A stretch of DNA of 41,714 bases from a virus, in IMG/VR virus record IMGVR_UViG_3300045051_000324, positions 1-41,714 of that record; one strand, given 5' to 3'. The translations under genes and the position numbers were made by a program. Shown piece by piece: positions 1 to 41,714 of this stretch. How positions within the stretch are numbered: the stretch's first letter is position 1; every line of letters starts with the position of its first letter. The notes beneath the pieces are model-generated. The model had not been told where the DNA came from. It saw only the letters and a list, made by a program, of their open reading frames with translations, and made no database searches.

Positions 1-274
1 CCGAGTTTGGTTTCCCGGTCCCGGACCTCGAGGAGTTCGTCTCTTCGCGGGTCGCGCAAGCCGTGGACGACCGGCTTCGGCCGCTCTCCCAACTCGGAAC
101 GGCCAGAGCAGAACTGATGGCCAAGTACGGCGAGGACTACCAGAAGTTCGAGCCCGAGGTGTTCAAGTTCGTGAACTCCGACCCGGCGTTGAATCAGCGG
201 TTCAATCAGATGCTCAAAGCGGACGCCGGAGCGGCGAACGAATGGGCATACCTCACTTACGCAGACCAGCAACG
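1..274. repeat. Contig-end direct repeat, left copy
   Basis: Matches 41441-41714 in the same orientation at 268 of 274 positions. The six differences (128, 182, 188, 197, 230, 272) all fall at third codon positions of the scaffold-like gene and are all silent. The reading frame continues across the joint, so this is best read as the overlap of a circular or permuted genome assembled from a mixed population, not as a terminal repeat of packaged DNA. Confidence 0.93.
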
Positions 275-500
275 CAGGAACGCCCCACAACAGAACGGGC
301 AAGCGATCCAGCACGCCCAGGTACAGGCCTCGATCCCGCAGTCTCGGTCGGGGGATGTGCGGCTCATGGGTGATGACAAGGACAGCCAGGCACGAGAACT
401 GTGGGCCAAGTTCCTGGAGACGAGGGACACTCGTTACCGGGATGCCTACGTGAAGGTCCGCTACAGCCAAGCCGTACCCGACGAGTTCCTGCAAAAGTAA
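3..500 (+). CDS. Scaffold-like protein, C-terminal part (split by contig ends)
   Basis: This is the continuation of the gene that begins at 41236. Joined across the repeat, the protein is about 234 residues. The part seen here is hydrophilic and has no recognisable enzyme motif. The N-terminal part in the other fragment is a Gln/Glu-rich coiled coil. The position between portal and major capsid genes, the small size, the charge and the coiled coil are typical of a capsid scaffolding protein; function is inferred from these, not from a motif. The frame is open from base 3. The GTG at 63 is internal and should not be used as the start. It ends with TAA 31 bases before the capsid gene. Confidence 0.75.
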   Translation, partial: EFGFPVPDLEEFVSSRVAQAVDDRLRPLSQLGTARAELMAKYGEDYQKFEPEVFKFVNSDPALNQRFNQMLKADAGAANEWAYLTYADQQRRNAPQQNGQAIQHAQVQASIPQSRSGDVRLMGDDKDSQARELWAKFLETRDTRYRDAYVKVRYSQAVPDEFLQK

Positions 501-530
501 CTCGTAGGGCTCCAGGGAAGGAGCACAACC

Positions 531-1556
531 GTGGCCTCATACACACTCCCCGGAGGCATGCTCTCGACGATGGACGTCGGGTTCTTCGGATCGACGACGA
601 CGCTGTCGGCGATCATCAACCATGAAGACCTGACCGATGTCCTAACGATTCTCGACAGCTTCCAGACGCCGTTCTTTTCCGGCGCTCCGAAGATGCGAGC
701 CCGGGACCTGGTTCACTCCTGGCCGATCGATTCGCTGGCGGCTCCATCGTCGGCAGGTCGTCCGGATGGTGTGGACTTCAGTTCCGGCGACGTCATCACG
801 CCTCCCAAGCGGCTGTTCAATGGTGTCCAGACGTTCGCTGGTGAAATCGTGGTCTCGGACCGGGAACGGGAAGCCAACCCCGCCGGTATTCGGGACATGT
901 ACGAGCACCAGATCACCAAGAAGTTCAAGGAGATCGCACGAAACTTCGAGTACACCTGTTTCCGACCCACGAATGCAGCGACGGCGTCGGCGACGGGTAT
1001 CGAATCCTCGGCGGCTTCCGGCGCTCCGTTGATGGCGGGATTCCAGGGTGCCTTCGGCGGTGCGACGATCTACTGCACGGGCGCTTCTGCGGCGACGGGG
1101 TTCCTGACCGGCGACCTTGTTGACCTGTGCCGTGATCTGTACATCCGCGGAGCAGAGCCGGATTCGCTGTGGCTGGCTCCGCACACGAAGCAGCAGTTCA
1201 TCAACGCGACCTACGGCACGGGCACGGTTGGAGGCCTGATCCGGAACATCGCGGCCGATGACAAGCGGCTCGTCGCGAACGTCGAAGTGTTCGAGACGCC
1301 GTGGAACCAGCTGATTGCCGTGATCGTGGACCGGTTCATTCCGATGGCTACTGCTTCGGCCACGGGCTGTGCCTACTTCGTCGGTGATCGGTCGATGGCT
1401 CGCGTGGCGTTCTTCCGTCCTCCGCAGCACAAGCAGCTTGGGAAGACGGGCGACAACACGAAGGGCATCGTGCTCATGGACGCCACGTTGCATCTGGACC
1501 ACGTCTCCGCATGGGGCATGGTCACGGGTGTGACAGGTGTCTCGGGCATCGTGTAG
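531..1556 (+). CDS. Major capsid protein (SU10/DUF5309-like)
   Basis: A 341-residue protein with the pattern of SU10/DUF5309-type HK97-fold capsid proteins: an N-terminal segment with 'FQTPFFS' near residue 45, a Trp-Pro-Ile-Asp strand near residue 63, a region around residues 90-105 reading 'NGVQTFAGEIVVSD', then a long helix 'EHQITKKFKEIARNFEY'. It would form the capsid shell. The GTG start is chosen because GGAAGGAG lies seven bases upstream. Two Ala/Ser/Thr tracts ('ATASATG', near residues 142 and 277) look like inserted surface loops and recur in the other virion proteins. The gene follows the scaffold gene and is followed by a hairpin terminator. Confidence 0.9.
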   Translation: MASYTLPGGMLSTMDVGFFGSTTTLSAIINHEDLTDVLTILDSFQTPFFSGAPKMRARDLVHSWPIDSLAAPSSAGRPDGVDFSSGDVITPPKRLFNGVQTFAGEIVVSDREREANPAGIRDMYEHQITKKFKEIARNFEYTCFRPTNAATASATGIESSAASGAPLMAGFQGAFGGATIYCTGASAATGFLTGDLVDLCRDLYIRGAEPDSLWLAPHTKQQFINATYGTGTVGGLIRNIAADDKRLVANVEVFETPWNQLIAVIVDRFIPMATASATGCAYFVGDRSMARVAFFRPPQHKQLGKTGDNTKGIVLMDATLHLDHVSAWGMVTGVTGVSGIV

Positions 1557-1571
1557 CAGACAGAACCGGAG

Positions 1572-1594
1572 GGGGGCCGATATTGGCCCCCTTT
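1572..1594 (+). terminator. Hairpin terminator after capsid gene
   Basis: Perfect 7-bp stem GGGGGCC / GGCCCCC (1572-1578 with 1585-1591), loop GATATT, then TTT. A partial terminator directly after the capsid gene would raise capsid messenger relative to downstream genes. The T run is short, so leaky termination is likely. Confidence 0.7.
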
Positions 1595-1607
1595 CCTGGA
1601 GGTTCAG

Positions 1608-1892
1608 ATGGGACGTGGAGCGCAGGACAGAGCGATGCAACTGATGTCCAAGAACCAGGGCTGGGACCCGACGGAAATCGTCGGTGACGCCTACGACGCC
1701 GAGAAGGGCAACGCTCTCCGGTGGAGCAAGGGCTACGGTGACCAGGCAGGGTCGGACTCGCCTGCTGGCGACGTGAGCGTGGGACCGGACGACACGCAGG
1801 GTGTGCAGTACGCGACGTTGGACGAGCGTAAACCCGGCACGGGAGTGAAGCGGGAGAATGCGGCGCGGCACTATCCTGGTAAACCGCTGTGA
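1608..1892 (+). CDS. Small head-region protein, unknown
   Basis: A 94-residue hydrophilic protein rich in Asp, Gly and Lys, with no membrane segment or recognised motif. An SD-like CTGGAGG lies about seven bases before the ATG. It is the first gene after the capsid terminator and its TGA overlaps the next start. Position suggests a head or head-completion role, but the sequence itself does not show one. Confidence 0.7.
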   Translation: MGRGAQDRAMQLMSKNQGWDPTEIVGDAYDAEKGNALRWSKGYGDQAGSDSPAGDVSVGPDDTQGVQYATLDERKPGTGVKRENAARHYPGKPL

Positions 1893-2236
1893 TGTTCATT
1901 GAGCCCATGGCGGGGCTGAACCAGATGACCAACGCCAACGACTTTGTGGCTCGGCATCCTGAGTACGGCGAGCGGTTCGATGCCATCCAGGAGCAGCGCG
2001 AGATCTACGAGGCGATCCAGGACACAACTGGCAAGAGCCCAGCATTCAAGAGCGTCGCGAGTCTCTGTCTTCCTATCGAACGCGCGCTCTGGCTCACGAA
2101 CCCAGACTTTCTGAGGAATAAGCAGAAGTTCTACGCCTGGATTGATGCGAATCCGCAGTACTGCACCTACGACCGACGCAAGGCCCAGGCTCCGACGACA
2201 AGACCTCACACCTACGTCGATGGAAAGGCGGTTTGA
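1889..2236 (+). CDS. Small head-region protein, unknown
   Basis: A 115-residue soluble protein, mostly helical by composition. It contains 'HPEYGERFDAIQEQREIYE' and a C-terminal part 'FYAWIDANPQY' that resembles the short repeats in small phage head proteins. Translation can start at GTG 1889 or ATG 1892; the ATG forms a TGATG joint with the previous stop and may be the true start. Function unknown. The tight coupling places it in the capsid operon. Confidence 0.7.
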   Translation: MMFIEPMAGLNQMTNANDFVARHPEYGERFDAIQEQREIYEAIQDTTGKSPAFKSVASLCLPIERALWLTNPDFLRNKQKFYAWIDANPQYCTYDRRKAQAPTTRPHTYVDGKAV

Positions 2237-2238
2237 AC

Positions 2239-2511
2239 ATGGCGCGTTCAATGCCGGTACAACGGAAGGCCGTGAACCTCGGACCGCAGACGACGGGCAT
2301 GGCTCAGGGCTTCAATGAAGCCGCCGCTGGGGGTGGTGGGATTCAGTCGGGGGCTCACACGGATATCTCCAGCATGACGGGGATCAAGATGCCGTCTGTC
2401 GGGTCGATGGCCAAGCAGGTGGTTCACGGCCTCGGTCAGGGCGTGCACTTCATCATGAGCTACAACCCGTACAAGAACTCGATTGTGCACAAGAACGAAC
2501 CGCCCCGGTGA
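2239..2511 (+). CDS. Small head-region protein, unknown
   Basis: About 90 residues with a Gly/Ala-rich centre and a basic N terminus. The ATG at 2239 is preferred over an in-frame TTG at 2233 because a purine-rich AAAGGCGG precedes it. No motif or membrane segment is clear. It overlaps the glycosyltransferase start by four bases (GTGA), so the two are translationally coupled. Possibly a minor virion component. Confidence 0.65.
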   Translation: MARSMPVQRKAVNLGPQTTGMAQGFNEAAAGGGGIQSGAHTDISSMTGIKMPSVGSMAKQVVHGLGQGVHFIMSYNPYKNSIVHKNEPPR

Positions 2512-3857
2512 AAACACCGCTCACGGTCTACGCCTTCATCCCGAGAAGGCACCATATCGCTTACGAGTACCGCGTCCTGACGCCGCTGGAGGCCGCGAAG
2601 GACTTGGGCCTTCCGATACGGAGCGTGATCGACACCGACGATTCGTCGATCAGTCCGCAGGAGCATTTCAACGCGATCTGCTCATCCGATGTTGCCTACC
2701 TCTATCAGCCGATTTCCGAGATCACGCTGAGCCAGGTGAGGCAGCTGAGATCGATCATTCCGAGCAAGGTGAACGGGGACTGGAAGCATCCTCCTGCGAT
2801 CGTCGTGGACTCAGACGACAACCTGTTCAACGTCACGCCGTTCAACATGGCGTTCCGGAGCCTTGGTTACCAGGACGAAGACGGTAAAGAAATCCCGCGT
2901 GGGAGCATGATCGGCACCTGGCATGGTGGAGACCGGAAGGTGCTCTGGCATGACGGTCCATGCATCGCCGAGAAGTGCGGCAACTGCGGCAAGGGCATCG
3001 ATCTCGGCCAGAACAAGCGCAACCTCCAGTCGTACCGAACGATCGTGGACGAAGCCGATGCATTCACGTGCACGACCCCGCACGTCCTAGAAGCGATGCG
3101 GAGAGAGATCGAGCCGCCCCGTCCGAGGGTGTTCCCGAACACGGTCCGGTTCGATCACTACCCGCAACTTGATCTGGTCGAAGAAGAAGGCAAGGTCAAG
3201 GTGTTCTGGCAGGGTGGAGGGGCGCACTGGGAGGACTTCTATCCTCTCAAGGATGCGATGGCCGAGATCACGGTCAAATACCCACAGGTCCACTGGATCA
3301 TCTGGGGAGCCCTGTACCACTGGGTTATGGAACTGATTCCACCCGACCGATACACGTTCGTGAACTGGGTGAAGCCTGAGGAATACCGGCTTCGCCGGGT
3401 GATGTTCGGCGAGGACATCAACCTCGCTCCACTTCAGGACAACCGGTTTAACCGGTGCCGGAGTGCGATCAAGTTCTACGAGGGCTCGGTGTGCAAGAAG
3501 CCCGCAGCGACCCTGGCTCAAGCGACGGGGCCGTACCAGGACGAGATGATCGAGGGCGAGACCGGGCTCTTGTTTAGTAACCCAAAGGAGTTCGTCGATA
3601 AGTTGAGCCTACTGGTCGAAGATAAACTAATGCGCCAGACGCTGGCGAAGAACGCGAAGGACTGGGTGCATGAGAACCGGAACGCGATGCGCGAGGCTCC
3701 GAAGCTAATCCAGTTCTTCGAGGAGCTGCGAGAGCAGAGCAAGCTCGAGCGGCCGCACATGCCCGACGAGCAGTGGCTGGAGTTCGAGAACCAGCTGACC
3801 CAGCAGGAAGAGGCTCAAGCCAATGGCACTGTTCAACCAGAGCTTAGTAGCCGTTAG
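2508..3857 (+). CDS. GT-B glycosyltransferase (GT4-like)
   Basis: A 449-residue protein with the two-domain outline of GT-B, group 1 glycosyltransferases. The N-terminal domain holds 'IVVDSDDNLF' near residue 105. A Cys cluster 'CIAEKCGNCGKG' follows around residues 150-161. The C-terminal Rossmann half begins near 'VKVFWQGGGAHWED' (about 228) and ends with the acceptor/donor-site pattern 'IKFYEGSVCKKPAATL ... GETGLLF' typical of GT4 enzymes, with the conserved Glu. It would transfer a sugar from a nucleotide donor in the cytoplasm. It lies between capsid and tail genes, far from the main sugar cluster, which suggests a virion protein or a host surface glycan as its target. Confidence 0.8.
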   Translation: MKTPLTVYAFIPRRHHIAYEYRVLTPLEAAKDLGLPIRSVIDTDDSSISPQEHFNAICSSDVAYLYQPISEITLSQVRQLRSIIPSKVNGDWKHPPAIVVDSDDNLFNVTPFNMAFRSLGYQDEDGKEIPRGSMIGTWHGGDRKVLWHDGPCIAEKCGNCGKGIDLGQNKRNLQSYRTIVDEADAFTCTTPHVLEAMRREIEPPRPRVFPNTVRFDHYPQLDLVEEEGKVKVFWQGGGAHWEDFYPLKDAMAEITVKYPQVHWIIWGALYHWVMELIPPDRYTFVNWVKPEEYRLRRVMFGEDINLAPLQDNRFNRCRSAIKFYEGSVCKKPAATLAQATGPYQDEMIEGETGLLFSNPKEFVDKLSLLVEDKLMRQTLAKNAKDWVHENRNAMREAPKLIQFFEELREQSKLERPHMPDEQWLEFENQLTQQEEAQANGTVQPELSSR

Positions 3858-4749
3858 CGCGGCCGTCGGCGAGATCGCTGACTCGGCGGGAGCGTCAGCC
3901 GACAGCGAGCAGCTGAACCGCTCCTGGAAGTCTCTGAAGGCGGCCTACGAGCATTTCAACAACCGGGCGAACTGGGACTTCCTGCGCGTGGAAGCAGCGC
4001 CTTCGGGCGTGATTGCGCCTTACACGTTAGGGGGCGTGTCGGCCTCAGCCAACCAGACTAGTGCCATCGTACCTGGTGGTCACGGTATTCGCGTTGACGA
4101 CTATGTGTCCGGCACGCCCTTTGTCGTTGGAACCCGAGCATCAGCGACGGCCGCGAGCTCGATAGGCCTCACCGTCGGAGTCACTCAGAACATCGGTACC
4201 GGAGTCCAGGGCTTCACGATCACCGTTCTGCGTGATCTCTACGACCTGCCGTCTGACTTCAAGGCCGAGTACTCGGTGAGGCTACTGGGCTCTCAGCGGG
4301 TTCTGAGAAGCACGCGGCAGAGGCAGCTAGGCCGCGCTCGGGCCTCCGAGCAAGACACCGCGAGTCCGGTGATCTACGACGACTTTCTGGTAGGAGCCAA
4401 GGGCAAGATGAGACTTGCCAGAATCCCCGCGGCGACGGACACGATGCTGTTCCGGTACTACCGCCGCATGTCTGTGCCTTCGGCCTCAGGAGCCACGGAA
4501 GCCCTGGACATCCCACAGGACTATGAACTTTACCTGATCGCCTGGGCCAAGTGGCATTACCTGACGGACAAGGCGAATGCCAAGGCAGATCAAGCTCAGG
4601 TCTGGATTGCGCTCGCGAACGAGGGCATCAAGACGATGCTCGCGGATCAGACTCGCAGGCCTGACGAGGACCTCATGATCATTCCTGGGGCATCCTACGG
4701 CGACTCCACGCTGAACACGATGGACGCGATCACCTGGGACTACGTGTGA
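3823..4749 (+). CDS. Head-tail adaptor (P22 gp4-like)
   Basis: A 308-residue protein whose N-terminal helix region 'NRSWKSLKAAYEHFNNRANWDFLR' (residues 28-51) has the look of P22 gp4-type tail accessory/adaptor proteins that bind under the portal ring. A C-terminal helical domain includes 'DYELYLIAWAKWHYLTDKANAKA'. Both are interrupted by Ala/Ser/Thr tracts such as 'RASATAAS' and 'GVSASAN'. It overlaps the glycosyltransferase gene by 35 bases in another frame and is one base from the hub gene. Assignment rests on pattern and gene order. Confidence 0.68.
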   Translation: MALFNQSLVAVSAAVGEIADSAGASADSEQLNRSWKSLKAAYEHFNNRANWDFLRVEAAPSGVIAPYTLGGVSASANQTSAIVPGGHGIRVDDYVSGTPFVVGTRASATAASSIGLTVGVTQNIGTGVQGFTITVLRDLYDLPSDFKAEYSVRLLGSQRVLRSTRQRQLGRARASEQDTASPVIYDDFLVGAKGKMRLARIPAATDTMLFRYYRRMSVPSASGATEALDIPQDYELYLIAWAKWHYLTDKANAKADQAQVWIALANEGIKTMLADQTRRPDEDLMIIPGASYGDSTLNTMDAITWDYV

Positions 4750-4750
4750 C

Positions 4751-7411
4751 ATGCCGCGGCACAAAGAGGAACTGTCCGGTGGCCTGAGGACGGCCTTCGA
4801 GCCCGGAATGCTCGAACCGGGCGAGTTGTCGCATCTCCAGAATTACGTCTATCGCGGCGGGTCGAACACACTCTGGTACGCCAACGGCCGCCAGGCGTTC
4901 GGAACCGCCTCCGCGACAGCCTCCGAAGTCGATGGTCTCCGAGACGTTCATTTCGACAACGGCGACCACTATCTGGTCGCCCTCGTCTCCGGACAGGACG
5001 CTCGGTACCGGTACGTGTCGGTGAGCGGGGCGGCGACGTCGGGCACCTTCGCTGATCTGACGACGCTGCCAGCCACAGGTCAGAGCCTCGAGGTCGCGCA
5101 CTTCCGGAACCGGTTCTACCTATTCGACGGAGCTTCCGCTTCGGCCTCTGCGATCGGCAGCAATACCGTTGTCTATCTGAGTGCCACGGCGGCGAGCCAG
5201 ACGCCTTTGGTGAGGCAGCATGGAATGTTGCCGGTGGTCGATGCGCCCACAGCCACGACGGCCGCGGGTGCGTTCTCGCAGACGGACGGAACGTTCCCGG
5301 CCTACTACGAGTACTGGACGACCGAGGTCGCGAAACTGACCCAGGACGGTGCCGTGTTCGTGATGGAGTCTACCTACGCGACGGATCCCGTGACGGTGCT
5401 GATCCAATCAACCGGTGTGGTCCCCACGATCCAGATGCCAGCGACCCGGAATTCGATCACGACGCATTGGCGCGTCTACCGGAGTCCTAGGAAAGACTTC
5501 CAATCTGACAAGAAATTCCCAGCCGGATTCATGATCTCCGAGCAGCTGGTGCCTGGTGTTGCCACCACGGCTGCATCGGCTACGGCATCGATCTACGTGA
5601 CCGACACGCTGACGAGTTCGGCAACTGGATTCATTGGCCCGACTTCATTCAACTCTGGAGTTGCATATTCGACCTGGACGAACGCCTCGAACATGGCGAC
5701 TGCTGATGCTTCGAGTGCGACGATTGCGGGCCAGGGAGTCTTCACCCGTTCCGGTCAGGGAGTCTACGGCTTCGCATTCGGCAACTTTCTTGGCACGGTT
5801 CGCGGCATCGAGGTTCAGTTCAAGGCCGCAGTCAGTGCTGGGAATCCGCCAGCCGTCATATCGGTAACGATTGGCAAGCGTTACTCGAACGGAAGCTTCG
5901 TTCCCGACGGCGTCAAGGACTCATTCGGATCTTCTCATGAGCAGACTTACCTCCAGTACAACACCGGATCTCTTGGGATTACGGTAACTGGAACGTCGGC
6001 CGGTGTGTACACCGTCGGTGGACCAACTTCCCTGTGGAAAGCTTCCAACGTTCCGCCGTTTACGGACTCCGACTTCGACGCCAACTTCATGGTCGTACTG
6101 TCAACGGTACTGCCCACGGGAAGGACCCTGTCCGTCGATTACGTGGCTGTGAAGGTCTATTTCGGTGCAACGCAGAACTCGACGATCCAGTTCCCACAGG
6201 TTGTCTACACCTTCGGCGATGTTGTGGCTCAGGTGGGCAAGAACGGTCCGCCGCCGAGCAGTAACACCGGAGACGTCTACGAAGACACGCTGGTCGTCAA
6301 CGATGTCCAGAGTCCGTCGTTCATCCGCTACAGCTTCCCCGGTGATCCGGAGGCCTTTCCTCAGACCTACTTCATTGACTTCGAGACTCGTGAGAACGAC
6401 AAGGTCACGCTGATCAAGGTCGTGAACAACCGGCTAGTGGTAGGGCTGGATACGTCGATCTGGCGGGTGAACTACCTGCCGTCTGAGCGGGACGCGAGTT
6501 TCGACCGCGGCAAGGCGATCGAGGTGATCTCTCGCAGCGTTGGAGTGATCAATCCGATGTGCGCCTGCACGTTCACGATGGAAGGCGGGCAGGAGAACCT
6601 GGCCTGGGTGTCCCAGAAGGGTCTGCACACGACGGACGGTTACGGGTTCCAGACGAGATCGGCGAGACTGGCTTGGCGTGGAGCGGCGTGGTGGACTGAA
6701 GGAGTTCTACCATTTGGCGTTTCTAGTGCCATCGCATTGCTCAACAATCCCGAGGAACAGGAACTTTTGTTCTTCTACCGGAACGATCTCCATTCATCAG
6801 ACAGTTACCTGTGTATGCACTTCTCCTACGCGCAGGGGAATGTTCTTGAGGACGGTGATCTTAAGGCATCTGGGCCGGTGATTATACGAAATTATGACAA
6901 TGGTAGCGTGTCGTTCGCGAATCTCAAGTCGGCCTGGGCGGTCCCACGAGCCAATGGTGACACATCAATTTTCATGGGATATGGCGGGACGAATACAACG
7001 CCAGGGGCCGGACAGGTATTCATCGAAGCATCGGGGACATCACTTCCTGCGCTCAACTCGACCGCCTCCTACTCGACCCGCAGGATGTTTCTCGCCGGAG
7101 AAGGCCAGGAGTTCCGGGTCAACGAGGTTCTAGAGTATGCCCACTCAACGACCATAGCTCGTAACATTTCCTGGAGCACTCAAACGGTCAAGACAAATCA
7201 GGGCTCTGAGAATGTTAGCCAGAGCAGTAAATCGGTGACGATTGCTACGGGTGCGGCTGCGGGAAATACTGGTACGCATTGGCGAATTCCGATGAGTTTC
7301 AGCTGCGAAGGTGTGATCTTCACCCGCGCCAGCAGCCCCAAGGGTCCTGAGGGAATCGAATATCTGATTGTGGATGGCGACGACTTCGCTGAAGAGGATT
7401 CTGGAAAGTGA
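4751..7411 (+). CDS. Tail hub / nozzle protein (P22 gp10-like)
   Basis: An 886-residue beta-rich protein. The first 20 residues ('GGLRTAFEPGMLEPGELSHL') and the repeated '...VVGLDTSIW...' blade-like segments resemble beta-propeller tail hub proteins of short-tailed phages (P22 gp10 or T7 gp12 class). It should form the tube that links the adaptor to the fibres. It carries several Ala/Ser/Thr inserts: 'TASATAS' near residue 53, 'GASASASA' near 127, 'LSATAAS' near 142, 'AASATAS' near 280. It overlaps the next small gene by four bases. Confidence is high for a virion tail protein and moderate for the exact class. Confidence 0.75.
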   Translation: MPRHKEELSGGLRTAFEPGMLEPGELSHLQNYVYRGGSNTLWYANGRQAFGTASATASEVDGLRDVHFDNGDHYLVALVSGQDARYRYVSVSGAATSGTFADLTTLPATGQSLEVAHFRNRFYLFDGASASASAIGSNTVVYLSATAASQTPLVRQHGMLPVVDAPTATTAAGAFSQTDGTFPAYYEYWTTEVAKLTQDGAVFVMESTYATDPVTVLIQSTGVVPTIQMPATRNSITTHWRVYRSPRKDFQSDKKFPAGFMISEQLVPGVATTAASATASIYVTDTLTSSATGFIGPTSFNSGVAYSTWTNASNMATADASSATIAGQGVFTRSGQGVYGFAFGNFLGTVRGIEVQFKAAVSAGNPPAVISVTIGKRYSNGSFVPDGVKDSFGSSHEQTYLQYNTGSLGITVTGTSAGVYTVGGPTSLWKASNVPPFTDSDFDANFMVVLSTVLPTGRTLSVDYVAVKVYFGATQNSTIQFPQVVYTFGDVVAQVGKNGPPPSSNTGDVYEDTLVVNDVQSPSFIRYSFPGDPEAFPQTYFIDFETRENDKVTLIKVVNNRLVVGLDTSIWRVNYLPSERDASFDRGKAIEVISRSVGVINPMCACTFTMEGGQENLAWVSQKGLHTTDGYGFQTRSARLAWRGAAWWTEGVLPFGVSSAIALLNNPEEQELLFFYRNDLHSSDSYLCMHFSYAQGNVLEDGDLKASGPVIIRNYDNGSVSFANLKSAWAVPRANGDTSIFMGYGGTNTTPGAGQVFIEASGTSLPALNSTASYSTRRMFLAGEGQEFRVNEVLEYAHSTTIARNISWSTQTVKTNQGSENVSQSSKSVTIATGAAAGNTGTHWRIPMSFSCEGVIFTRASSPKGPEGIEYLIVDGDDFAEEDSGK

Positions 7412-7569
7412 TCGTGTACTGCTCGGAACTCGTCTGCCAGGTCTGCGATCAGGTCATCGCCTCCACGCGCGGTGAAGTCTTGCACGAACCCCGTGGCAGT
7501 TGTCCGACAGATCCACGTCATGCCACGACGGTTCTGACGTGGCACGAAGAGGAGCCGGACGCTGCGTGA
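7408..7569 (+). CDS. Small Cys-containing protein between hub and fibre
   Basis: A 53-residue protein starting at GTG 7408, which overlaps the hub stop codon (GTGA). It has 'CSELVCQVCDQV' at the N terminus and a further Cys near residue 32, with His residues close by, so a small zinc-binding knuckle is possible. Its end lies over the CTG start proposed for the fibre gene. Function unknown. Kept because the coupling is exact and the frame is open between two virion genes. Confidence 0.55.
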   Translation: MIVYCSELVCQVCDQVIASTRGEVLHEPRGSCPTDPRHATTVLTWHEEEPDAA

Positions 7570-9043
7570 CTTCATAGGTCTCAACGTCCAGGGCACGGAC
7601 GAAGCGCAGATCCGCAGGAACTGGGGAATCCTCGACTACTTCCTGCGCGACCTGAGCCGCGGCATTCAGCGCATCCAGGTCGGCCAGGTCCCTGATGGCT
7701 CCGGCACCACGATCATCAACCAGGTGATCTCTGACCTGTACTGGTACAAGCCCGGCATGCCGGCAGGGACGCACATCGCCTACGGCTCTCAAGCTGCTGC
7801 AGGGAACGCGACGATCGGGAGCACAGCGAACGCGACGAAGGGCATGGTGTTCCTCGGGGCCGCGAGACAGACGGCCTACGACGAGACCAACGAACGGATC
7901 GGAATTCAAACGGCCACACCGACGGCGCGGCTGCACATCAAGCATGTCAGTGGCGGTGGAACCCAGTTCGCGCGTCCCGTGATCTCTCCAGTGGGCGCTG
8001 GTGGCTGGGGATGGACGAATTCCGGAACCCAAACCCGAGCCGCGCAGATCAACGAGGCCACGGCCGACGAAGACACGACCCTGATCCAAAGCTCGGACAC
8101 TACCCCGAATACTGCGATCGAAGTCTCGATGGCCGTCCCGACTTCTGCGGCTGCGACGGGATGGTCATTTGTCGCTAGAGCCAGAAAGACGGCTGCGTCG
8201 CAGTGTCTCGATGCCAGGCTGGACATCTGGATCAACCGGACGTTCTCGGCTGGCGCATATTCTGGCGGGACGCTGGTGCAGTCAGTCGCGAACTTTCTTC
8301 TGTCTCCGAGCCTGCATTCGGACGGGACGTACTCGAACTTCACTTACAATCTAGCGAGCGCCGAAGCCACAGCGATCATGGGCTCGACGACTTGGAGCTT
8401 CGCATTCACCGATACCGGTGGAGGCAACGCTGGCAACGTCAAGAACGTCACCCAGGTTTATCTGACAGGTCCGGGGACGCTGGATAGTACCCCGCTGCAA
8501 CGGTGGCAGAATCCAACGGTCTCAAATGATCTGAACTACGCGAACGACGGGGCTGGAGCGACGACGCTCCAGTTCTCAGGTGCTCCGAAGCTCAGGGTCG
8601 CGACCTCGGGCATGGAGATCGCCGTTGGGTCCCCGGCCTCAGGCTCGGTGCTAGCCGCGACGGATACCGATGGAACCGTAGCCTGGGCCGCCGCCAGTAG
8701 CCTAGGAACGAGTTTCGAGCACGTCTTCAAGGCGAATGGCTTCTACCGGGTGGACGATGACGTAGACGGAGCCTGGATCGCCAAGAAGGCTGGAACCCTG
8801 GGAAGCGTGACGCTCTATCGCCGGCAGGGTGGGACGTCCGGCAACCTGGTCGTAGACCTCCGGAAGAACGGCACGACGGTGCTGTCCACTATGCCGAGCA
8901 TCGCGTTCAACTTGGGAGCTTCGGCGACGGCTTCGGGGATCATCAGTGTCTCGTCCATAGCCGTGGGGGACCGGTTCACCTGTCATGCGACGGCTTCTGA
9001 TCCTCGGGGCCGGGACTACGGTCTCCAGATGGTTGGAGCCTGA
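7562..9043 (+). CDS. Tail fibre protein with CTG start
   Basis: About 493 residues if started at CTG 7562; ATG 7724 would remove 54 residues of clearly protein-like sequence ('IGLNVQGTDEAQIRRNWGIL'). From the TGA at 7535 to 7708 the frame holds no ATG, GTG or TTG. AGGAG at 7550-7554 sits seven bases before CTG 7562, which also overlaps the upstream stop. The N-terminal helix probably docks on the hub. The segment around 'DETNERIGIQTATPTARLHIK' is typical of fibre trimer regions, and a beta-rich C terminus follows. It joins the next fibre gene by TGATG. Confidence 0.72.
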   Translation: MRDFIGLNVQGTDEAQIRRNWGILDYFLRDLSRGIQRIQVGQVPDGSGTTIINQVISDLYWYKPGMPAGTHIAYGSQAAAGNATIGSTANATKGMVFLGAARQTAYDETNERIGIQTATPTARLHIKHVSGGGTQFARPVISPVGAGGWGWTNSGTQTRAAQINEATADEDTTLIQSSDTTPNTAIEVSMAVPTSAAATGWSFVARARKTAASQCLDARLDIWINRTFSAGAYSGGTLVQSVANFLLSPSLHSDGTYSNFTYNLASAEATAIMGSTTWSFAFTDTGGGNAGNVKNVTQVYLTGPGTLDSTPLQRWQNPTVSNDLNYANDGAGATTLQFSGAPKLRVATSGMEIAVGSPASGSVLAATDTDGTVAWAAASSLGTSFEHVFKANGFYRVDDDVDGAWIAKKAGTLGSVTLYRRQGGTSGNLVVDLRKNGTTVLSTMPSIAFNLGASATASGIISVSSIAVGDRFTCHATASDPRGRDYGLQMVGA

Positions 9044-9786
9044 TGGCTACCTACATCCAGCAGTTCGGAGCCCAGTCAGCGACAGCCTCGGGTGATCTCG
9101 GCGAGCAGTTCCTGGCAGTCCGGAACGACTCGGGAGCCACGCAGTTCGCCTCGGCGAACCTGATCTACACGCCGATCGGCACCAACGCCTCCGGCTGGGT
9201 CTGGGTCACCGGAAACGTCAACGCGACGTTCGCTGGCAACATGCCGGTGCTCGGAGTCTCGGCACATGACGCAAGTGCTTCCGGGATCAATCCGATCGCG
9301 CTCGGCGGCTACTCAACGGCGTTCTCCCAGACCACGGCAGACGTCAATCTCGCCGGAGACCTGACCCGGTGGGGATTCACTCGAGGCGGGCAGGCGTTCG
9401 TGCTAGGCGGCTCTCCGGCGGTGCATGTCCGCGAGTGGGAAGTCTCGGCGGTCAACACGAATGTCGTGCTTGCACCTGCCGCATCGAACCAAAAATACGT
9501 TGTAACGGAATGCGGCTGTCACGTGGGTGGTTCGTGCTCGGTGAACGTGTCGGTCCGGATGGGCTTCGCAACGGGCAACCTTCCGGCCACGGCATCGGCT
9601 TCCGCTGGTGCTGAGGGCATTCTGCTCGCAGCTTCAGCGATCATTCCTGGTGGTGGACTCGTGCGCGGTGATGGCGTTGGAGTGCTCGGGGTCAGCAACG
9701 ATGCGGAAGGGATCGTGCTGACGACGACGGTTCCGACCGGTGGCCGAGCGAAGGTCTGGGCGACCTACTTCATCGTTGGATCATGA
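9043..9786 (+). CDS. Tail fibre or virion decoration protein
   Basis: A 247-residue Gly/Ala/Ser/Thr-rich, beta-rich protein without enzyme motifs. It contains 'QSATASG', 'DASASG' and 'PATASASAG', the same kind of tract seen in the capsid and hub. It is coupled to the fibre gene upstream (TGATG) and to the next gene (ATGA), so it is probably a second fibre subunit or a surface-exposed tail protein. The C-terminal half ('VHVREWEVSAVNTN' onward) resembles a jelly-roll tip, but this is a guess from strand pattern. Confidence 0.65.
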   Translation: MATYIQQFGAQSATASGDLGEQFLAVRNDSGATQFASANLIYTPIGTNASGWVWVTGNVNATFAGNMPVLGVSAHDASASGINPIALGGYSTAFSQTTADVNLAGDLTRWGFTRGGQAFVLGGSPAVHVREWEVSAVNTNVVLAPAASNQKYVVTECGCHVGGSCSVNVSVRMGFATGNLPATASASAGAEGILLAASAIIPGGGLVRGDGVGVLGVSNDAEGIVLTTTVPTGGRAKVWATYFIVGS

Positions 9787-10133
9787 AATTTTTGCCAGGT
9801 GCGTATCGGGTCACGCTGCCCGCGGGCACGGTCAAGATCATCGTCACGGACACGGCAGCGTTTGAGACGTGGCTCAAGAGCCAGCAGGCCAGCGTAGGAC
9901 GAACGACTCAAGGAGGAGACGTGGGACAGTACAAGCAGACGCTTCGACCGATCTCGGGAGCTGACGGGCCGTGGTGGGTGATCTCGCAGAACCCTGACGG
10001 TACGGACTTCAACGTGACGACAACGGTGGCCAACGTTGGTGCCGCACTCGATCAAGCCAAGTCAGATGGAGCGACGATCCTGGCCCAAGCTTCGGCATCG
10101 CCGAAGAACATCGACATCTTTACGACGTTCTGA
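9783..10133 (+). CDS. Small tail-region protein, unknown
   Basis: A 116-residue protein with an N-terminal hairpin-like strand pattern ('YRVTLPAGTVKIIVTD'), a middle section around 'GPWWVISQNPDGTDF' and a C-terminal helix ending in 'AQASASPKNIDIF'. No signal peptide or membrane segment. It is coupled on both sides (ATGA and TGATG). It could be a fibre-associated chaperone or a minor tail subunit; the sequence does not decide. Confidence 0.62.
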   Translation: MKFLPGAYRVTLPAGTVKIIVTDTAAFETWLKSQQASVGRTTQGGDVGQYKQTLRPISGADGPWWVISQNPDGTDFNVTTTVANVGAALDQAKSDGATILAQASASPKNIDIFTTF

Positions 10134-10897
10134 TGTCCGTCTCGTCGGCACTGGCCTCTCCGTTCGCTCCTGCGACGAATTCGTCTGCGGTGGCGAGTGG
10201 AACGGATACCTGCTCGACGGGAACATTCAACCGCATGGGCGGGCCGTTGACGGGCATCTATCTGCTTGCTGCCTACAACGGTGACTTCGCGACCGGTCCC
10301 GTCACCGCAGCGTCATACGGTGGCCAGGCGCTCAATTTTCTGGACGGTCAGTTTGGAACAGCCAGAAACGTATCGGTAGAGATCTGGGGTGGTACGGGGA
10401 TCACGTCGTCTTCGGGCGTAGCGACAGTCAGCTTCGCGCTTGGATCGGTGCTGAACATCATTCTGTTCGTCATAGAGGTTGATTACGTCGGTCAAGCTAC
10501 GGCTCCTGCGGTGACGTTTAACTCGGCCAACGGAACGACGAGTCCTATAACCGTATCGCTTGTAACGGGAGACAGCACCGGGGGTTGGAAGGCGACCATT
10601 CCGGTGACCGGAATCGAGAGCATCCTGATCGGAATAGGTGCGCTATTCCGGGCAACCAGCTTGTCGAACATGAGCCAGAGTTCCGGCAATCAGTTTCACG
10701 CGCAGGTTCAGGCAGGCACGGGAGCCCAGCAAATCGAGGCCGCGACGGCCTGGATCCAGGGAACCGGCGGATCGGACACGATCGCCTGGACGGAGAGCAT
10801 CAATCGAGAATGGGCCGTCTCGGTGGTCCAGATCGCCGGCGCGGCCGCGCAAGGAGCGATCATCAGACCGCATGGGGTATTGCCAGTCTTGTACTAG
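10133..10897 (+). CDS. Beta-rich tail-region protein
   Basis: A 254-residue Ser/Thr/Gly-rich protein with many short strands, for example 'AASYGGQALNFLDGQF' and 'SVEIWGGTGITSSSG'. The same layout occurs in phage and bacterial surface proteins with a jelly-roll or concanavalin-like fold, but no catalytic residues can be named. It begins at TGATG with the previous gene and is the last gene before a 35-base gap. Likely a virion surface or fibre-tip protein. Confidence 0.62.
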   Translation: MSVSSALASPFAPATNSSAVASGTDTCSTGTFNRMGGPLTGIYLLAAYNGDFATGPVTAASYGGQALNFLDGQFGTARNVSVEIWGGTGITSSSGVATVSFALGSVLNIILFVIEVDYVGQATAPAVTFNSANGTTSPITVSLVTGDSTGGWKATIPVTGIESILIGIGALFRATSLSNMSQSSGNQFHAQVQAGTGAQQIEAATAWIQGTGGSDTIAWTESINREWAVSVVQIAGAAAQGAIIRPHGVLPVLY

Positions 10898-10932
10898 GGG
10901 CATAGAGTCCCGCCCATCCAAGGAGGGATATC

Positions 10933-11652
10933 ATGGCTAGCACTGGATCAGCCGGAGCCGCCGCGGGTGCTGGCGCGGGGATGTTTGCGGGCCTCGGCCC
11001 CGCCGCGCTGCTCGCCTTTGCACCCGGTATTCTGAACGGACTCTTCGGTCTGCTCGGCGGCAATCCCCAGAAGAAACTCCAGAAGAAGATCAACCGTCTC
11101 CTGAGTCCCGAGAACCAGAAGGCGCTGACGAATCAGTTCTATCAGCAGGCCTTGGGGAGCCCGGCGTTCAGTCAGGCGCAGGGACAAATCGCGACGGGAG
11201 CGAACCAGGCCGGGTCGGATATCGCTTCGTCTCTTGCTCAGCGAGGCATCGGGACGAGTGGTACGGGGGCGATCCTGCCCGGCCTGATCAGTTCCCTGGT
11301 CGGAAGCCAGCAGGCAGGCCTGAGAACGTCAGCGTTCCAGGGTGCTCAGAACCAAGCTCAGAACACCATCCAGCAGCAGATCGCGAACCTGCAAGGCACG
11401 TCGGGGCCGAGCCAGACTCAGCAGCTGTTCGCGAGTGGTCTAGATGCCTTGGGACCGATCCTGGCCCAGTACTTCAATCAGCAGAAGACACCGCCTTCGC
11501 TGCCGAGCGATACAGATCTTCAGAACATCGCGGACTGGACGAACCTGTCCCGGAACCCGACGGGCTATCCGAGGACGCGGCCGCAGATTCAGCAGCCGAA
11601 GTATTTCCAGCAGCCAGTCCCTCAACCTCAGTACGCGGGTATGGGCCGCTAG
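10933..11652 (+). CDS. Ejection-type internal virion protein
   Basis: A 239-residue protein with a Gly/Ala-rich hydrophobic N terminus (residues 5-40, able to insert in a membrane) followed by a Gln/Ala-rich helical body and a Pro/Gln-rich tail. Small Ala-rich helical proteins in this position, after the tail genes and before two more Gln-rich proteins, are usual for DNA-ejection proteins of P22- or T7-like phages. It has a strong AAGGAGG site. No enzyme motif. Confidence 0.6.
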   Translation: MASTGSAGAAAGAGAGMFAGLGPAALLAFAPGILNGLFGLLGGNPQKKLQKKINRLLSPENQKALTNQFYQQALGSPAFSQAQGQIATGANQAGSDIASSLAQRGIGTSGTGAILPGLISSLVGSQQAGLRTSAFQGAQNQAQNTIQQQIANLQGTSGPSQTQQLFASGLDALGPILAQYFNQQKTPPSLPSDTDLQNIADWTNLSRNPTGYPRTRPQIQQPKYFQQPVPQPQYAGMGR

Positions 11653-12843
11653 ATGGCTGATCCGACGGGCAAGGACATCACCGGGACGATGTCAGGCCTG
11701 GACATGAACGGCCTGATCCAAGCCATGGCGCTCCAGCAGGCCCAGCAGCAGGCCCAGCTGAGCCAGCAGACCCAGCAGGCGAATCAGCAAGCCACCCAGG
11801 CCCAGGGGCAGTACCAGCAAGCCCAGCAGCAGCCGGAGCCGTTTAATCCACTCGCAGGGCTCCTGCCTGCCCTGCTGGGCAACGTCGCTTCCGTTCTGAG
11901 TCAGAAGCCGGAGTACTCACAGCGAGGGGCGCAGACGGCGCAGGTAACCCGTGGGGAGATGCTTCAGAAGCGAGCGGACAACCTCCAGCAGCTTCATGAC
12001 GCTTTCGTTAAGAAGGCTGATGAGGCCAAGAAGGCAGGAGATCTCGAAGCCGAGACGAAGAACCGCAACGCGGCCGAGCTAAACGCCAAGCGGATGGAAC
12101 TGCTCAAGGATCAGTTGGACCGGCAAGGCCGCGAGAAGGTCGCGAACATTCAGGCCTCGAGCCGAGAGACAACGGCTGGCCTCAGGGCTGGGACTGCTGC
12201 GAACGGTGCTGGCGGCGACGCCAAAGACATTGCCGCAGCGATTCGCCGTGGTGATCAGCCCCCTGATCTCAAGGGCCTGTACCGCTACGGTGGTCCGGTC
12301 AGGGCTGAGCTTGCCCGGACTGGATTCGACTATACCGCCGCGAACCGCGACTGGCAGGCGGTTCAGCGCAGCATTTCCAGCCTGAACGGTCCGCAGCAGA
12401 CGCGGCTCCGGCAGGCAGTCGAGACAGCTTACGAATCCACGAACGTCATCGACGATCTCAGCGCTCAATTGTCCAAAGCCTTGCCGCGCGGCAAGTATCC
12501 GGTCCTGAACCGGGCCGCGATGAAGGCCGCGATCAACGGCCTGGCTGGTGACCAAGCCCAAAGCCTCGCGACTCAGCTGGACGCCCAGATCACAGACGTT
12601 GCCTCTGAGCTTGGGAACGCCTACATGGGCGGCAACTCGCCAACGGATCACGCCTTGAAGCTTGCCGAAAAGAACCTTCGCGGGGAGTGGACCGAGAAGC
12701 AGCTTGCGGATGCCACCAAGCTGGCCCGCAGGAACCTGGAAATCAGGCGGAACTCGATCTACAACTCGACGCCGATCAATCCGGGCCAGGCGCCGCCACC
12801 GATGGGTACGCCCAAGGCCAATGATCCTGGCGGGTTCCGATAG
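11653..12843 (+). CDS. Gln-rich coiled-coil virion protein (ejection-type)
   Basis: A 396-residue protein. Residues 20-60 are an extreme Gln tract ('QQAQQQAQLSQQTQQANQQ'), then a Pro-rich spacer, a basic coiled coil near residues 100-170 ('KKADEAKKAGDLEAETKNR') and a helical C-terminal domain. The start ATG touches the previous stop. It fits an internal virion protein released with DNA. No lytic transglycosylase motif is visible. Confidence 0.6.
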   Translation: MADPTGKDITGTMSGLDMNGLIQAMALQQAQQQAQLSQQTQQANQQATQAQGQYQQAQQQPEPFNPLAGLLPALLGNVASVLSQKPEYSQRGAQTAQVTRGEMLQKRADNLQQLHDAFVKKADEAKKAGDLEAETKNRNAAELNAKRMELLKDQLDRQGREKVANIQASSRETTAGLRAGTAANGAGGDAKDIAAAIRRGDQPPDLKGLYRYGGPVRAELARTGFDYTAANRDWQAVQRSISSLNGPQQTRLRQAVETAYESTNVIDDLSAQLSKALPRGKYPVLNRAAMKAAINGLAGDQAQSLATQLDAQITDVASELGNAYMGGNSPTDHALKLAEKNLRGEWTEKQLADATKLARRNLEIRRNSIYNSTPINPGQAPPPMGTPKANDPGGFR

Positions 12844-13781
12844 TGCCTACGGTCGCCGACCTGGGACGCCGGGCCAAGGCTAAGTATCCGGGGGCCTATG
12901 ACGACCTTTCCGATGAGGACCTCGGACGGAAGGTGAAGCTCAAGTATCCCGGAGCCTACGACGACTTCGTGGATGCCCCTCAGCAGCCCCAGGCTACCCC
13001 AGGACCGACTAACGGCCTAGGTTCCTACCTGATGTCCTCGCCCGCGCTGAACTACTTCCTGGGGCCTGGTGGGATGGCTAACACGCGGGGACCTGTAGGT
13101 CCTGGTGGGCCGCCGGGCTTGGGTGGGATCGGTGGCATGGGCGGAATCGAAGAGAGTCCGGGCATGGCTGCTCTAACGGGACCCGAGCGGCAAGGTATCC
13201 GGATGAACGCGCTCGGAAACTACGCGACTGAGATCGCCATGGCTGGAGCACCCAAGGTGATCGGCTTCGGCGTGAACAACAAGGTGACTCGGTTCCTTGG
13301 CAAGCAGGTTATCAAGCGGCTGGTCCCGGCTCCCGTGAGAGCGGTCGGCGGGGCGCTGTTCGACCTCGCCAAGCAGCAGGCTACGGTTGGTCTGCCTGCT
13401 GTCGAGGAGGTTGCAGGCAGGATCAATCCGCTGGGAACCTTCGGAGCCGTGCCAGAAGAAGCCGCCGCGGCCGCGCCTCTCGCAGATGCAGCCAAGCGAT
13501 CGATGGAGAAAGCGATGGCTCGATCCGAGTCCGCGCTTCAACGTCGCCTCGTCCGAGTCCGGGAGCACATCCGTGAACTGAAACCCAGGGCCCCCAAAGT
13601 TGCCGCACCGCAGACCATCGCGTCAGCCGAACGCGCCGCCCAAAAAGCCGCGAGCACCAGTACCACGGCCCCTAGCGATGTCGTAGCACAAATGCAGGGA
13701 ACTGAGACTTTGGTCCGGATGGGCAAATCGATGGGGCTGTCTCCCACGGACATCCTGAAGCGCATGAGGGCCGCCCGGTGA
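12843..13781 (+). CDS. Virion protein with tandem YPGAYDDL repeats
   Basis: A 312-residue protein starting at GTG 12843 on the previous TAG. Its first 42 residues are two copies of a short repeat ending in 'KYPGAYDDLSDEDLG' and 'KYPGAYDDF', a repeat common at the N terminus of phage ejection or internal proteins. A Gly/Pro-rich section near residues 75-105, a hydrophobic helix near 120-150 and a basic Ala-rich C terminus follow. It is the last of three ejection-type genes. No catalytic motif seen. Confidence 0.62.
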   Translation: MPTVADLGRRAKAKYPGAYDDLSDEDLGRKVKLKYPGAYDDFVDAPQQPQATPGPTNGLGSYLMSSPALNYFLGPGGMANTRGPVGPGGPPGLGGIGGMGGIEESPGMAALTGPERQGIRMNALGNYATEIAMAGAPKVIGFGVNNKVTRFLGKQVIKRLVPAPVRAVGGALFDLAKQQATVGLPAVEEVAGRINPLGTFGAVPEEAAAAAPLADAAKRSMEKAMARSESALQRRLVRVREHIRELKPRAPKVAAPQTIASAERAAQKAASTSTTAPSDVVAQMQGTETLVRMGKSMGLSPTDILKRMRAAR

Positions 13782-13833
13782 GGGATCATCGACGGGGTGG
13801 GCATGGATGCTCACCTGGCGGTCCTCGTGACCT

Positions 13834-14175
13834 ATGAGCACGCCCGAAGAACGCCTCGCGGCACTGGAGAGCCTGGTGACCGCCGGCAAGGTCGTCGATA
13901 CCGCCGCCCGGCTGTCAGCCTTGGAGGCTAGAACCTGGGCCAATGAGAAAGGCTCCGACCGGATCGCCAGCATGCTCGAGAAGGCTCAGACTCGTGCGGA
14001 TGAAGTTCTAACGAAACGATTCGATGCCGCGAACGAAGTCAGAGGGGCGATGCAGGACGCGAGCAAGACCTACGTCACCCGCGCGGAATTCCAGTGGGCC
14101 ATGGGAGCAGTTGTGATCCTGCTCATTGGGATGGTGGTCAAGTTTCTGATGTCCAACACGGGAGGGAACCCATGA
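13834..14175 (+). CDS. Coiled-coil protein with C-terminal membrane anchor
   Basis: A 113-residue protein: a helical N-terminal part with heptads ('EERLAALESLVTAGKVVDT'), then one hydrophobic segment near residues 88-108 ('AVVILLIGMVVKFLM'). This outline fits a spanin-like or holin-associated anchor, or a small virion membrane protein. The start lacks a strong ribosome-binding site. It overlaps the next gene by four bases. Confidence 0.62.
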   Translation: MSTPEERLAALESLVTAGKVVDTAARLSALEARTWANEKGSDRIASMLEKAQTRADEVLTKRFDAANEVRGAMQDASKTYVTRAEFQWAMGAVVILLIGMVVKFLMSNTGGNP

Positions 14176-14459
14176 AGATCATGTTTCTAGTCGTCGCCGC
14201 CACGCTGTTCGGAACCTCGGCATTCGCCGGTTCGAAGGCCTCGCCACCGTTCGCGCTGTCAGCGGGCATCGAGCAAGTCTGGAGCAAGCTGGACGTGCCC
14301 GAGAACCACGGGACCAAGCAGTACGATTCGGACGTCAAGGTGAACCTGAAGCCGAGCTTCGAGCTCCGGGAGAACATCTATCTGACGGGCCGGGTGACAT
14401 ATCCCGTTCGCTCGCAGCTGCCTGAATTCGCGGTCGGCATCGAGGCCCATATCTACTAG
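14172..14459 (+). CDS. Small secreted protein with Sec signal peptide
   Basis: A 95-residue protein with a clear signal peptide: basic Lys-2, hydrophobic core 'IMFLVVAATLFGTS', cleavage after 'AFA' near residue 20. The mature part alternates hydrophobic and polar residues and ends in 'VGIEAHIY', as outer-membrane beta strands often do. It could be a small outer-membrane or periplasmic protein acting on the host envelope at infection or lysis. It hints at a Gram-negative host, which is an inference. Confidence 0.68.
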   Translation: MKIMFLVVAATLFGTSAFAGSKASPPFALSAGIEQVWSKLDVPENHGTKQYDSDVKVNLKPSFELRENIYLTGRVTYPVRSQLPEFAVGIEAHIY

Positions 14460-14468
14460 GAGGCCGTC

Positions 14469-14789
14469 ATGGACTGGAACGGATTGCTGCTCGGGCTTCT
14501 GATGAAGTGGTTCCCGTCCGTGCCTGAGCCGGTCTTGTATGCCTTGATCGGCTTGGGCCTGTCGATCCTCACGGCGCTCTGGAAGCCGAAGCTGCCGCCC
14601 GTGTCCGTCGCAGATCAGAAGGCCGGACCTCCCGAGCCGCGACCCTTGGTGGTCGCCGTGCCTGCCGCCGTCAGCGTGTTGCTGGCCGGCCCGCTCGGTG
14701 TCTTGGCTCCCGCCGTCGGTGATGGTATCCGCCGCGCGGGCTGGACAATCATCCGGTGGATCGGTGGGCTGTTCACCAGCCTCAAGTAG
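14469..14789 (+). CDS. Two-segment membrane protein, holin candidate
   Basis: A 106-residue protein with hydrophobic helices near residues 20-38 ('VLYALIGLGLSILTAL') and 60-80 ('VVAVPAAVSVLLAGPLGVLA') separated by a Pro-rich linker, and a C-terminal amphipathic segment. The AGGAGG site is ideal. Size and topology match holins, and the gene is next to other small membrane genes at the end of the virion block. The endolysin is however on the opposite strand, where a second holin candidate (16487-16708) lies beside it. Confidence 0.55.
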   Translation: MDWNGLLLGLLMKWFPSVPEPVLYALIGLGLSILTALWKPKLPPVSVADQKAGPPEPRPLVVAVPAAVSVLLAGPLGVLAPAVGDGIRRAGWTIIRWIGGLFTSLK

Positions 14790-14797
14790 GAGGTTCT

Positions 14798-14938
14798 ATG
14801 TTCAGCGTGATCGGATTCCTGGTCATCGCGGCATTCATCTGCACGATCCTATCGGCGATGGGCAAGTGTCCGCTGTGGGTTGCCGTCCTACTCGTATGCC
14901 TAATCGAACTCGTTCGGCTGTTGCCGATCGGCAGATAG
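14798..14938 (+). CDS. 46-residue membrane protein
   Basis: Starts at ATG 14798 after a TAGGAGG site. Two hydrophobic segments (about residues 3-19 and 25-42, 'WVAVLLVCLIELVRLL') are joined by a short turn. The function is unknown; it could assist the preceding holin candidate, for example as an antiholin, but nothing in the sequence proves this. Confidence 0.62.
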   Translation: MFSVIGFLVIAAFICTILSAMGKCPLWVAVLLVCLIELVRLLPIGR

Positions 14939-14947
14939 GAGGGCCTC

Positions 14948-15490
14948 ATGGCGAACACGCGGCGCGGCCGTGAGGAAGAGCATGACATCAAGCACGCGCT
15001 GCATCAGCTACAGTCCTCGGTAGACGTGATCGCCCAGGACGTAAAGACGCTCCTCGGCAATCACCCACCGAAGAAAAGCCTCGATGGCTTCATCAAATCA
15101 GTCCACGGAAGGAGATGCACCATGCCTGTGAATGTTCCAGTTCCTGCACTACTCGACGTCGAAAAGATTGTCCTCTCCGTCATGCCCCGCAAGGCCGATG
15201 GGCATGTCGATGCCACGGCAGTGATCACGTGGGTCAGTTCCGATGCTAGTCAGGTCGGTGCCGAGCCGGGCACGGATCCGTTCACGTTCCACGATCCGCA
15301 GTTCGACGAGGATGTCACGTGCCCCGGTGCATTCAATTGCACCGCGACCACGCCGCTGGATACGGGCACCGGTTCAGTGACGGCTAGTTGTCCGGGCTAC
15401 GACTCGGCGGCGTTTGGGCCGATCAGCTACGCGCCCGGCGTCGCTCGGTCGCTGAACGCCTCGGTCGGGAGTCCCATTTCTGATCTGTAG
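14948..15490 (+). CDS. Coiled-coil plus Ig-like protein with an internal start
   Basis: A 180-residue frame after an AGGAGG site. Residues 1-58 are charged and helical ('HALHQLQSSVDVIAQDVKTLL'). Residues 59-180 form a separate domain with the pattern of bacterial Ig-like folds ('ATAVITWVSSDASQVG ... TGSVTASCPGYD'). An internal ATG at 15122 has GGAAGGAG seven bases upstream, so the Ig-like part is probably also made alone (about 122 residues). This could be two former genes joined by loss of a stop codon. It is the last gene before the convergent terminator. Confidence 0.7.
   Translation: MANTRRGREEEHDIKHALHQLQSSVDVIAQDVKTLLGNHPPKKSLDGFIKSVHGRRCTMPVNVPVPALLDVEKIVLSVMPRKADGHVDATAVITWVSSDASQVGAEPGTDPFTFHDPQFDEDVTCPGAFNCTATTPLDTGTGSVTASCPGYDSAAFGPISYAPGVARSLNASVGSPISDL
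15107..15114 (+). promoter_or_regulatory. Internal ribosome-binding site
   Basis: GGAAGGAG lies seven bases before ATG 15122, inside the 14948-15490 frame. It is at least as strong as the sites before most genes here and predicts a separate shorter product. Confidence 0.6.
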
Positions 15491-15524
15491 TCTGTCCGGA
15501 TGGGGAGCCGGATGGATCACGGAG

Positions 15525-15554
15525 CGCCCGGTGCTGTTGGCCGGGCGTTTACTT
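15525..15554. terminator. Hairpin terminator between convergent blocks
   Basis: Perfect 7-bp stem CGCCCGG / CCGGGCG (15525-15531 with 15541-15547) with a nine-base loop, followed on the plus strand by TTTACTTTTT. It ends plus-strand transcription. The minus-strand side lacks a T run, so it may stop that direction only weakly. The minus-strand stop codon (15549-15551) lies inside the T-rich tail. Confidence 0.82.
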
Positions 15555-15776
15555 TTTGGGGACGGGCAAGGTCGCGATGATCAGCCGATACCGGCCTGGG
15601 GACTGAAGATTTCGGTCGGCGATAAACCGGATGATCTTGTAGCGGTCGCCGGAGGCGTACTCGACGTACGGCGTCTCAGCGTGCATGTCCACTGCGGCGA
15701 AGATCTTCACGGTCAGATCAGTCACCGCGCGCGGCCTCGTGTCAGGTACCAGATAGGATCGCATCGGCCGTTCCAT
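15549..15776 (-). CDS. Last gene of the minus block, unknown
   Basis: A 75-residue protein, basic, with a strand-rich centre ('VEYASGDRYKIIRFIADRNL'). No known motif. The annotated start overlaps the upstream gene by 55 bases; the second ATG at 15764 shortens the overlap and is equally possible. Being next to the terminator and after the endolysin, it may belong to the lysis module, but no membrane or lipobox signal supports a spanin role. Confidence 0.5.
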   Translation of the reverse strand: MERPMRSYLVPDTRPRAVTDLTVKIFAAVDMHAETPYVEYASGDRYKIIRFIADRNLQSPGRYRLIIATLPVPKK

Positions 15777-15988
15777 CCAGTCTCTGGATCGAGCGATAGC
15801 ATAGAGAGACGTTCTGGACGGGCTTGCTCGGCCGTAAAACTGCTCATCATCCGTTCATCCAATACCGCCGTGGCTAGTGCGCGCGAATACGCCGGTCCTC
15901 TGCAATAGATCTCTACGCCAGCATCCCGCAAAGCCCAGCAGTGCTCCAGGGTCATGGCACCCGCCAGAATGTCCTCGATCATGTTCAT
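15722..15988 (-). CDS. Unknown protein downstream of endolysin
   Basis: An 88-residue soluble protein starting with an acidic helix and containing two Cys ('EHCWALRDAGVEIYCRGP'). It overlaps the endolysin stop codon by four bases (ATGA), so it is coupled to lysis gene translation. No family recognised. Confidence 0.6.
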   Translation of the reverse strand: MNMIEDILAGAMTLEHCWALRDAGVEIYCRGPAYSRALATAVLDERMMSSFTAEQARPERLSMLSLDPETGWNGRCDPIWYLTRGRAR

Positions 15989-16440
15989 GCAGGCGGTGTG
16001 TATCCAATGGCTCGTGCTTCAGCCAACGACAGCCCGTCTCGCTGCTGAAAATGAGGCCTGTCCACCGGGCTCGGCCACCGTCCTCCCCACTCCAGGCCCA
16101 GGTACTCACCGATGTTGCCGATCATGTTCCACGGACCGTCGTAGAGATCGAGCGGTGTCTTGTCTCCGTCGTAGGTCTTGATGGCGATGTCGAAGGCGCG
16201 GCCGAACTCGTGCCAGCTGTAGCCCGGCGGAGAGTTCGTCACGATCCGCCCTGGCGTGGTCCTGCCCTGTGCGTACAAGGCTGCCTGCTCGGCCGTGCTC
16301 CGGTAGGTCTGCGAGATGATCAGTTCGATCCGGAGCAACTGACAGACAGTGACCAGCTGCCGACACTTGGACTGAAGTGAGGGGATCATGTCCTCGATGC
16401 GGCGACTCATTTCCAGGTCACTCCAATCGTGCACACCCAT
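15985..16440 (-). CDS. Endolysin, M15 D-Ala/L-Ala-D-Glu peptidase family
   Basis: A 151-residue protein with the zinc peptidase layout of M15 (VanY-like) endolysins. The pattern 'TYRSTAEQAALYAQGRTTPG' (45-64) precedes 'SWHEFGRAFDI' (75-85), which supplies the zinc ligands His77 and Asp84; 'DRPHFQ' supplies His130. It should cut peptidoglycan stem peptides and release progeny. It has no signal peptide, so it needs a holin. ATG 16410 (Met11) is an alternative start with GGAG ten bases upstream. It is located at the end of the replication block, opposite in direction to the virion genes. Confidence 0.9.
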   Translation of the reverse strand: MGVHDWSDLEMSRRIEDMIPSLQSKCRQLVTVCQLLRIELIISQTYRSTAEQAALYAQGRTTPGRIVTNSPPGYSWHEFGRAFDIAIKTYDGDKTPLDLYDGPWNMIGNIGEYLGLEWGGRWPSPVDRPHFQQRDGLSLAEARAIGYTPPA

Positions 16441-16486
16441 TCAAACGCCACGAAGCCGCGACCCCTGGTGAAAATTTTCCAGAAAA

Positions 16487-16708
16487 TCATGACTTAGTGC
16501 CACGGAAGGCGTCGTCGATCACGTCATCAAGTTCGCGCAACAAAAGCTTCAATGCGAGCGCCATCACTGGCAGTGTCGGAATAATCAGCAGAAACCAACA
16601 CCAGCCGTGTCCGGACAGCGCGTAACTGGGACCAAAAGCGAGAGCAAGCAAGCTAGCGATGACAAACACAGAGACGAGCAGATAACGCAGAACCTTCCAA
16701 TAGGTCAC
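16487..16708 (-). CDS. Two-segment membrane protein, holin candidate
   Basis: A 73-residue protein starting at GTG 16708, overlapping the NinG-like stop (GTGA). Two hydrophobic helices ('VLRYLLVSVFVIASLLALAF', residues 5-24, and 'WFLLIIPTLPVMALALKLLL') are joined by a short polar turn and followed by an acidic/basic tail. Direct adjacency to the endolysin makes it the best holin candidate of this phage. Confidence 0.62.
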   Translation of the reverse strand: MTYWKVLRYLLVSVFVIASLLALAFGPSYALSGHGWCWFLLIIPTLPVMALALKLLLRELDDVIDDAFRGTKS

Positions 16709-17193
16709 GGCTTCCACCCCAACGCCGCGAGTTTCTGTTCGAGCAGCAGCTTCATCCCCTGCTTGTCCACCTTCCTCGGTGTCTGGCTCATGATCTGAAG
16801 CCGTGCCCACACGACGGGGCCGAGTTCTGCTTTCGCCCATTCTGCGGCCTCGATCGGGTGTTTGTGCCACCAGTAGAGATGATCCTTCAGACACATCGCG
16901 ACCACGTTATCCGGATCGTGCTGCATGTCACGGTACGTGCCCTTCGGGTAGATGTGCGCGGCTTGGAGGATGGACCCTCGGTTGCCTGACCGTTGAGTCC
17001 CACCGCATTTGCGGCACTTGAAACCATCGCGGAGCAACACGTACTGACGGACTAGATGCGTCAGAACCTGATCGATCGTCCTGGGTTTCAGCTGAGCCAG
17101 GACGGCGCGGCTCTGTTTGCGGGCGGTGGCTCGCCTTGCAAGACGAGTTCGTCGCGGCAGCCGGGCCTTGCGTCTCAGGGCGGTCTTTTTCAT
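16705..17193 (-). CDS. NinG-like / HNH-type nuclease
   Basis: A 162-residue protein. The first 35 residues are strongly basic (Arg/Lys-rich, nucleic-acid binding). Then 'CRKCGG' (Cys60, Cys63) and 'LQAAHIYPKGTYRDM' (His80), with 'DNVVAMCLKDHLYWWH' (Asn96, Cys101, His105) form a zinc-stabilised HNH-like core as in lambda NinG relatives. It may resolve or nick DNA during recombination or packaging. It sits just upstream of lysis genes, as NinG does in lambdoid late-early operons. Confidence 0.75.
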   Translation of the reverse strand: MKKTALRRKARLPRRTRLARRATARKQSRAVLAQLKPRTIDQVLTHLVRQYVLLRDGFKCRKCGGTQRSGNRGSILQAAHIYPKGTYRDMQHDPDNVVAMCLKDHLYWWHKHPIEAAEWAKAELGPVVWARLQIMSQTPRKVDKQGMKLLLEQKLAALGWKP

Positions 17194-17513
17194 GGGCTCA
17201 GACTAGGGCGCGGCCCCCTCGGTACCGACGCCCTGCCTGAGCGCGCATCCGTGCAGCCTTCCGCGTCCTTGCCTCCATGAGCAAAAAACACAACGGGAGC
17301 AGCTAAGAACCAAAAAACCGCGCTCAATGACAGAAACGCGTATAGACCAACACCGAGGACGAACCACGGCAGAATGAATATCTGCCATCCAAGAACCAAC
17401 GAGTTGAACCAGTTCTCAATTCTGCCCGCCGCGCCGGAAGCCATCCAGGCCCACGAGGCAAATACGGCGTTGGCCGCAAGGAAGGCCAGGCACGCCTGCT
17501 TTCGTTCGCTCAT
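17190..17513 (-). CDS. Membrane protein, unknown
   Basis: A 107-residue protein with hydrophobic segments near residues 8-28, 43-62 and 62-78 ('VLGVGLYAFLSLSAVFWFLAAPVVFF') and a basic, Arg-rich C terminus. It is coupled to the beta-helix gene upstream by ATGA. Possible roles are in lysis or in blocking superinfection; neither is shown by sequence. Confidence 0.62.
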   Translation of the reverse strand: MSERKQACLAFLAANAVFASWAWMASGAAGRIENWFNSLVLGWQIFILPWFVLGVGLYAFLSLSAVFWFLAAPVVFFAHGGKDAEGCTDARSGRASVPRGPRPSLSP

Positions 17514-18880
17514 TTGCTCACCGTGATCACTGCAGGTCCCGTGACGTTGATCCTGACCGTGTCTCCTGGGGCCGTAGACGGGCTAGGAGACGGTGTTGAC
17601 GATGGACTAGGCTCCGGGGTCGGACTGGGGGTCGGAGATGGCGCAGGGACGCAGTTGGAGACCACAGCGCCAGGCACGGCTGCCAGGGTGGGAGCGGTGT
17701 AGATCGTTCCGAGCACGGTGTTCTGGCAGAAGTTCATGTCCCCTGCCTGCCAGAGCGGACGGCCGTACTCATCGGTCCACCGAACGGCCGTGCCGTTCAC
17801 ACCCTCGAGCGTAGACCGGACGACCATGCTGCCGTGGATGTCGAAGGCGTGGATGGCAGGGCCCTTCATCCTGATCTTGGAGTCCGAGATCTGCCAGCCA
17901 TGCATCCCGCCCTGCCAGGAGCCTTCTGAGGCTACGCAGGTCGAGGCGTCCACCAGGCACGAGTCCATGAACACGTTCCAGGACCCCACGCATTGAGAAA
18001 GATACCGGGCCGGGTCCGTCGAGCACGAAGCGCTGGAGCTGGGCATCCAGTTCCCGCCCTGGCCAAGGCAGATGATCGTGTCCCGGTCCATGTGCCAGTT
18101 GTAGCAGCCCTTGTTCGTTCCCGAATCCGACCTGAGCCTCCAGATTCCGTAGCAGTTCTTCTTCAGGTTGATCGACGTGAAGTTCCCGCGGTCTGTCACG
18201 TTCCGGGTGTCGAAGTACCAGATCGGTCCCTCGCCGGCATCTCCCGTGACGTTCGCCTCCACGGTCACGAGCTTCCGGTTGAACATCTCGACTAGGCCGT
18301 CACAGTCCCAGTACAGCACGGCGTGATCGCCGGACGTCTGGCCTTGACCCAGATACGGGAAATCGCAGTTGATGACCTTCACGTCGTCCGAATGCCCGAG
18401 CACCCACTTGTTCACGCAGAACGAGTTGCCGGTCCACTTGCTATTCGCGTAGACGACGTGATCCGCACCCTGGCTCGAGAAGTTCCCCTTGACCGTGCAG
18501 TATAGGACAGAATCGAAGTCCGCGGTTTCGGTCATCTCCAGCTTGGACGAGAACGTCAGCCCTCGCAGCGTGACGTAGGACTTCGTGAACACCCCGCCGG
18601 GGCAGACGATCGAGTCTCGAGTCAGCGTGTCCATGACCCCGCCGAGACCGATGTAGGTGATCGGTGCCGTGGCGGTGCCGTTTGAAATCGGGTTTGGCAT
18701 GGCGTCCTGGATGCCGGGATGGACGACGCACATGTCTCCAGGCTTGATCTTGGCATTGACCACGGACATCGCCTCGAAGCCGGGACCCACCTGATAGGTG
18801 GCTCCGAGCAGAGAGAAGTAGGTGATGACTCCGGCTGCCGTGATGAGCGTGAGTCCACCGATGACGGCGATCCTTCGCAT
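17510..18880 (-). CDS. Secreted/anchored right-handed beta-helix protein
   Basis: A 456-residue protein. ATG 18880 is chosen because GGGAGG precedes it by seven bases; the upstream in-frame extension looks non-coding. Residues 2-25 ('RRIAVIGGLTLITAAGVITY') form a signal peptide or anchor. The body has short repeated strands rich in Asn, Asp, Cys and Gly ('YVTLRGLTFSS', 'DDVKVINCDF'), as in parallel beta-helix polysaccharide lyases and surface proteins. Near the C terminus comes a 'PSPTPSPTPEPSPSSTPS' linker and a final strand. It may bind or cut host polysaccharide outside the cell. Catalytic residues cannot be assigned. Confidence 0.72.
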   Translation of the reverse strand: MRRIAVIGGLTLITAAGVITYFSLLGATYQVGPGFEAMSVVNAKIKPGDMCVVHPGIQDAMPNPISNGTATAPITYIGLGGVMDTLTRDSIVCPGGVFTKSYVTLRGLTFSSKLEMTETADFDSVLYCTVKGNFSSQGADHVVYANSKWTGNSFCVNKWVLGHSDDVKVINCDFPYLGQGQTSGDHAVLYWDCDGLVEMFNRKLVTVEANVTGDAGEGPIWYFDTRNVTDRGNFTSINLKKNCYGIWRLRSDSGTNKGCYNWHMDRDTIICLGQGGNWMPSSSASCSTDPARYLSQCVGSWNVFMDSCLVDASTCVASEGSWQGGMHGWQISDSKIRMKGPAIHAFDIHGSMVVRSTLEGVNGTAVRWTDEYGRPLWQAGDMNFCQNTVLGTIYTAPTLAAVPGAVVSNCVPAPSPTPSPTPEPSPSSTPSPSPSTAPGDTVRINVTGPAVITVSK

Positions 18881-18926
18881 GACAGCCTCCCGTTGAGAGG
18901 GGGCCGGCGTACCAGCCCCCACGGTT

Positions 18927-19046
18927 TCATGGTCTCTGATCGGTGACGTAGAACTGCATCTTGACCTTGTGGGCAACGGCCCAGGTCACACCAGCAGCCA
19001 GTGTAAGCAGAACGACGAATGCGAGCAGCAGCTTTACATGCCGCAT
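18927..19046 (-). CDS. 39-residue membrane protein
   Basis: Starts 'MRHVKLLLAFVVLLTLAAG' with a basic N terminus, a single hydrophobic segment (residues 5-25), then a basic and polar tail. The start overlaps the upstream gene by 13 bases. It could be a signal-anchored small envelope protein. No family recognised. Confidence 0.55.
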   Translation of the reverse strand: MRHVKLLLAFVVLLTLAAGVTWAVAHKVKMQFYVTDQRP

Positions 19047-19204
19047 ATACACACGCCGAGCCACTTAGTACCGACCAGAACCCACTCACAGAAGCACCAG
19101 CCTCCATACGGGCCATCTCCGAGCGTCGGAACGACGTAGGCCCACGCCGCCAACGGAATCAGCAAGGACGTGAGGGCCAGATTGAACGCCAGGAGCTTCT
19201 TCAT
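19034..19204 (-). CDS. 56-residue secreted Cys-rich protein
   Basis: ATG 19204 follows TTGGAGA seven bases upstream. Signal peptide 'KKLLAFNLALTSLLIPLAAWA' (residues 2-22), then a mature part rich in Gly, Trp and Cys ('WCFCEWVLVGTKWLGVCIC'). Four Cys in 34 residues suggest disulphide bonds outside the cytoplasm. Function unknown; could act at the host envelope. Confidence 0.6.
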   Translation of the reverse strand: MKKLLAFNLALTSLLIPLAAWAYVVPTLGDGPYGGWCFCEWVLVGTKWLGVCICGM

Positions 19205-19242
19205 GGGGATCTCCAAGGTGCCACGCGCGTCTTTGGGGCATG

Positions 19243-19253
19243 GCCCGCCCGGC
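19243..19253 (-). repeat. GC-rich leader box, copy 1
   Basis: The 11-mer GCCGGGCGGGC (minus strand) lies in the leader of the 19034-19204 gene. An identical copy at 19406-19416 lies in the leader of the 19278-19361 gene. Both may form GC hairpins before small membrane-protein genes. Confidence 0.45.
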
Positions 19254-19277
19254 ATGGCTAGAGGCGGGACTTCACGT

Positions 19278-19361
19278 CTAACGCCTCAGCCACCAGAAGA
19301 TGTCGAGGTAAACAGCCGAAACCGCGACGACGCCGAACAGAACCTTCTCCCAGCCTCTCAT
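19278..19361 (-). CDS. 27-residue membrane miniprotein
   Basis: ATG 19361 with AAGGAGA eight bases upstream. The product 'MRGWEKVLFGVVAVSAVYL' continues to a Trp-Trp, Arg-Arg end. One hydrophobic helix with flanking basic residues, close to the minimum for a membrane protein. The strong ribosome-binding site is the main argument that it is real. Confidence 0.5.
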   Translation of the reverse strand: MRGWEKVLFGVVAVSAVYLDIFWWLRR

Positions 19362-19380
19362 GAGGGATGTCTCCTTTTCT

Positions 19381-19422
19381 GGCCGCGCTCACTCGTGGGA
19401 GCTTTGCCCGCCCGGCGCGGCC
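19381..19422 (-). other. Leader hairpin
   Basis: Perfect 8-bp arms GGCCGCGC (19381-19388) and GCGCGGCC (19415-19422) with a 26-base loop that contains copy 2 of the GC-rich leader box. It ends 11 bases before the AAGGAGA site of the 27-residue gene. It could act as an attenuator or stabiliser. Confidence 0.45.
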
Positions 19423-19565
19423 GGAGACGGGCACAACTTCAAATCACAATTTTAATTCGTTAAGGGGTGTTGCGGCTTGCGTCGGGCGGTTCGCGAAAAC
19501 TCGCCGTCGCCAGACCTCCCCCAGGGAATTGAACCCTGGCCTACGTACCAGAGGCCGCATCGTTC
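19423..19565. other. Gene-free spacer with a T-arm-like hairpin
   Basis: No supported gene in about 140 bases (204 counting the leader up to 19362). On the minus strand, 19521-19539 reads as a 6-bp stem CCAGGG / CCCTGG with loop TTCAATT, which matches a tRNA T-arm (GGTTCAATTCC). Next to it GGCCT / AGGCC can pair around a nine-base loop. No acceptor stem pairs with the 3' flank, so no complete tRNA is present. It may be a tRNA relic, an attachment core or a mimic. An AT-rich stretch lies at 19440-19462. Confidence 0.5.
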
Positions 19566-19964
19566 TCACCCCACATGGTTTCCTTTCAGGACTTCATCCA
19601 CGTCGATCACGCGGATCAACGAAGGCACATCTCCGAATCCGGTGAAGGTCTTTGCGCACGCCTCTCGCATCTTCTCCGCGGCGGCGCGCTCGCGGGCCTG
19701 GAGCCACGCCGTCACGTCGGCATCGGTGGCATTACGGGCGGCGGTGACCTTGCCTTCCCATGCGCGGCCCCGATAGACGACTCCATGAGCGTGCGCGATG
19801 GTATAGACGGCTTGGACTTCGGGGCTATTCTGAATGTCTACTACAAGGTCCAAGGCCTCCCGTAGCATCGCGGCGCGGGCCTCGGCGGCTTCGAGTTTGC
19901 GATGCAGCCTCGCGCCGACTTCGTTCTCAACGATGCTCTGCGTCGGCTCCGTCGGGGCGCTCAC
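19566..19964 (-). CDS. Helical protein, unknown
   Basis: A 132-residue protein starting at GTG 19964 on the previous stop (GTGA); the longer in-frame extension overlaps a better gene and is rejected. It has a coiled-coil N-terminal half ('HRKLEAAEARAAMLREALDL') and a second helical part. Such Ala/Glu-rich helices near small Cys proteins are common in phage early regions. Function unknown. Confidence 0.65.
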   Translation of the reverse strand: MSAPTEPTQSIVENEVGARLHRKLEAAEARAAMLREALDLVVDIQNSPEVQAVYTIAHAHGVVYRGRAWEGKVTAARNATDADVTAWLQARERAAAEKMREACAKTFTGFGDVPSLIRVIDVDEVLKGNHVG

Positions 19965-20197
19965 GTCCGCTCTCCGGCTGACGCCTGCTCGACGATCAAC
20001 CTGCAACTGCGGCAGACGGGGCGGCGGGTCAGATTGGTGCATACGTCGTTGACGGGGCGGCCGTTGCTGCTCGCGCCGCATGCTGGGTCGAAGTCCTTCA
20101 ACCAGATGTGGACCAAGTTGCTGCCGCCGATGCTGACGAGCCCAAACGGATACTCAGCGGCTTGCCCGATCTCAACGAACGCAGGGAGGTGGCTCAC
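19961..20197 (-). CDS. Small Cys-containing protein
   Basis: A 78-residue protein, GTG start. Cysteines in 'PACGASS', 'DVCTNL' and 'PVCRSC' are arranged like a small zinc ribbon of the kind found in phage early proteins. It is coupled on both sides by GTGA overlaps. Function unknown. Confidence 0.65.
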   Translation of the reverse strand: MSHLPAFVEIGQAAEYPFGLVSIGGSNLVHIWLKDFDPACGASSNGRPVNDVCTNLTRRPVCRSCRLIVEQASAGERT

Positions 20198-20823
20198 GTC
20201 GTCGGTCCTTTCTCGGCGGCTTCCACGATCCGGCGGGCGCGGTCTACGATTGGTTGCAGTCTATTGACGTCGTCCATCGTTACTTGGTGCCCTGCGCCGG
20301 TCGGGCCGCGCCCCCATAGCCACACGACGGCGCGGGCGAAGTCGGCCCGATCCCTTTCGATTTCGCGGTAAAGTAGTCCAACGGTTTCGATGCGGTTGAT
20401 CTCGTTGCATTCAAGGTTGCCGTCAGCGTCGCACGTCACCTCCGGCAAGTTCTCGCGCACTGCATCCTCAAAGGCTTCGAGTTCGGCCAGGGCTTCGGCG
20501 AGCTGCGCGCGGGCGGCGGCCGCTGCTGCCTCATGCGTGCGAGATAATCCAGCCTGGACGGCTGCATCCCGTTCTGCAACCTCGGCCCGCTGGATCGCAG
20601 CGTCGCGCTCGGCCCGGACTGCATCCAGCGCGGCACGCAACTCGGCTCGCTCGGTGCAGCTGTCGTCGCGTTCCTTCTCCGCCTCCGCCAGTGCGGCGCG
20701 GCCACGCATCACGGCCTCAGCGTCTTCCGGCAGACCAACGTCAAGCAAGCACTTCTCGGCGTGCTCAAGCCGCTCGCTGAGCGAGGGCAACACCCGGGGC
20801 GACGTGGAGCGGGGCTCGGTCAT
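20194..20823 (-). CDS. Coiled-coil protein, unknown
   Basis: A 209-residue protein. Residues 20-130 are almost continuous Ala/Glu/Arg heptads ('LAEAEKERDDSCTERAELRA'), predicted coiled coil. The C-terminal quarter has 'ARAVVWLWGRGPTGAG'. ATGA coupling to the next gene. No enzyme motif. It may be a structural or DNA-associated early protein. Confidence 0.7.
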   Translation of the reverse strand: MTEPRSTSPRVLPSLSERLEHAEKCLLDVGLPEDAEAVMRGRAALAEAEKERDDSCTERAELRAALDAVRAERDAAIQRAEVAERDAAVQAGLSRTHEAAAAAARAQLAEALAELEAFEDAVRENLPEVTCDADGNLECNEINRIETVGLLYREIERDRADFARAVVWLWGRGPTGAGHQVTMDDVNRLQPIVDRARRIVEAAEKGPTT

Positions 20824-21044
20824 GGCTTCTTCCGTTTGCGCGGTTTCACCGTGTTACGAGCGATCCGTTCCAGCTTCGACGGGATCGCAATGAAATTGCC
20901 GCAGTGCAGCAGCGAGTTGAGCCGTTTCAGTTCGTCACGGATGTCCATCAATACCGCCACCTGAGCGGCCTCCCAGGACTCGACCCTTCCGTCTTGTTCC
21001 GCCACCTGCCAATTCGCATCCTTCTGGCGACGGTCAGGGCTCAC
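20820..21044 (-). CDS. Small basic protein, unknown
   Basis: A 74-residue protein, GTG start, with a helical centre ('AAQVAVLMDIRDELKRLNSLL') and a highly basic C terminus ('TVKPRKRKK'), so nucleic-acid binding is possible. Overlaps both neighbours by four bases. Confidence 0.65.
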   Translation of the reverse strand: MSPDRRQKDANWQVAEQDGRVESWEAAQVAVLMDIRDELKRLNSLLHCGNFIAIPSKLERIARNTVKPRKRKKP

Positions 21045-21337
21045 TCGCTCCCCCTATCCGTTGAGGCGGCGCGGCCGACCTCGATTGCAGCTTCCAACTC
21101 CTCGTCGCAAGTCAGCGGATCGCTGATGATGTCGTGTCCGCCGCTGGTGCGTTGGCACGCGAGTTCTTCTAGCGGTGCCAGCGCGGCCTCCATCGCCTCG
21201 CGGCGGACGGCTGCGAACTCGGCAGCGAGCGACTCGACATCCATCATCGTCGTGCTCACCATTCCCGCTTGCCACGTCTGCTCGTGAACCTTCGCGGCGT
21301 TGTCCAGCCAGGCTCGCGCACGGTCAGCGTCGGTCAT
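21041..21337 (-). CDS. Small acidic helical protein, unknown
   Basis: A 98-residue Ala/Glu-rich protein. Its start sits in an AGGCCCGAATGA context shared with the gene ending at 28755; this leader is part of the dispersed repeat. First gene after a 211-base spacer, so it probably starts a transcription unit of five coupled genes. Function unknown. Confidence 0.68.
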   Translation of the reverse strand: MTDADRARAWLDNAAKVHEQTWQAGMVSTTMMDVESLAAEFAAVRREAMEAALAPLEELACQRTSGGHDIISDPLTCDEELEAAIEVGRAASTDRGSE

Positions 21338-21479
21338 TCGGGCCTGACCCGACCATCTCGGTCACCGAGCCGCCTCGGTTTGGGGTCGGCTGGGTGTGGG
21401 AGCCTTAAGGCACGACGGCCCGTCCCGGCCCCACACCAACGAAGCCCGGCGACCACCGAACGACCGGCCAGGACCGACA
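21335..21479. repeat. Dispersed early-region repeat, head-to-head pair
   Basis: Two copies diverge from a shared CTTAAG (21404-21409, within AGCCTTAAGGCAC). The plus copy has GGCCCCACACC (21428-21438) and ACCGGCCAGGACCGACA (21463-21479). The minus copy has ACCGAGGCGGCTCGGTGAC (21361-21379) and ends at the AGGCCCGAATGA start of the 21041-21337 gene. Related copies: 28176-28250, 28753-28826, 29174-29248, and partial ones at 25121-25170 and 26452-26471. The rest of this spacer (21480-21548) shows no further feature. Confidence 0.75.
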
Positions 21480-21548
21480 GCGGGGCTGCTTGATCCGGAG
21501 GTAGGGGGACCTTGCGACTTAGCCCGCCTCGCTCGACGGGTACCCCGC

Positions 21549-21983
21549 TCATTTCTTGCCCTTCTTCGCTCGCTTCACGTAAGTCCGCTTCGGCAGCTTC
21601 GCTCGGATCGCTTTGATCTCGTCTTTCATCTGCTTCTGCTTCTCTCTCAGGACAATGGCCATGATCTGATTCACCGCAGCTTCACTGAGCGTGACGGACA
21701 TATCCGAGTACCGCGCCTCGCGGTCTAGGATCAGCAGAGCGGGCTCCTGAGGCAGGCTGGGGCTCGGAGTCGTGGTCGCCCCGATTAGCTCGCGTGCGGT
21801 CAGCCTGCGAGCTTCAGGAGGCACAGGTTCGTCGTCGTCCAGGTCGACGATCGGCTCGGAGCCGGGCAAGGTCTGCAGCGGAGGGCCGGGGCCTTCGAAG
21901 CCTTCGATCACGTAGGGGTTGATCGGGTCTTTGCCGCGCTGCTTGCGGATCAGGTTGGTGACGTCTACGGATTCAGCGGTCAT
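21549..21983 (-). CDS. Unknown protein with basic C terminus
   Basis: A 144-residue protein: a Pro/acid-rich, probably disordered N-terminal half, then a helical segment ('SEAAVNQIMAIVLREKQKQ') and a very basic C terminus ('KRTYVKRAKKGKK'). The basic tail suggests contact with nucleic acid. Overlaps the upstream gene by four bases. Function unknown. Confidence 0.68.
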   Translation of the reverse strand: MTAESVDVTNLIRKQRGKDPINPYVIEGFEGPGPPLQTLPGSEPIVDLDDDEPVPPEARRLTARELIGATTTPSPSLPQEPALLILDREARYSDMSVTLSEAAVNQIMAIVLREKQKQMKDEIKAIRAKLPKRTYVKRAKKGKK

Positions 21984-22171
21984 GCCAGTTCCTTGAGCAC
22001 GGCTTCGGCTTCGGCCTTACGCTCAGCGACCATCGCGGCGCGTTCAGCCTTCAAGGTTGCGGTCTTCATCTCCGCGGCCTTGATGCGAGCGTCCAAGTCC
22101 GCGAGCTTTTCCGAGAACGGAATCTTGCCCCGACGCTTGCGCGTATAGTGATCTCTAACCGTCACATCCAT
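21980..22171 (-). CDS. Small coiled-coil protein
   Basis: A 63-residue protein: basic N terminus ('DHYTRKRRGKIP') and an Ala/Glu/Lys heptad region ('DLDARIKAAEMKTATLKAER'). It could be a partner of the preceding coiled-coil proteins. Function unknown. Confidence 0.65.
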   Translation of the reverse strand: MDVTVRDHYTRKRRGKIPFSEKLADLDARIKAAEMKTATLKAERAAMVAERKAEAEAVLKELA

Positions 22172-22479
22172 CAGCAGTTCTCTTTCTTTTCGGGATGTAC
22201 AATCACAACAGGCATCGGCTTTGGTTCAGGCTTCGTGCTTGCCCGAGCAATTTCCTCCTGAGCAACGTATCGGACTGCCCTCTCGAATTGAGAAGGCCAA
22301 AGATGCTGATAATCCAGAACATGCTTCACGCTCTTTGGTAATTCGAAACTCGAATCTCGTGTGTACAGCTCATTATCGACTTTTTTGGCTGTTTCTCTAG
22401 CACTTGACCAAGCGTTCAGCGCGATACCCAGGGCAATTCCAGCCATCAACGGTGCGGCCAGATTCGAAAGCCATTCCAT
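22171..22479 (-). CDS. Membrane-anchored protein
   Basis: A 102-residue protein. ATG 22479 is taken because TAGGAGG lies five bases upstream; the longer frame upstream is rejected. Residues 3-23 ('WLSNLAAPLMAGIALGIALNA') form one membrane segment, followed by a soluble domain with 'WPSQFERAVRYVAQEEIA' and a Pro/Lys tail. Function unknown. Shares one base with its downstream neighbour. Confidence 0.65.
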   Translation of the reverse strand: MEWLSNLAAPLMAGIALGIALNAWSSARETAKKVDNELYTRDSSFELPKSVKHVLDYQHLWPSQFERAVRYVAQEEIARASTKPEPKPMPVVIVHPEKKENC

Positions 22480-22487
22480 CAATCCTC

Positions 22488-22628
22488 CTAGTGGATTACG
22501 CCAAAGTGTTTCAGCAGCCAGAGGATTCCGAATACCAAGCCCAGCCAAAACGTGAGATTCAGGACGATTGCTCCCACAGCGAACAGAACGCCTAGAAACC
22601 CGAGTTGCTTCACAGACGGATCGCGCAT
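22488..22628 (-). CDS. 46-residue membrane protein
   Basis: ATG 22628 overlaps the nuclease stop by one base (TGATG) and follows GGGAGGA. Two hydrophobic segments ('LGFLGVLFAVGAIVLNLTFW' and 'LGLVFGILWLL') nearly touch. Holin-like size, but far from the endolysin. Function unknown. Confidence 0.6.
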   Translation of the reverse strand: MRDPSVKQLGFLGVLFAVGAIVLNLTFWLGLVFGILWLLKHFGVIH

Positions 22629-23461
22629 CAATCCTCCCGTTTCTCACACAGCCCTCGCCAGACGGTCAGGGCGGCTTGGGTGATGCTCCACAGTTCGCCT
22701 TCGGAAAGCTTCCGGTCCCACAGCTGACCGAGTTCGACGGGCTTGACCATCTCGCCCGTTAGTTGCTCAACGGACTTAGGCAGGTGGATCAGCTGGCCCC
22801 ATTTCACCGGCAGACCCATCGTCCGCGCGGCCTGGATGTAGGCCATCAGCTGCATGTGGTGGGTATCGTAGACCCATTTGCTGCTCTTGAAATCGAGAAC
22901 TCCGAGAGCGTTGTCAGAGTCCAAGGCGAACAGATCCACCGTCCCGGCATACCTGAGTTCCTGGTGCCATACGGTTTGCTCTGACCTGAGAGGAACCAGG
23001 CCTGCCTGGTCCCACCAATTCCGATAGGCCAGGTAAGCAATGCCCGACTGCGGGCTCAGCTTGGGCTCACCCAGGACTCGAGGCTGTTTGGTCAGCCCGC
23101 ACAGATCCCACTTGATCCGGTTGTGAGCCTCCGAGCCGATGTCGGCGGCTTGCTGTACGGCCTTCTGGTGCTTCCGTGCTGGCCCCAGGCGGGCTTCTAT
23201 GGCCTCTCGAGCCTCAGCACTCGCACCCGTCACGTGATGGCGGCTGAGGACGTCTAAGGCGGCTTCAATGGCGGCCTCGCGCTCGAGGCTCGCGGCCCAA
23301 TTGATCAGGGCATTGGTGCCTGTCCCCACGACCTTGAGAAAGGTTGTAACGCCGACGCAATCGCCGATTTCGGGGATTGGGTAGTACCGCTGGAACTCGT
23401 TCCCGACCTTGTGGGACTTGGGCTCGATCGGGGTGGGCCATTCGAATAGGGCGAGGGTCAT
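22628..23461 (-). CDS. PD-(D/E)XK exonuclease (Cas4/RecB family)
   Basis: A 277-residue protein with the full motif set: Gly109-x3-His113 ('GSEAH'), Glu161 before the first core strand, Asp176 in 'AGTVDLFAL' (172-180), 'DFKSSK' (190-195, Asp190 and Lys195 region) and the 'QLMAY' motif (204-208) on the following helix. This is the RecB/Cas4-type nuclease fold. In phages such enzymes resect double-stranded DNA ends for recombination or replication. No Fe-S Cys cluster is visible, so it is closer to phage exonucleases than to Cas4. An SSB-like protein is encoded nearby. Confidence 0.85.
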   Translation of the reverse strand: MTLALFEWPTPIEPKSHKVGNEFQRYYPIPEIGDCVGVTTFLKVVGTGTNALINWAASLEREAAIEAALDVLSRHHVTGASAEAREAIEARLGPARKHQKAVQQAADIGSEAHNRIKWDLCGLTKQPRVLGEPKLSPQSGIAYLAYRNWWDQAGLVPLRSEQTVWHQELRYAGTVDLFALDSDNALGVLDFKSSKWVYDTHHMQLMAYIQAARTMGLPVKWGQLIHLPKSVEQLTGEMVKPVELGQLWDRKLSEGELWSITQAALTVWRGLCEKRED

Positions 23462-23718
23462 GCGTGATCCTGCTGCTTGATCAATTCGTTGGTCTTGCGA
23501 ACCAGTTCTTTCAGTTCAAGCGTTCGCTGCCGCGCGTCGGCCCCGGAATTCCACATAAGTTCGTCGCGGCGATAATCGCGTTGGCGCTGAATCCAAACGC
23601 CTATCCCTCCAACGCAGCCACCCACCAGCATCCCAACAACCAAAAACCACCATCCATGCAATCTCGCTACAAGTTCTCCTGCGTAAAGGCAGATTAGTCC
23701 GTAAGCCATTGTTTTCAT
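23458..23718 (-). CDS. Membrane protein with cytoplasmic tail
   Basis: An 86-residue protein. ATG 23718 overlaps the upstream stop (ATGA); the longer frame is rejected. Two hydrophobic stretches ('MAYGLICLYAGELVA', 'WWFLVVGMLVGGCVGGIGVW') precede a basic, coiled C-terminal region ('LELKELVRKTNELIKQQ'). Function unknown; the outline fits a lysis or exclusion accessory protein. Confidence 0.62.
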   Translation of the reverse strand: MKTMAYGLICLYAGELVARLHGWWFLVVGMLVGGCVGGIGVWIQRQRDYRRDELMWNSGADARQRTLELKELVRKTNELIKQQDHA

Positions 23719-23933
23719 GCGGTAGCGTGACGGGTGAAGTAGTCCCACGCGGCTTCGGAAACCATCGAAGCAGCCTCCATTTCCATTTTTACTTCGATGA
23801 ACGCCTGCTTGCTCACGTCTTTCGCGATGTCGTGGAAGACGAGCTTCCAAGACGGCATCATTTCCTCGCGGTCGAGGATTTCGAGCACTCGGTTCGTGTA
23901 GTCGTCGAGTTTCTGGAGGTTATCGGTGTTCAT
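23715..23933 (-). CDS. Small helical protein, unknown
   Basis: A 72-residue acidic protein, mostly helical ('LQKLDDYTNRVLEILDREE'). No membrane segment, Cys or known motif. Four-base overlaps on both sides. Function unknown. Confidence 0.65.
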   Translation of the reverse strand: MNTDNLQKLDDYTNRVLEILDREEMMPSWKLVFHDIAKDVSKQAFIEVKMEMEAASMVSEAAWDYFTRHATA

Positions 23934-24250
23934 TTGCGGCTCACTTTCTTTTTCCTGAGTGCATCTTGAATCTTGTGTTCATCCCACCATTTGCGAAGTC
24001 TCAGGCACATCAAGTCATCGGGTCGATTGAGCAGTCGATCGCGTTCGCTTGCTGGTAGGTCAGTCATGATCTCGCACAGTTCGCGCATGGCGTGTTCGCC
24101 ACCGCCGCCGTAGATGTCTCGCGCTGCGGCCTTGAGCCAGGGATCCACGTGCATTTCGAGGCGGCTTTTGACGTAGATCAGGAGCTTGGCCGCGCGGCGG
24201 CGCTGACGTTCGCGGACGGTGGGCTCCATGTGCGAGCTATCACAAGGCAT
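23930..24250 (-). CDS. Basic helical protein with YGGGG motif
   Basis: A 106-residue basic protein with helices and 'RDIYGGGGEHAMRELC' near residue 45. The gene at 28822-29145 contains 'DDLYGGGGIDVWEFYR', suggesting that both share a small domain. The start shares one base with the stop of the upstream miniprotein (TGATG). Function unknown. Confidence 0.65.
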   Translation of the reverse strand: MPCDSSHMEPTVRERQRRRAAKLLIYVKSRLEMHVDPWLKAAARDIYGGGGEHAMRELCEIMTDLPASERDRLLNRPDDLMCLRLRKWWDEHKIQDALRKKKVSRK

Positions 24251-24360
24251 CAGCGGACCTTATCGAGCAGCGTAGCCCCGAGAGCAGCGAGGCCGGCGGC
24301 TCCGAGAACGACGAGGAGAATCGTGATCAGCAGGATACGGAACAGATCGCGGCCGAGCAT
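24250..24360 (-). CDS. 36-residue membrane miniprotein
   Basis: ATG 24360 after CTAGGAGG. 'LFRILLITILLVVLGAAGL' is one long hydrophobic helix, with charged ends. Coupled to the next gene by TGATG. The strong ribosome-binding site and exact coupling argue that it is expressed. Confidence 0.6.
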   Translation of the reverse strand: MLGRDLFRILLITILLVVLGAAGLAALGATLLDKVR

Positions 24361-24368
24361 GAGGCCTC

Positions 24369-24701
24369 CTAGAACGGGATATTCTCGTTATTGATTTCGG
24401 GCGCGTCGCCTTCGTCCATGGTGAAGACATCGAACGCTTTGAATTCGCGGCCCGAGCGAGCGTTCATCTGCTTGCCGGTGAACACGATGCGAACCAGGGT
24501 TCCATCGGGCATTCCGTCCAGCAGCATTTCGAGCGCGGTATGCAGTGGAAACGTGACATTGCCGGAAGCTGTTGAGATGGTTCCCAGTTGGCCGAACTTG
24601 CCTTCCCGCTGGCCCTGCCACAGGCCTTCGAGGCTCTGACCGGGGGTATCCCACTTGAAGAACGTTCCGCCGCCGCGTTGCACCCATTTCTTGTCGGTCA
24701 T
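24369..24701 (-). CDS. Single-stranded DNA-binding-like protein
   Basis: A 110-residue protein; ATG 24701 has GAAGGA upstream and an ATGA overlap. Strand-rich core ('SLEGLWQGQREGKFGQLGTI', 'GTLVRIVFTGKQM', 'REFKAFDVFTM') fits an OB fold. The acidic tail ends in 'NENIPF', like the 'DDIPF' tip of bacterial SSB that recruits repair and replication enzymes. It should coat single-stranded DNA during replication and recombination next to the exonuclease. The tip lacks one Asp. The OB assignment is by pattern only. Confidence 0.72.
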   Translation of the reverse strand: MTDKKWVQRGGGTFFKWDTPGQSLEGLWQGQREGKFGQLGTISTASGNVTFPLHTALEMLLDGMPDGTLVRIVFTGKQMNARSGREFKAFDVFTMDEGDAPEINNENIPF

Positions 24702-24853
24702 GGTTTTCCTTCGATTTTGGCGATTGCGGCGCGCATGGCCACAACCCAATCAGGTTCACCCCACTCCTCAACTGCTGCGACGGCAGCGACATGGTTGTAA
24801 CGCGAGAGATATTGTTTGCAGGCCTCTAGAAGATCGTCCCATGGATCATCCAC
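24698..24853 (-). CDS. 51-residue acidic protein
   Basis: GTG 24853 to TGA 24698, overlapping the SSB-like start by four bases. Sequence pattern 'LLEACKQYLSRYNHVAAVAA' then 'EEWGEPDWVVAMRAAI' is helical with aromatic residues. Missed by length filters but in frame with clear coupling. Function unknown. Confidence 0.58.
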   Translation of the reverse strand: MDDPWDDLLEACKQYLSRYNHVAAVAAVEEWGEPDWVVAMRAAIAKIEGKP

Positions 24854-24856
24854 GTG

Positions 24857-25186
24857 CTACCACCTATCGATTGGTTCATGTCTGACCGCGGGAGCCCACC
24901 GGATGGCCTCCAGGACGCGCTGTAGCCTCGTAGGACGCTTCGGAGCCCCGATCATTAGTTCGGGTACAAACTCGATCCGATCGACGGTCCAGCCGGGTCC
25001 TAGGCGTTCTGAGAGGCTTCTGGAGATCTGACCCCAACCTTGAACGGTGGCGGGGCCGGACTCGAGCACGGTGGTTCCGTGGTTGGTTCCGGTGACGATG
25101 AGGGTGCTCCCGCACGGGTTGGCCCCAGACCGAGGCGGCTCGGGGGTATCCTGACGTACGGCCAGGCCCAGCTTGGTGTCGGTCAT
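24857..25186 (-). CDS. Unknown protein; N terminus coded by the dispersed repeat
   Basis: A 109-residue protein. Residues 6-23 ('LGLAVRQDTPEPPRSGANP' region) are encoded by a partial copy of the dispersed repeat (25121-25170), on the strand opposite to the repeat's orientation. The rest has a strand-rich centre ('STLIVTGTNHGTTVLES') and a helical end. Four-base overlap upstream. Function unknown. Confidence 0.6.
   Translation of the reverse strand: MTDTKLGLAVRQDTPEPPRSGANPCGSTLIVTGTNHGTTVLESGPATVQGWGQISRSLSERLGPGWTVDRIEFVPELMIGAPKRPTRLQRVLEAIRWAPAVRHEPIDRW
25121..25170 (+). repeat. Dispersed repeat, partial copy inside a gene
   Basis: GGCCCCAGACCGAGGCGG (25121-25138) and CGGCCAGGCCCA (25159-25170) match the copy at 29174-29248 in order and nearly in spacing. 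No CTTAAG box precedes it. It lies within the start of the 24857-25186 gene. Confidence 0.6.
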
Positions 25187-25485
25187 GACTGGCCTCCGGT
25201 CTCGGCGATATTGTTTTCGATCATGAACCGGGCGCGAGCCTCGAGGCCTGCCTGCTCCCGTAGGACGGCCAGGAACGCCTCAAGGGAAGCCACGGCATCA
25301 CGCTTACGCGGGAACACAACGGGCGGGCCTTCGATGCTCCGGAAACTCCACTGCCAGTGCCGTGAGCCGCAGCGAGAAACTGGGTAGCCGTCTGAGCCAA
25401 ACATCATGACATGCGTCATGAGCGCGCGTTCGTCTTCGGTCAGCGGCCGGCGAGCCGCCTCAGCTACTGCTTCTTCTCTGGTCAC
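25183..25485 (-). CDS. Unknown early protein
   Basis: A 100-residue protein starting at GTG 25485. N-terminal helix ('EEAVAEAARRPLTEDERAL'), a central strand part ('WQWSFRSIEGPPVVFPRK') and a C-terminal helix. No known motif. Coupled downstream by a four-base overlap. Confidence 0.62.
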   Translation of the reverse strand: MTREEAVAEAARRPLTEDERALMTHVMMFGSDGYPVSRCGSRHWQWSFRSIEGPPVVFPRKRDAVASLEAFLAVLREQAGLEARARFMIENNIAETGGQS

Positions 25486-25571
25486 GTTGGCCTCTCAGTT
25501 CCGCCCGCCCCCATTGGCAGGCACTGATACCTAGAGCGGGAATCATGCCCGCCGTAAGTGATTGAATCCAT
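25482..25571 (-). CDS. Possible 29-residue protein
   Basis: ATG 25571 to TGA 25482, the stop overlapping the next GTG. 'MDSITYGGHDSRSRYQCLP' has no motif and the start lacks a clear ribosome-binding site. It is kept only because the stop is coupled to the next start. A small inverted repeat (GCGGG / CCCGC, 25536-25552) lies inside it, so this segment could instead be a leader. Confidence 0.25.
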   Translation of the reverse strand: MDSITYGGHDSRSRYQCLPMGAGGTERPT

Positions 25572-25629
25572 TAGAGCAGGGTTCAGGAGTCTGGGGCACA
25601 TCGCACGATCATTGGTGCGGAAAGCCCGG

Positions 25630-25854
25630 TCAGGCTGCCTTAGCGTCCCGCGGACGTCTACCCGTCCGTTTAACCGGAGACCAAGCCGAGCATCCTTTCC
25701 GGACCCGGTCACGCTTGCGCTCTTTCCGCTGGCATTTATCACACAGGCGCGCATACAGGTTCCGAGGGGAAGAGCAGCGAAGACAAAGACCTGCCTTCAC
25801 AAGCTCACGCTGACGCTGTATGGCCCGCTCCGAGGCCGTGCTGCGTTCATCCAT
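25630..25854 (-). CDS. Small zinc-ribbon protein
   Basis: A 74-residue basic protein with 'CLRCSS' and 'CDKCQRKERKRDR', that is two CxxC pairs about 15 residues apart, a treble-clef or ribbon type zinc site, with a Lys/Arg-rich tail. Such proteins are frequent in phage early regions and usually bind nucleic acid. The exact role is unknown. Confidence 0.66.
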   Translation of the reverse strand: MDERSTASERAIQRQRELVKAGLCLRCSSPRNLYARLCDKCQRKERKRDRVRKGCSAWSPVKRTGRRPRDAKAA

Positions 25855-25903
25855 GCAGCAAGCTTCTCACAAGAGAGAGCGGGAAAGCAAGCGGGAAATA
25901 GGG

Positions 25904-26071
25904 CTAGCCCATCATGGGTGTGCCGGGTGGCAGCAATGCCAGAATCCGGTGCGATAGCTTTTCGGATATAGCCTCAAAAAGCGCCTGTTTCTTAGCTAAT
26001 TCTGGCTCGCTCCAAAGCGCATCCGATAGTTCTGTGCCAATCTCGGATAAAAACTCAACTTCGGTCTGCAC
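25904..26071 (-). CDS. Small helical protein, unknown
   Basis: A 55-residue protein; the only plausible start is GTG 26071, which overlaps the zinc-ribbon gene by 17 bases. Acidic and helical ('FLSEIGTELSDALW', 'KKQALFEAISEKLSHRILAL'), ending in a Pro/Gly/Met tail. Function unknown. Confidence 0.5.
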   Translation of the reverse strand: MQTEVEFLSEIGTELSDALWSEPELAKKQALFEAISEKLSHRILALLPPGTPMMG

Positions 26072-26231
26072 TGGGATTCCAGTCGCGCTCGGCCTTGCTG
26101 GTGGGGAGCATTCTAACGCCAGTGATCGTGCTACAGATCGGGCACAAAGGAGCCGGGCCGGAGCAGACAATCTCAGCATTACAGCCCTTGTCGCGGTTGT
26201 GGCAGACGTACTTGATCTCTCTGGTATCCAT
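26055..26231 (-). CDS. Zinc-ribbon protein, first gene after the operator region
   Basis: A 58-residue protein; ATG 26231 follows GGAGG. Cysteines in 'YVCHNRDKGC' and 'APLCPIC' form a 4-Cys ribbon as in small phage and archaeal-type zinc proteins. It is the first minus-strand gene after the 600-base gene-free region with the paired operators and so may be controlled by them. It could be a transcription or DNA-binding factor, but that is inference. Confidence 0.62.
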   Translation of the reverse strand: MDTREIKYVCHNRDKGCNAEIVCSGPAPLCPICSTITGVRMLPTSKAERDWNPSADRS

Positions 26232-26451
26232 TGCATCCTCCGGTCTGGGGTTTCGGTTCGTGTTCATGCCTAGGACTATTGCCAGACCCATGCCGCGAGT
26301 TAAGTCGTTTGTCCTCAATGATGTGGGTGAGCTGGCCCGAGCTTCTCGCACGGTTCGCCGGGCCTTTCGCCGCGGCGGTGTGGGGCGGCCGGCGCTCGGT
26401 AGGCCTCTCCCGGTTCTGACTGGTCCCAGACCACCCACGCCCAGCCACCGA

Positions 26452-26471
26452 GATGGACCGACCAGGACCGG
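26452..26471 (+). repeat. Dispersed repeat, partial box
   Basis: GATGGACCGACCAGGACCGG matches the second box of the full copies (21463-21479; 28176-28192). There is no CTTAAG box nearby. Confidence 0.45.
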
Positions 26472-26553
26472 AGACCACACACTCCCGGGAAGGCACACAC
26501 GACAGGCCAGGCCCTCAGGCAGTACTCCAATAACCCCAGACACCAAGAACACC

Positions 26554-26569
26554 TGTACCATTCGGTACA
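26554..26569. promoter_or_regulatory. Operator palindrome 1
   Basis: TGTACC-ATTC-GGTACA, six-base arms with a four-base spacer. The right flank CACTCC is shared with operator 2. Typical of a site for a dimeric repressor or activator. Confidence 0.62.
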
Positions 26570-26582
26570 CTCCATCAGCTAG

Positions 26583-26600
26583 GTGTACCAAACGGTACAC
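26583..26600. promoter_or_regulatory. Operator palindrome 2
   Basis: GTGTACC-AAAC-GGTACAC, seven-base arms with a four-base spacer. Its centre is exactly 30 bp from that of operator 1, close to three helical turns, which places both sites on the same face of DNA and favours cooperative binding. No further copies were seen in the window. Confidence 0.65.
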
Positions 26601-26699
26601 TCCTCCCGTTACTACCGCCTCCCTGCCACCTACGGTCTCGACTGCAAAACCAGAAACCACTTTGCCCGATAAAGCAGACTGCAAGCATGGGCATGGCGT

Positions 26700-26757
26700 C
26701 ATGAGCATGCAGCCTTCAAGCTCATGCATCATGCAAGCTTAGCGTGCAGCCTGCACG
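26700..26757. repeat. CATG-rich inverted repeats, possible origin
   Basis: CATGAGC (26700-26706) pairs with GCTCATG (26720-26726), and CGTGCAG-C-CTGCACG (26743-26757) is a perfect palindrome. Six CATG occur between 26685 and 26732. Such clusters may be binding sites for the replication initiator encoded just upstream. Confidence 0.42.
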
Positions 26758-26832
26758 ACCCATGGGGGACGCCCCCTGAAAGATTCCGGGAAGTCGTGTA
26801 ATGCCTGGTCCACAAATATCTGACAGAAATTT

Positions 26833-27216
26833 CTAGGGGGCAGAGAAGGCACGGAAGCGGGCGACGGTAACTGCTGCTGAGGTAGCGGACTGCTGGATAG
26901 CTAGGGGCCAGTCAACGTGGTCGTGGAGCTTAGACCAGAAACGGAATGAGGAGCCGAGGATATCGGGGAACTTACTAGCGTGGACCATGTTACAGATTTC
27001 GGCAGGAGAGGCACCGAGTTGTCGGGCGTGGATAAGGTCTTGGACGAGCTGGTAGGCGGGGGTTCTGGATGGAGCTTTGGGGTCCCAGGAGCCGTTAGGG
27101 CGGAAGGAGCCGGGATCGGGGCCGGCCTGGACGCGGGCTTTGGAGACGCGGTTATAGGTGGTGGAGTCGGTGGAGGAGATTGGTTCTACGGCTCTTACGT
27201 CACGTTCCTTCTTCAA
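26833..27216 (-). CDS. Unknown protein after replication initiator
   Basis: A 127-residue basic protein, disordered at the N terminus, with a helical C-terminal part ('AYQLVQDLIHARQLGASPAE', 'FRFWSKLHDHVDW'). It overlaps the initiator stop by 17 bases. In many phages the partner of an initiator is a helicase loader; size and place would allow this, but no motif shows it. Confidence 0.6.
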   Translation of the reverse strand: MKKERDVRAVEPISSTDSTTYNRVSKARVQAGPDPGSFRPNGSWDPKAPSRTPAYQLVQDLIHARQLGASPAEICNMVHASKFPDILGSSFRFWSKLHDHVDWPLAIQQSATSAAVTVARFRAFSAP

Positions 27217-27943
27217 GTTCGTCCTCCCAGCGGCGGTGTTTGAGGAAGCGGTTTGGGTCGGGGATGAACTGGCGATCGGTCCAGAGGGGCAGGTAGCGAC
27301 GGAGGCCGGCCATGATATCGGTTCCTAGTTGGTCGTGGCGGCTTTTGGGGGTGGAGCGGAGGAGGCTGTGTAGTTCTTTGAGGGCCTCGGGTTTCCTGCA
27401 TTTCTTTGGGTATGCTGGCCAAAAGACGTCTTCAAACCAGATGTCTGGGCTGATGTCGTCAGCGTCAGCTGACGGAGTAACTGCGTTAGCAGTTACGATA
27501 ACTGCCTCTGCTTCTGCCTCTGCCTGTGTTGACGCGTGATGATTCTTGATGACGGATGATGACGGTCGTTGTGCTGCAAGCTTTTGGCGGCGTCGTTTCT
27601 GGGCTTCCCGTAGTTGGTGGCGTCGAAGGTCTTCGTCGATGAGGGTCCGGTAGTGGGTGTAGTTGACGATTCGCCAGCCCCAGTCGCGGTGGTCATCAAT
27701 GCGCTCGAGCCGGCAGCCGTTCTGTTCGGCGCGGCGGCTTCGGTGGTCGGGCTCTTCGAGGATCTTGAGGCCCGTTAGAACGACGGTCAGGGGAAGACCG
27801 CTGCTAGCCGAGATGGCTTCGGGGGTCTTGTCGATGAAGCCCTCCTTGTCGCAGTTAGCGAGCAGGTAGACGAAGGTGGTCCAGGCTTCCCACTGCTGAC
27901 CCAGGGTGCCATCCCACATGCTGGCGTAGATCTTGGCGTACAC
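27200..27943 (-). CDS. Replication initiator-like winged-helix protein
   Basis: A 247-residue protein, GTG start with AGGGAGGG upstream. Residues 1-60 ('YASMWDGTLGQQWEAWTTFV') and the segment 'GFIDKTPEAISASSGLPLTV' are the helix-turn-helix part of phage replisome organisers (DnaD/O-like). A linker rich in Ala, Glu and Arg follows. The C-terminal domain 'FWPAYPKKCRKPEALKEL' ... 'NRFLKHRRWEDEL' is the common end of these proteins. It should bind the origin and recruit host replication proteins. The nearby origin-like region supports this. No polymerase is encoded, so host enzymes are probably used. Confidence 0.75.
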   Translation of the reverse strand: MYAKIYASMWDGTLGQQWEAWTTFVYLLANCDKEGFIDKTPEAISASSGLPLTVVLTGLKILEEPDHRSRRAEQNGCRLERIDDHRDWGWRIVNYTHYRTLIDEDLRRHQLREAQKRRRQKLAAQRPSSSVIKNHHASTQAEAEAEAVIVTANAVTPSADADDISPDIWFEDVFWPAYPKKCRKPEALKELHSLLRSTPKSRHDQLGTDIMAGLRRYLPLWTDRQFIPDPNRFLKHRRWEDELEEGT

Positions 27944-27973
27944 GTAGCCCTCCCTGGCTAGATTTTGGTCAGT

Positions 27974-28150
27974 TCACGGTTTCTTAGGCCAGCCGATCCA
28001 TACGCCGATGACGCATGATCCGGCGACCATGCCGAAGTAGGTTCTGAGCAGCCATTGGGAGCCATCGGGGCTGTACCAGAGGGCCAGCGATAGGGTGATG
28101 ATCGCCAGTACGGCCTGGATCATCACCAGGATTCTTGCGACCCAGTTCAC
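27974..28150 (-). CDS. 58-residue membrane protein
   Basis: GTG 28150 to TGA 27974. Two hydrophobic segments: 'ILVMIQAVLAIITLSLALW' (7-25) and 'FGMVAGSCVIGVWIGW'. The ribosome-binding site is weak, so the start is uncertain. It lies just downstream of a dispersed repeat copy. Function unknown. Confidence 0.55.
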   Translation of the reverse strand: MNWVARILVMIQAVLAIITLSLALWYSPDGSQWLLRTYFGMVAGSCVIGVWIGWPKKP

Positions 28151-28175
28151 GGCTTCCAGTCGTCTGGCGGGAGGG

Positions 28176-28250
28176 TGTCGGTCCTGGCCGGTTGTGGGTC
28201 GGTCACCGGTCCTCCTCGGTCTGGGGCCTGATGGGTGGTCGTGCCTTAAG
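28176..28250 (-). repeat. Dispersed early-region repeat
   Basis: Minus orientation: CTTAAG (28245-28250), GGCCCCAGACCGAGGAGG in the middle and ACCGGCCAGGACCGACA (28176-28192). Matches the plus copy at 21404-21479 box for box. It fills the spacer upstream of the 27974-28150 gene. The adjacent 13-mer ATCATCTCGCCCT (28259-28271) equals the 3' arm of the 29.3-kb leader helix. Confidence 0.75.
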
Positions 28251-28259
28251 CCCGGCCCA

Positions 28260-28436
28260 TCATCTCGCCCTCGCGGCTTTCAGGAACTCAGCCAGTTGGA
28301 TCAGGTCTTCGGTCTTGACCTTGATCTGTGTGTGGTCTTCGGTGCTGTAGAGCCAGGCTCCCTGGTCTTCGGTTTCCGTCAGCTGAAGGCTTCCGGCTTT
28401 GGTGACGTAGGTTTTGGTGTGGCGTTCTTCTCTCAT
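28260..28436 (-). CDS. Small early protein, unknown
   Basis: A 58-residue protein; ATG 28436 in the context GAGGCCCGCATGA, so the shared AGG box probably serves as ribosome-binding site. A TTG 18 bases upstream is less likely. Strand-helix pattern 'TYVTKAGSLQLTETEDQG' and a C-terminal helix 'DLIQLAEFLKAARAR'. Function unknown. Confidence 0.6.
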   Translation of the reverse strand: MREERHTKTYVTKAGSLQLTETEDQGAWLYSTEDHTQIKVKTEDLIQLAEFLKAARAR

Positions 28437-28443
28437 GCGGGCC

Positions 28444-28755
28444 TCATTCTCCAAAAGTGTCGTGGTCGAGTTCGCCGCTCAGCAGACAGAACAGGCTGAT
28501 CATGAACGCCAGTAAGCCGATGAACCCGAACGCCGCGAGCACACCGAAGGCAGGGAACAGCGCAATCTTGAGCCATAACGGCACGGCCGCGAAGAATGCC
28601 CAGATCGCCTGGTTGTACTGGATGACGAGGCCGTCTGCTGCGGAGATCAGAAATCCCATGACTAGGTCACGGGTCCGAATGAACGATGGATAGCCAGCCA
28701 TCGGCATCCAGCTGGCACGGATGGCTTCGATTTCTCCGGGATCTCTAAGATTCAT
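28444..28755 (-). CDS. Membrane protein, unknown
   Basis: A 103-residue protein with hydrophobic segments near residues 31-60 ('VIQYNQAIWAFFAAVPLWL') and 64-93 ('ALFPAFGVLAAFGFIGLLAF') and an acidic tail. Its start lies in the shared AGGCCCGAATGA context. Membrane proteins among the first early genes often block superinfection or alter the host envelope; this is inference. Confidence 0.62.
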   Translation of the reverse strand: MNLRDPGEIEAIRASWMPMAGYPSFIRTRDLVMGFLISAADGLVIQYNQAIWAFFAAVPLWLKIALFPAFGVLAAFGFIGLLAFMISLFCLLSGELDHDTFGE

Positions 28756-28826
28756 TCGGGCCTCGCGGTGCGTGGGAGGTGGATCGGCCTGGCAGCTTAG
28801 GGGCGGATCGGTGGTGGTGCCTTAAG
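28753..28826 (-). repeat. Dispersed repeat, partial copy
   Basis: Minus orientation from CTTAAG (28821-28826), which holds the TAA stop of the 28822-29145 gene. CTTAAGGCACCACCACC is identical to the sequence leading into that gene from 29179. A weak second box GCCAGGCCGATC lies at 28782-28793, and the unit ends at the AGGCCCGAATGA start (28753-28763). Confidence 0.6.
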
Positions 28827-29145
28827 CCTCGGCGTGTTCAATTAATTTGGCGAGACGCAGCCACGCGCGACCGACGGCGCGGTAGAACTCCCAGACATCG
28901 ATTCCGCCACCGCCGTATAGGTCATCGATGATCGTTGGGCCTCTAACTGGAACGCGCTCCTCGATCACGTAGATCGGCCCGCCGCGGCCTTTCGCGGTGA
29001 TGCCTGACTTCAGAGTCACGTAGAAAAAGCGGTGGTCGTATTTGCGCCAGTCAGCGAGCATGGTCGTCCCGCCTTCTCGCCAGCCACCGCCCGCCTCCAA
29101 CCACCAGGCCGAGCCATTCCATCTCCCTTCGGGTCCTTCCAGCAT
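28822..29145 (-). CDS. First gene of the minus block, unknown
   Basis: A 107-residue protein. Trp/Gly-rich N terminus, strand-rich centre ('FFYVTLKSGITAKGRGGPIY') and 'DDLYGGGGIDVWEFYRAV' near residue 75, like the motif in the gene at 23930-24250. GGAGGATTC precedes the ATG. As the first gene it may be an early host-takeover protein, but the sequence does not show a function. Confidence 0.65.
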   Translation of the reverse strand: MLEGPEGRWNGSAWWLEAGGGWREGGTTMLADWRKYDHRFFYVTLKSGITAKGRGGPIYVIEERVPVRGPTIIDDLYGGGGIDVWEFYRAVGRAWLRLAKLIEHAEA

Positions 29146-29173
29146 GAATCCTCCGACGGTGGGGTGGTGGTGC

Positions 29174-29248
29174 CTTAAGCCCCGGTGACCCAGCCCGGCC
29201 CCACACCGAGGCGGTCTGGTGACTTTGGTGGACCGGCCAGGCCCAACA
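29174..29248 (+). repeat. Dispersed early-region repeat in the divergent spacer
   Basis: Plus orientation: CTTAAG (29174-29179), CCCGGCCCCACACCGAGGCGG region, then GACCGGCCAGGCCCAACA. It lies between the first minus-strand gene and the plus-strand promoter candidate. Confidence 0.72.
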
Positions 29249-29249
29249 G

Positions 29250-29271
29250 TTTCCCGCTTGCTTTCGGGAAA
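29250..29271. promoter_or_regulatory. Inverted repeat upstream of promoter
   Basis: TTTCCCG (29250-29256) and CGGGAAA (29265-29271) with an eight-base spacer. Placed 20 bases upstream of the extended -10 candidate, where a repressor or activator would bind. It might also form a terminator-like hairpin. Confidence 0.5.
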
Positions 29272-29291
29272 GTCAACGGATACTCTGGTCG

Positions 29292-29300
29292 TGCTAGAAT
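29292..29300 (+). promoter_or_regulatory. Extended -10 promoter candidate for the plus block
   Basis: TGCTAGAAT: TAGAAT at 29295-29300 preceded by TGC, an extended -10 element. The -35 region (GTCAAC, 29272-29277) is poor, as is usual with extended -10 promoters. Transcription would begin around 29306 and run through the structured leader. Confidence 0.5.
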
Positions 29301-29312
29301 TTGAGGAAAGCC

Positions 29313-29403
29313 GGGCGAGATGGATCCTGTCGTGAGGCAGGATCTCGCAACGCTCAAGGTTTCGCGGCCTAACCGAGTTTGCGACCTATCATCTCGCCCT
29401 TTT
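29313..29403 (+). ncRNA. Structured leader with a three-way junction
   Basis: Every arm pairs exactly. P1: GGGCGAGATG (29313-29322) with CATCTCGCCC (29390-29399), 10 bp. P2: GATCCTG (29323-29329) with CAGGATC (29338-29344), 7 bp. P3: TCGCAA (29345-29350) with TTGCGA (29379-29384), extended by CTC/GAG and GGTT/AACC to a nine-base loop. Junction strand CCTAT joins P3 to P1, and TTTT follows P1. It lies between the promoter candidate and the first plus-strand gene, so it may be an attenuator, a ligand- or protein-responsive leader or a small RNA. It matches no family that I recognise. Confidence 0.65.
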
Positions 29404-29419
29404 CTCACGGAGGAGAACC

Positions 29420-29611
29420 ATGGCCCGGAACAACCCGAAGATCAGAGCACCACTCGGTCAGGGCGGACGGTTTCAAGCCTTGAAGGAAGAACTCGCTGGC
29501 AAGCCCGGCATCCGGAATCCCGGAGCCGTGGCTGCTTCCATCGGTCGGAAGAAGTACGGCAAGGAACGATTCCAGAAGCTCGCGAGCGCGGGCAGAAAGA
29601 GCGCCGAGTGA
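29420..29611 (+). CDS. Small basic conserved phage protein
   Basis: A 63-residue basic protein after ACGGAGGAG. Pattern 'GGRFQALKEELAGKPGIRNP' then 'GAVAASIGRKKYGKERFQKL' is frequent among small phage proteins that precede structural genes. High Lys/Arg content suggests nucleic-acid contact or virion packing. It is the first gene behind the structured leader. Confidence 0.75.
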   Translation: MARNNPKIRAPLGQGGRFQALKEELAGKPGIRNPGAVAASIGRKKYGKERFQKLASAGRKSAE

Positions 29612-29781
29612 TGGCCCGCTCCGCTCCGAGGATCCGCAAAGCACGAGCAGTCGTCGAGCCCACGGGCGAGCACGAGCCCGACATCAAGGTGCCGAAGAAG
29701 CCGAAGCAGCCGATGAGCGCGACGAAGGTGGTGCATCCGAAGTCCGAGACCGGCAAGCCGCTCGGCTCGAATCGGGTCTGA
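29611..29781 (+). CDS. Small basic protein, unknown
   Basis: A 56-residue Lys/Pro-rich protein, ATG in TGATG with the previous gene; the upstream extension of the frame is rejected. Likely disordered ('VPKKPKQPMSATKVV'). Function unknown. Confidence 0.62.
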   Translation: MARSAPRIRKARAVVEPTGEHEPDIKVPKKPKQPMSATKVVHPKSETGKPLGSNRV

Positions 29782-29783
29782 CC

Positions 29784-30020
29784 ATGGCCAGAACCCCACC
29801 GAAGACCCGCCAGCCGTTCAAGCAGAGCCGCGCCGACAGTCTCACAGAAGCCATGGACGACAGCCTTGCAGCCAAAGGTTACAAAGCCATTCCTGAGATG
29901 CCGATGGTGATCACTCGCGGCCAGAAGCAGATTCAGATGCCGAAGCCTGAGAGCCCGAAGAAGCTCCAGCAGTCGAAGGAGCGGCAGTTCATCAAGAAAA
30001 ACCCCACCACGAGCATCTGA
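29784..30020 (+). CDS. Small basic protein, unknown
   Basis: A 78-residue Lys/Gln/Pro-rich protein ('KTRQPFKQSRADSLTEAMDD', 'PKKLQQSKERQFIKK'). Low complexity, probably disordered. One-base overlap with the next gene. Could be packed with the genome or bind RNA; not determined. Confidence 0.62.
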   Translation: MARTPPKTRQPFKQSRADSLTEAMDDSLAAKGYKAIPEMPMVITRGQKQIQMPKPESPKKLQQSKERQFIKKNPTTSI

Positions 30021-30208
30021 TGCCCAGCACTCAGGTGATGCACAAGTTCAAGGTCGGAGAACTTCACAGCGGCGGCCCCGGCGGCCCGGTCGTGAAGAAT
30101 CGCAAGCAGGCGATCGCGATCATGCTCAGCGAGAAGCGTAACGAGCAGGAGACCGGAAGCCCGGACCGCGGACCGAGGACCAAGCCGACACGGAAGAAGC
30201 ATGGCTAG
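30020..30208 (+). CDS. Conserved small phage protein (DUF6496-like)
   Basis: A 62-residue protein with 'VMHKFKVGELHSGG' and 'VVKNRKQAIAIMLSEKRN', the pattern of a small family found in many phages and annotated DUF6496. Function not known. Basic C terminus. Confidence 0.75.
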   Translation: MPSTQVMHKFKVGELHSGGPGGPVVKNRKQAIAIMLSEKRNEQETGSPDRGPRTKPTRKKHG

Positions 30209-30302
30209 GCTTCTGGAGTGGTTTCACCGCTGGAACTACCGCCGCAAGGTGAGAGCGCGGATCAGGAAGCTACGCGAGTCGTTCCACGTGCGCGATCACT
30301 GA
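30201..30302 (+). CDS. 33-residue Arg-rich peptide
   Basis: ATG 30201 to TGA 30302, overlapping the previous stop by eight bases. 'RLLEWFHRWNYRRKVRARIR' is an amphipathic basic helix. No strong ribosome-binding site is visible beyond GAAGAAG. Could be a small nucleic-acid- or membrane-binding peptide. Confidence 0.5.
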   Translation: MARLLEWFHRWNYRRKVRARIRKLRESFHVRDH

Positions 30303-30303
30303 C

Positions 30304-30513
30304 GTGCCCGTCAACCAAAAGCCACAGGCGATCCACGATCAAGATCAGGCGATCTGGGTCTTGCGCGAGGCTGCTGGTGAGGCGTTTGATTTCATCGAGT
30401 GCTACTGCAACTGCACGGCTAGGGGTCAGGTGGCGAAGCGGCTGCGCTACGCGCTCACGATGACCGAAGCGTTTGCTCCCGCCGTGGACAGACGACGAAA
30501 GGCCGAACGATGA
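30304..30513 (+). CDS. Small helical protein, unknown
   Basis: A 69-residue protein, GTG start one base after the previous stop. 'DQAIWVLREAAGEAFDFIEC' and 'RGQVAKRLRYALTMTEAF' are helical. Two Cys ('CYCNC'). Overlaps the methyltransferase by four bases. Function unknown. Confidence 0.6.
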   Translation: MPVNQKPQAIHDQDQAIWVLREAAGEAFDFIECYCNCTARGQVAKRLRYALTMTEAFAPAVDRRRKAER

Positions 30514-31103
30514 CGCCGTCCAATCCATCCAGCAATCCAGCGGTCTTCTACTCTCACGCCGCCGAGGACGAATGGATCCTCAGCCAGTTCCCCGAGGGCT
30601 TTCAGGGCTATGCCGTCGAACTCGGTGCTCACGACGGCCGGTACATCAGCAATACGTTTCTGCTCGAAGAGAAGGGCTGGACCGTGCTGTGCATCGAGCC
30701 CAATCCTCATCACGAGGCCGAGCTTCGCAAGAACCGCAAACTCGTTTTGACCTGTGCTTGCAACGAGACGCCCAGCGAAGACGCCACGCTGTACATTCAC
30801 TCTGTCCACAACGACACGCAGACGAGTTTGGTGAATACCAGTTCGGACCAGGCGAAGGTGGTCGTGAGAACGCTAGCCGATTGCATCGACAAGGCCGGCT
30901 TTCCAAGGCTGGATGTGATCTCGCTCGACGTGGACGGTCTCGAACTAGAGATCCTCAAGGGAGCCGATCTGCCACGGTGGCATCCCAAGGTGATCGTTGT
31001 TGAAAACAACCAAGGCGAGGCGCTGACTCAGTTCGTGGCGAACTCCGGCTACACGTACATCGAGATGCGTGGGCACAACCAGTTGTGGCTTGCTAATCCG
31101 TGA
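30510..31103 (+). CDS. FkbM-family methyltransferase
   Basis: A 197-residue protein with SAM-binding motif 'VELGAHDGRYISNTFLLEE' near residue 36, motif 'WTVLCIEPNP' near 57, and the FkbM-type 'VISLDVDGLELEILKGAD' near 140. These enzymes methylate oxygen atoms, typically on sugars or polyketides. It heads the glycan cluster. A paralogue lies directly downstream and shares 'QFPEGFQGYA' and 'GWTVLCIEPNP'. Confidence 0.85.
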   Translation: MTPSNPSSNPAVFYSHAAEDEWILSQFPEGFQGYAVELGAHDGRYISNTFLLEEKGWTVLCIEPNPHHEAELRKNRKLVLTCACNETPSEDATLYIHSVHNDTQTSLVNTSSDQAKVVVRTLADCIDKAGFPRLDVISLDVDGLELEILKGADLPRWHPKVIVVENNQGEALTQFVANSGYTYIEMRGHNQLWLANP

Positions 31104-31900
31104 GCAAGATCATCGTTGCCTTGGTCGGCGGTCCGATGGATCACCAGATGTACGCCATCGGCGAGACCGAGGATCCGCGGCTTCAACTCAAGACCCACGA
31201 CCTCGATGAGAAGACCTACGTGATGGCCGTCTACAACCGAGGCGGTGTCGGAAGCGACGGCATCCAGGAGTACGTTTATTCTGGCGATATCGAGGTCAAG
31301 CACGGAAGCCTCTCCGGCATCGGATGCGAGGACCTGTGGCTGCTCGGTCAGTTTCCTGAAGGCTTTCAAGGTTACGCCGCTGACGTTGGAGCCTACGACG
31401 GAGTCTCGACCAGCAACACGCTTCTGCTGGAACGTGAAGGCTGGACGGTCCTGTGTATCGAGCCCAACCCGTGGCTGGAATCGGCGCTCAAGCACCGGAA
31501 GCTTGCCGAAATCTGCGCCTGCGGGTCTGTTGAGCAGGAGTCCGCGGATTTCCACGTTCACTGTGTCGCTCCTGGCGCGTTCTCGGCCCTGAATCCGATC
31601 AAGGACAATCCGACCTGGCACCCGAGAACCGATGCCGCCTGGGATGTCATCAAGGTTCCCATCAGACGCTTGGAAACGCTCCTGAGAGCCCACCAGTTCC
31701 CGAGGCTGGACGTCTTGAGCGTGGACGTTGAGGGAGCCGAGATCGACGTTCTGGAGGGCTTGGATCTCCAGGAATGGGGCGTCCAGGCGATCGTCGGAGA
31801 AGACTGGGACGATCCGGGCACCCTCACGCCGTATCTGGCAGGACGAGGGTATCGGTTAGTCGAGCGCCGCGAACCGAACAATCTCTACCTGCGTGTCTAA
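31100..31900 (+). CDS. FkbM-family methyltransferase fused to a small phage domain
   Basis: A 266-residue protein, GTG start. Residues 1-70 ('VALVGGPMDHQMYAIGE', ending 'QEYVYSG') look like a small stand-alone phage protein. Residues 75-266 repeat the FkbM domain of the preceding gene: 'ADVGAYDGVSTSNTLLLE' SAM motif, 'CIEPNPW', 'LSVDVEGAEIDVLEG'. The pair arose by tandem duplication. Probably O-methylates a sugar made or added by the glycosyltransferases downstream. Confidence 0.85.
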   Translation: MSKIIVALVGGPMDHQMYAIGETEDPRLQLKTHDLDEKTYVMAVYNRGGVGSDGIQEYVYSGDIEVKHGSLSGIGCEDLWLLGQFPEGFQGYAADVGAYDGVSTSNTLLLEREGWTVLCIEPNPWLESALKHRKLAEICACGSVEQESADFHVHCVAPGAFSALNPIKDNPTWHPRTDAAWDVIKVPIRRLETLLRAHQFPRLDVLSVDVEGAEIDVLEGLDLQEWGVQAIVGEDWDDPGTLTPYLAGRGYRLVERREPNNLYLRV

Positions 31901-32570
31901 CGGCCGCGTGCTGGTTCTATGCGCCTCGAGGGACCGGAATCTCGCTCTTCAGCGGATGATCGATTCAGTTCTGGCAACCTCAACCAAGGCCGACGTGCGT
32001 ATCTACGTCGATGAGGATCAGGCCGAGGACTACAGGTACGTAGAGGTTCCCTGGGTAATCGGACCTCGAATCGGACCCGTGGCGTCCCTGAATCGTCTAT
32101 GGGAGCTAAATCCTGGATACGAGGCTTACGGAGCCGCCACGGATGATTGCGAGTTCGTGACGCCCGGCTGGGACGACTGGATTCTTGAGACCACAAAGTC
32201 CTTTCCGAACGAGATCGGCCTGATGGCTCCCTGGAGGGATGGAACGCCGCACAATGAAGGTGCCATCGAGGCGTTCGGGACCTACATCCGTCGGATGGAT
32301 TTCCCCTGGGCAACCCGGAAGTGGACCGAAACCGTGGGCTGGTTTGCCTATCCGGGAGCCGAGCACTTCTTCTGGGACGTGCTCTCAGAGGTCATCGGCT
32401 GGCAGACGGGCATCCAATACGCGACTTCCGAGCAGTTCGTTCTCACCCACGACAACCTTCCAACCCCGGATGCTTACCGGAAGGTCCTGCGTGATGGAGT
32501 CCGTTGCATGCAAGGGATCGCCTTCGATGTCCCCGTCATCATCAAGCGAATTCAGAAGGCGCAGGCGTGA
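31893..32570 (+). CDS. Glycosyltransferase-like protein, paralogue 1
   Basis: A 225-residue protein, GTG start, eight-base overlap. GT-A-like pattern: N-terminal 'VLVLCASRDRNLALQRMIDS', acidic donor-site motif 'VDEDQAED' near residue 40, 'TPGWDDWILE' near 90, 'FPNEIGLMAP' and 'GWFAYPGAEHFFWDV'. The same four blocks occur in the genes at 32567 and 33588. Likely nucleotide-sugar transferase; acceptor unknown. Confidence 0.78.
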   Translation: MSNGRVLVLCASRDRNLALQRMIDSVLATSTKADVRIYVDEDQAEDYRYVEVPWVIGPRIGPVASLNRLWELNPGYEAYGAATDDCEFVTPGWDDWILETTKSFPNEIGLMAPWRDGTPHNEGAIEAFGTYIRRMDFPWATRKWTETVGWFAYPGAEHFFWDVLSEVIGWQTGIQYATSEQFVLTHDNLPTPDAYRKVLRDGVRCMQGIAFDVPVIIKRIQKAQA

Positions 32571-33226
32571 TCGCGGTTCTGTGTCCGACCCGCGATCGTC
32601 CTGAGAAGCTTAGGCGACTGGTCCAGTCGATCCTCGACACCTCGGTCAAGGTTCACGTGCTGGCGTGGATCGATGACGATCAGTACAACCTCTACAGCAG
32701 CCTTCCGTGGGCGAAGAAGTTCAGCGATCCCTACGATCCGACTGTCAGGATCCATTTTCACTACGGCCACCGCTGCTCGGTGGTCGAGGCCATGAACAAC
32801 CTCGCCCAGCTGCATCGCGAATTCCGGATCTACGGCATGATGCCGGATGACGCGATGATGAAGACCCCCGGCTGGGACCGCTGGATGCTCGCCAAGTTCG
32901 ATGCGTTCCCGAACGATGTCGGGGTCGTTAGTCCGCACCACAACTACGGCGATTACATCGACATGCCATTTCTCAGCAGGGCCTGGATCGACGCGATCGG
33001 CTACTTCGCTTATCCGCATATGTTCCATTACGCCTGGACGCTCGCCACGGGATTGCTCGGGGAAGCAACGAACATCGTCTACGCCACGAAGGACGAGATG
33101 ACAATCCTGCATGATCACGTGGACTCGCCGAACATGGCGCACTACGAAGGCGACTGTGCGAAGTTCTTCAACCATTTCATGTTCAATCACAGACGGCTGA
33201 TTGACAACCTGCGGGCGGCGATGTGA
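32567..33226 (+). CDS. Glycosyltransferase-like protein, paralogue 2
   Basis: About 219 residues from GTG 32567 (GTGA overlap; the longer frame is rejected). Shows 'VLCPTRDRPEKLRRLVQS', acidic 'WIDDDQYN', 'TPGWDRWMLAK', 'FPNDVGVVSP', 'GYFAYPHMFHYAWT' and ends 'DNLRAAM', like paralogue 3. GT-A fold is inferred from these blocks. Confidence 0.78.
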   Translation: MIAVLCPTRDRPEKLRRLVQSILDTSVKVHVLAWIDDDQYNLYSSLPWAKKFSDPYDPTVRIHFHYGHRCSVVEAMNNLAQLHREFRIYGMMPDDAMMKTPGWDRWMLAKFDAFPNDVGVVSPHHNYGDYIDMPFLSRAWIDAIGYFAYPHMFHYAWTLATGLLGEATNIVYATKDEMTILHDHVDSPNMAHYEGDCAKFFNHFMFNHRRLIDNLRAAM

Positions 33227-33597
33227 CCGAAGAAGAGCGCGACGTGCTCATGAAGGCGATCTCGCTGGTCCGATGGAAACGCGCCGAGATGCTAGGGCGC
33301 GACCCCTACGGGACCAGCTGTGAGAAAACCTTGGTCGCGGCCGTGGACCACATGATGGCTAAAGCGGACAGCCAGTACGGTGGTTGGGACTGGTGCGTGG
33401 ACGAAGTCGTCCAGGCGTTTCCGCTCGGTGCCGTGCTGCCCGAAGGAACTCGGCGTTACGCTGTTCGGGGTCCCGGTTCATGGGACCAGTTATTTTTCAA
33501 GCGAATCGCTCGATGTGCGTCAGAGGCAGACGCAAAGGTCGTCGCGGCTTGTCTCGACGGTCTAGAAGTCGATTCAGAGGGTAATCCGTGGCCATAG
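33223..33597 (+). CDS. Small protein within glycosyltransferase cluster
   Basis: A 124-residue protein, GTG start, GTGA overlap upstream and ten-base overlap downstream. N-terminal helices ('VLMKAISLVRWKRAEMLG'), 'GGWDWCVDEVV' in the centre and 'EADAKVVAACLDGLEVDSEG' at the end. No methyltransferase or transferase motif. Function unknown. Confidence 0.65.
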   Translation: MTEEERDVLMKAISLVRWKRAEMLGRDPYGTSCEKTLVAAVDHMMAKADSQYGGWDWCVDEVVQAFPLGAVLPEGTRRYAVRGPGSWDQLFFKRIARCASEADAKVVAACLDGLEVDSEGNPWP

Positions 33598-34226
33598 GAG
33601 TGGTCTGTCCGACCAAGCGTCCCGGAGAGTTCGTGAAGATGGCGAACTCCGCGACCTCGCTGAGCCTGGACGCTCACGTGCTTGCCTATACCGATGACGG
33701 GGACGACTACACCGAGGCCTTCGTCAGCCTGGAGCAGCCGGACCGCGTGAAGATGCTTCGGGGTCCCCGCTGTGGACCCACGGCTTCGGTGAACAAACTC
33801 GTCAACCACTTTCCGGATTACGACGTCTACGGCGTATGCCCGGATGACTGTGCGTTCTCGACGCCGGGCTGGGGGAAGTTCGTTGAGGACGCGATCCATT
33901 CGTTTCCGAATCAGATCGGCGTCTTGAGCCCGGCGCACAACTTCGGACCGTTCGTGAACTTCCCGTTCGTCTCGAAGCGGTGGATCGACGTGCTAGGATG
34001 GTTCGCATGTCCGACGATGTACCACTTCTGCTGGGATTCGGTCTTGGAATTACTTGGCGAGCAGACGGTTATCCGGTTCGCCACCAGAGACGAGATGTTC
34101 ATGACGAACCAGGCCATTCCTGCGTTCAACTACGACACCCACTTCCGAGCGGACTGCGAGCAGTTCCTGTGGTGGACCGTCCTGACCAGGAAGTCTCAGG
34201 TCGAAAAGCTCAAGGCGGCGATGTGA
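33588..34226 (+). CDS. Glycosyltransferase-like protein, paralogue 3
   Basis: A 212-residue protein, GTG start. 'GVVCPTKRPGEFVKMANS', acidic 'YTDDGDD', 'TPGWGKFVED', 'FPNQIGVLSP', 'GWFACPTMYHFCWD', end 'EKLKAAM'. The most diverged of the three in the N-terminal donor region, which would fit a different sugar donor. It ends with GTGA coupling to a zinc-ribbon gene. Confidence 0.78.
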   Translation: MAIGVVCPTKRPGEFVKMANSATSLSLDAHVLAYTDDGDDYTEAFVSLEQPDRVKMLRGPRCGPTASVNKLVNHFPDYDVYGVCPDDCAFSTPGWGKFVEDAIHSFPNQIGVLSPAHNFGPFVNFPFVSKRWIDVLGWFACPTMYHFCWDSVLELLGEQTVIRFATRDEMFMTNQAIPAFNYDTHFRADCEQFLWWTVLTRKSQVEKLKAAM

Positions 34227-34438
34227 GCACGTTCCGCGGCAACCTGGAGTCCTGGGGCAACTACGGCGGCCAACTACGCTGTACGATGACCAACGACGAG
34301 TGCCCGAACTGCAAAGGCCGCATTTGGCGCGAGGAGCGGGTGGTCTCGGAAGCTAACCAGAGCAAGCACATCTTCGCCCTGATCTGCCACGCCTGCCAGA
34401 AGGTGTACGTCGAGAAAAAAGAACTGGTCGAGCCGTGA
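34223..34438 (+). CDS. Small zinc-ribbon protein
   Basis: A 71-residue protein from GTG 34223 (GTGA); the longer upstream frame overlaps the glycosyltransferase and is rejected. 'CPNCKGRIW' and 'CHACQKVYVEKK' give two CxxC pairs about 30 residues apart, a zinc ribbon. Possibly DNA- or RNA-binding; located just before the terminase genes. Confidence 0.65.
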   Translation: MSTFRGNLESWGNYGGQLRCTMTNDECPNCKGRIWREERVVSEANQSKHIFALICHACQKVYVEKKELVEP

Positions 34439-34968
34439 GCGAGCAACCGGACAAGATGACCCCGGCCGAAGTCGAGGCCAAGATCGAGTCCATCGCCCGA
34501 GGTCTCTCCGAAGCCGACGCCGCGCAGGTTAGGGTCCTGTTGCACCTCTACAGCCGCCAGGACGCCGCCGTCACGCTTCCGAAGCCCATGAGTCAGAAAG
34601 AGATGATCGAGCGCATGCTGCCGCTCCTGAGAGCCCTGGGACGGCCTGGGGCGCAGCTGGCCTACCGGAAGGCCTGGCCGAACTCCACGACCCGGATCAC
34701 GGACGTTCCGAAGATTGAAGTGAACGACCTCGACATCACGGGAGTGAAGTTCCCGATCAGCCTCAAGCAGTTGTACAAGATGGCCCCCGAGACCAAGCGG
34801 CCGGGCTATCCTCGAGGCTATCCAGCCCGAGGAGCCTTGGACGAGAAGAAAGCCTGGGTAGAGTCAGAGTTTCTGAAGGTGCTGAGAGCGAGAAAGCAGA
34901 GGGAACTGCAACGTGAGCAGGCATCGGACGCCGAGTCTCCAGCGGCACCAGAGGCGGGTGCTTCGTGA
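34435..34968 (+). CDS. Possible small terminase subunit
   Basis: A 177-residue protein directly upstream of, and overlapping by 56 bases, the large terminase gene. Helical N-terminal half ('AKIESIARGLSEADAAQVRV'), a middle part with 'AYRKAWPNSTTRITDVPK' and a charged C-terminal helix ('FLKVLRARKQRELQREQ'). Position and helical, charged character fit a DNA-recognition terminase subunit; no helix-turn-helix is certain. Confidence 0.45.
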   Translation: MSEQPDKMTPAEVEAKIESIARGLSEADAAQVRVLLHLYSRQDAAVTLPKPMSQKEMIERMLPLLRALGRPGAQLAYRKAWPNSTTRITDVPKIEVNDLDITGVKFPISLKQLYKMAPETKRPGYPRGYPARGALDEKKAWVESEFLKVLRARKQRELQREQASDAESPAAPEAGAS

Positions 34969-36694
34969 GTGGTCGTGTGAGGACGAGCTTGTCCTCCTGA
35001 GAAACGCCTGTCTGCTGGATTTCTGGGCGTTTTTCCTGTACGCGGCTGGCTGCGGGGTCAATCCCAAGGGCAAGAACTGGGTCGATTACCAGGTCCATGA
35101 GCCGATGGCTCGCTGGTTCCAGGAGCATATCGACGAGTGGATGGGCTGGCGTGCCGAGCGAGCCTTGGACCCCGACCTTCCTGCCCGGCCGAAGCATCTG
35201 GCGATACTCGTCCACCGCGGGGTCGGCAAGACCTGGATGTTCACCCACGCCGGCTTGCTCTGGCTCCAGCTTCGGGACCCGGAGATGAGCATCTACATCG
35301 GCTCCGAAAAGACGGAACTTGCCCAGCAGAGCCTCAAGTCCATTCAGGCAATCATCGACGGATCGGACCCCTACGCCTTCTTCGCCCGCCTGTACGGAAA
35401 CTGGTCAACGGCAAGCCGGAAGTGGACCGGCAAGGAAATCGTCCACGTTGCCAGAAAGAATGTCGCCCGAAGAGATCCAAGTGTCGGGACGTTTGCGGTC
35501 GAGACGAGCATTGTCGGGGCTCATCCTGACGCGATCTTCTACGACGATCCGATCTCCTACGATCGTTTGAGCACGGACACGAACTGGCTGAACACGGTCT
35601 GGGGCCAGACGACGAGCCTGATCCCGGTTATCCAGGCGGATGGCCTGATGGTATGGATCGGGACCCGGTACGACGACCGCGACCATTTCGGCCGCGCGTT
35701 TGAACTCCCGAAAGACGGAGGTCACGGGGTAGCAAGCCTGACGGGCATGCCTACGGACTCGATCGAGGTCACCGAGAACGGCCTCTGGCACGTGTACTTC
35801 ATGGCCGGGCGAGACAAAGAAGGCCATCCGACGACTCCGAAATCCTGGCCGGAGAAGAAGCTGCTTTACTTCGACTCCACCGAACATGATCGTTATGCCG
35901 CGCAGATCATGAACGATCCGACGCTCTCGGACGCGAACAAGATCACACGCGAGCAGATCAAGAGCCGGATCATTCCGGTCTCGAGAGTGCCCTGGAACGG
36001 TCTTCGGTACGCGATCCTGTGCGATACGGCGTTCTGGGACGGCCGCAGGCTTCTCGACAAGGACGAGACTGTCTACCAGGTCTGGGGCTACACGCGGGAT
36101 GGCTCGGGCGAGGTGTACTACGTCGAAGGCGGCGGCTCGAATTCGTGGAGGTCCGAGGACTTTGCGGACATTCTGGTGAAACTAGTGCAGCGGTATCGGA
36201 GTCAGTACCGCCAGATCATCGCGATCACTGACGAAGTGACGATGGCGGGGAAGAAGGGGGCCTGGCGGATGAGTCTCCAGAACTACTTCCACGACGCCGG
36301 CATGCGGATGCCGCGGTTCATCGAGTTCGACCGCCGCGGAGCGCGGAAGATGGACCGGATCGCCAAGAGCACCAGTTTTTGGCTTGATGGAACGGTGTGG
36401 CTGGTGGAGGGTGCTCCCGGACTCAAGCAGCTGACGGATCAGGTCGCGACGATTGGCCAGCTGATGCTGAAGCCTAATCGTAAGAACGACTGGGTAGACG
36501 CTGCTGCTGACGTATTCGAGCCCGAACTCTATAACCCGATGCGGAAGCGGGAGACGGGCAAGGACGACCATGGCAAACTGGCGCCGTGGGACCGCAACAG
36601 CAGGCTTCTGGAGGTTGAGGGCTTGGACCTGGATCAGTGGGAAGACGACGACCGTGCTTGGGCAGCGGGTGCCCCGAGGCCGCCGATCCGTTAA
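34913..36694 (+). CDS. Terminase large subunit
   Basis: A 593-residue protein, GTG start with AGAGGGA upstream. ATPase: Walker A 'HRGVGKT' (101-107) and Walker B 'AIFYDDP' (207-213). Nuclease: 'AILCDTAFWD' with Asp371, 'AITDEV' with Asp440/Glu441 and, near the C terminus, 'KNDWVDAAAD', the three acidic clusters of the RNase H-like headful or cohesive cutters. It packages DNA into the prohead through the portal. The class of ends cannot be told from sequence alone. Confidence 0.93.
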   Translation: MSRHRTPSLQRHQRRVLREWSCEDELVLLRNACLLDFWAFFLYAAGCGVNPKGKNWVDYQVHEPMARWFQEHIDEWMGWRAERALDPDLPARPKHLAILVHRGVGKTWMFTHAGLLWLQLRDPEMSIYIGSEKTELAQQSLKSIQAIIDGSDPYAFFARLYGNWSTASRKWTGKEIVHVARKNVARRDPSVGTFAVETSIVGAHPDAIFYDDPISYDRLSTDTNWLNTVWGQTTSLIPVIQADGLMVWIGTRYDDRDHFGRAFELPKDGGHGVASLTGMPTDSIEVTENGLWHVYFMAGRDKEGHPTTPKSWPEKKLLYFDSTEHDRYAAQIMNDPTLSDANKITREQIKSRIIPVSRVPWNGLRYAILCDTAFWDGRRLLDKDETVYQVWGYTRDGSGEVYYVEGGGSNSWRSEDFADILVKLVQRYRSQYRQIIAITDEVTMAGKKGAWRMSLQNYFHDAGMRMPRFIEFDRRGARKMDRIAKSTSFWLDGTVWLVEGAPGLKQLTDQVATIGQLMLKPNRKNDWVDAAADVFEPELYNPMRKRETGKDDHGKLAPWDRNSRLLEVEGLDLDQWEDDDRAWAAGAPRPPIR

Positions 36695-36708
36695 GAAAGG
36701 GGCCACGG

Positions 36709-37917
36709 ATGGCCAAGCAACATCCTGAAATCGCGGCCTACAAGGCCACCAAGCAGGTATACGAGACCCGGACCACCTGCCGGGTCTGTCAGAAGCCAAG
36801 CCTGAGCCTGGTCCTGAGCCTGGGAGACCAGTACGTCGCGAACTTCGTCAAAGACGTGGACATGTCGCTCCCTCGGGTTCCGTTGAACCTGGTTCAGTGC
36901 ACCGAATGCGGGCTACTCCAGCTTCGCGAGACGACGGACCCGGACATTCTATGGCGCGGGCATTACTGGTACCGCTCCGGCATCAACGCCACCATGCGCG
37001 AAGCCCTTCTTGACATCGTCCAGGCAGGCCTCAGGTTCGTCAACGCCGGGACGTGGCTGGACATCGGAGCGAACGATGGCACGTTGCTAAGCCGGGTGCC
37101 TCAGGAGTTCAAGAAGATCGGCTGCGAGCCATCGACCAGCATGCAGGTATTTCTCGAGGAGCACGCCGACAAGGTGGTCGGTGACTTCTTCTCGGCCCAG
37201 TCCGTGGGTGAGACGGCAAACGTAATCACGTCCTGTGCGATGTTCTACGACCTGGACGACCCGAATAAATTCGTCGCCGACATCGCCGCGACCCTTGCCG
37301 ACGACGGTGTCTGGATCAACCAACTCTCGAACACGCCCGTGATGCTCCAGACGACGGCGTTCGACAATATCTGCCACGAGCACGTCTGCTACTACGACAT
37401 CCAGAGCCTTCAGCGGCTCTACGAACAGCACGGGCTCGTGATCATCTCGACCAGCCTGAACGACGTGAACGGCGGCAGCATCCGAACCGTCGCCGCGAAG
37501 CGCGGGATGCCCAACGTGCTCGGAGTGCCGAAGATCATGCCGGGTTCGGTAAAGGCCTTCTGCGACCGGGTCAGGCGCTGGAAGCTTCAGGCCCAGGAAA
37601 TCATCGACAACCTACCGAGCATGACGAGCCTGTGGGCCTACGGAGCCTCCACCAAGGGCTGTACGCTGCTCCAGTACCTGGACCGGAGCGACAAGTTCGT
37701 CGCGATTGCTGACAGGAATCCCGCCAAGTGGGGTCTTAGGATGGCGGGGTCGTGGATACCGATCGTTGACGAAGAGACCATGCGGCAAGCGCGGCCGAGC
37801 CATCTCGCAGTGTTGCCGTGGGCGTTTGCTGAAGAGTTCACCGCCAGGGAGACGGCGACCCGGAACGCAGGGACGACGATGATGTTCCCGTTGCCTGACT
37901 GGAGGTTCGTGCTGTGA
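36709..37917 (+). CDS. Sugar C-methyltransferase (TylCIII-like)
   Basis: A 402-residue protein, start chosen at ATG 36709 after AAGAAAGGGG. N-terminal zinc site 'CRVCQ' (24-27) and 'CTECG' (64-67), SAM motif 'DIGANDGTLL' (118-127) and 'DNICHEHVCYYD' near residue 225, the hallmark of NDP-hexose C-methyltransferases that branch deoxysugars, followed by their C-terminal domain. Works on a nucleotide sugar, so the phage makes or modifies a branched sugar. Such enzymes are rarely reported next to a terminase. Confidence 0.87.
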   Translation: MAKQHPEIAAYKATKQVYETRTTCRVCQKPSLSLVLSLGDQYVANFVKDVDMSLPRVPLNLVQCTECGLLQLRETTDPDILWRGHYWYRSGINATMREALLDIVQAGLRFVNAGTWLDIGANDGTLLSRVPQEFKKIGCEPSTSMQVFLEEHADKVVGDFFSAQSVGETANVITSCAMFYDLDDPNKFVADIAATLADDGVWINQLSNTPVMLQTTAFDNICHEHVCYYDIQSLQRLYEQHGLVIISTSLNDVNGGSIRTVAAKRGMPNVLGVPKIMPGSVKAFCDRVRRWKLQAQEIIDNLPSMTSLWAYGASTKGCTLLQYLDRSDKFVAIADRNPAKWGLRMAGSWIPIVDEETMRQARPSHLAVLPWAFAEEFTARETATRNAGTTMMFPLPDWRFVL

Positions 37918-38738
37918 ACCCAGTAGCCTACTTTCCCGGCAAGCTCGGCGACTCCGTCCTCCAGTGGCCAGCCGCGCGAGCGTGGTCCCGGAAGATCGGT
38001 AAGCCGATCGATGTCTGGCTCGACGAGAAGTCCAGCAAGCACCTGAAGCCTCTACTCGAGGTCCAGCCGGAAGTCGGCGAAGTGAAGCTGACGAACCAGT
38101 CGGTGGACTACACCTGCGGAGGCCAGCCGTGGGACGGAAACTTCCCGACCGAGGTCCACGCTGAACGCGAGATCGTCAGCTTCGGCCTCCGGGCGTTTCC
38201 TAGCCGACAGATCACGCTCCAGACCCTGCACGATGTCCCGATGGACCTGGGGACCAAGATCCCCGACGAGCCGCAGTTCGAGGTCGGCTCCGTGATCCAG
38301 GAGAACCGGGTGGTCCTGCACGGCACCTTCACCAGCCACCACTCCGGAGTGCCGGGCTTCTGGAAGTTCCTGAACCGGGTCCAGGCTGACCTGGACGACC
38401 GGTTCGAACAGGTCATGTTTGTCGGCACCGAACCGGAGCGAAGACGGGCTCTGGAGCTTTACCCTCGCTGGAGCGGCTACGCTGACGACGGGGACTTCCT
38501 GGTGCTGGCAAGGCTCCTGGCCGGGTCTCGGCTTGTTATGGGCTCTGGGTCGAGCGTCGTGGCTCTGGGGGGTGCTCTGAGAGTCCCCACGGTCCGGGTA
38601 CATGACCCGATCGGAGAGCACCCGAAGGTCCTCTGGAGCAACCTCGGTCAGAATCAGATCAATGAGACTGAGGCAGGGCTACGGAAAATTTGGCCAATTT
38701 TCCGGGACAACTGGGTACCGAAGCTGGTGTCTGTGTGA
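37914..38738 (+). CDS. GT9-like glycosyltransferase
   Basis: A 274-residue protein, GTG start (GTGA overlap). 'PVAYFPGKLGDSVLQWPAA' at the N terminus resembles the first strand-loop of heptosyltransferases, and 'FLVLARLLAGSRLVMGSGSS' with 'ALGGALRVPTVRV' is their donor-binding half (the 'D-S-G' and 'G-T-P-T' region with changed residues). It would transfer a heptose-like or deoxy sugar. Shorter than bacterial GT9 enzymes (about 320-350). Confidence 0.72.
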   Translation: MNPVAYFPGKLGDSVLQWPAARAWSRKIGKPIDVWLDEKSSKHLKPLLEVQPEVGEVKLTNQSVDYTCGGQPWDGNFPTEVHAEREIVSFGLRAFPSRQITLQTLHDVPMDLGTKIPDEPQFEVGSVIQENRVVLHGTFTSHHSGVPGFWKFLNRVQADLDDRFEQVMFVGTEPERRRALELYPRWSGYADDGDFLVLARLLAGSRLVMGSGSSVVALGGALRVPTVRVHDPIGEHPKVLWSNLGQNQINETEAGLRKIWPIFRDNWVPKLVSV

Positions 38739-38977
38739 GCGACACGCTTGGAAGCCTCGTAGACAAGCTTGCCGTGACCAACATCAAGCTATTCATGGTC
38801 CAGGACGAGATCCACGCCGCGGCGAAGCAAGGAATCGGACTGGACGCTGACACGACGAAAAAGCTCGTGGATCTGAACCTTCAGCGGAACAAACTGATGT
38901 CTGAGATCGATGAAGTATTCGCCAAAGGCCTCGCGACGGGGCTGGCAGAAGTCGATCCACGTGTCAAGATCATCTAG
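38735..38977 (+). CDS. DUF4254-like protein
   Basis: An 80-residue protein from GTG 38735. 'LVDKLAVTNIKLFMVQDEIH' and 'LVDLNLQRNKLMSEIDEVF' resemble the helical DUF4254 family, which is found beside GT9 enzymes in bacterial surface-sugar clusters. Role unknown. Its place next to the GT9-like gene suggests the pair moved in together. Confidence 0.6.
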   Translation: MSDTLGSLVDKLAVTNIKLFMVQDEIHAAAKQGIGLDADTTKKLVDLNLQRNKLMSEIDEVFAKGLATGLAEVDPRVKII

Positions 38978-39016
38978 CAGTTGACGCTCTAGGCCCTTAG
39001 CCCGATCATCCCGCCC

Positions 39017-40906
39017 ATGAGCTATCAGACGTCAGGGACGACGTCACCTCGAGACCCTGTGTCCGAAGAGCGAGTCATCGAACTCGTCGATGCTCGCTGG
39101 CAGCACTCGCTTCGCTACAACCGGACCCTGTTCTCGAAGGTCAAGACCTGGACGGACCAGTTCAGGGGCACCCAGGCCGGCAGACTCTCCCAGTTCCGCA
39201 ACAACGTGAGCATCCCGTTCACGTTCGCGATGATCGAGAGCTTCGTCGCCCGCCTCGCCGAGACGACCTTTGGTGCCTGGCCGATCGTCGGATTCGAGGG
39301 CTACGCCCCCGAGGACCAGTCGCTGGCCAAGAAACGCGAGGTCCTGATCTCGGCCCAGATGAAGGACTGCGACTCTGTCCGCAAGGCCAACGACTTCTAC
39401 ATGCAGGCCGCGATCTGCGGGACCGGCATAGCCAGGTATGGCTGGAAGAACGTCACCCGGAAGACTCGGTACCGGAAGATGGAGACCATCGCTCCCGGGA
39501 TGCGGATTCCGGTGATCTACGAGGCTGACCTGACCAAGTTCAACGGTCCCGATTGGGTGCCTGTGGACCGGCTGGATTTCGGCCAGCAGCCGGGCATCAA
39601 GTGGATCGATGACATGGACTGGGTCTGTCACCGCTACTACCGGGACTGGGACGCGCTCATGGAAGAGTCCATGAACGAGTACAGCTACTTCGATCCGAGA
39701 GCGGTTAAGCAGCTTGAAAACTTCCCGATGACGGGAGCGAGCGCGGACGAGTTCACCTCTCGTCGGCTGATGTTCCGAAACGACTACGATTACATGGTCC
39801 GGGCCAACGAACGGTTCGCGAAGCCGATCGAGATCATCGAGATGCACGGTCTCGTTCCGAGCGAGTTCGCCATTGACGGTGTCCGAGAGCGGTGCATCGC
39901 CGTCGCCAACGGCCGCGTGGTGATCAAGAACACCGAAGCCCAGCTTCCGTCAGGCGAGAAGCCGTTTCTCTCCTACTGCCCTCAGCCTGACCCTTACGGC
40001 TTCGATGGCATCAGCAAGGCTGAAATCGCCGAGAAGATGCAGCGGACAGCCGACCGGATCGCGAACCAGAAGCTCGATGCTCTGGACCTCTTGATCGATC
40101 CGATGTACGTGGCCTCGAACAGCACGAACCTGAACACGCAGAATCTGTTCAGCCGTGCTGGCAGAATCCTGCTCGTGGACGGTGCGGCGAACGAGGACAA
40201 CATCCGGCCGCTGAATCCGGACATGCAGGGCCTTCAGGCGGCCTACACGGAGATCGCGCAGCTGTTCAGCTTCATGCAGTTGGGAACGGGAGAGACGGAT
40301 GTCCTGCTCGGTGTCAGGCCTCAAGGGGACGAAACGGCAAGGGGAGTCCTGGCCAGACAAGAAAACGCGCTCTCCCGCTCCACCCATGAAGCCAAGCTTG
40401 CTGACGAAACGTTTGTCGAGAAGCTAGCCAACGCCTTCGTCGAACTCGACCGCTACCTACTGCCGATCCCCTATCAGGTGAAGATCCTGGGGTCGATGGC
40501 GACGACGAACCCGATCACGGGACTGCCGTACCCAGACCAGCCGGTGACGATGGAAGACGGCGATCTGGTGCCAGACTACCGGGCTCGGGCAGTTGGTTCG
40601 ACGCAGATGCAGGGCAAGGGCATGGCGCGGCAGGACTGGCTCTCGATCCTTCAGGTGATCGGCACGAACCCGTTCCTCCAGCAGATCCTCAAGTGGCCGG
40701 AAATCGCTCGCGAGACGCTGACGAGGTTCGGAGTCAGGAACGTGAACGACTTCATCGTGAACCAGATTCCGCTGGTCAATCAGATGGCCGCGATGCAGCA
40801 AGGCGGCGGAGCCAACGGCCCCACGGTTCAGCAGCCATTGGATCAGCTTTCCAGTGGCACGCTGGGACCGCAGGCTCCGAGTCCGATTGCGATGATCTCT
40901 AAATGA
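39017..40906 (+). CDS. Portal protein
   Basis: A 629-residue protein. N-terminal 'FRNNVSIPFTFAMIESFVAR', wing region with 'GTGIARYGWKNVTRKTRYRK' and 'GLVPSEFAIDGVR', stem/crown helices around 'YTEIAQLFSFMQLGTGETD' and 'QGDETARGVLARQENALSRS' are the arrangement of P22- or T7-type portals. It forms the dodecameric ring at one vertex. The ATG has no clear ribosome-binding site, a point to verify. Confidence 0.87.
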   Translation: MSYQTSGTTSPRDPVSEERVIELVDARWQHSLRYNRTLFSKVKTWTDQFRGTQAGRLSQFRNNVSIPFTFAMIESFVARLAETTFGAWPIVGFEGYAPEDQSLAKKREVLISAQMKDCDSVRKANDFYMQAAICGTGIARYGWKNVTRKTRYRKMETIAPGMRIPVIYEADLTKFNGPDWVPVDRLDFGQQPGIKWIDDMDWVCHRYYRDWDALMEESMNEYSYFDPRAVKQLENFPMTGASADEFTSRRLMFRNDYDYMVRANERFAKPIEIIEMHGLVPSEFAIDGVRERCIAVANGRVVIKNTEAQLPSGEKPFLSYCPQPDPYGFDGISKAEIAEKMQRTADRIANQKLDALDLLIDPMYVASNSTNLNTQNLFSRAGRILLVDGAANEDNIRPLNPDMQGLQAAYTEIAQLFSFMQLGTGETDVLLGVRPQGDETARGVLARQENALSRSTHEAKLADETFVEKLANAFVELDRYLLPIPYQVKILGSMATTNPITGLPYPDQPVTMEDGDLVPDYRARAVGSTQMQGKGMARQDWLSILQVIGTNPFLQQILKWPEIARETLTRFGVRNVNDFIVNQIPLVNQMAAMQQGGGANGPTVQQPLDQLSSGTLGPQAPSPIAMISK

Positions 40907-41223
40907 TCACGGACCCCGACAAGATTGCGCGCATCCGTGCGTTCCTGGGCTCGACGCTTTGGAATGAAGACTTGAAGCCAGCAATTGCTCAGCGGGGCGG
41001 CATGGCCATCAAGGCGCTATGCCGATCTCCCGATGCGCGTGAAGGCGAATTCAAGAACACCAAGGACGAAGACCTCCGAGCCATCATTCGCGAGGCCGAG
41101 TTCCAGATGGTTTGGTGGGAAAACGAAGTAAAGGTGTTCGATCACAACCAAGCGCGTGACGAACTCGCGCGCCAACAGCAAGAAGCCGAAGCCGGGTTAA
41201 CTCCCCAACCTTCGGCTCCCTAG
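40903..41223 (+). CDS. Small protein between portal and scaffold
   Basis: A 106-residue soluble protein ('DLKPAIAQRGGMAIKALC', then helical 'EAEFQMVWWENEVKVF'), ending in a Gln/Glu/Pro tail. Four-base overlap with the portal gene. Position suggests a head assembly factor. Function unknown. Confidence 0.68.
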   Translation: MITDPDKIARIRAFLGSTLWNEDLKPAIAQRGGMAIKALCRSPDAREGEFKNTKDEDLRAIIREAEFQMVWWENEVKVFDHNQARDELARQQQEAEAGLTPQPSAP

Positions 41224-41235
41224 CAGAGGACGGTC

Positions 41236-41714
41236 ATGGAAGACACGAACGTCAGCCCGGCGCAACCGCAGCCCAACGCTGACCAGCGTCTCGCGGAACT
41301 CGAACAGCGGTATGCCGCCTCCAGCGCAGAAGGCAAGCGGCTGGCTCAGGAAGTCCAAAAGTGGCAGGCCTACGCCCAGCAGGTGGAGCAGCAGGTGCAG
41401 CAGTCTCAACAGGGACAGCGAACCGCCTCTGACAAGCTGGCCGAGTTTGGTTTCCCGGTCCCGGACCTCGAGGAGTTCGTCTCTTCGCGGGTCGCGCAAG
41501 CCGTGGACGACCGGCTTCGGCCGCTCTCCCAACTCGGAACGGCCAGAGCAGAACTGATGGCCAAGTATGGCGAGGACTACCAGAAGTTCGAGCCCGAGGT
41601 GTTCAAGTTCGTGAACTCCGATCCGGCATTGAATCAACGGTTCAATCAGATGCTCAAAGCGGACGCCGGTGCGGCGAACGAATGGGCATACCTCACTTAC
41701 GCAGACCAGCAGCG
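41236..41714 (+). CDS. Scaffold-like protein, N-terminal part (runs off contig end)
   Basis: ATG 41236 after AGAGGA. Coiled-coil region rich in Gln and Glu ('EVQKWQAYAQQVEQQVQQSQ', residues 40-59) and a charged remainder that continues as bases 3-500. Joined, the protein is about 234 residues. A small acidic coiled-coil protein between portal and capsid genes is typical of scaffolding proteins. Confidence 0.75.
   Translation, partial: MEDTNVSPAQPQPNADQRLAELEQRYAASSAEGKRLAQEVQKWQAYAQQVEQQVQQSQQGQRTASDKLAEFGFPVPDLEEFVSSRVAQAVDDRLRPLSQLGTARAELMAKYGEDYQKFEPEVFKFVNSDPALNQRFNQMLKADAGAANEWAYLTYADQQ
41441..41714. repeat. Contig-end direct repeat, right copy
   Basis: Right copy of the repeat at 1-274, with silent differences at 41568, 41622, 41628, 41637, 41670 and 41712. 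Confidence 0.93.

Follow-up and report, generated by a model that had tools for sequence, protein, structure and literature searches.

CTTAAG-hinged repeats in the early-region spacers of an uncultured phage: possible control sites, one of them fused to a truncated gene

Phage early regions are patchworks of short genes of unknown function, and it is an open question by what means their modules are exchanged without expression control being lost. What, then, is to be made of a sequence that recurs in the early-region spacers of a single phage, each time as a CTTAAG followed by two GC boxes? The original prediction offered early promoter or operator sets, RNA leaders, recombination joints between gene modules, or a small mobile element. 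If a control site is repeated at a proven gene-loss joint, one genome could serve to test regulatory sequence as a substrate of module exchange.

The window analysed here is the whole of IMG/VR virus record IMGVR_UViG_3300045051_000324, 41,714 bases from an uncultured phage. A 274-base direct repeat lies at both ends (1-274 and 41441-41714), and since its identity is only 98%, the record ends may derive from population variants. The plus strand carries T7-like portal/adaptor, terminase and head genes, while a leftward block holds small genes including an exonuclease and a replication initiator; no integrase, repressor or RNA polymerase was recognised in the window. The terminase has relatives in IMG/VR at 41-59% identity, and GenBank phages match at only about 25%. 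A terminase-profile search of bacterial genomes, run for host identification, found no relative, and searches through the exonuclease, the first early gene and the major head protein found no close one; the claims made below are limited to that extent, as they concern a single phage standing by itself. At 30510-31900, two neighbouring genes have a common stretch of 144 nt at 72-74% identity; both match the same genes in related phages and look like a tandem duplication.

A repeat family of the early-region spacers

The CTTAAG family is real, and the sequence and coordinates of the original prediction are confirmed: CTTAAG and the two boxes recur in the order described at the sites it named, with every box present, and profile and self-BLAST agree. 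The best self-BLAST pair of the window is 21404-21479 against 28250-28176 (79% over 76 nt, E 2.5e-10), followed by 21340-21416 against 29244-29167 (74%, E 5e-6) and 21358-21409 against 28199-28250 (79%, E 7e-5). A profile built from five units finds in the window five full-length copies of about 75 nt each and two decayed fragments (Table 1), and nothing else convincing. When each copy was left out in turn and then searched for, four of the five were recovered, and just the first 30 nt of the fifth, D-. Compared with shuffles, the first box has 5 matches where 0.21 are expected, the second 4 against 0.28 and the core 5 against 0.41; CTTAAG by itself shows no enrichment, with 5 matches against 3.1. 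Conserved columns are clustered along the unit (p 0.02 with CTTAAG, 0.06 without it), and the homology spans 75 nt, far beyond a single protein site, and so implies duplication. The unit columns are admittedly GC-rich and biased, with large bias terms in the profile search, as chance similarity among GC-rich spacers would have it; but with left-out copies recovered at E values down to 2e-11, and with most of 21 GC-matched relatives lacking such a family, that explanation is vanishingly improbable and is counted as already refuted.

All copies lie at 21.3-29.3 kb, and the profile finds none among the virion genes, instead of the random scatter or virion-block copies that the original prediction had named as evidence against itself. 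Some of its details shift. The stretch 28826-28753, called partial, is in fact a full-length, diverged copy; the partial copy at 25121-25170 reappears as a decayed fragment, and the one at 26452-26471 is part of a longer, weak fragment. Its placing of every copy in the minus-strand block holds for most, the exception being C+, which lies in a divergent spacer and points toward the plus block. The AGGCCCG(A/C)ATG ending that it described is seen in two units (A- and D-), and once more at 28436, where there is no unit.

Table 1. Copies of the repeat and associated features in the window
Feature	Position	Strand	Profile search	Remarks
Unit A- (arm2 of locus A)	21335..21409	-	62.8 bits; left-out E 2.1e-10	head CTTAAG at 21409; other end at ATG of gene 21041-21337
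Unit A+ (arm1 of locus A)	21404..21480	+	51.0 bits; left-out E 5.3e-7	head-to-head with A-; CTTAAG 21404-21409 common to both
Fragment E, arm2-like, decayed, without CTTAAG	25120..25170	+	E 7e-5 to 4e-3	antisense, within first codons of gene 24857-25186
Fragment F, decayed, weak	26420..26470	+	jackknife E 2e-3 to 3; missed in 1/5 runs	in 601-nt spacer
Relic gene tail TLPPDDWKP*	28150..28176	-		joined to unit B; overlaps next start codon (GTGA)
Unit B- (core + arm1)	28176..28250	-	58.0 bits; left-out E 1.9e-11	GAGGAGG and GTG opening a 19-codon leader ORF; 3' end fused to gene tail
Unit D- (core + decayed arm1)	28753..28826	-	44.1 bits; left-out E 0.15 (core only)	occupies entire spacer; end abuts ATG at 28755; TAA stop (28824-28822) of upstream gene in its CTTAAG
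Locus C core, half arm1	29156..29179	-	E 1.4	exact core match 29163-29179; 95.7% over 23 nt vs 28810-28832; 17 nt before SD/ATG region of gene 28822-29145
Unit C+ (arm2 of locus C)	29174..29249	+	60.4 bits; left-out E 4.7e-10	
TGCTAGAAT, candidate plus-block promoter	29292..29300	+		extended -10 (TGNTANAAT)

Once every locus is oriented by its core, the unit reads as one half of an imperfect palindrome of about 146 bp hinged on CTTAAG. The arms are less well conserved than the 17-nt core, CTTAAGGCACSACSACC, which is polar (CCYCGG-CTTAAG-GCACSACSACC), its direction being leftward at loci B, C and D but rightward at A. Only locus A (21335-21480) is complete, with both arms, its left side resembling the C arm and its right side the B arm. 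Locus C retains the core and the left arm, the right arm being present over 18 nt, and loci B and D consist of the core and the right arm. By pairwise identity, A- is nearest to C+ (0.72), and D is nearest to B and A+ (0.64 and 0.63) and most distant from C+ (0.52). Across B, C and D the core is 92-95% identical, whereas the decayed D arm retains only about half identity, and C departs from the arm after the core; the breakpoints of all three lie near the palindrome centre. Dyad symmetry is modest, with p 0.008 at A over 24 nt, and is not significant at B, C or D.

Gene calls were made with a simple codon-usage caller written for this analysis. By these calls the five full units are 89-100% non-coding, in a window of which 8% is non-coding, and C+ sits in the 274-nt spacer that divides the leftward from the rightward block, the only spacer between divergent blocks. 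Lying 43 nt past it, TGCTAGAAT is the sole perfect extended -10 of the window; as the plus-block promoter it is suggestive only, because 0.82 such matches are expected by chance window-wide. Between the two, at 29250-29271, is a perfect inverted repeat, TTTCCCG-N8-CGGGAAA, operator- or attenuator-like in appearance. No sigma-70 promoter or terminator was found in any unit; the host's promoter type may differ from sigma-70. Other candidates were tried and rejected: the AT-rich hexamer, judged by eye as a -10, sigma-54 or heat-shock -35 element, fails on spacing or partner boxes, a phage RNA polymerase promoter finds no RNA polymerase recognised among the larger proteins, and the coding score is negative for the 72-aa ORF that runs through locus A and has an ATGA overlap at each end.

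A truncated gene joined to unit B

At one locus the repeat meets the remains of a gene. The nine codons of the relic tail are in frame with the leader ORF of unit B, and they match the end of a small early gene family of which at least five relatives (G004, G008, G010, G013 and G021) carry intact members, about 70-95 aa long, centred on DECIRQMEWAR and ending in TLAPEDWKP*. When a profile of this family was run through all frames of 22 contigs, the window tail ranked right after the true members (E 0.028; next best 1.4), and this stretch is the only match to the family in the window. An ungapped 55-nt alignment with each of the five relatives gives 30-35 identities where 14-15 are expected (p 0 to 1e-4 each), p values that are not independent since the relatives are mutually homologous; in G008 the downstream start, ATGAACTGGG, matches as well.

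The gene body is absent from the window, and unit B occupies its place, ending exactly where TLPPDDWKP* begins. Since the gene whose tail it is fused to remains intact in relatives, B marks a demonstrable recombination joint at one locus: it evidently replaced most of a gene. The recombination-joint role put forward in the original prediction thereby gains direct support, and through this copy the family may also mark joints of gene-module exchange. In G010 the DWKP-tail gene stands directly after the counterpart of the gene that precedes locus A, an order that hints at a second replacement event. The gene family itself (loci L051-L067) is found at varied positions, with two copies in G013 and two in G021, and its tail often encodes the Shine-Dalgarno sequence of the next gene.

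Control site, relic or mobile element

The reading tentatively favoured here, which we would put somewhat short of an even chance, is that of a duplicated cis-acting control site of early genes, an operator or regulated start region doubling as a module joint. The repeats would be copies of one DNA control element of the early region, with a core bound by a protein, perhaps a phage or host regulator, that would control initiation at the divergent spacer (C) and at the internal starts D, B and A of a leftward early operon. The copies would have arisen through duplication of a C/A-type element within the early region, locus A or C being probably nearest to the ancestral form, and the sequence shared among them would offer homologous joints for the swap or loss of gene modules. 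In three of them the arm would add a ribosome-binding site and a GTG, able to couple translation to the next gene. A role at the DNA level is argued from the mixed orientations and from single units without a fold. The promoter or operator role of the original prediction is made plausible by location, palindromic hinge, better-kept core and absence from virion genes, and weakened by a unit holding no promoter consensus. Locus C, in the sole divergent spacer and beside the only perfect extended -10, speaks for a control element; against it count the polarity of locus A, opposite to that of the surrounding genes, and the early proteins, among which no repressor or DNA-binding protein was recognised. 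If the control-site reading is right, the 17-nt core would be a sequence handle toward finding the regulator.

The strongest rival, unlikely on balance in our view, holds that the copies are pure recombination relics of duplication, deletion and module exchange, with no regulation, CTTAAG being just the breakpoint of a palindrome. Much of the anatomy agrees with it: B stands for the body of the DWKP-tail gene while retaining its last codons and the next start, the gene upstream of D takes its stop codon from that unit, the breaks in B, C and D are all central, and fragment E lies within coding sequence. The main counter-argument, resting on 3-4 copies, is that the core has stayed nearly identical while the rest of D decays; moreover, the copies occupy gene heads and the divergent spacer, not random module borders. 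To a mixed version, in which the CTTAAG palindrome would be both a bidirectional operator and a dedicated early-module recombination joint, cut or recombined centrally to give half elements of fixed polarity, we attach a low probability. Could the unit act instead through RNA, as a translation-start cassette that equips the next gene with a Shine-Dalgarno sequence and a short, coupled leader ORF? The arms of A-, B- and C+ do carry a Shine-Dalgarno-like GAGGMGG and then GTGAC, with leader ORFs of 13, 19 and 38 codons, the ORF overlapping the start codon of the next gene in A- and B-. Yet GTG is lacking in D-, A+ and E, while A+, E and F are antisense to genes, and single units fold no better than shuffles (z -1.3 to +0.9; no signal in the five units and their consensus), so that such a cassette appears very doubtful. 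An RNA element was ruled out on this absent fold signal together with an Rfam search that gave no family match; with single units that do not fold and copies in both orientations, the RNA leader first suggested finds no support as a general role, although GAGGMGG and GTG are present in three copies.

Mobility has to be weighed against the search for copies elsewhere. Profile search of 21 related contigs found no unit, DNA search of 30 related records gave matches that were all coding and confined to the gene next to unit B, and BLAST against GenBank phages and plasmids gave chance matches only. Exact-pattern scans of IMG/VR and of GTDB genomes found no copy, a kind of scan that diverged copies could escape. 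A host repeat was rejected, the core being absent from GTDB genomes as an exact pattern, as was a trait general to the phage group, most relatives having no such intergenic family at all. With no second genome carrying the family, conservation under selection is inseparable from recent duplication. A non-autonomous, MITE-like foldback element, intact at locus A and decayed in its other insertions, would account for the 146-nt inverted repeat, whose two arms fold as a single strand with z -2.9, and for the occurrence of both orientations. However, the terminal inverted repeats of such elements are present at locus A only, in the one complete copy, and neither multiple intact copies nor the copies in other genomes were found in the searches just described; the protein scan brought up no transposase. 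Locus A is flanked by a possible 5-bp CAGCG repeat, but it overlaps unit sequence (GACA is common to A+, B and C+) and is thus not a clean target-site duplication. The small mobile element of the original prediction, with its single complete palindrome, no convincing target-site duplication and no copies elsewhere, is therefore a weak proposal, and we hold it improbable.

Known systems and neighbouring repeats

In cluster K mycobacteriophages, ESAS take the form of imperfect inverted repeats placed where genes of the non-structural half start (PMC3203893), and they enclose SigA-like promoters (PMC11373665). The repeats described here resemble SAS/ESAS in being phage-private, restricted to non-structural genes and spacers, placed at gene starts and built on a long imperfect inverted repeat (PMC3203893, PMC11373665); upstream-gene stop codons may fall inside the site, and the variation of the SAS/ESAS consensus among related phages is counted as a further likeness. 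They differ in build: whereas ESAS have arms of 15-17 bp, a short spacer, a SigA-like promoter inside and a 13-bp SAS alongside, the arms here are about 70 bp without a spacer, in both orientations and mostly as half elements. No common 13-mer of the GGGATAGGAGCCC type was found 3-9 bp before starts in the start contexts, nor an inverted repeat of 15-17 bp with a SigA-like promoter, the sole inverted repeat being the arm pair of about 75 nt at locus A.

PeSLs, which join an early promoter with a stem-loop terminator, are reportedly mobile regulatory cassettes of T4-like phages, as Arbiol 2010 and Comeau 2014 are said to have described. In the citing passage of PMC4503421 they appear as promoter/stem-loop cassettes associated with module shuffling. 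The likeness lies in repeated intergenic cassettes, plastic early regions and joints for module shuffling, the marking of a swapped module being seen at one locus, unit B with its DWKP tail; the difference lies in a unit in which neither early promoter nor stem-loop terminator was found, though the host's promoters may be of another type. By analogy, the family may be seen as a mixture of ESAS and PeSL in its location and its joint, and it is assigned to neither class because promoter, SAS and stem-loop all fail.

No attC boxes (RYYYAAC ... GTTRRRY) were seen by eye in the unit sequences. In the relative G015 (L076), a 20-nt start-associated repeat, AACCTAGGGGGAACACNRTG, occurs in three copies, at 11575, 12502 and 14113; it too is a spacer motif repeated before early minus genes, but it is shorter (about 20 nt), contains the Shine-Dalgarno sequence, keeps a single orientation and is unrelated in sequence. 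Contig G022 (L083/L084) holds four attC-like repeats at 22308-24241 (TAACGCTTGAGCTAAGCGGC...GAATAGTTATG); although the contig is classified as viral, they suggest an array of integron cassettes. Within the window, the large spacer near the replication initiator contains two copies of TGTACCNNNNGGTACACTCC at 26554-26603, 30 nt apart, each a perfect dyad of operator- or origin-like character, and at 26685-26765 in the same spacer GCATG-type words and short repeats are clustered, possibly as iterons of a replication origin.

Follow-up and report, generated by a model that had tools for sequence, protein, structure and literature searches.

A probable virion-glycosylation system interleaved with the head genes of an uncultivated phage lineage

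The window analysed here, a stretch of 41,714 nucleotides, is the near-complete 41.7-kb genome of an uncultivated phage and carries an imperfect terminal repeat. A cassette on its plus strand begins with two FkbM-family O-methyltransferase genes (FkbM 1, 30510..31103; FkbM 2, 31100..31900) and continues with three GT-A glycosyltransferase genes (GT-A 1, 31893..32570; GT-A 2, 32567..33226, a probable start revised from 32504; GT-A 3, 33588..34226). A small protein of the island without assigned function or Pfam family is encoded between the second and the third (33223..33597), and a short protein with CxxC pairs and weak zinc-ribbon and DUF matches follows them (34223..34438); at its place, relatives encode larger zinc-ribbon-headed proteins, likewise without assigned function. 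The terminase genes come next. The small subunit (TerS, 34435..34968) matched no Pfam or PHROG family and was called by its position and by syntenic homologues in relatives, whereas the large subunit (TerL, 34913..36694) is identified by PHROG 38 (E = 1.6e-40) and by 25 related contigs. Behind TerL lie a sugar C-methyltransferase (CMT; 36709..37917, probable start revised from 36637), a heptosyltransferase-like glycosyltransferase of GT9 fold (37914..38738) and a small DUF4254-like protein (38735..38977, probable start revised from 38690), and the portal gene (39017..40906; PHROG 332, E = 6.8e-22; PHROG 1216, E = 3.5e-16) forms the right border. One further enzyme, a GT-B glycosyltransferase (2508..3857), is encoded on the same strand between the SU10-type major capsid protein (531..1556; PF17236, E = 4.5e-43) and its right neighbour, the SU10-type adaptor protein (3823..4749; PF24175, E = 4.5e-11). 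Pfam, PHROG and fold matches thus bear out the enzyme genes listed in a preliminary description of this DNA, all of them on the late strand. Only the DUF4254 label has to be weakened: the gene is present and belongs to a conserved small family (nine sequences aligned), but its match to PF14063 is partial and, at 23.0 bits (E = 7.8e-5), stays under the curated cut-off of 27, so that it does not count as a DUF4254 member.

Stop and start codons overlap by 4 bp at most junctions of the cassette, among them FkbM 1/FkbM 2, GT-A 2/small protein and CMT/GT9-fold gene, and the pattern continues into terminase and portal. This layout suggests a single operon running through the terminase and portal genes; in a promoter and terminator scan the number of sites was not above that in shuffled sequences. 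The cassette genes are under purifying selection, with dN/dS of 0.02-0.15 in the two closest pairs compared. No cassette protein contains a transmembrane segment.

The CMT carries PF08421, PF13489 and PF08484, all above cut-off in one protein, and thus has the composition of the TylCIII/TcaB9/MtmC type. Its best match in the PDB is the D-mycarose 3-C-methyltransferase (4rv9, E = 2.7e-27), followed by TcaB9 (1e-22), with full-length alignment. In 18 sequences the zinc-site residues Cys27, Cys30, Cys67 and Cys70 and the dyad Glu227-His228 are invariant; the latter corresponds to the catalytic Glu224-His225 of TcaB9. The active-site histidine of TcaB9, His181, is not kept: an aspartate, Asp184, is invariant at the aligned place in the same 18 sequences. 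This exchange suggests that the phage proteins are a subfamily whose substrate or chemistry has changed. In one related contig (L080), an intein is inserted directly before the CHEH motif of the CMT; the locus had also been considered as two split genes, which was rejected, as a single open reading frame carries the intein.

Assignment of the GT-A and GT9-fold proteins required predicted folds, because PDB sequence profiles returned matches at chance level only. The AlphaFold model of GT-A 2, the middle paralogue, is highly confident (pLDDT 95.8), and its best solved matches in a Foldseek search of the PDB are the GT-A/GT2 enzymes WrtF (E = 8.6e-9), RmlT and SpsA. A fold search of the three paralogues had been proposed in the preliminary description, and on the middle one it yielded a transferase fold. 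GT-A 1, 2 and 3 all match PHROG 14945 (E = 1.9e-8, 5e-20 and 3.5e-10), and across 22 sequences Asp97 is invariant, while Asp96 and the Asp38-x-Asp40 motif are nearly so. Pfam Glycos_transf_2 was matched by just 2 of the 22 members, at best with E = 0.002; since this is not significant, we file the proteins by fold and not as curated GT2. The GT9-fold protein of the window belongs by itself to no sequence family. Its model is moderately confident only (pLDDT 81.7), yet the heptosyltransferases WaaF (E = 9e-9), WaaC and TibC, together with 3tov, stand near the top of its Foldseek list with TM scores of about 0.6, and Gly12 and Asp13 are invariant. PF01075 was seen in one of 17 members, with E = 0.1, and the label 'GT9-fold' is therefore used in place of GT9 membership by sequence. 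The GT-B protein is a predicted remote GT-B glycosyltransferase (PF13524, E = 7.4e-6; PHROG 7162, E = 6.1e-23).

Family membership predicts both FkbM proteins to be O-methyltransferases. FkbM 1 and FkbM 2 reach 63.2 and 65.7 bits against PF05050 (Methyltransf_21; E = 4.3e-17 and 7.5e-18), passing the curated cut-off of 22.7, and 58.0 and 56.7 bits against TIGR01444 (E = 1.4e-15 and 3.6e-15), passing that of 37.7. The nearest relatives of FkbM 1, with 50-53% identity, are found in the islands of other contigs, and a GT-A 1 orthologue (identity up to 56%) sits after the GT9-fold gene in two of them (L002 and L003). In another relative (L009), a GT-A and an FkbM domain are joined in a single protein of 428 residues; the same open reading frame occurs in L010, where it is ended by the contig edge.

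For comparison we used related IMG/VR contigs and took counts from those spanning the interval between TerL and portal or that between capsid and adaptor. Thirty-three of 36 contigs have the CMT and GT9-fold genes between TerL and portal; the three exceptions are distant relatives, in which a GT2 gene (E = 9e-9 and 2.8e-16) fills the slot. The GT-B gene is found between capsid and adaptor at all 28 loci that span this interval. Divergence of CMT, GT9-fold protein and GT-B tracks that of the portal protein (correlations 0.77, 0.84 and 0.89, respectively). These three genes are a frame that is fixed in the lineage, and the GT-A/FkbM set is swappable around it: of the 42 contigs in which the frame is complete, 34 carry an island of 1-8 genes between CMT and GT9-fold gene, while the remaining 8 have GT-A/FkbM genes upstream of TerS or behind the GT9-fold gene. 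Nineteen island gene orders occur in the 42 contigs, island genes are swapped between close relatives, and island content differs even among phages with identical terminase protein. Every related contig has its glycan genes set among head genes. The recurrence of the gene order in other phages, suggested beforehand as a check, thus extends to dozens of contigs, and together with purifying selection it places the gene set far beyond chance. No close relative of the window was found at the DNA level in the phage collection, and no host matched when the terminase profile was run against 84,980 genomes; single GT-A or GT9-fold proteins as queries gave no matches in viral scans, whereas terminase and alignment queries did find relatives.

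Highly variable content, exchanged among close relatives, would also be expected of passenger morons that share no common function and are repeatedly acquired at a recombination hot spot. This explanation is very improbable in our view, as the frame genes are fixed and diverge with the portal, every gene is under purifying selection, and one relative encodes GT-A and FkbM as a fusion. The architecture may instead represent a phage counterpart of the bacterial O-antigen locus, in which a fixed glycan-core frame among head genes and a fast-exchanged GT-A/FkbM island would create virion serotypes based on C-methyl-branched sugars; we put this forward tentatively, at somewhat less than an even chance.

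Which sugar might be built is indicated by neighbouring genes in other phages. In cyanophage DSL-LC02, a CMT of 36% identity is flanked by GDP-mannose 4,6-dehydratase and GDP-L-fucose synthase, with glycosyltransferases and FkbM behind them, and the island of one related contig (L037) contains a GDP-fucose-synthase-like gene (1.1e-26). Together with the GT-A-FkbM fusion, these two loci support a sugar pathway. The CMT substrate would be an NDP-4-keto-6-deoxysugar, and the context of the DSL-LC02 homologue points to GDP-4-keto-6-deoxymannose. The GDP assignment derives from CMT homologues of other phages at 36% identity; this, the aspartate at the His181 position, and the moderate model and missing sequence family of the GT9-fold protein count against the reading proposed below. 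That the phage encodes no NDP-sugar pathway and draws on host donors, as previously supposed, fits the window, in which the nucleotide-sugar dehydratase family PF16363 was not found; one relative, by contrast, brings its own GDP-fucose-synthase-like gene.

On the basis of these data, we propose that the genes probably constitute a virion-glycosylation system, which would decorate a virion protein in the cytoplasm with a variable, methylated and probably C-methyl-branched glycan. The preliminary description had envisaged late modification of either a virion protein or a host surface glycan with a methylated, branched sugar. Glycan modification by phage-encoded enzymes that look late and co-transcribed is well supported by our analysis, and a C-methyl-branched deoxysugar is probable; of the two targets, we favour the virion protein because of the interleaving with head genes, the lack of transmembrane segments, the absence of GtrA and of integrase or resolvase from 18 records, and the closest described precedent, in which capsid and tail tube are modified. 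Late alteration of LPS, capsule or glycolipid, which would exclude superinfecting phages or keep progeny from attaching to debris, is unlikely, but has several observations on its side. The GT9 fold matches LPS heptosyltransferases; genes of the FkbM, CMT and DUF4254-like kinds are characteristic of bacterial loci for envelope sugars; and some relatives encode tail-spike-like beta-helix proteins close to the island, which makes polysaccharide receptors plausible. Against it stand the missing membrane segments and the frame positions, which throughout the lineage are fixed amid the head genes. The former argument has its limits, since LPS-core GT9 enzymes are soluble too; this counts against the virion assignment and keeps a host-surface target compatible with a soluble cassette. 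As to the Gtr mode of serotype conversion, neither the GtrA flippase (PF04138) nor an integrase or resolvase was found in the 18 records searched. The absence of the latter makes lysogenic conversion unlikely, and with no membrane segment in the cassette the Gtr type was rejected.

Within the virion, the glycan could be confined to a tail fibre or another receptor-binding protein and tune host range, so that island variation would follow receptor variation. Many relatives encode variable proteins, including beta-helix ones, immediately upstream of TerS, and the island varies as expected of a host-range trait. We nevertheless consider this restriction quite unlikely: the fixed GT-B gene adjoins capsid and adaptor genes, not fibres, and the window keeps the cassette without the larger proteins seen upstream of TerS in relatives. 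Glycosylation of hypermodified bases in the phage DNA is highly improbable. Phage glycosyltransferases can decorate DNA, and the GT-A model has a TET-associated glycosyltransferase among its numerous low-ranking fold matches, but neither the thymidylate-synthase/dCMP-hydroxymethylase family (PF00303) nor TAGT (PF20691) was found in the 18 records, and the genes reside in the late module, away from replication genes. Tet_JBP (PF12851) was not found either, in a search that had no positive control. Sugar C-methyltransferases are not known from pathways of DNA-base hypermodification.

For virion glycosylation, the following course is conceivable. Late in infection, the cassette would be translated together with packaging and head genes. 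The CMT would add a methyl group at C-3 of an NDP-4-keto-6-deoxyhexose supplied by the host, probably in GDP-linked form, and a reductase, in the window phage a host enzyme, would then yield the branched sugar. CMT, GT9-fold enzyme and GT-B may build the invariant portion of a short glycan, whose acceptor would be a virion protein in the cytoplasm, most likely one of the head. To this portion the variable GT-A enzymes would add further sugars. Capping of hydroxyls through O-methylation by the FkbM enzymes could finally give each phage type a different coat. The phage might benefit by escaping blocks to adhesion, proteases, predators or recognition of an antibody-like kind, or by tuning attachment.

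Glycosylation of phage particles has so far been documented mainly in actinobacteriophages. Here, a whole uncultivated lineage holds a glycan frame at one place among terminase, portal and capsid genes, beside genes that change between near-identical phages, as would be expected if the surface chemistry of virions were the object of an arms race. The dozens of contigs offer a dataset for comparing glycan gene content with host range and resistance, and the lineage directs attention to phage enzymes that could make rare C-methyl-branched sugars.

Several known systems resemble parts of this arrangement. The CMT shares three Pfam domains, zinc cysteines and Glu-His dyad with the sugar 3-C-methyltransferases TylCIII, MtmC and TcaB9, but is remote in sequence and has an invariant FYD motif at the place of TcaB9 His181. 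The DSL-LC02 cluster likewise unites the CMT homologue, FkbM and several glycosyltransferases in one operon; it differs in that it encodes a GDP-mannose dehydratase and a GDP-fucose synthase itself, resides in a large cyanophage genome and is not located between terminase and portal. In Streptomyces phage KimJongPhill, gp4-gp6 (UDP-glucose dehydrogenase, a methyltransferase and a homologue of the window GT-B) directly precede TerS, TerL and portal, yet this is another sugar pathway without CMT, GT9-fold enzyme or GT-A array, and the structural genes are unrelated. In the 40-kb podovirus Podoviridae sp. ctQWt234 (MW202801), the major capsid gene is directly followed by genes for two glycosyltransferases, one of them a GT-B homologue, and by PhyH, methyltransferase and NodB-like genes; the enzymes are others and the CMT-GT9 frame is absent. 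The head module of mycobacteriophage Corndog includes genes for an O-methyltransferase and three glycosyltransferases (gp35-gp38), placed between portal and protease; they are proposed to modify the capsid, and their products are not packaged in virions (PMC4351075). For the enzymes of cluster O mycobacteriophages, a passage of PMC11600133 that cites Freeman 2023 names capsid and tail tube as the modified structures. With such Corndog-type systems the window shares glycosyltransferase and methyltransferase genes embedded in the head and packaging module. The phages are unrelated, however, and neither a C-methyltransferase, GT9-fold or DUF4254-like gene nor an architecture of fixed frame and variable island is described there. 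The window and its relatives may thus decorate their virions as proposed for Corndog-type mycobacteriophages, but with an architecture that appears to be new.

All enzymes named in the preliminary description could be located in the window by family, PDB and fold matches; the DUF4254 match lies under the threshold, yet this small protein is conserved among relatives. The FkbM genes match PF05050 (4e-17 and 8e-18), and the three glycosyltransferase (GT) paralogues match PHROG glycosyltransferase family 14945. An AlphaFold model of one of the three, built from an input of 22 natural sequences (pLDDT 95.8), resembles the GT-A enzymes WrtF, RmlT and SpsA as well as viral GT2 models, in line with the transferase fold suspected earlier. 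Sequence searches assigned the 'GT9-like' protein (274 aa) to no family; its predicted fold is of the WaaF, WaaC, TibC type, and the alignment reveals an invariant G-D at positions 12-13. In WaaC, Asp13 is the catalytic base.

The sugar C-methyltransferase (CMT) comprises three domains as in TylCIII/TcaB9, and solved sugar 3-C-methyltransferases were matched. Throughout 18 aligned CMT sequences, the zinc cysteines and a Glu-His pair are invariant, and Asp always replaces the equivalent of TcaB9 His181; on the strength of this exchange, the window-type CMT is, as judged from the alignment, a distinct subfamily. In the related locus L080 (5685-7982), an intein of ~345 aa (PF14890, 1e-7; LAGLIDADG, 2e-5) with Cys1, HN and Cys+1 signatures resides inside CMT, immediately before its CHEH motif. 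Inteins tend to be inserted at conserved active-site motifs in important proteins, and this position fits a catalytic role of CHEH. To our knowledge, inteins are unusual in a protein of the CMT kind. An in-frame insert in the terminase large subunit (TerL) of another relative (L026:5780-8728), starting with CIEVGRP and ending with VVHN before TRYDD, also appears intein-like.

For comparison, IMG/VR loci were gathered by terminase (25) and GT9 (66) searches and subjected to profile mapping. The order in relatives is TerS-TerL-CMT-island-GT9-(DUF4254-like)-portal-scaffold-capsid-...-GT-B-adaptor, the island being a variable set of GT-A and FkbM genes. CMT and GT9 occur together in 33 of 36 distinct contigs with a TerL-to-portal span; the three exceptions are distant relatives, two of them near-identical (L023 and L024), with terminases only 41% identical and a GT2 gene filling the TerL-portal slot (L023-L025). 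All 28 capsid-to-adaptor loci, some of them sharing one contig, contain GT-B. In the 42 whole-frame contigs, the number of GT-A/FkbM genes in the CMT-GT9 segment ranges from 0 to 8, and 19 gene orders occur; because contigs were not dereplicated, these counts do not represent independent events. Where the segment is empty (8 contigs), GT-A/FkbM genes lie upstream of TerS in 5, which is the window arrangement, and behind GT9 in 3. A CMT search returned 50 loci, all at least 47% identical to the window CMT except one from an unrelated phage lineage (L131, 51.6-kb contig; 32%). The latter CMT is flanked by two GT-like genes, possibly downstream of capsid-module genes.

Island exchange is visible between close relatives. 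L014 and L018 share 100% terminase and 99% portal amino-acid identity and flanks of ~92% identical DNA; in the same slot L014 carries GT-A, FkbM and FkbM, whereas L018 carries one FkbM. Likewise, L071 and L086 have identical portals, 74% identical GT9 and differing islands. Divergence of the frame genes correlates with that of the portal at 0.77 to 0.89, the best island matches more weakly (0.61). Cassette dN/dS is 0.02-0.15 in the two closest pairs compared. In the one pair where the reference genes were measurable, terminase and portal gave 0.002-0.03 and capsid gave 0.085; by this measure, cassette genes are constrained, yet faster-evolving.

Many relatives encode zinc-ribbon-headed proteins of ~260-310 aa upstream of TerS (L002:4647-5441, L003:3045-3845, L012:2499-3431 and others; the 44 ORFs clustered include duplicate loci), possibly virion surface or acceptor proteins, whereas the window encodes only a short zinc-ribbon protein at this place (34223-34438). 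Beta-helix, tailspike-like genes (PF13229, PF12708) are located near the terminase, apart from the tail region, in relatives (L012:4921-5868; L026:3831-5333).

Several gene contexts point to functional linkage. L009 encodes a single 428-aa protein, GT-A followed by FkbM; L010 has this ORF as well, truncated where the contig stops. Between two GT-A genes of L037 lies a gene with GDP-L-fucose synthase as best NCBIfam match (1.1e-26), far below the equivalog cut-off and hence a family-level assignment only. In Synechococcus phage DSL-LC02, a CMT homologue (36%) has GDP-mannose 4,6-dehydratase on one side and GDP-L-fucose synthase on the other, with GTs and FkbM coming next, and the 735-kb uncultured phage LR756501 has two CMTs and FkbM in one sugar cluster. 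Together, these contexts suggest GDP-4-keto-6-deoxyhexose as a putative CMT substrate. The LR756501 cluster, large and unannotated, also contains radical SAM, NDP-sugar epimerase-like and transketolase-like genes.

The window (41,714 bases, 60.6% G+C) encodes terminase, portal, and a major capsid protein and adaptor of SU10 type, while genes for an exonuclease and for replication initiation occupy the opposite strand; family searches recognised no integrase or resolvase. An imperfect 274-bp terminal direct repeat (1-274 versus 41441-41714, 6 mismatches) indicates a near-complete genome and suggests a complete circular or terminally redundant one, apparently assembled from mixed strains. As no phage in a GenBank-derived collection is similar at the DNA level and terminase matches there stay below 30% identity, the window is, by these comparisons, an uncultivated, distant lineage.

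With revised gene starts, 4-bp overlaps link FkbM1/FkbM2, GT-A1/GT-A2, GT-A2/33223, the zinc-ribbon gene/TerS, CMT/GT9 and GT9/DUF4254-like, so that the cassette is probably translated jointly with terminase and portal. The preliminary description left the target as a virion protein or host surface glycan; its core is supported, and our preferred reading is that a virion (head) protein is glycosylated in the cytoplasm. Modification of the host surface is the main rival; it is made less probable by a cassette position locked among head genes and by searches that recognised no membrane proteins, flippase or lysogeny genes. That the enzymes serve DNA modification is unlikely, since family searches found neither a hydroxymethylase family gene nor TAGT; a Tet_JBP search, run without positive control, was negative. 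In the favoured virion glycosylation, CMT, the GT9-fold enzyme and GT-B would build the common part of the glycan, GT-A enzymes would extend it and FkbM enzymes would O-methylate it.

The cassette belongs to a known class, virion glycosylation clusters; new to us is the arrangement inside a phage head module, where a glycan frame is fixed and the island it surrounds is swappable. Openly accessible literature on phage glycan genes yielded no description of the pattern, which is weak evidence of absence. The precedent for the favoured mechanism is phage Corndog, in which the stretch from portal to protease contains O-methyltransferase and GT genes; their products were present in infected cells and absent from the identified virion proteins, and capsid modification has been proposed as their role (PMC4351075). 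Later work is cited as showing that capsid and tail tube of mycobacteriophages carry glycans (PMC11600133, PMC12619734).
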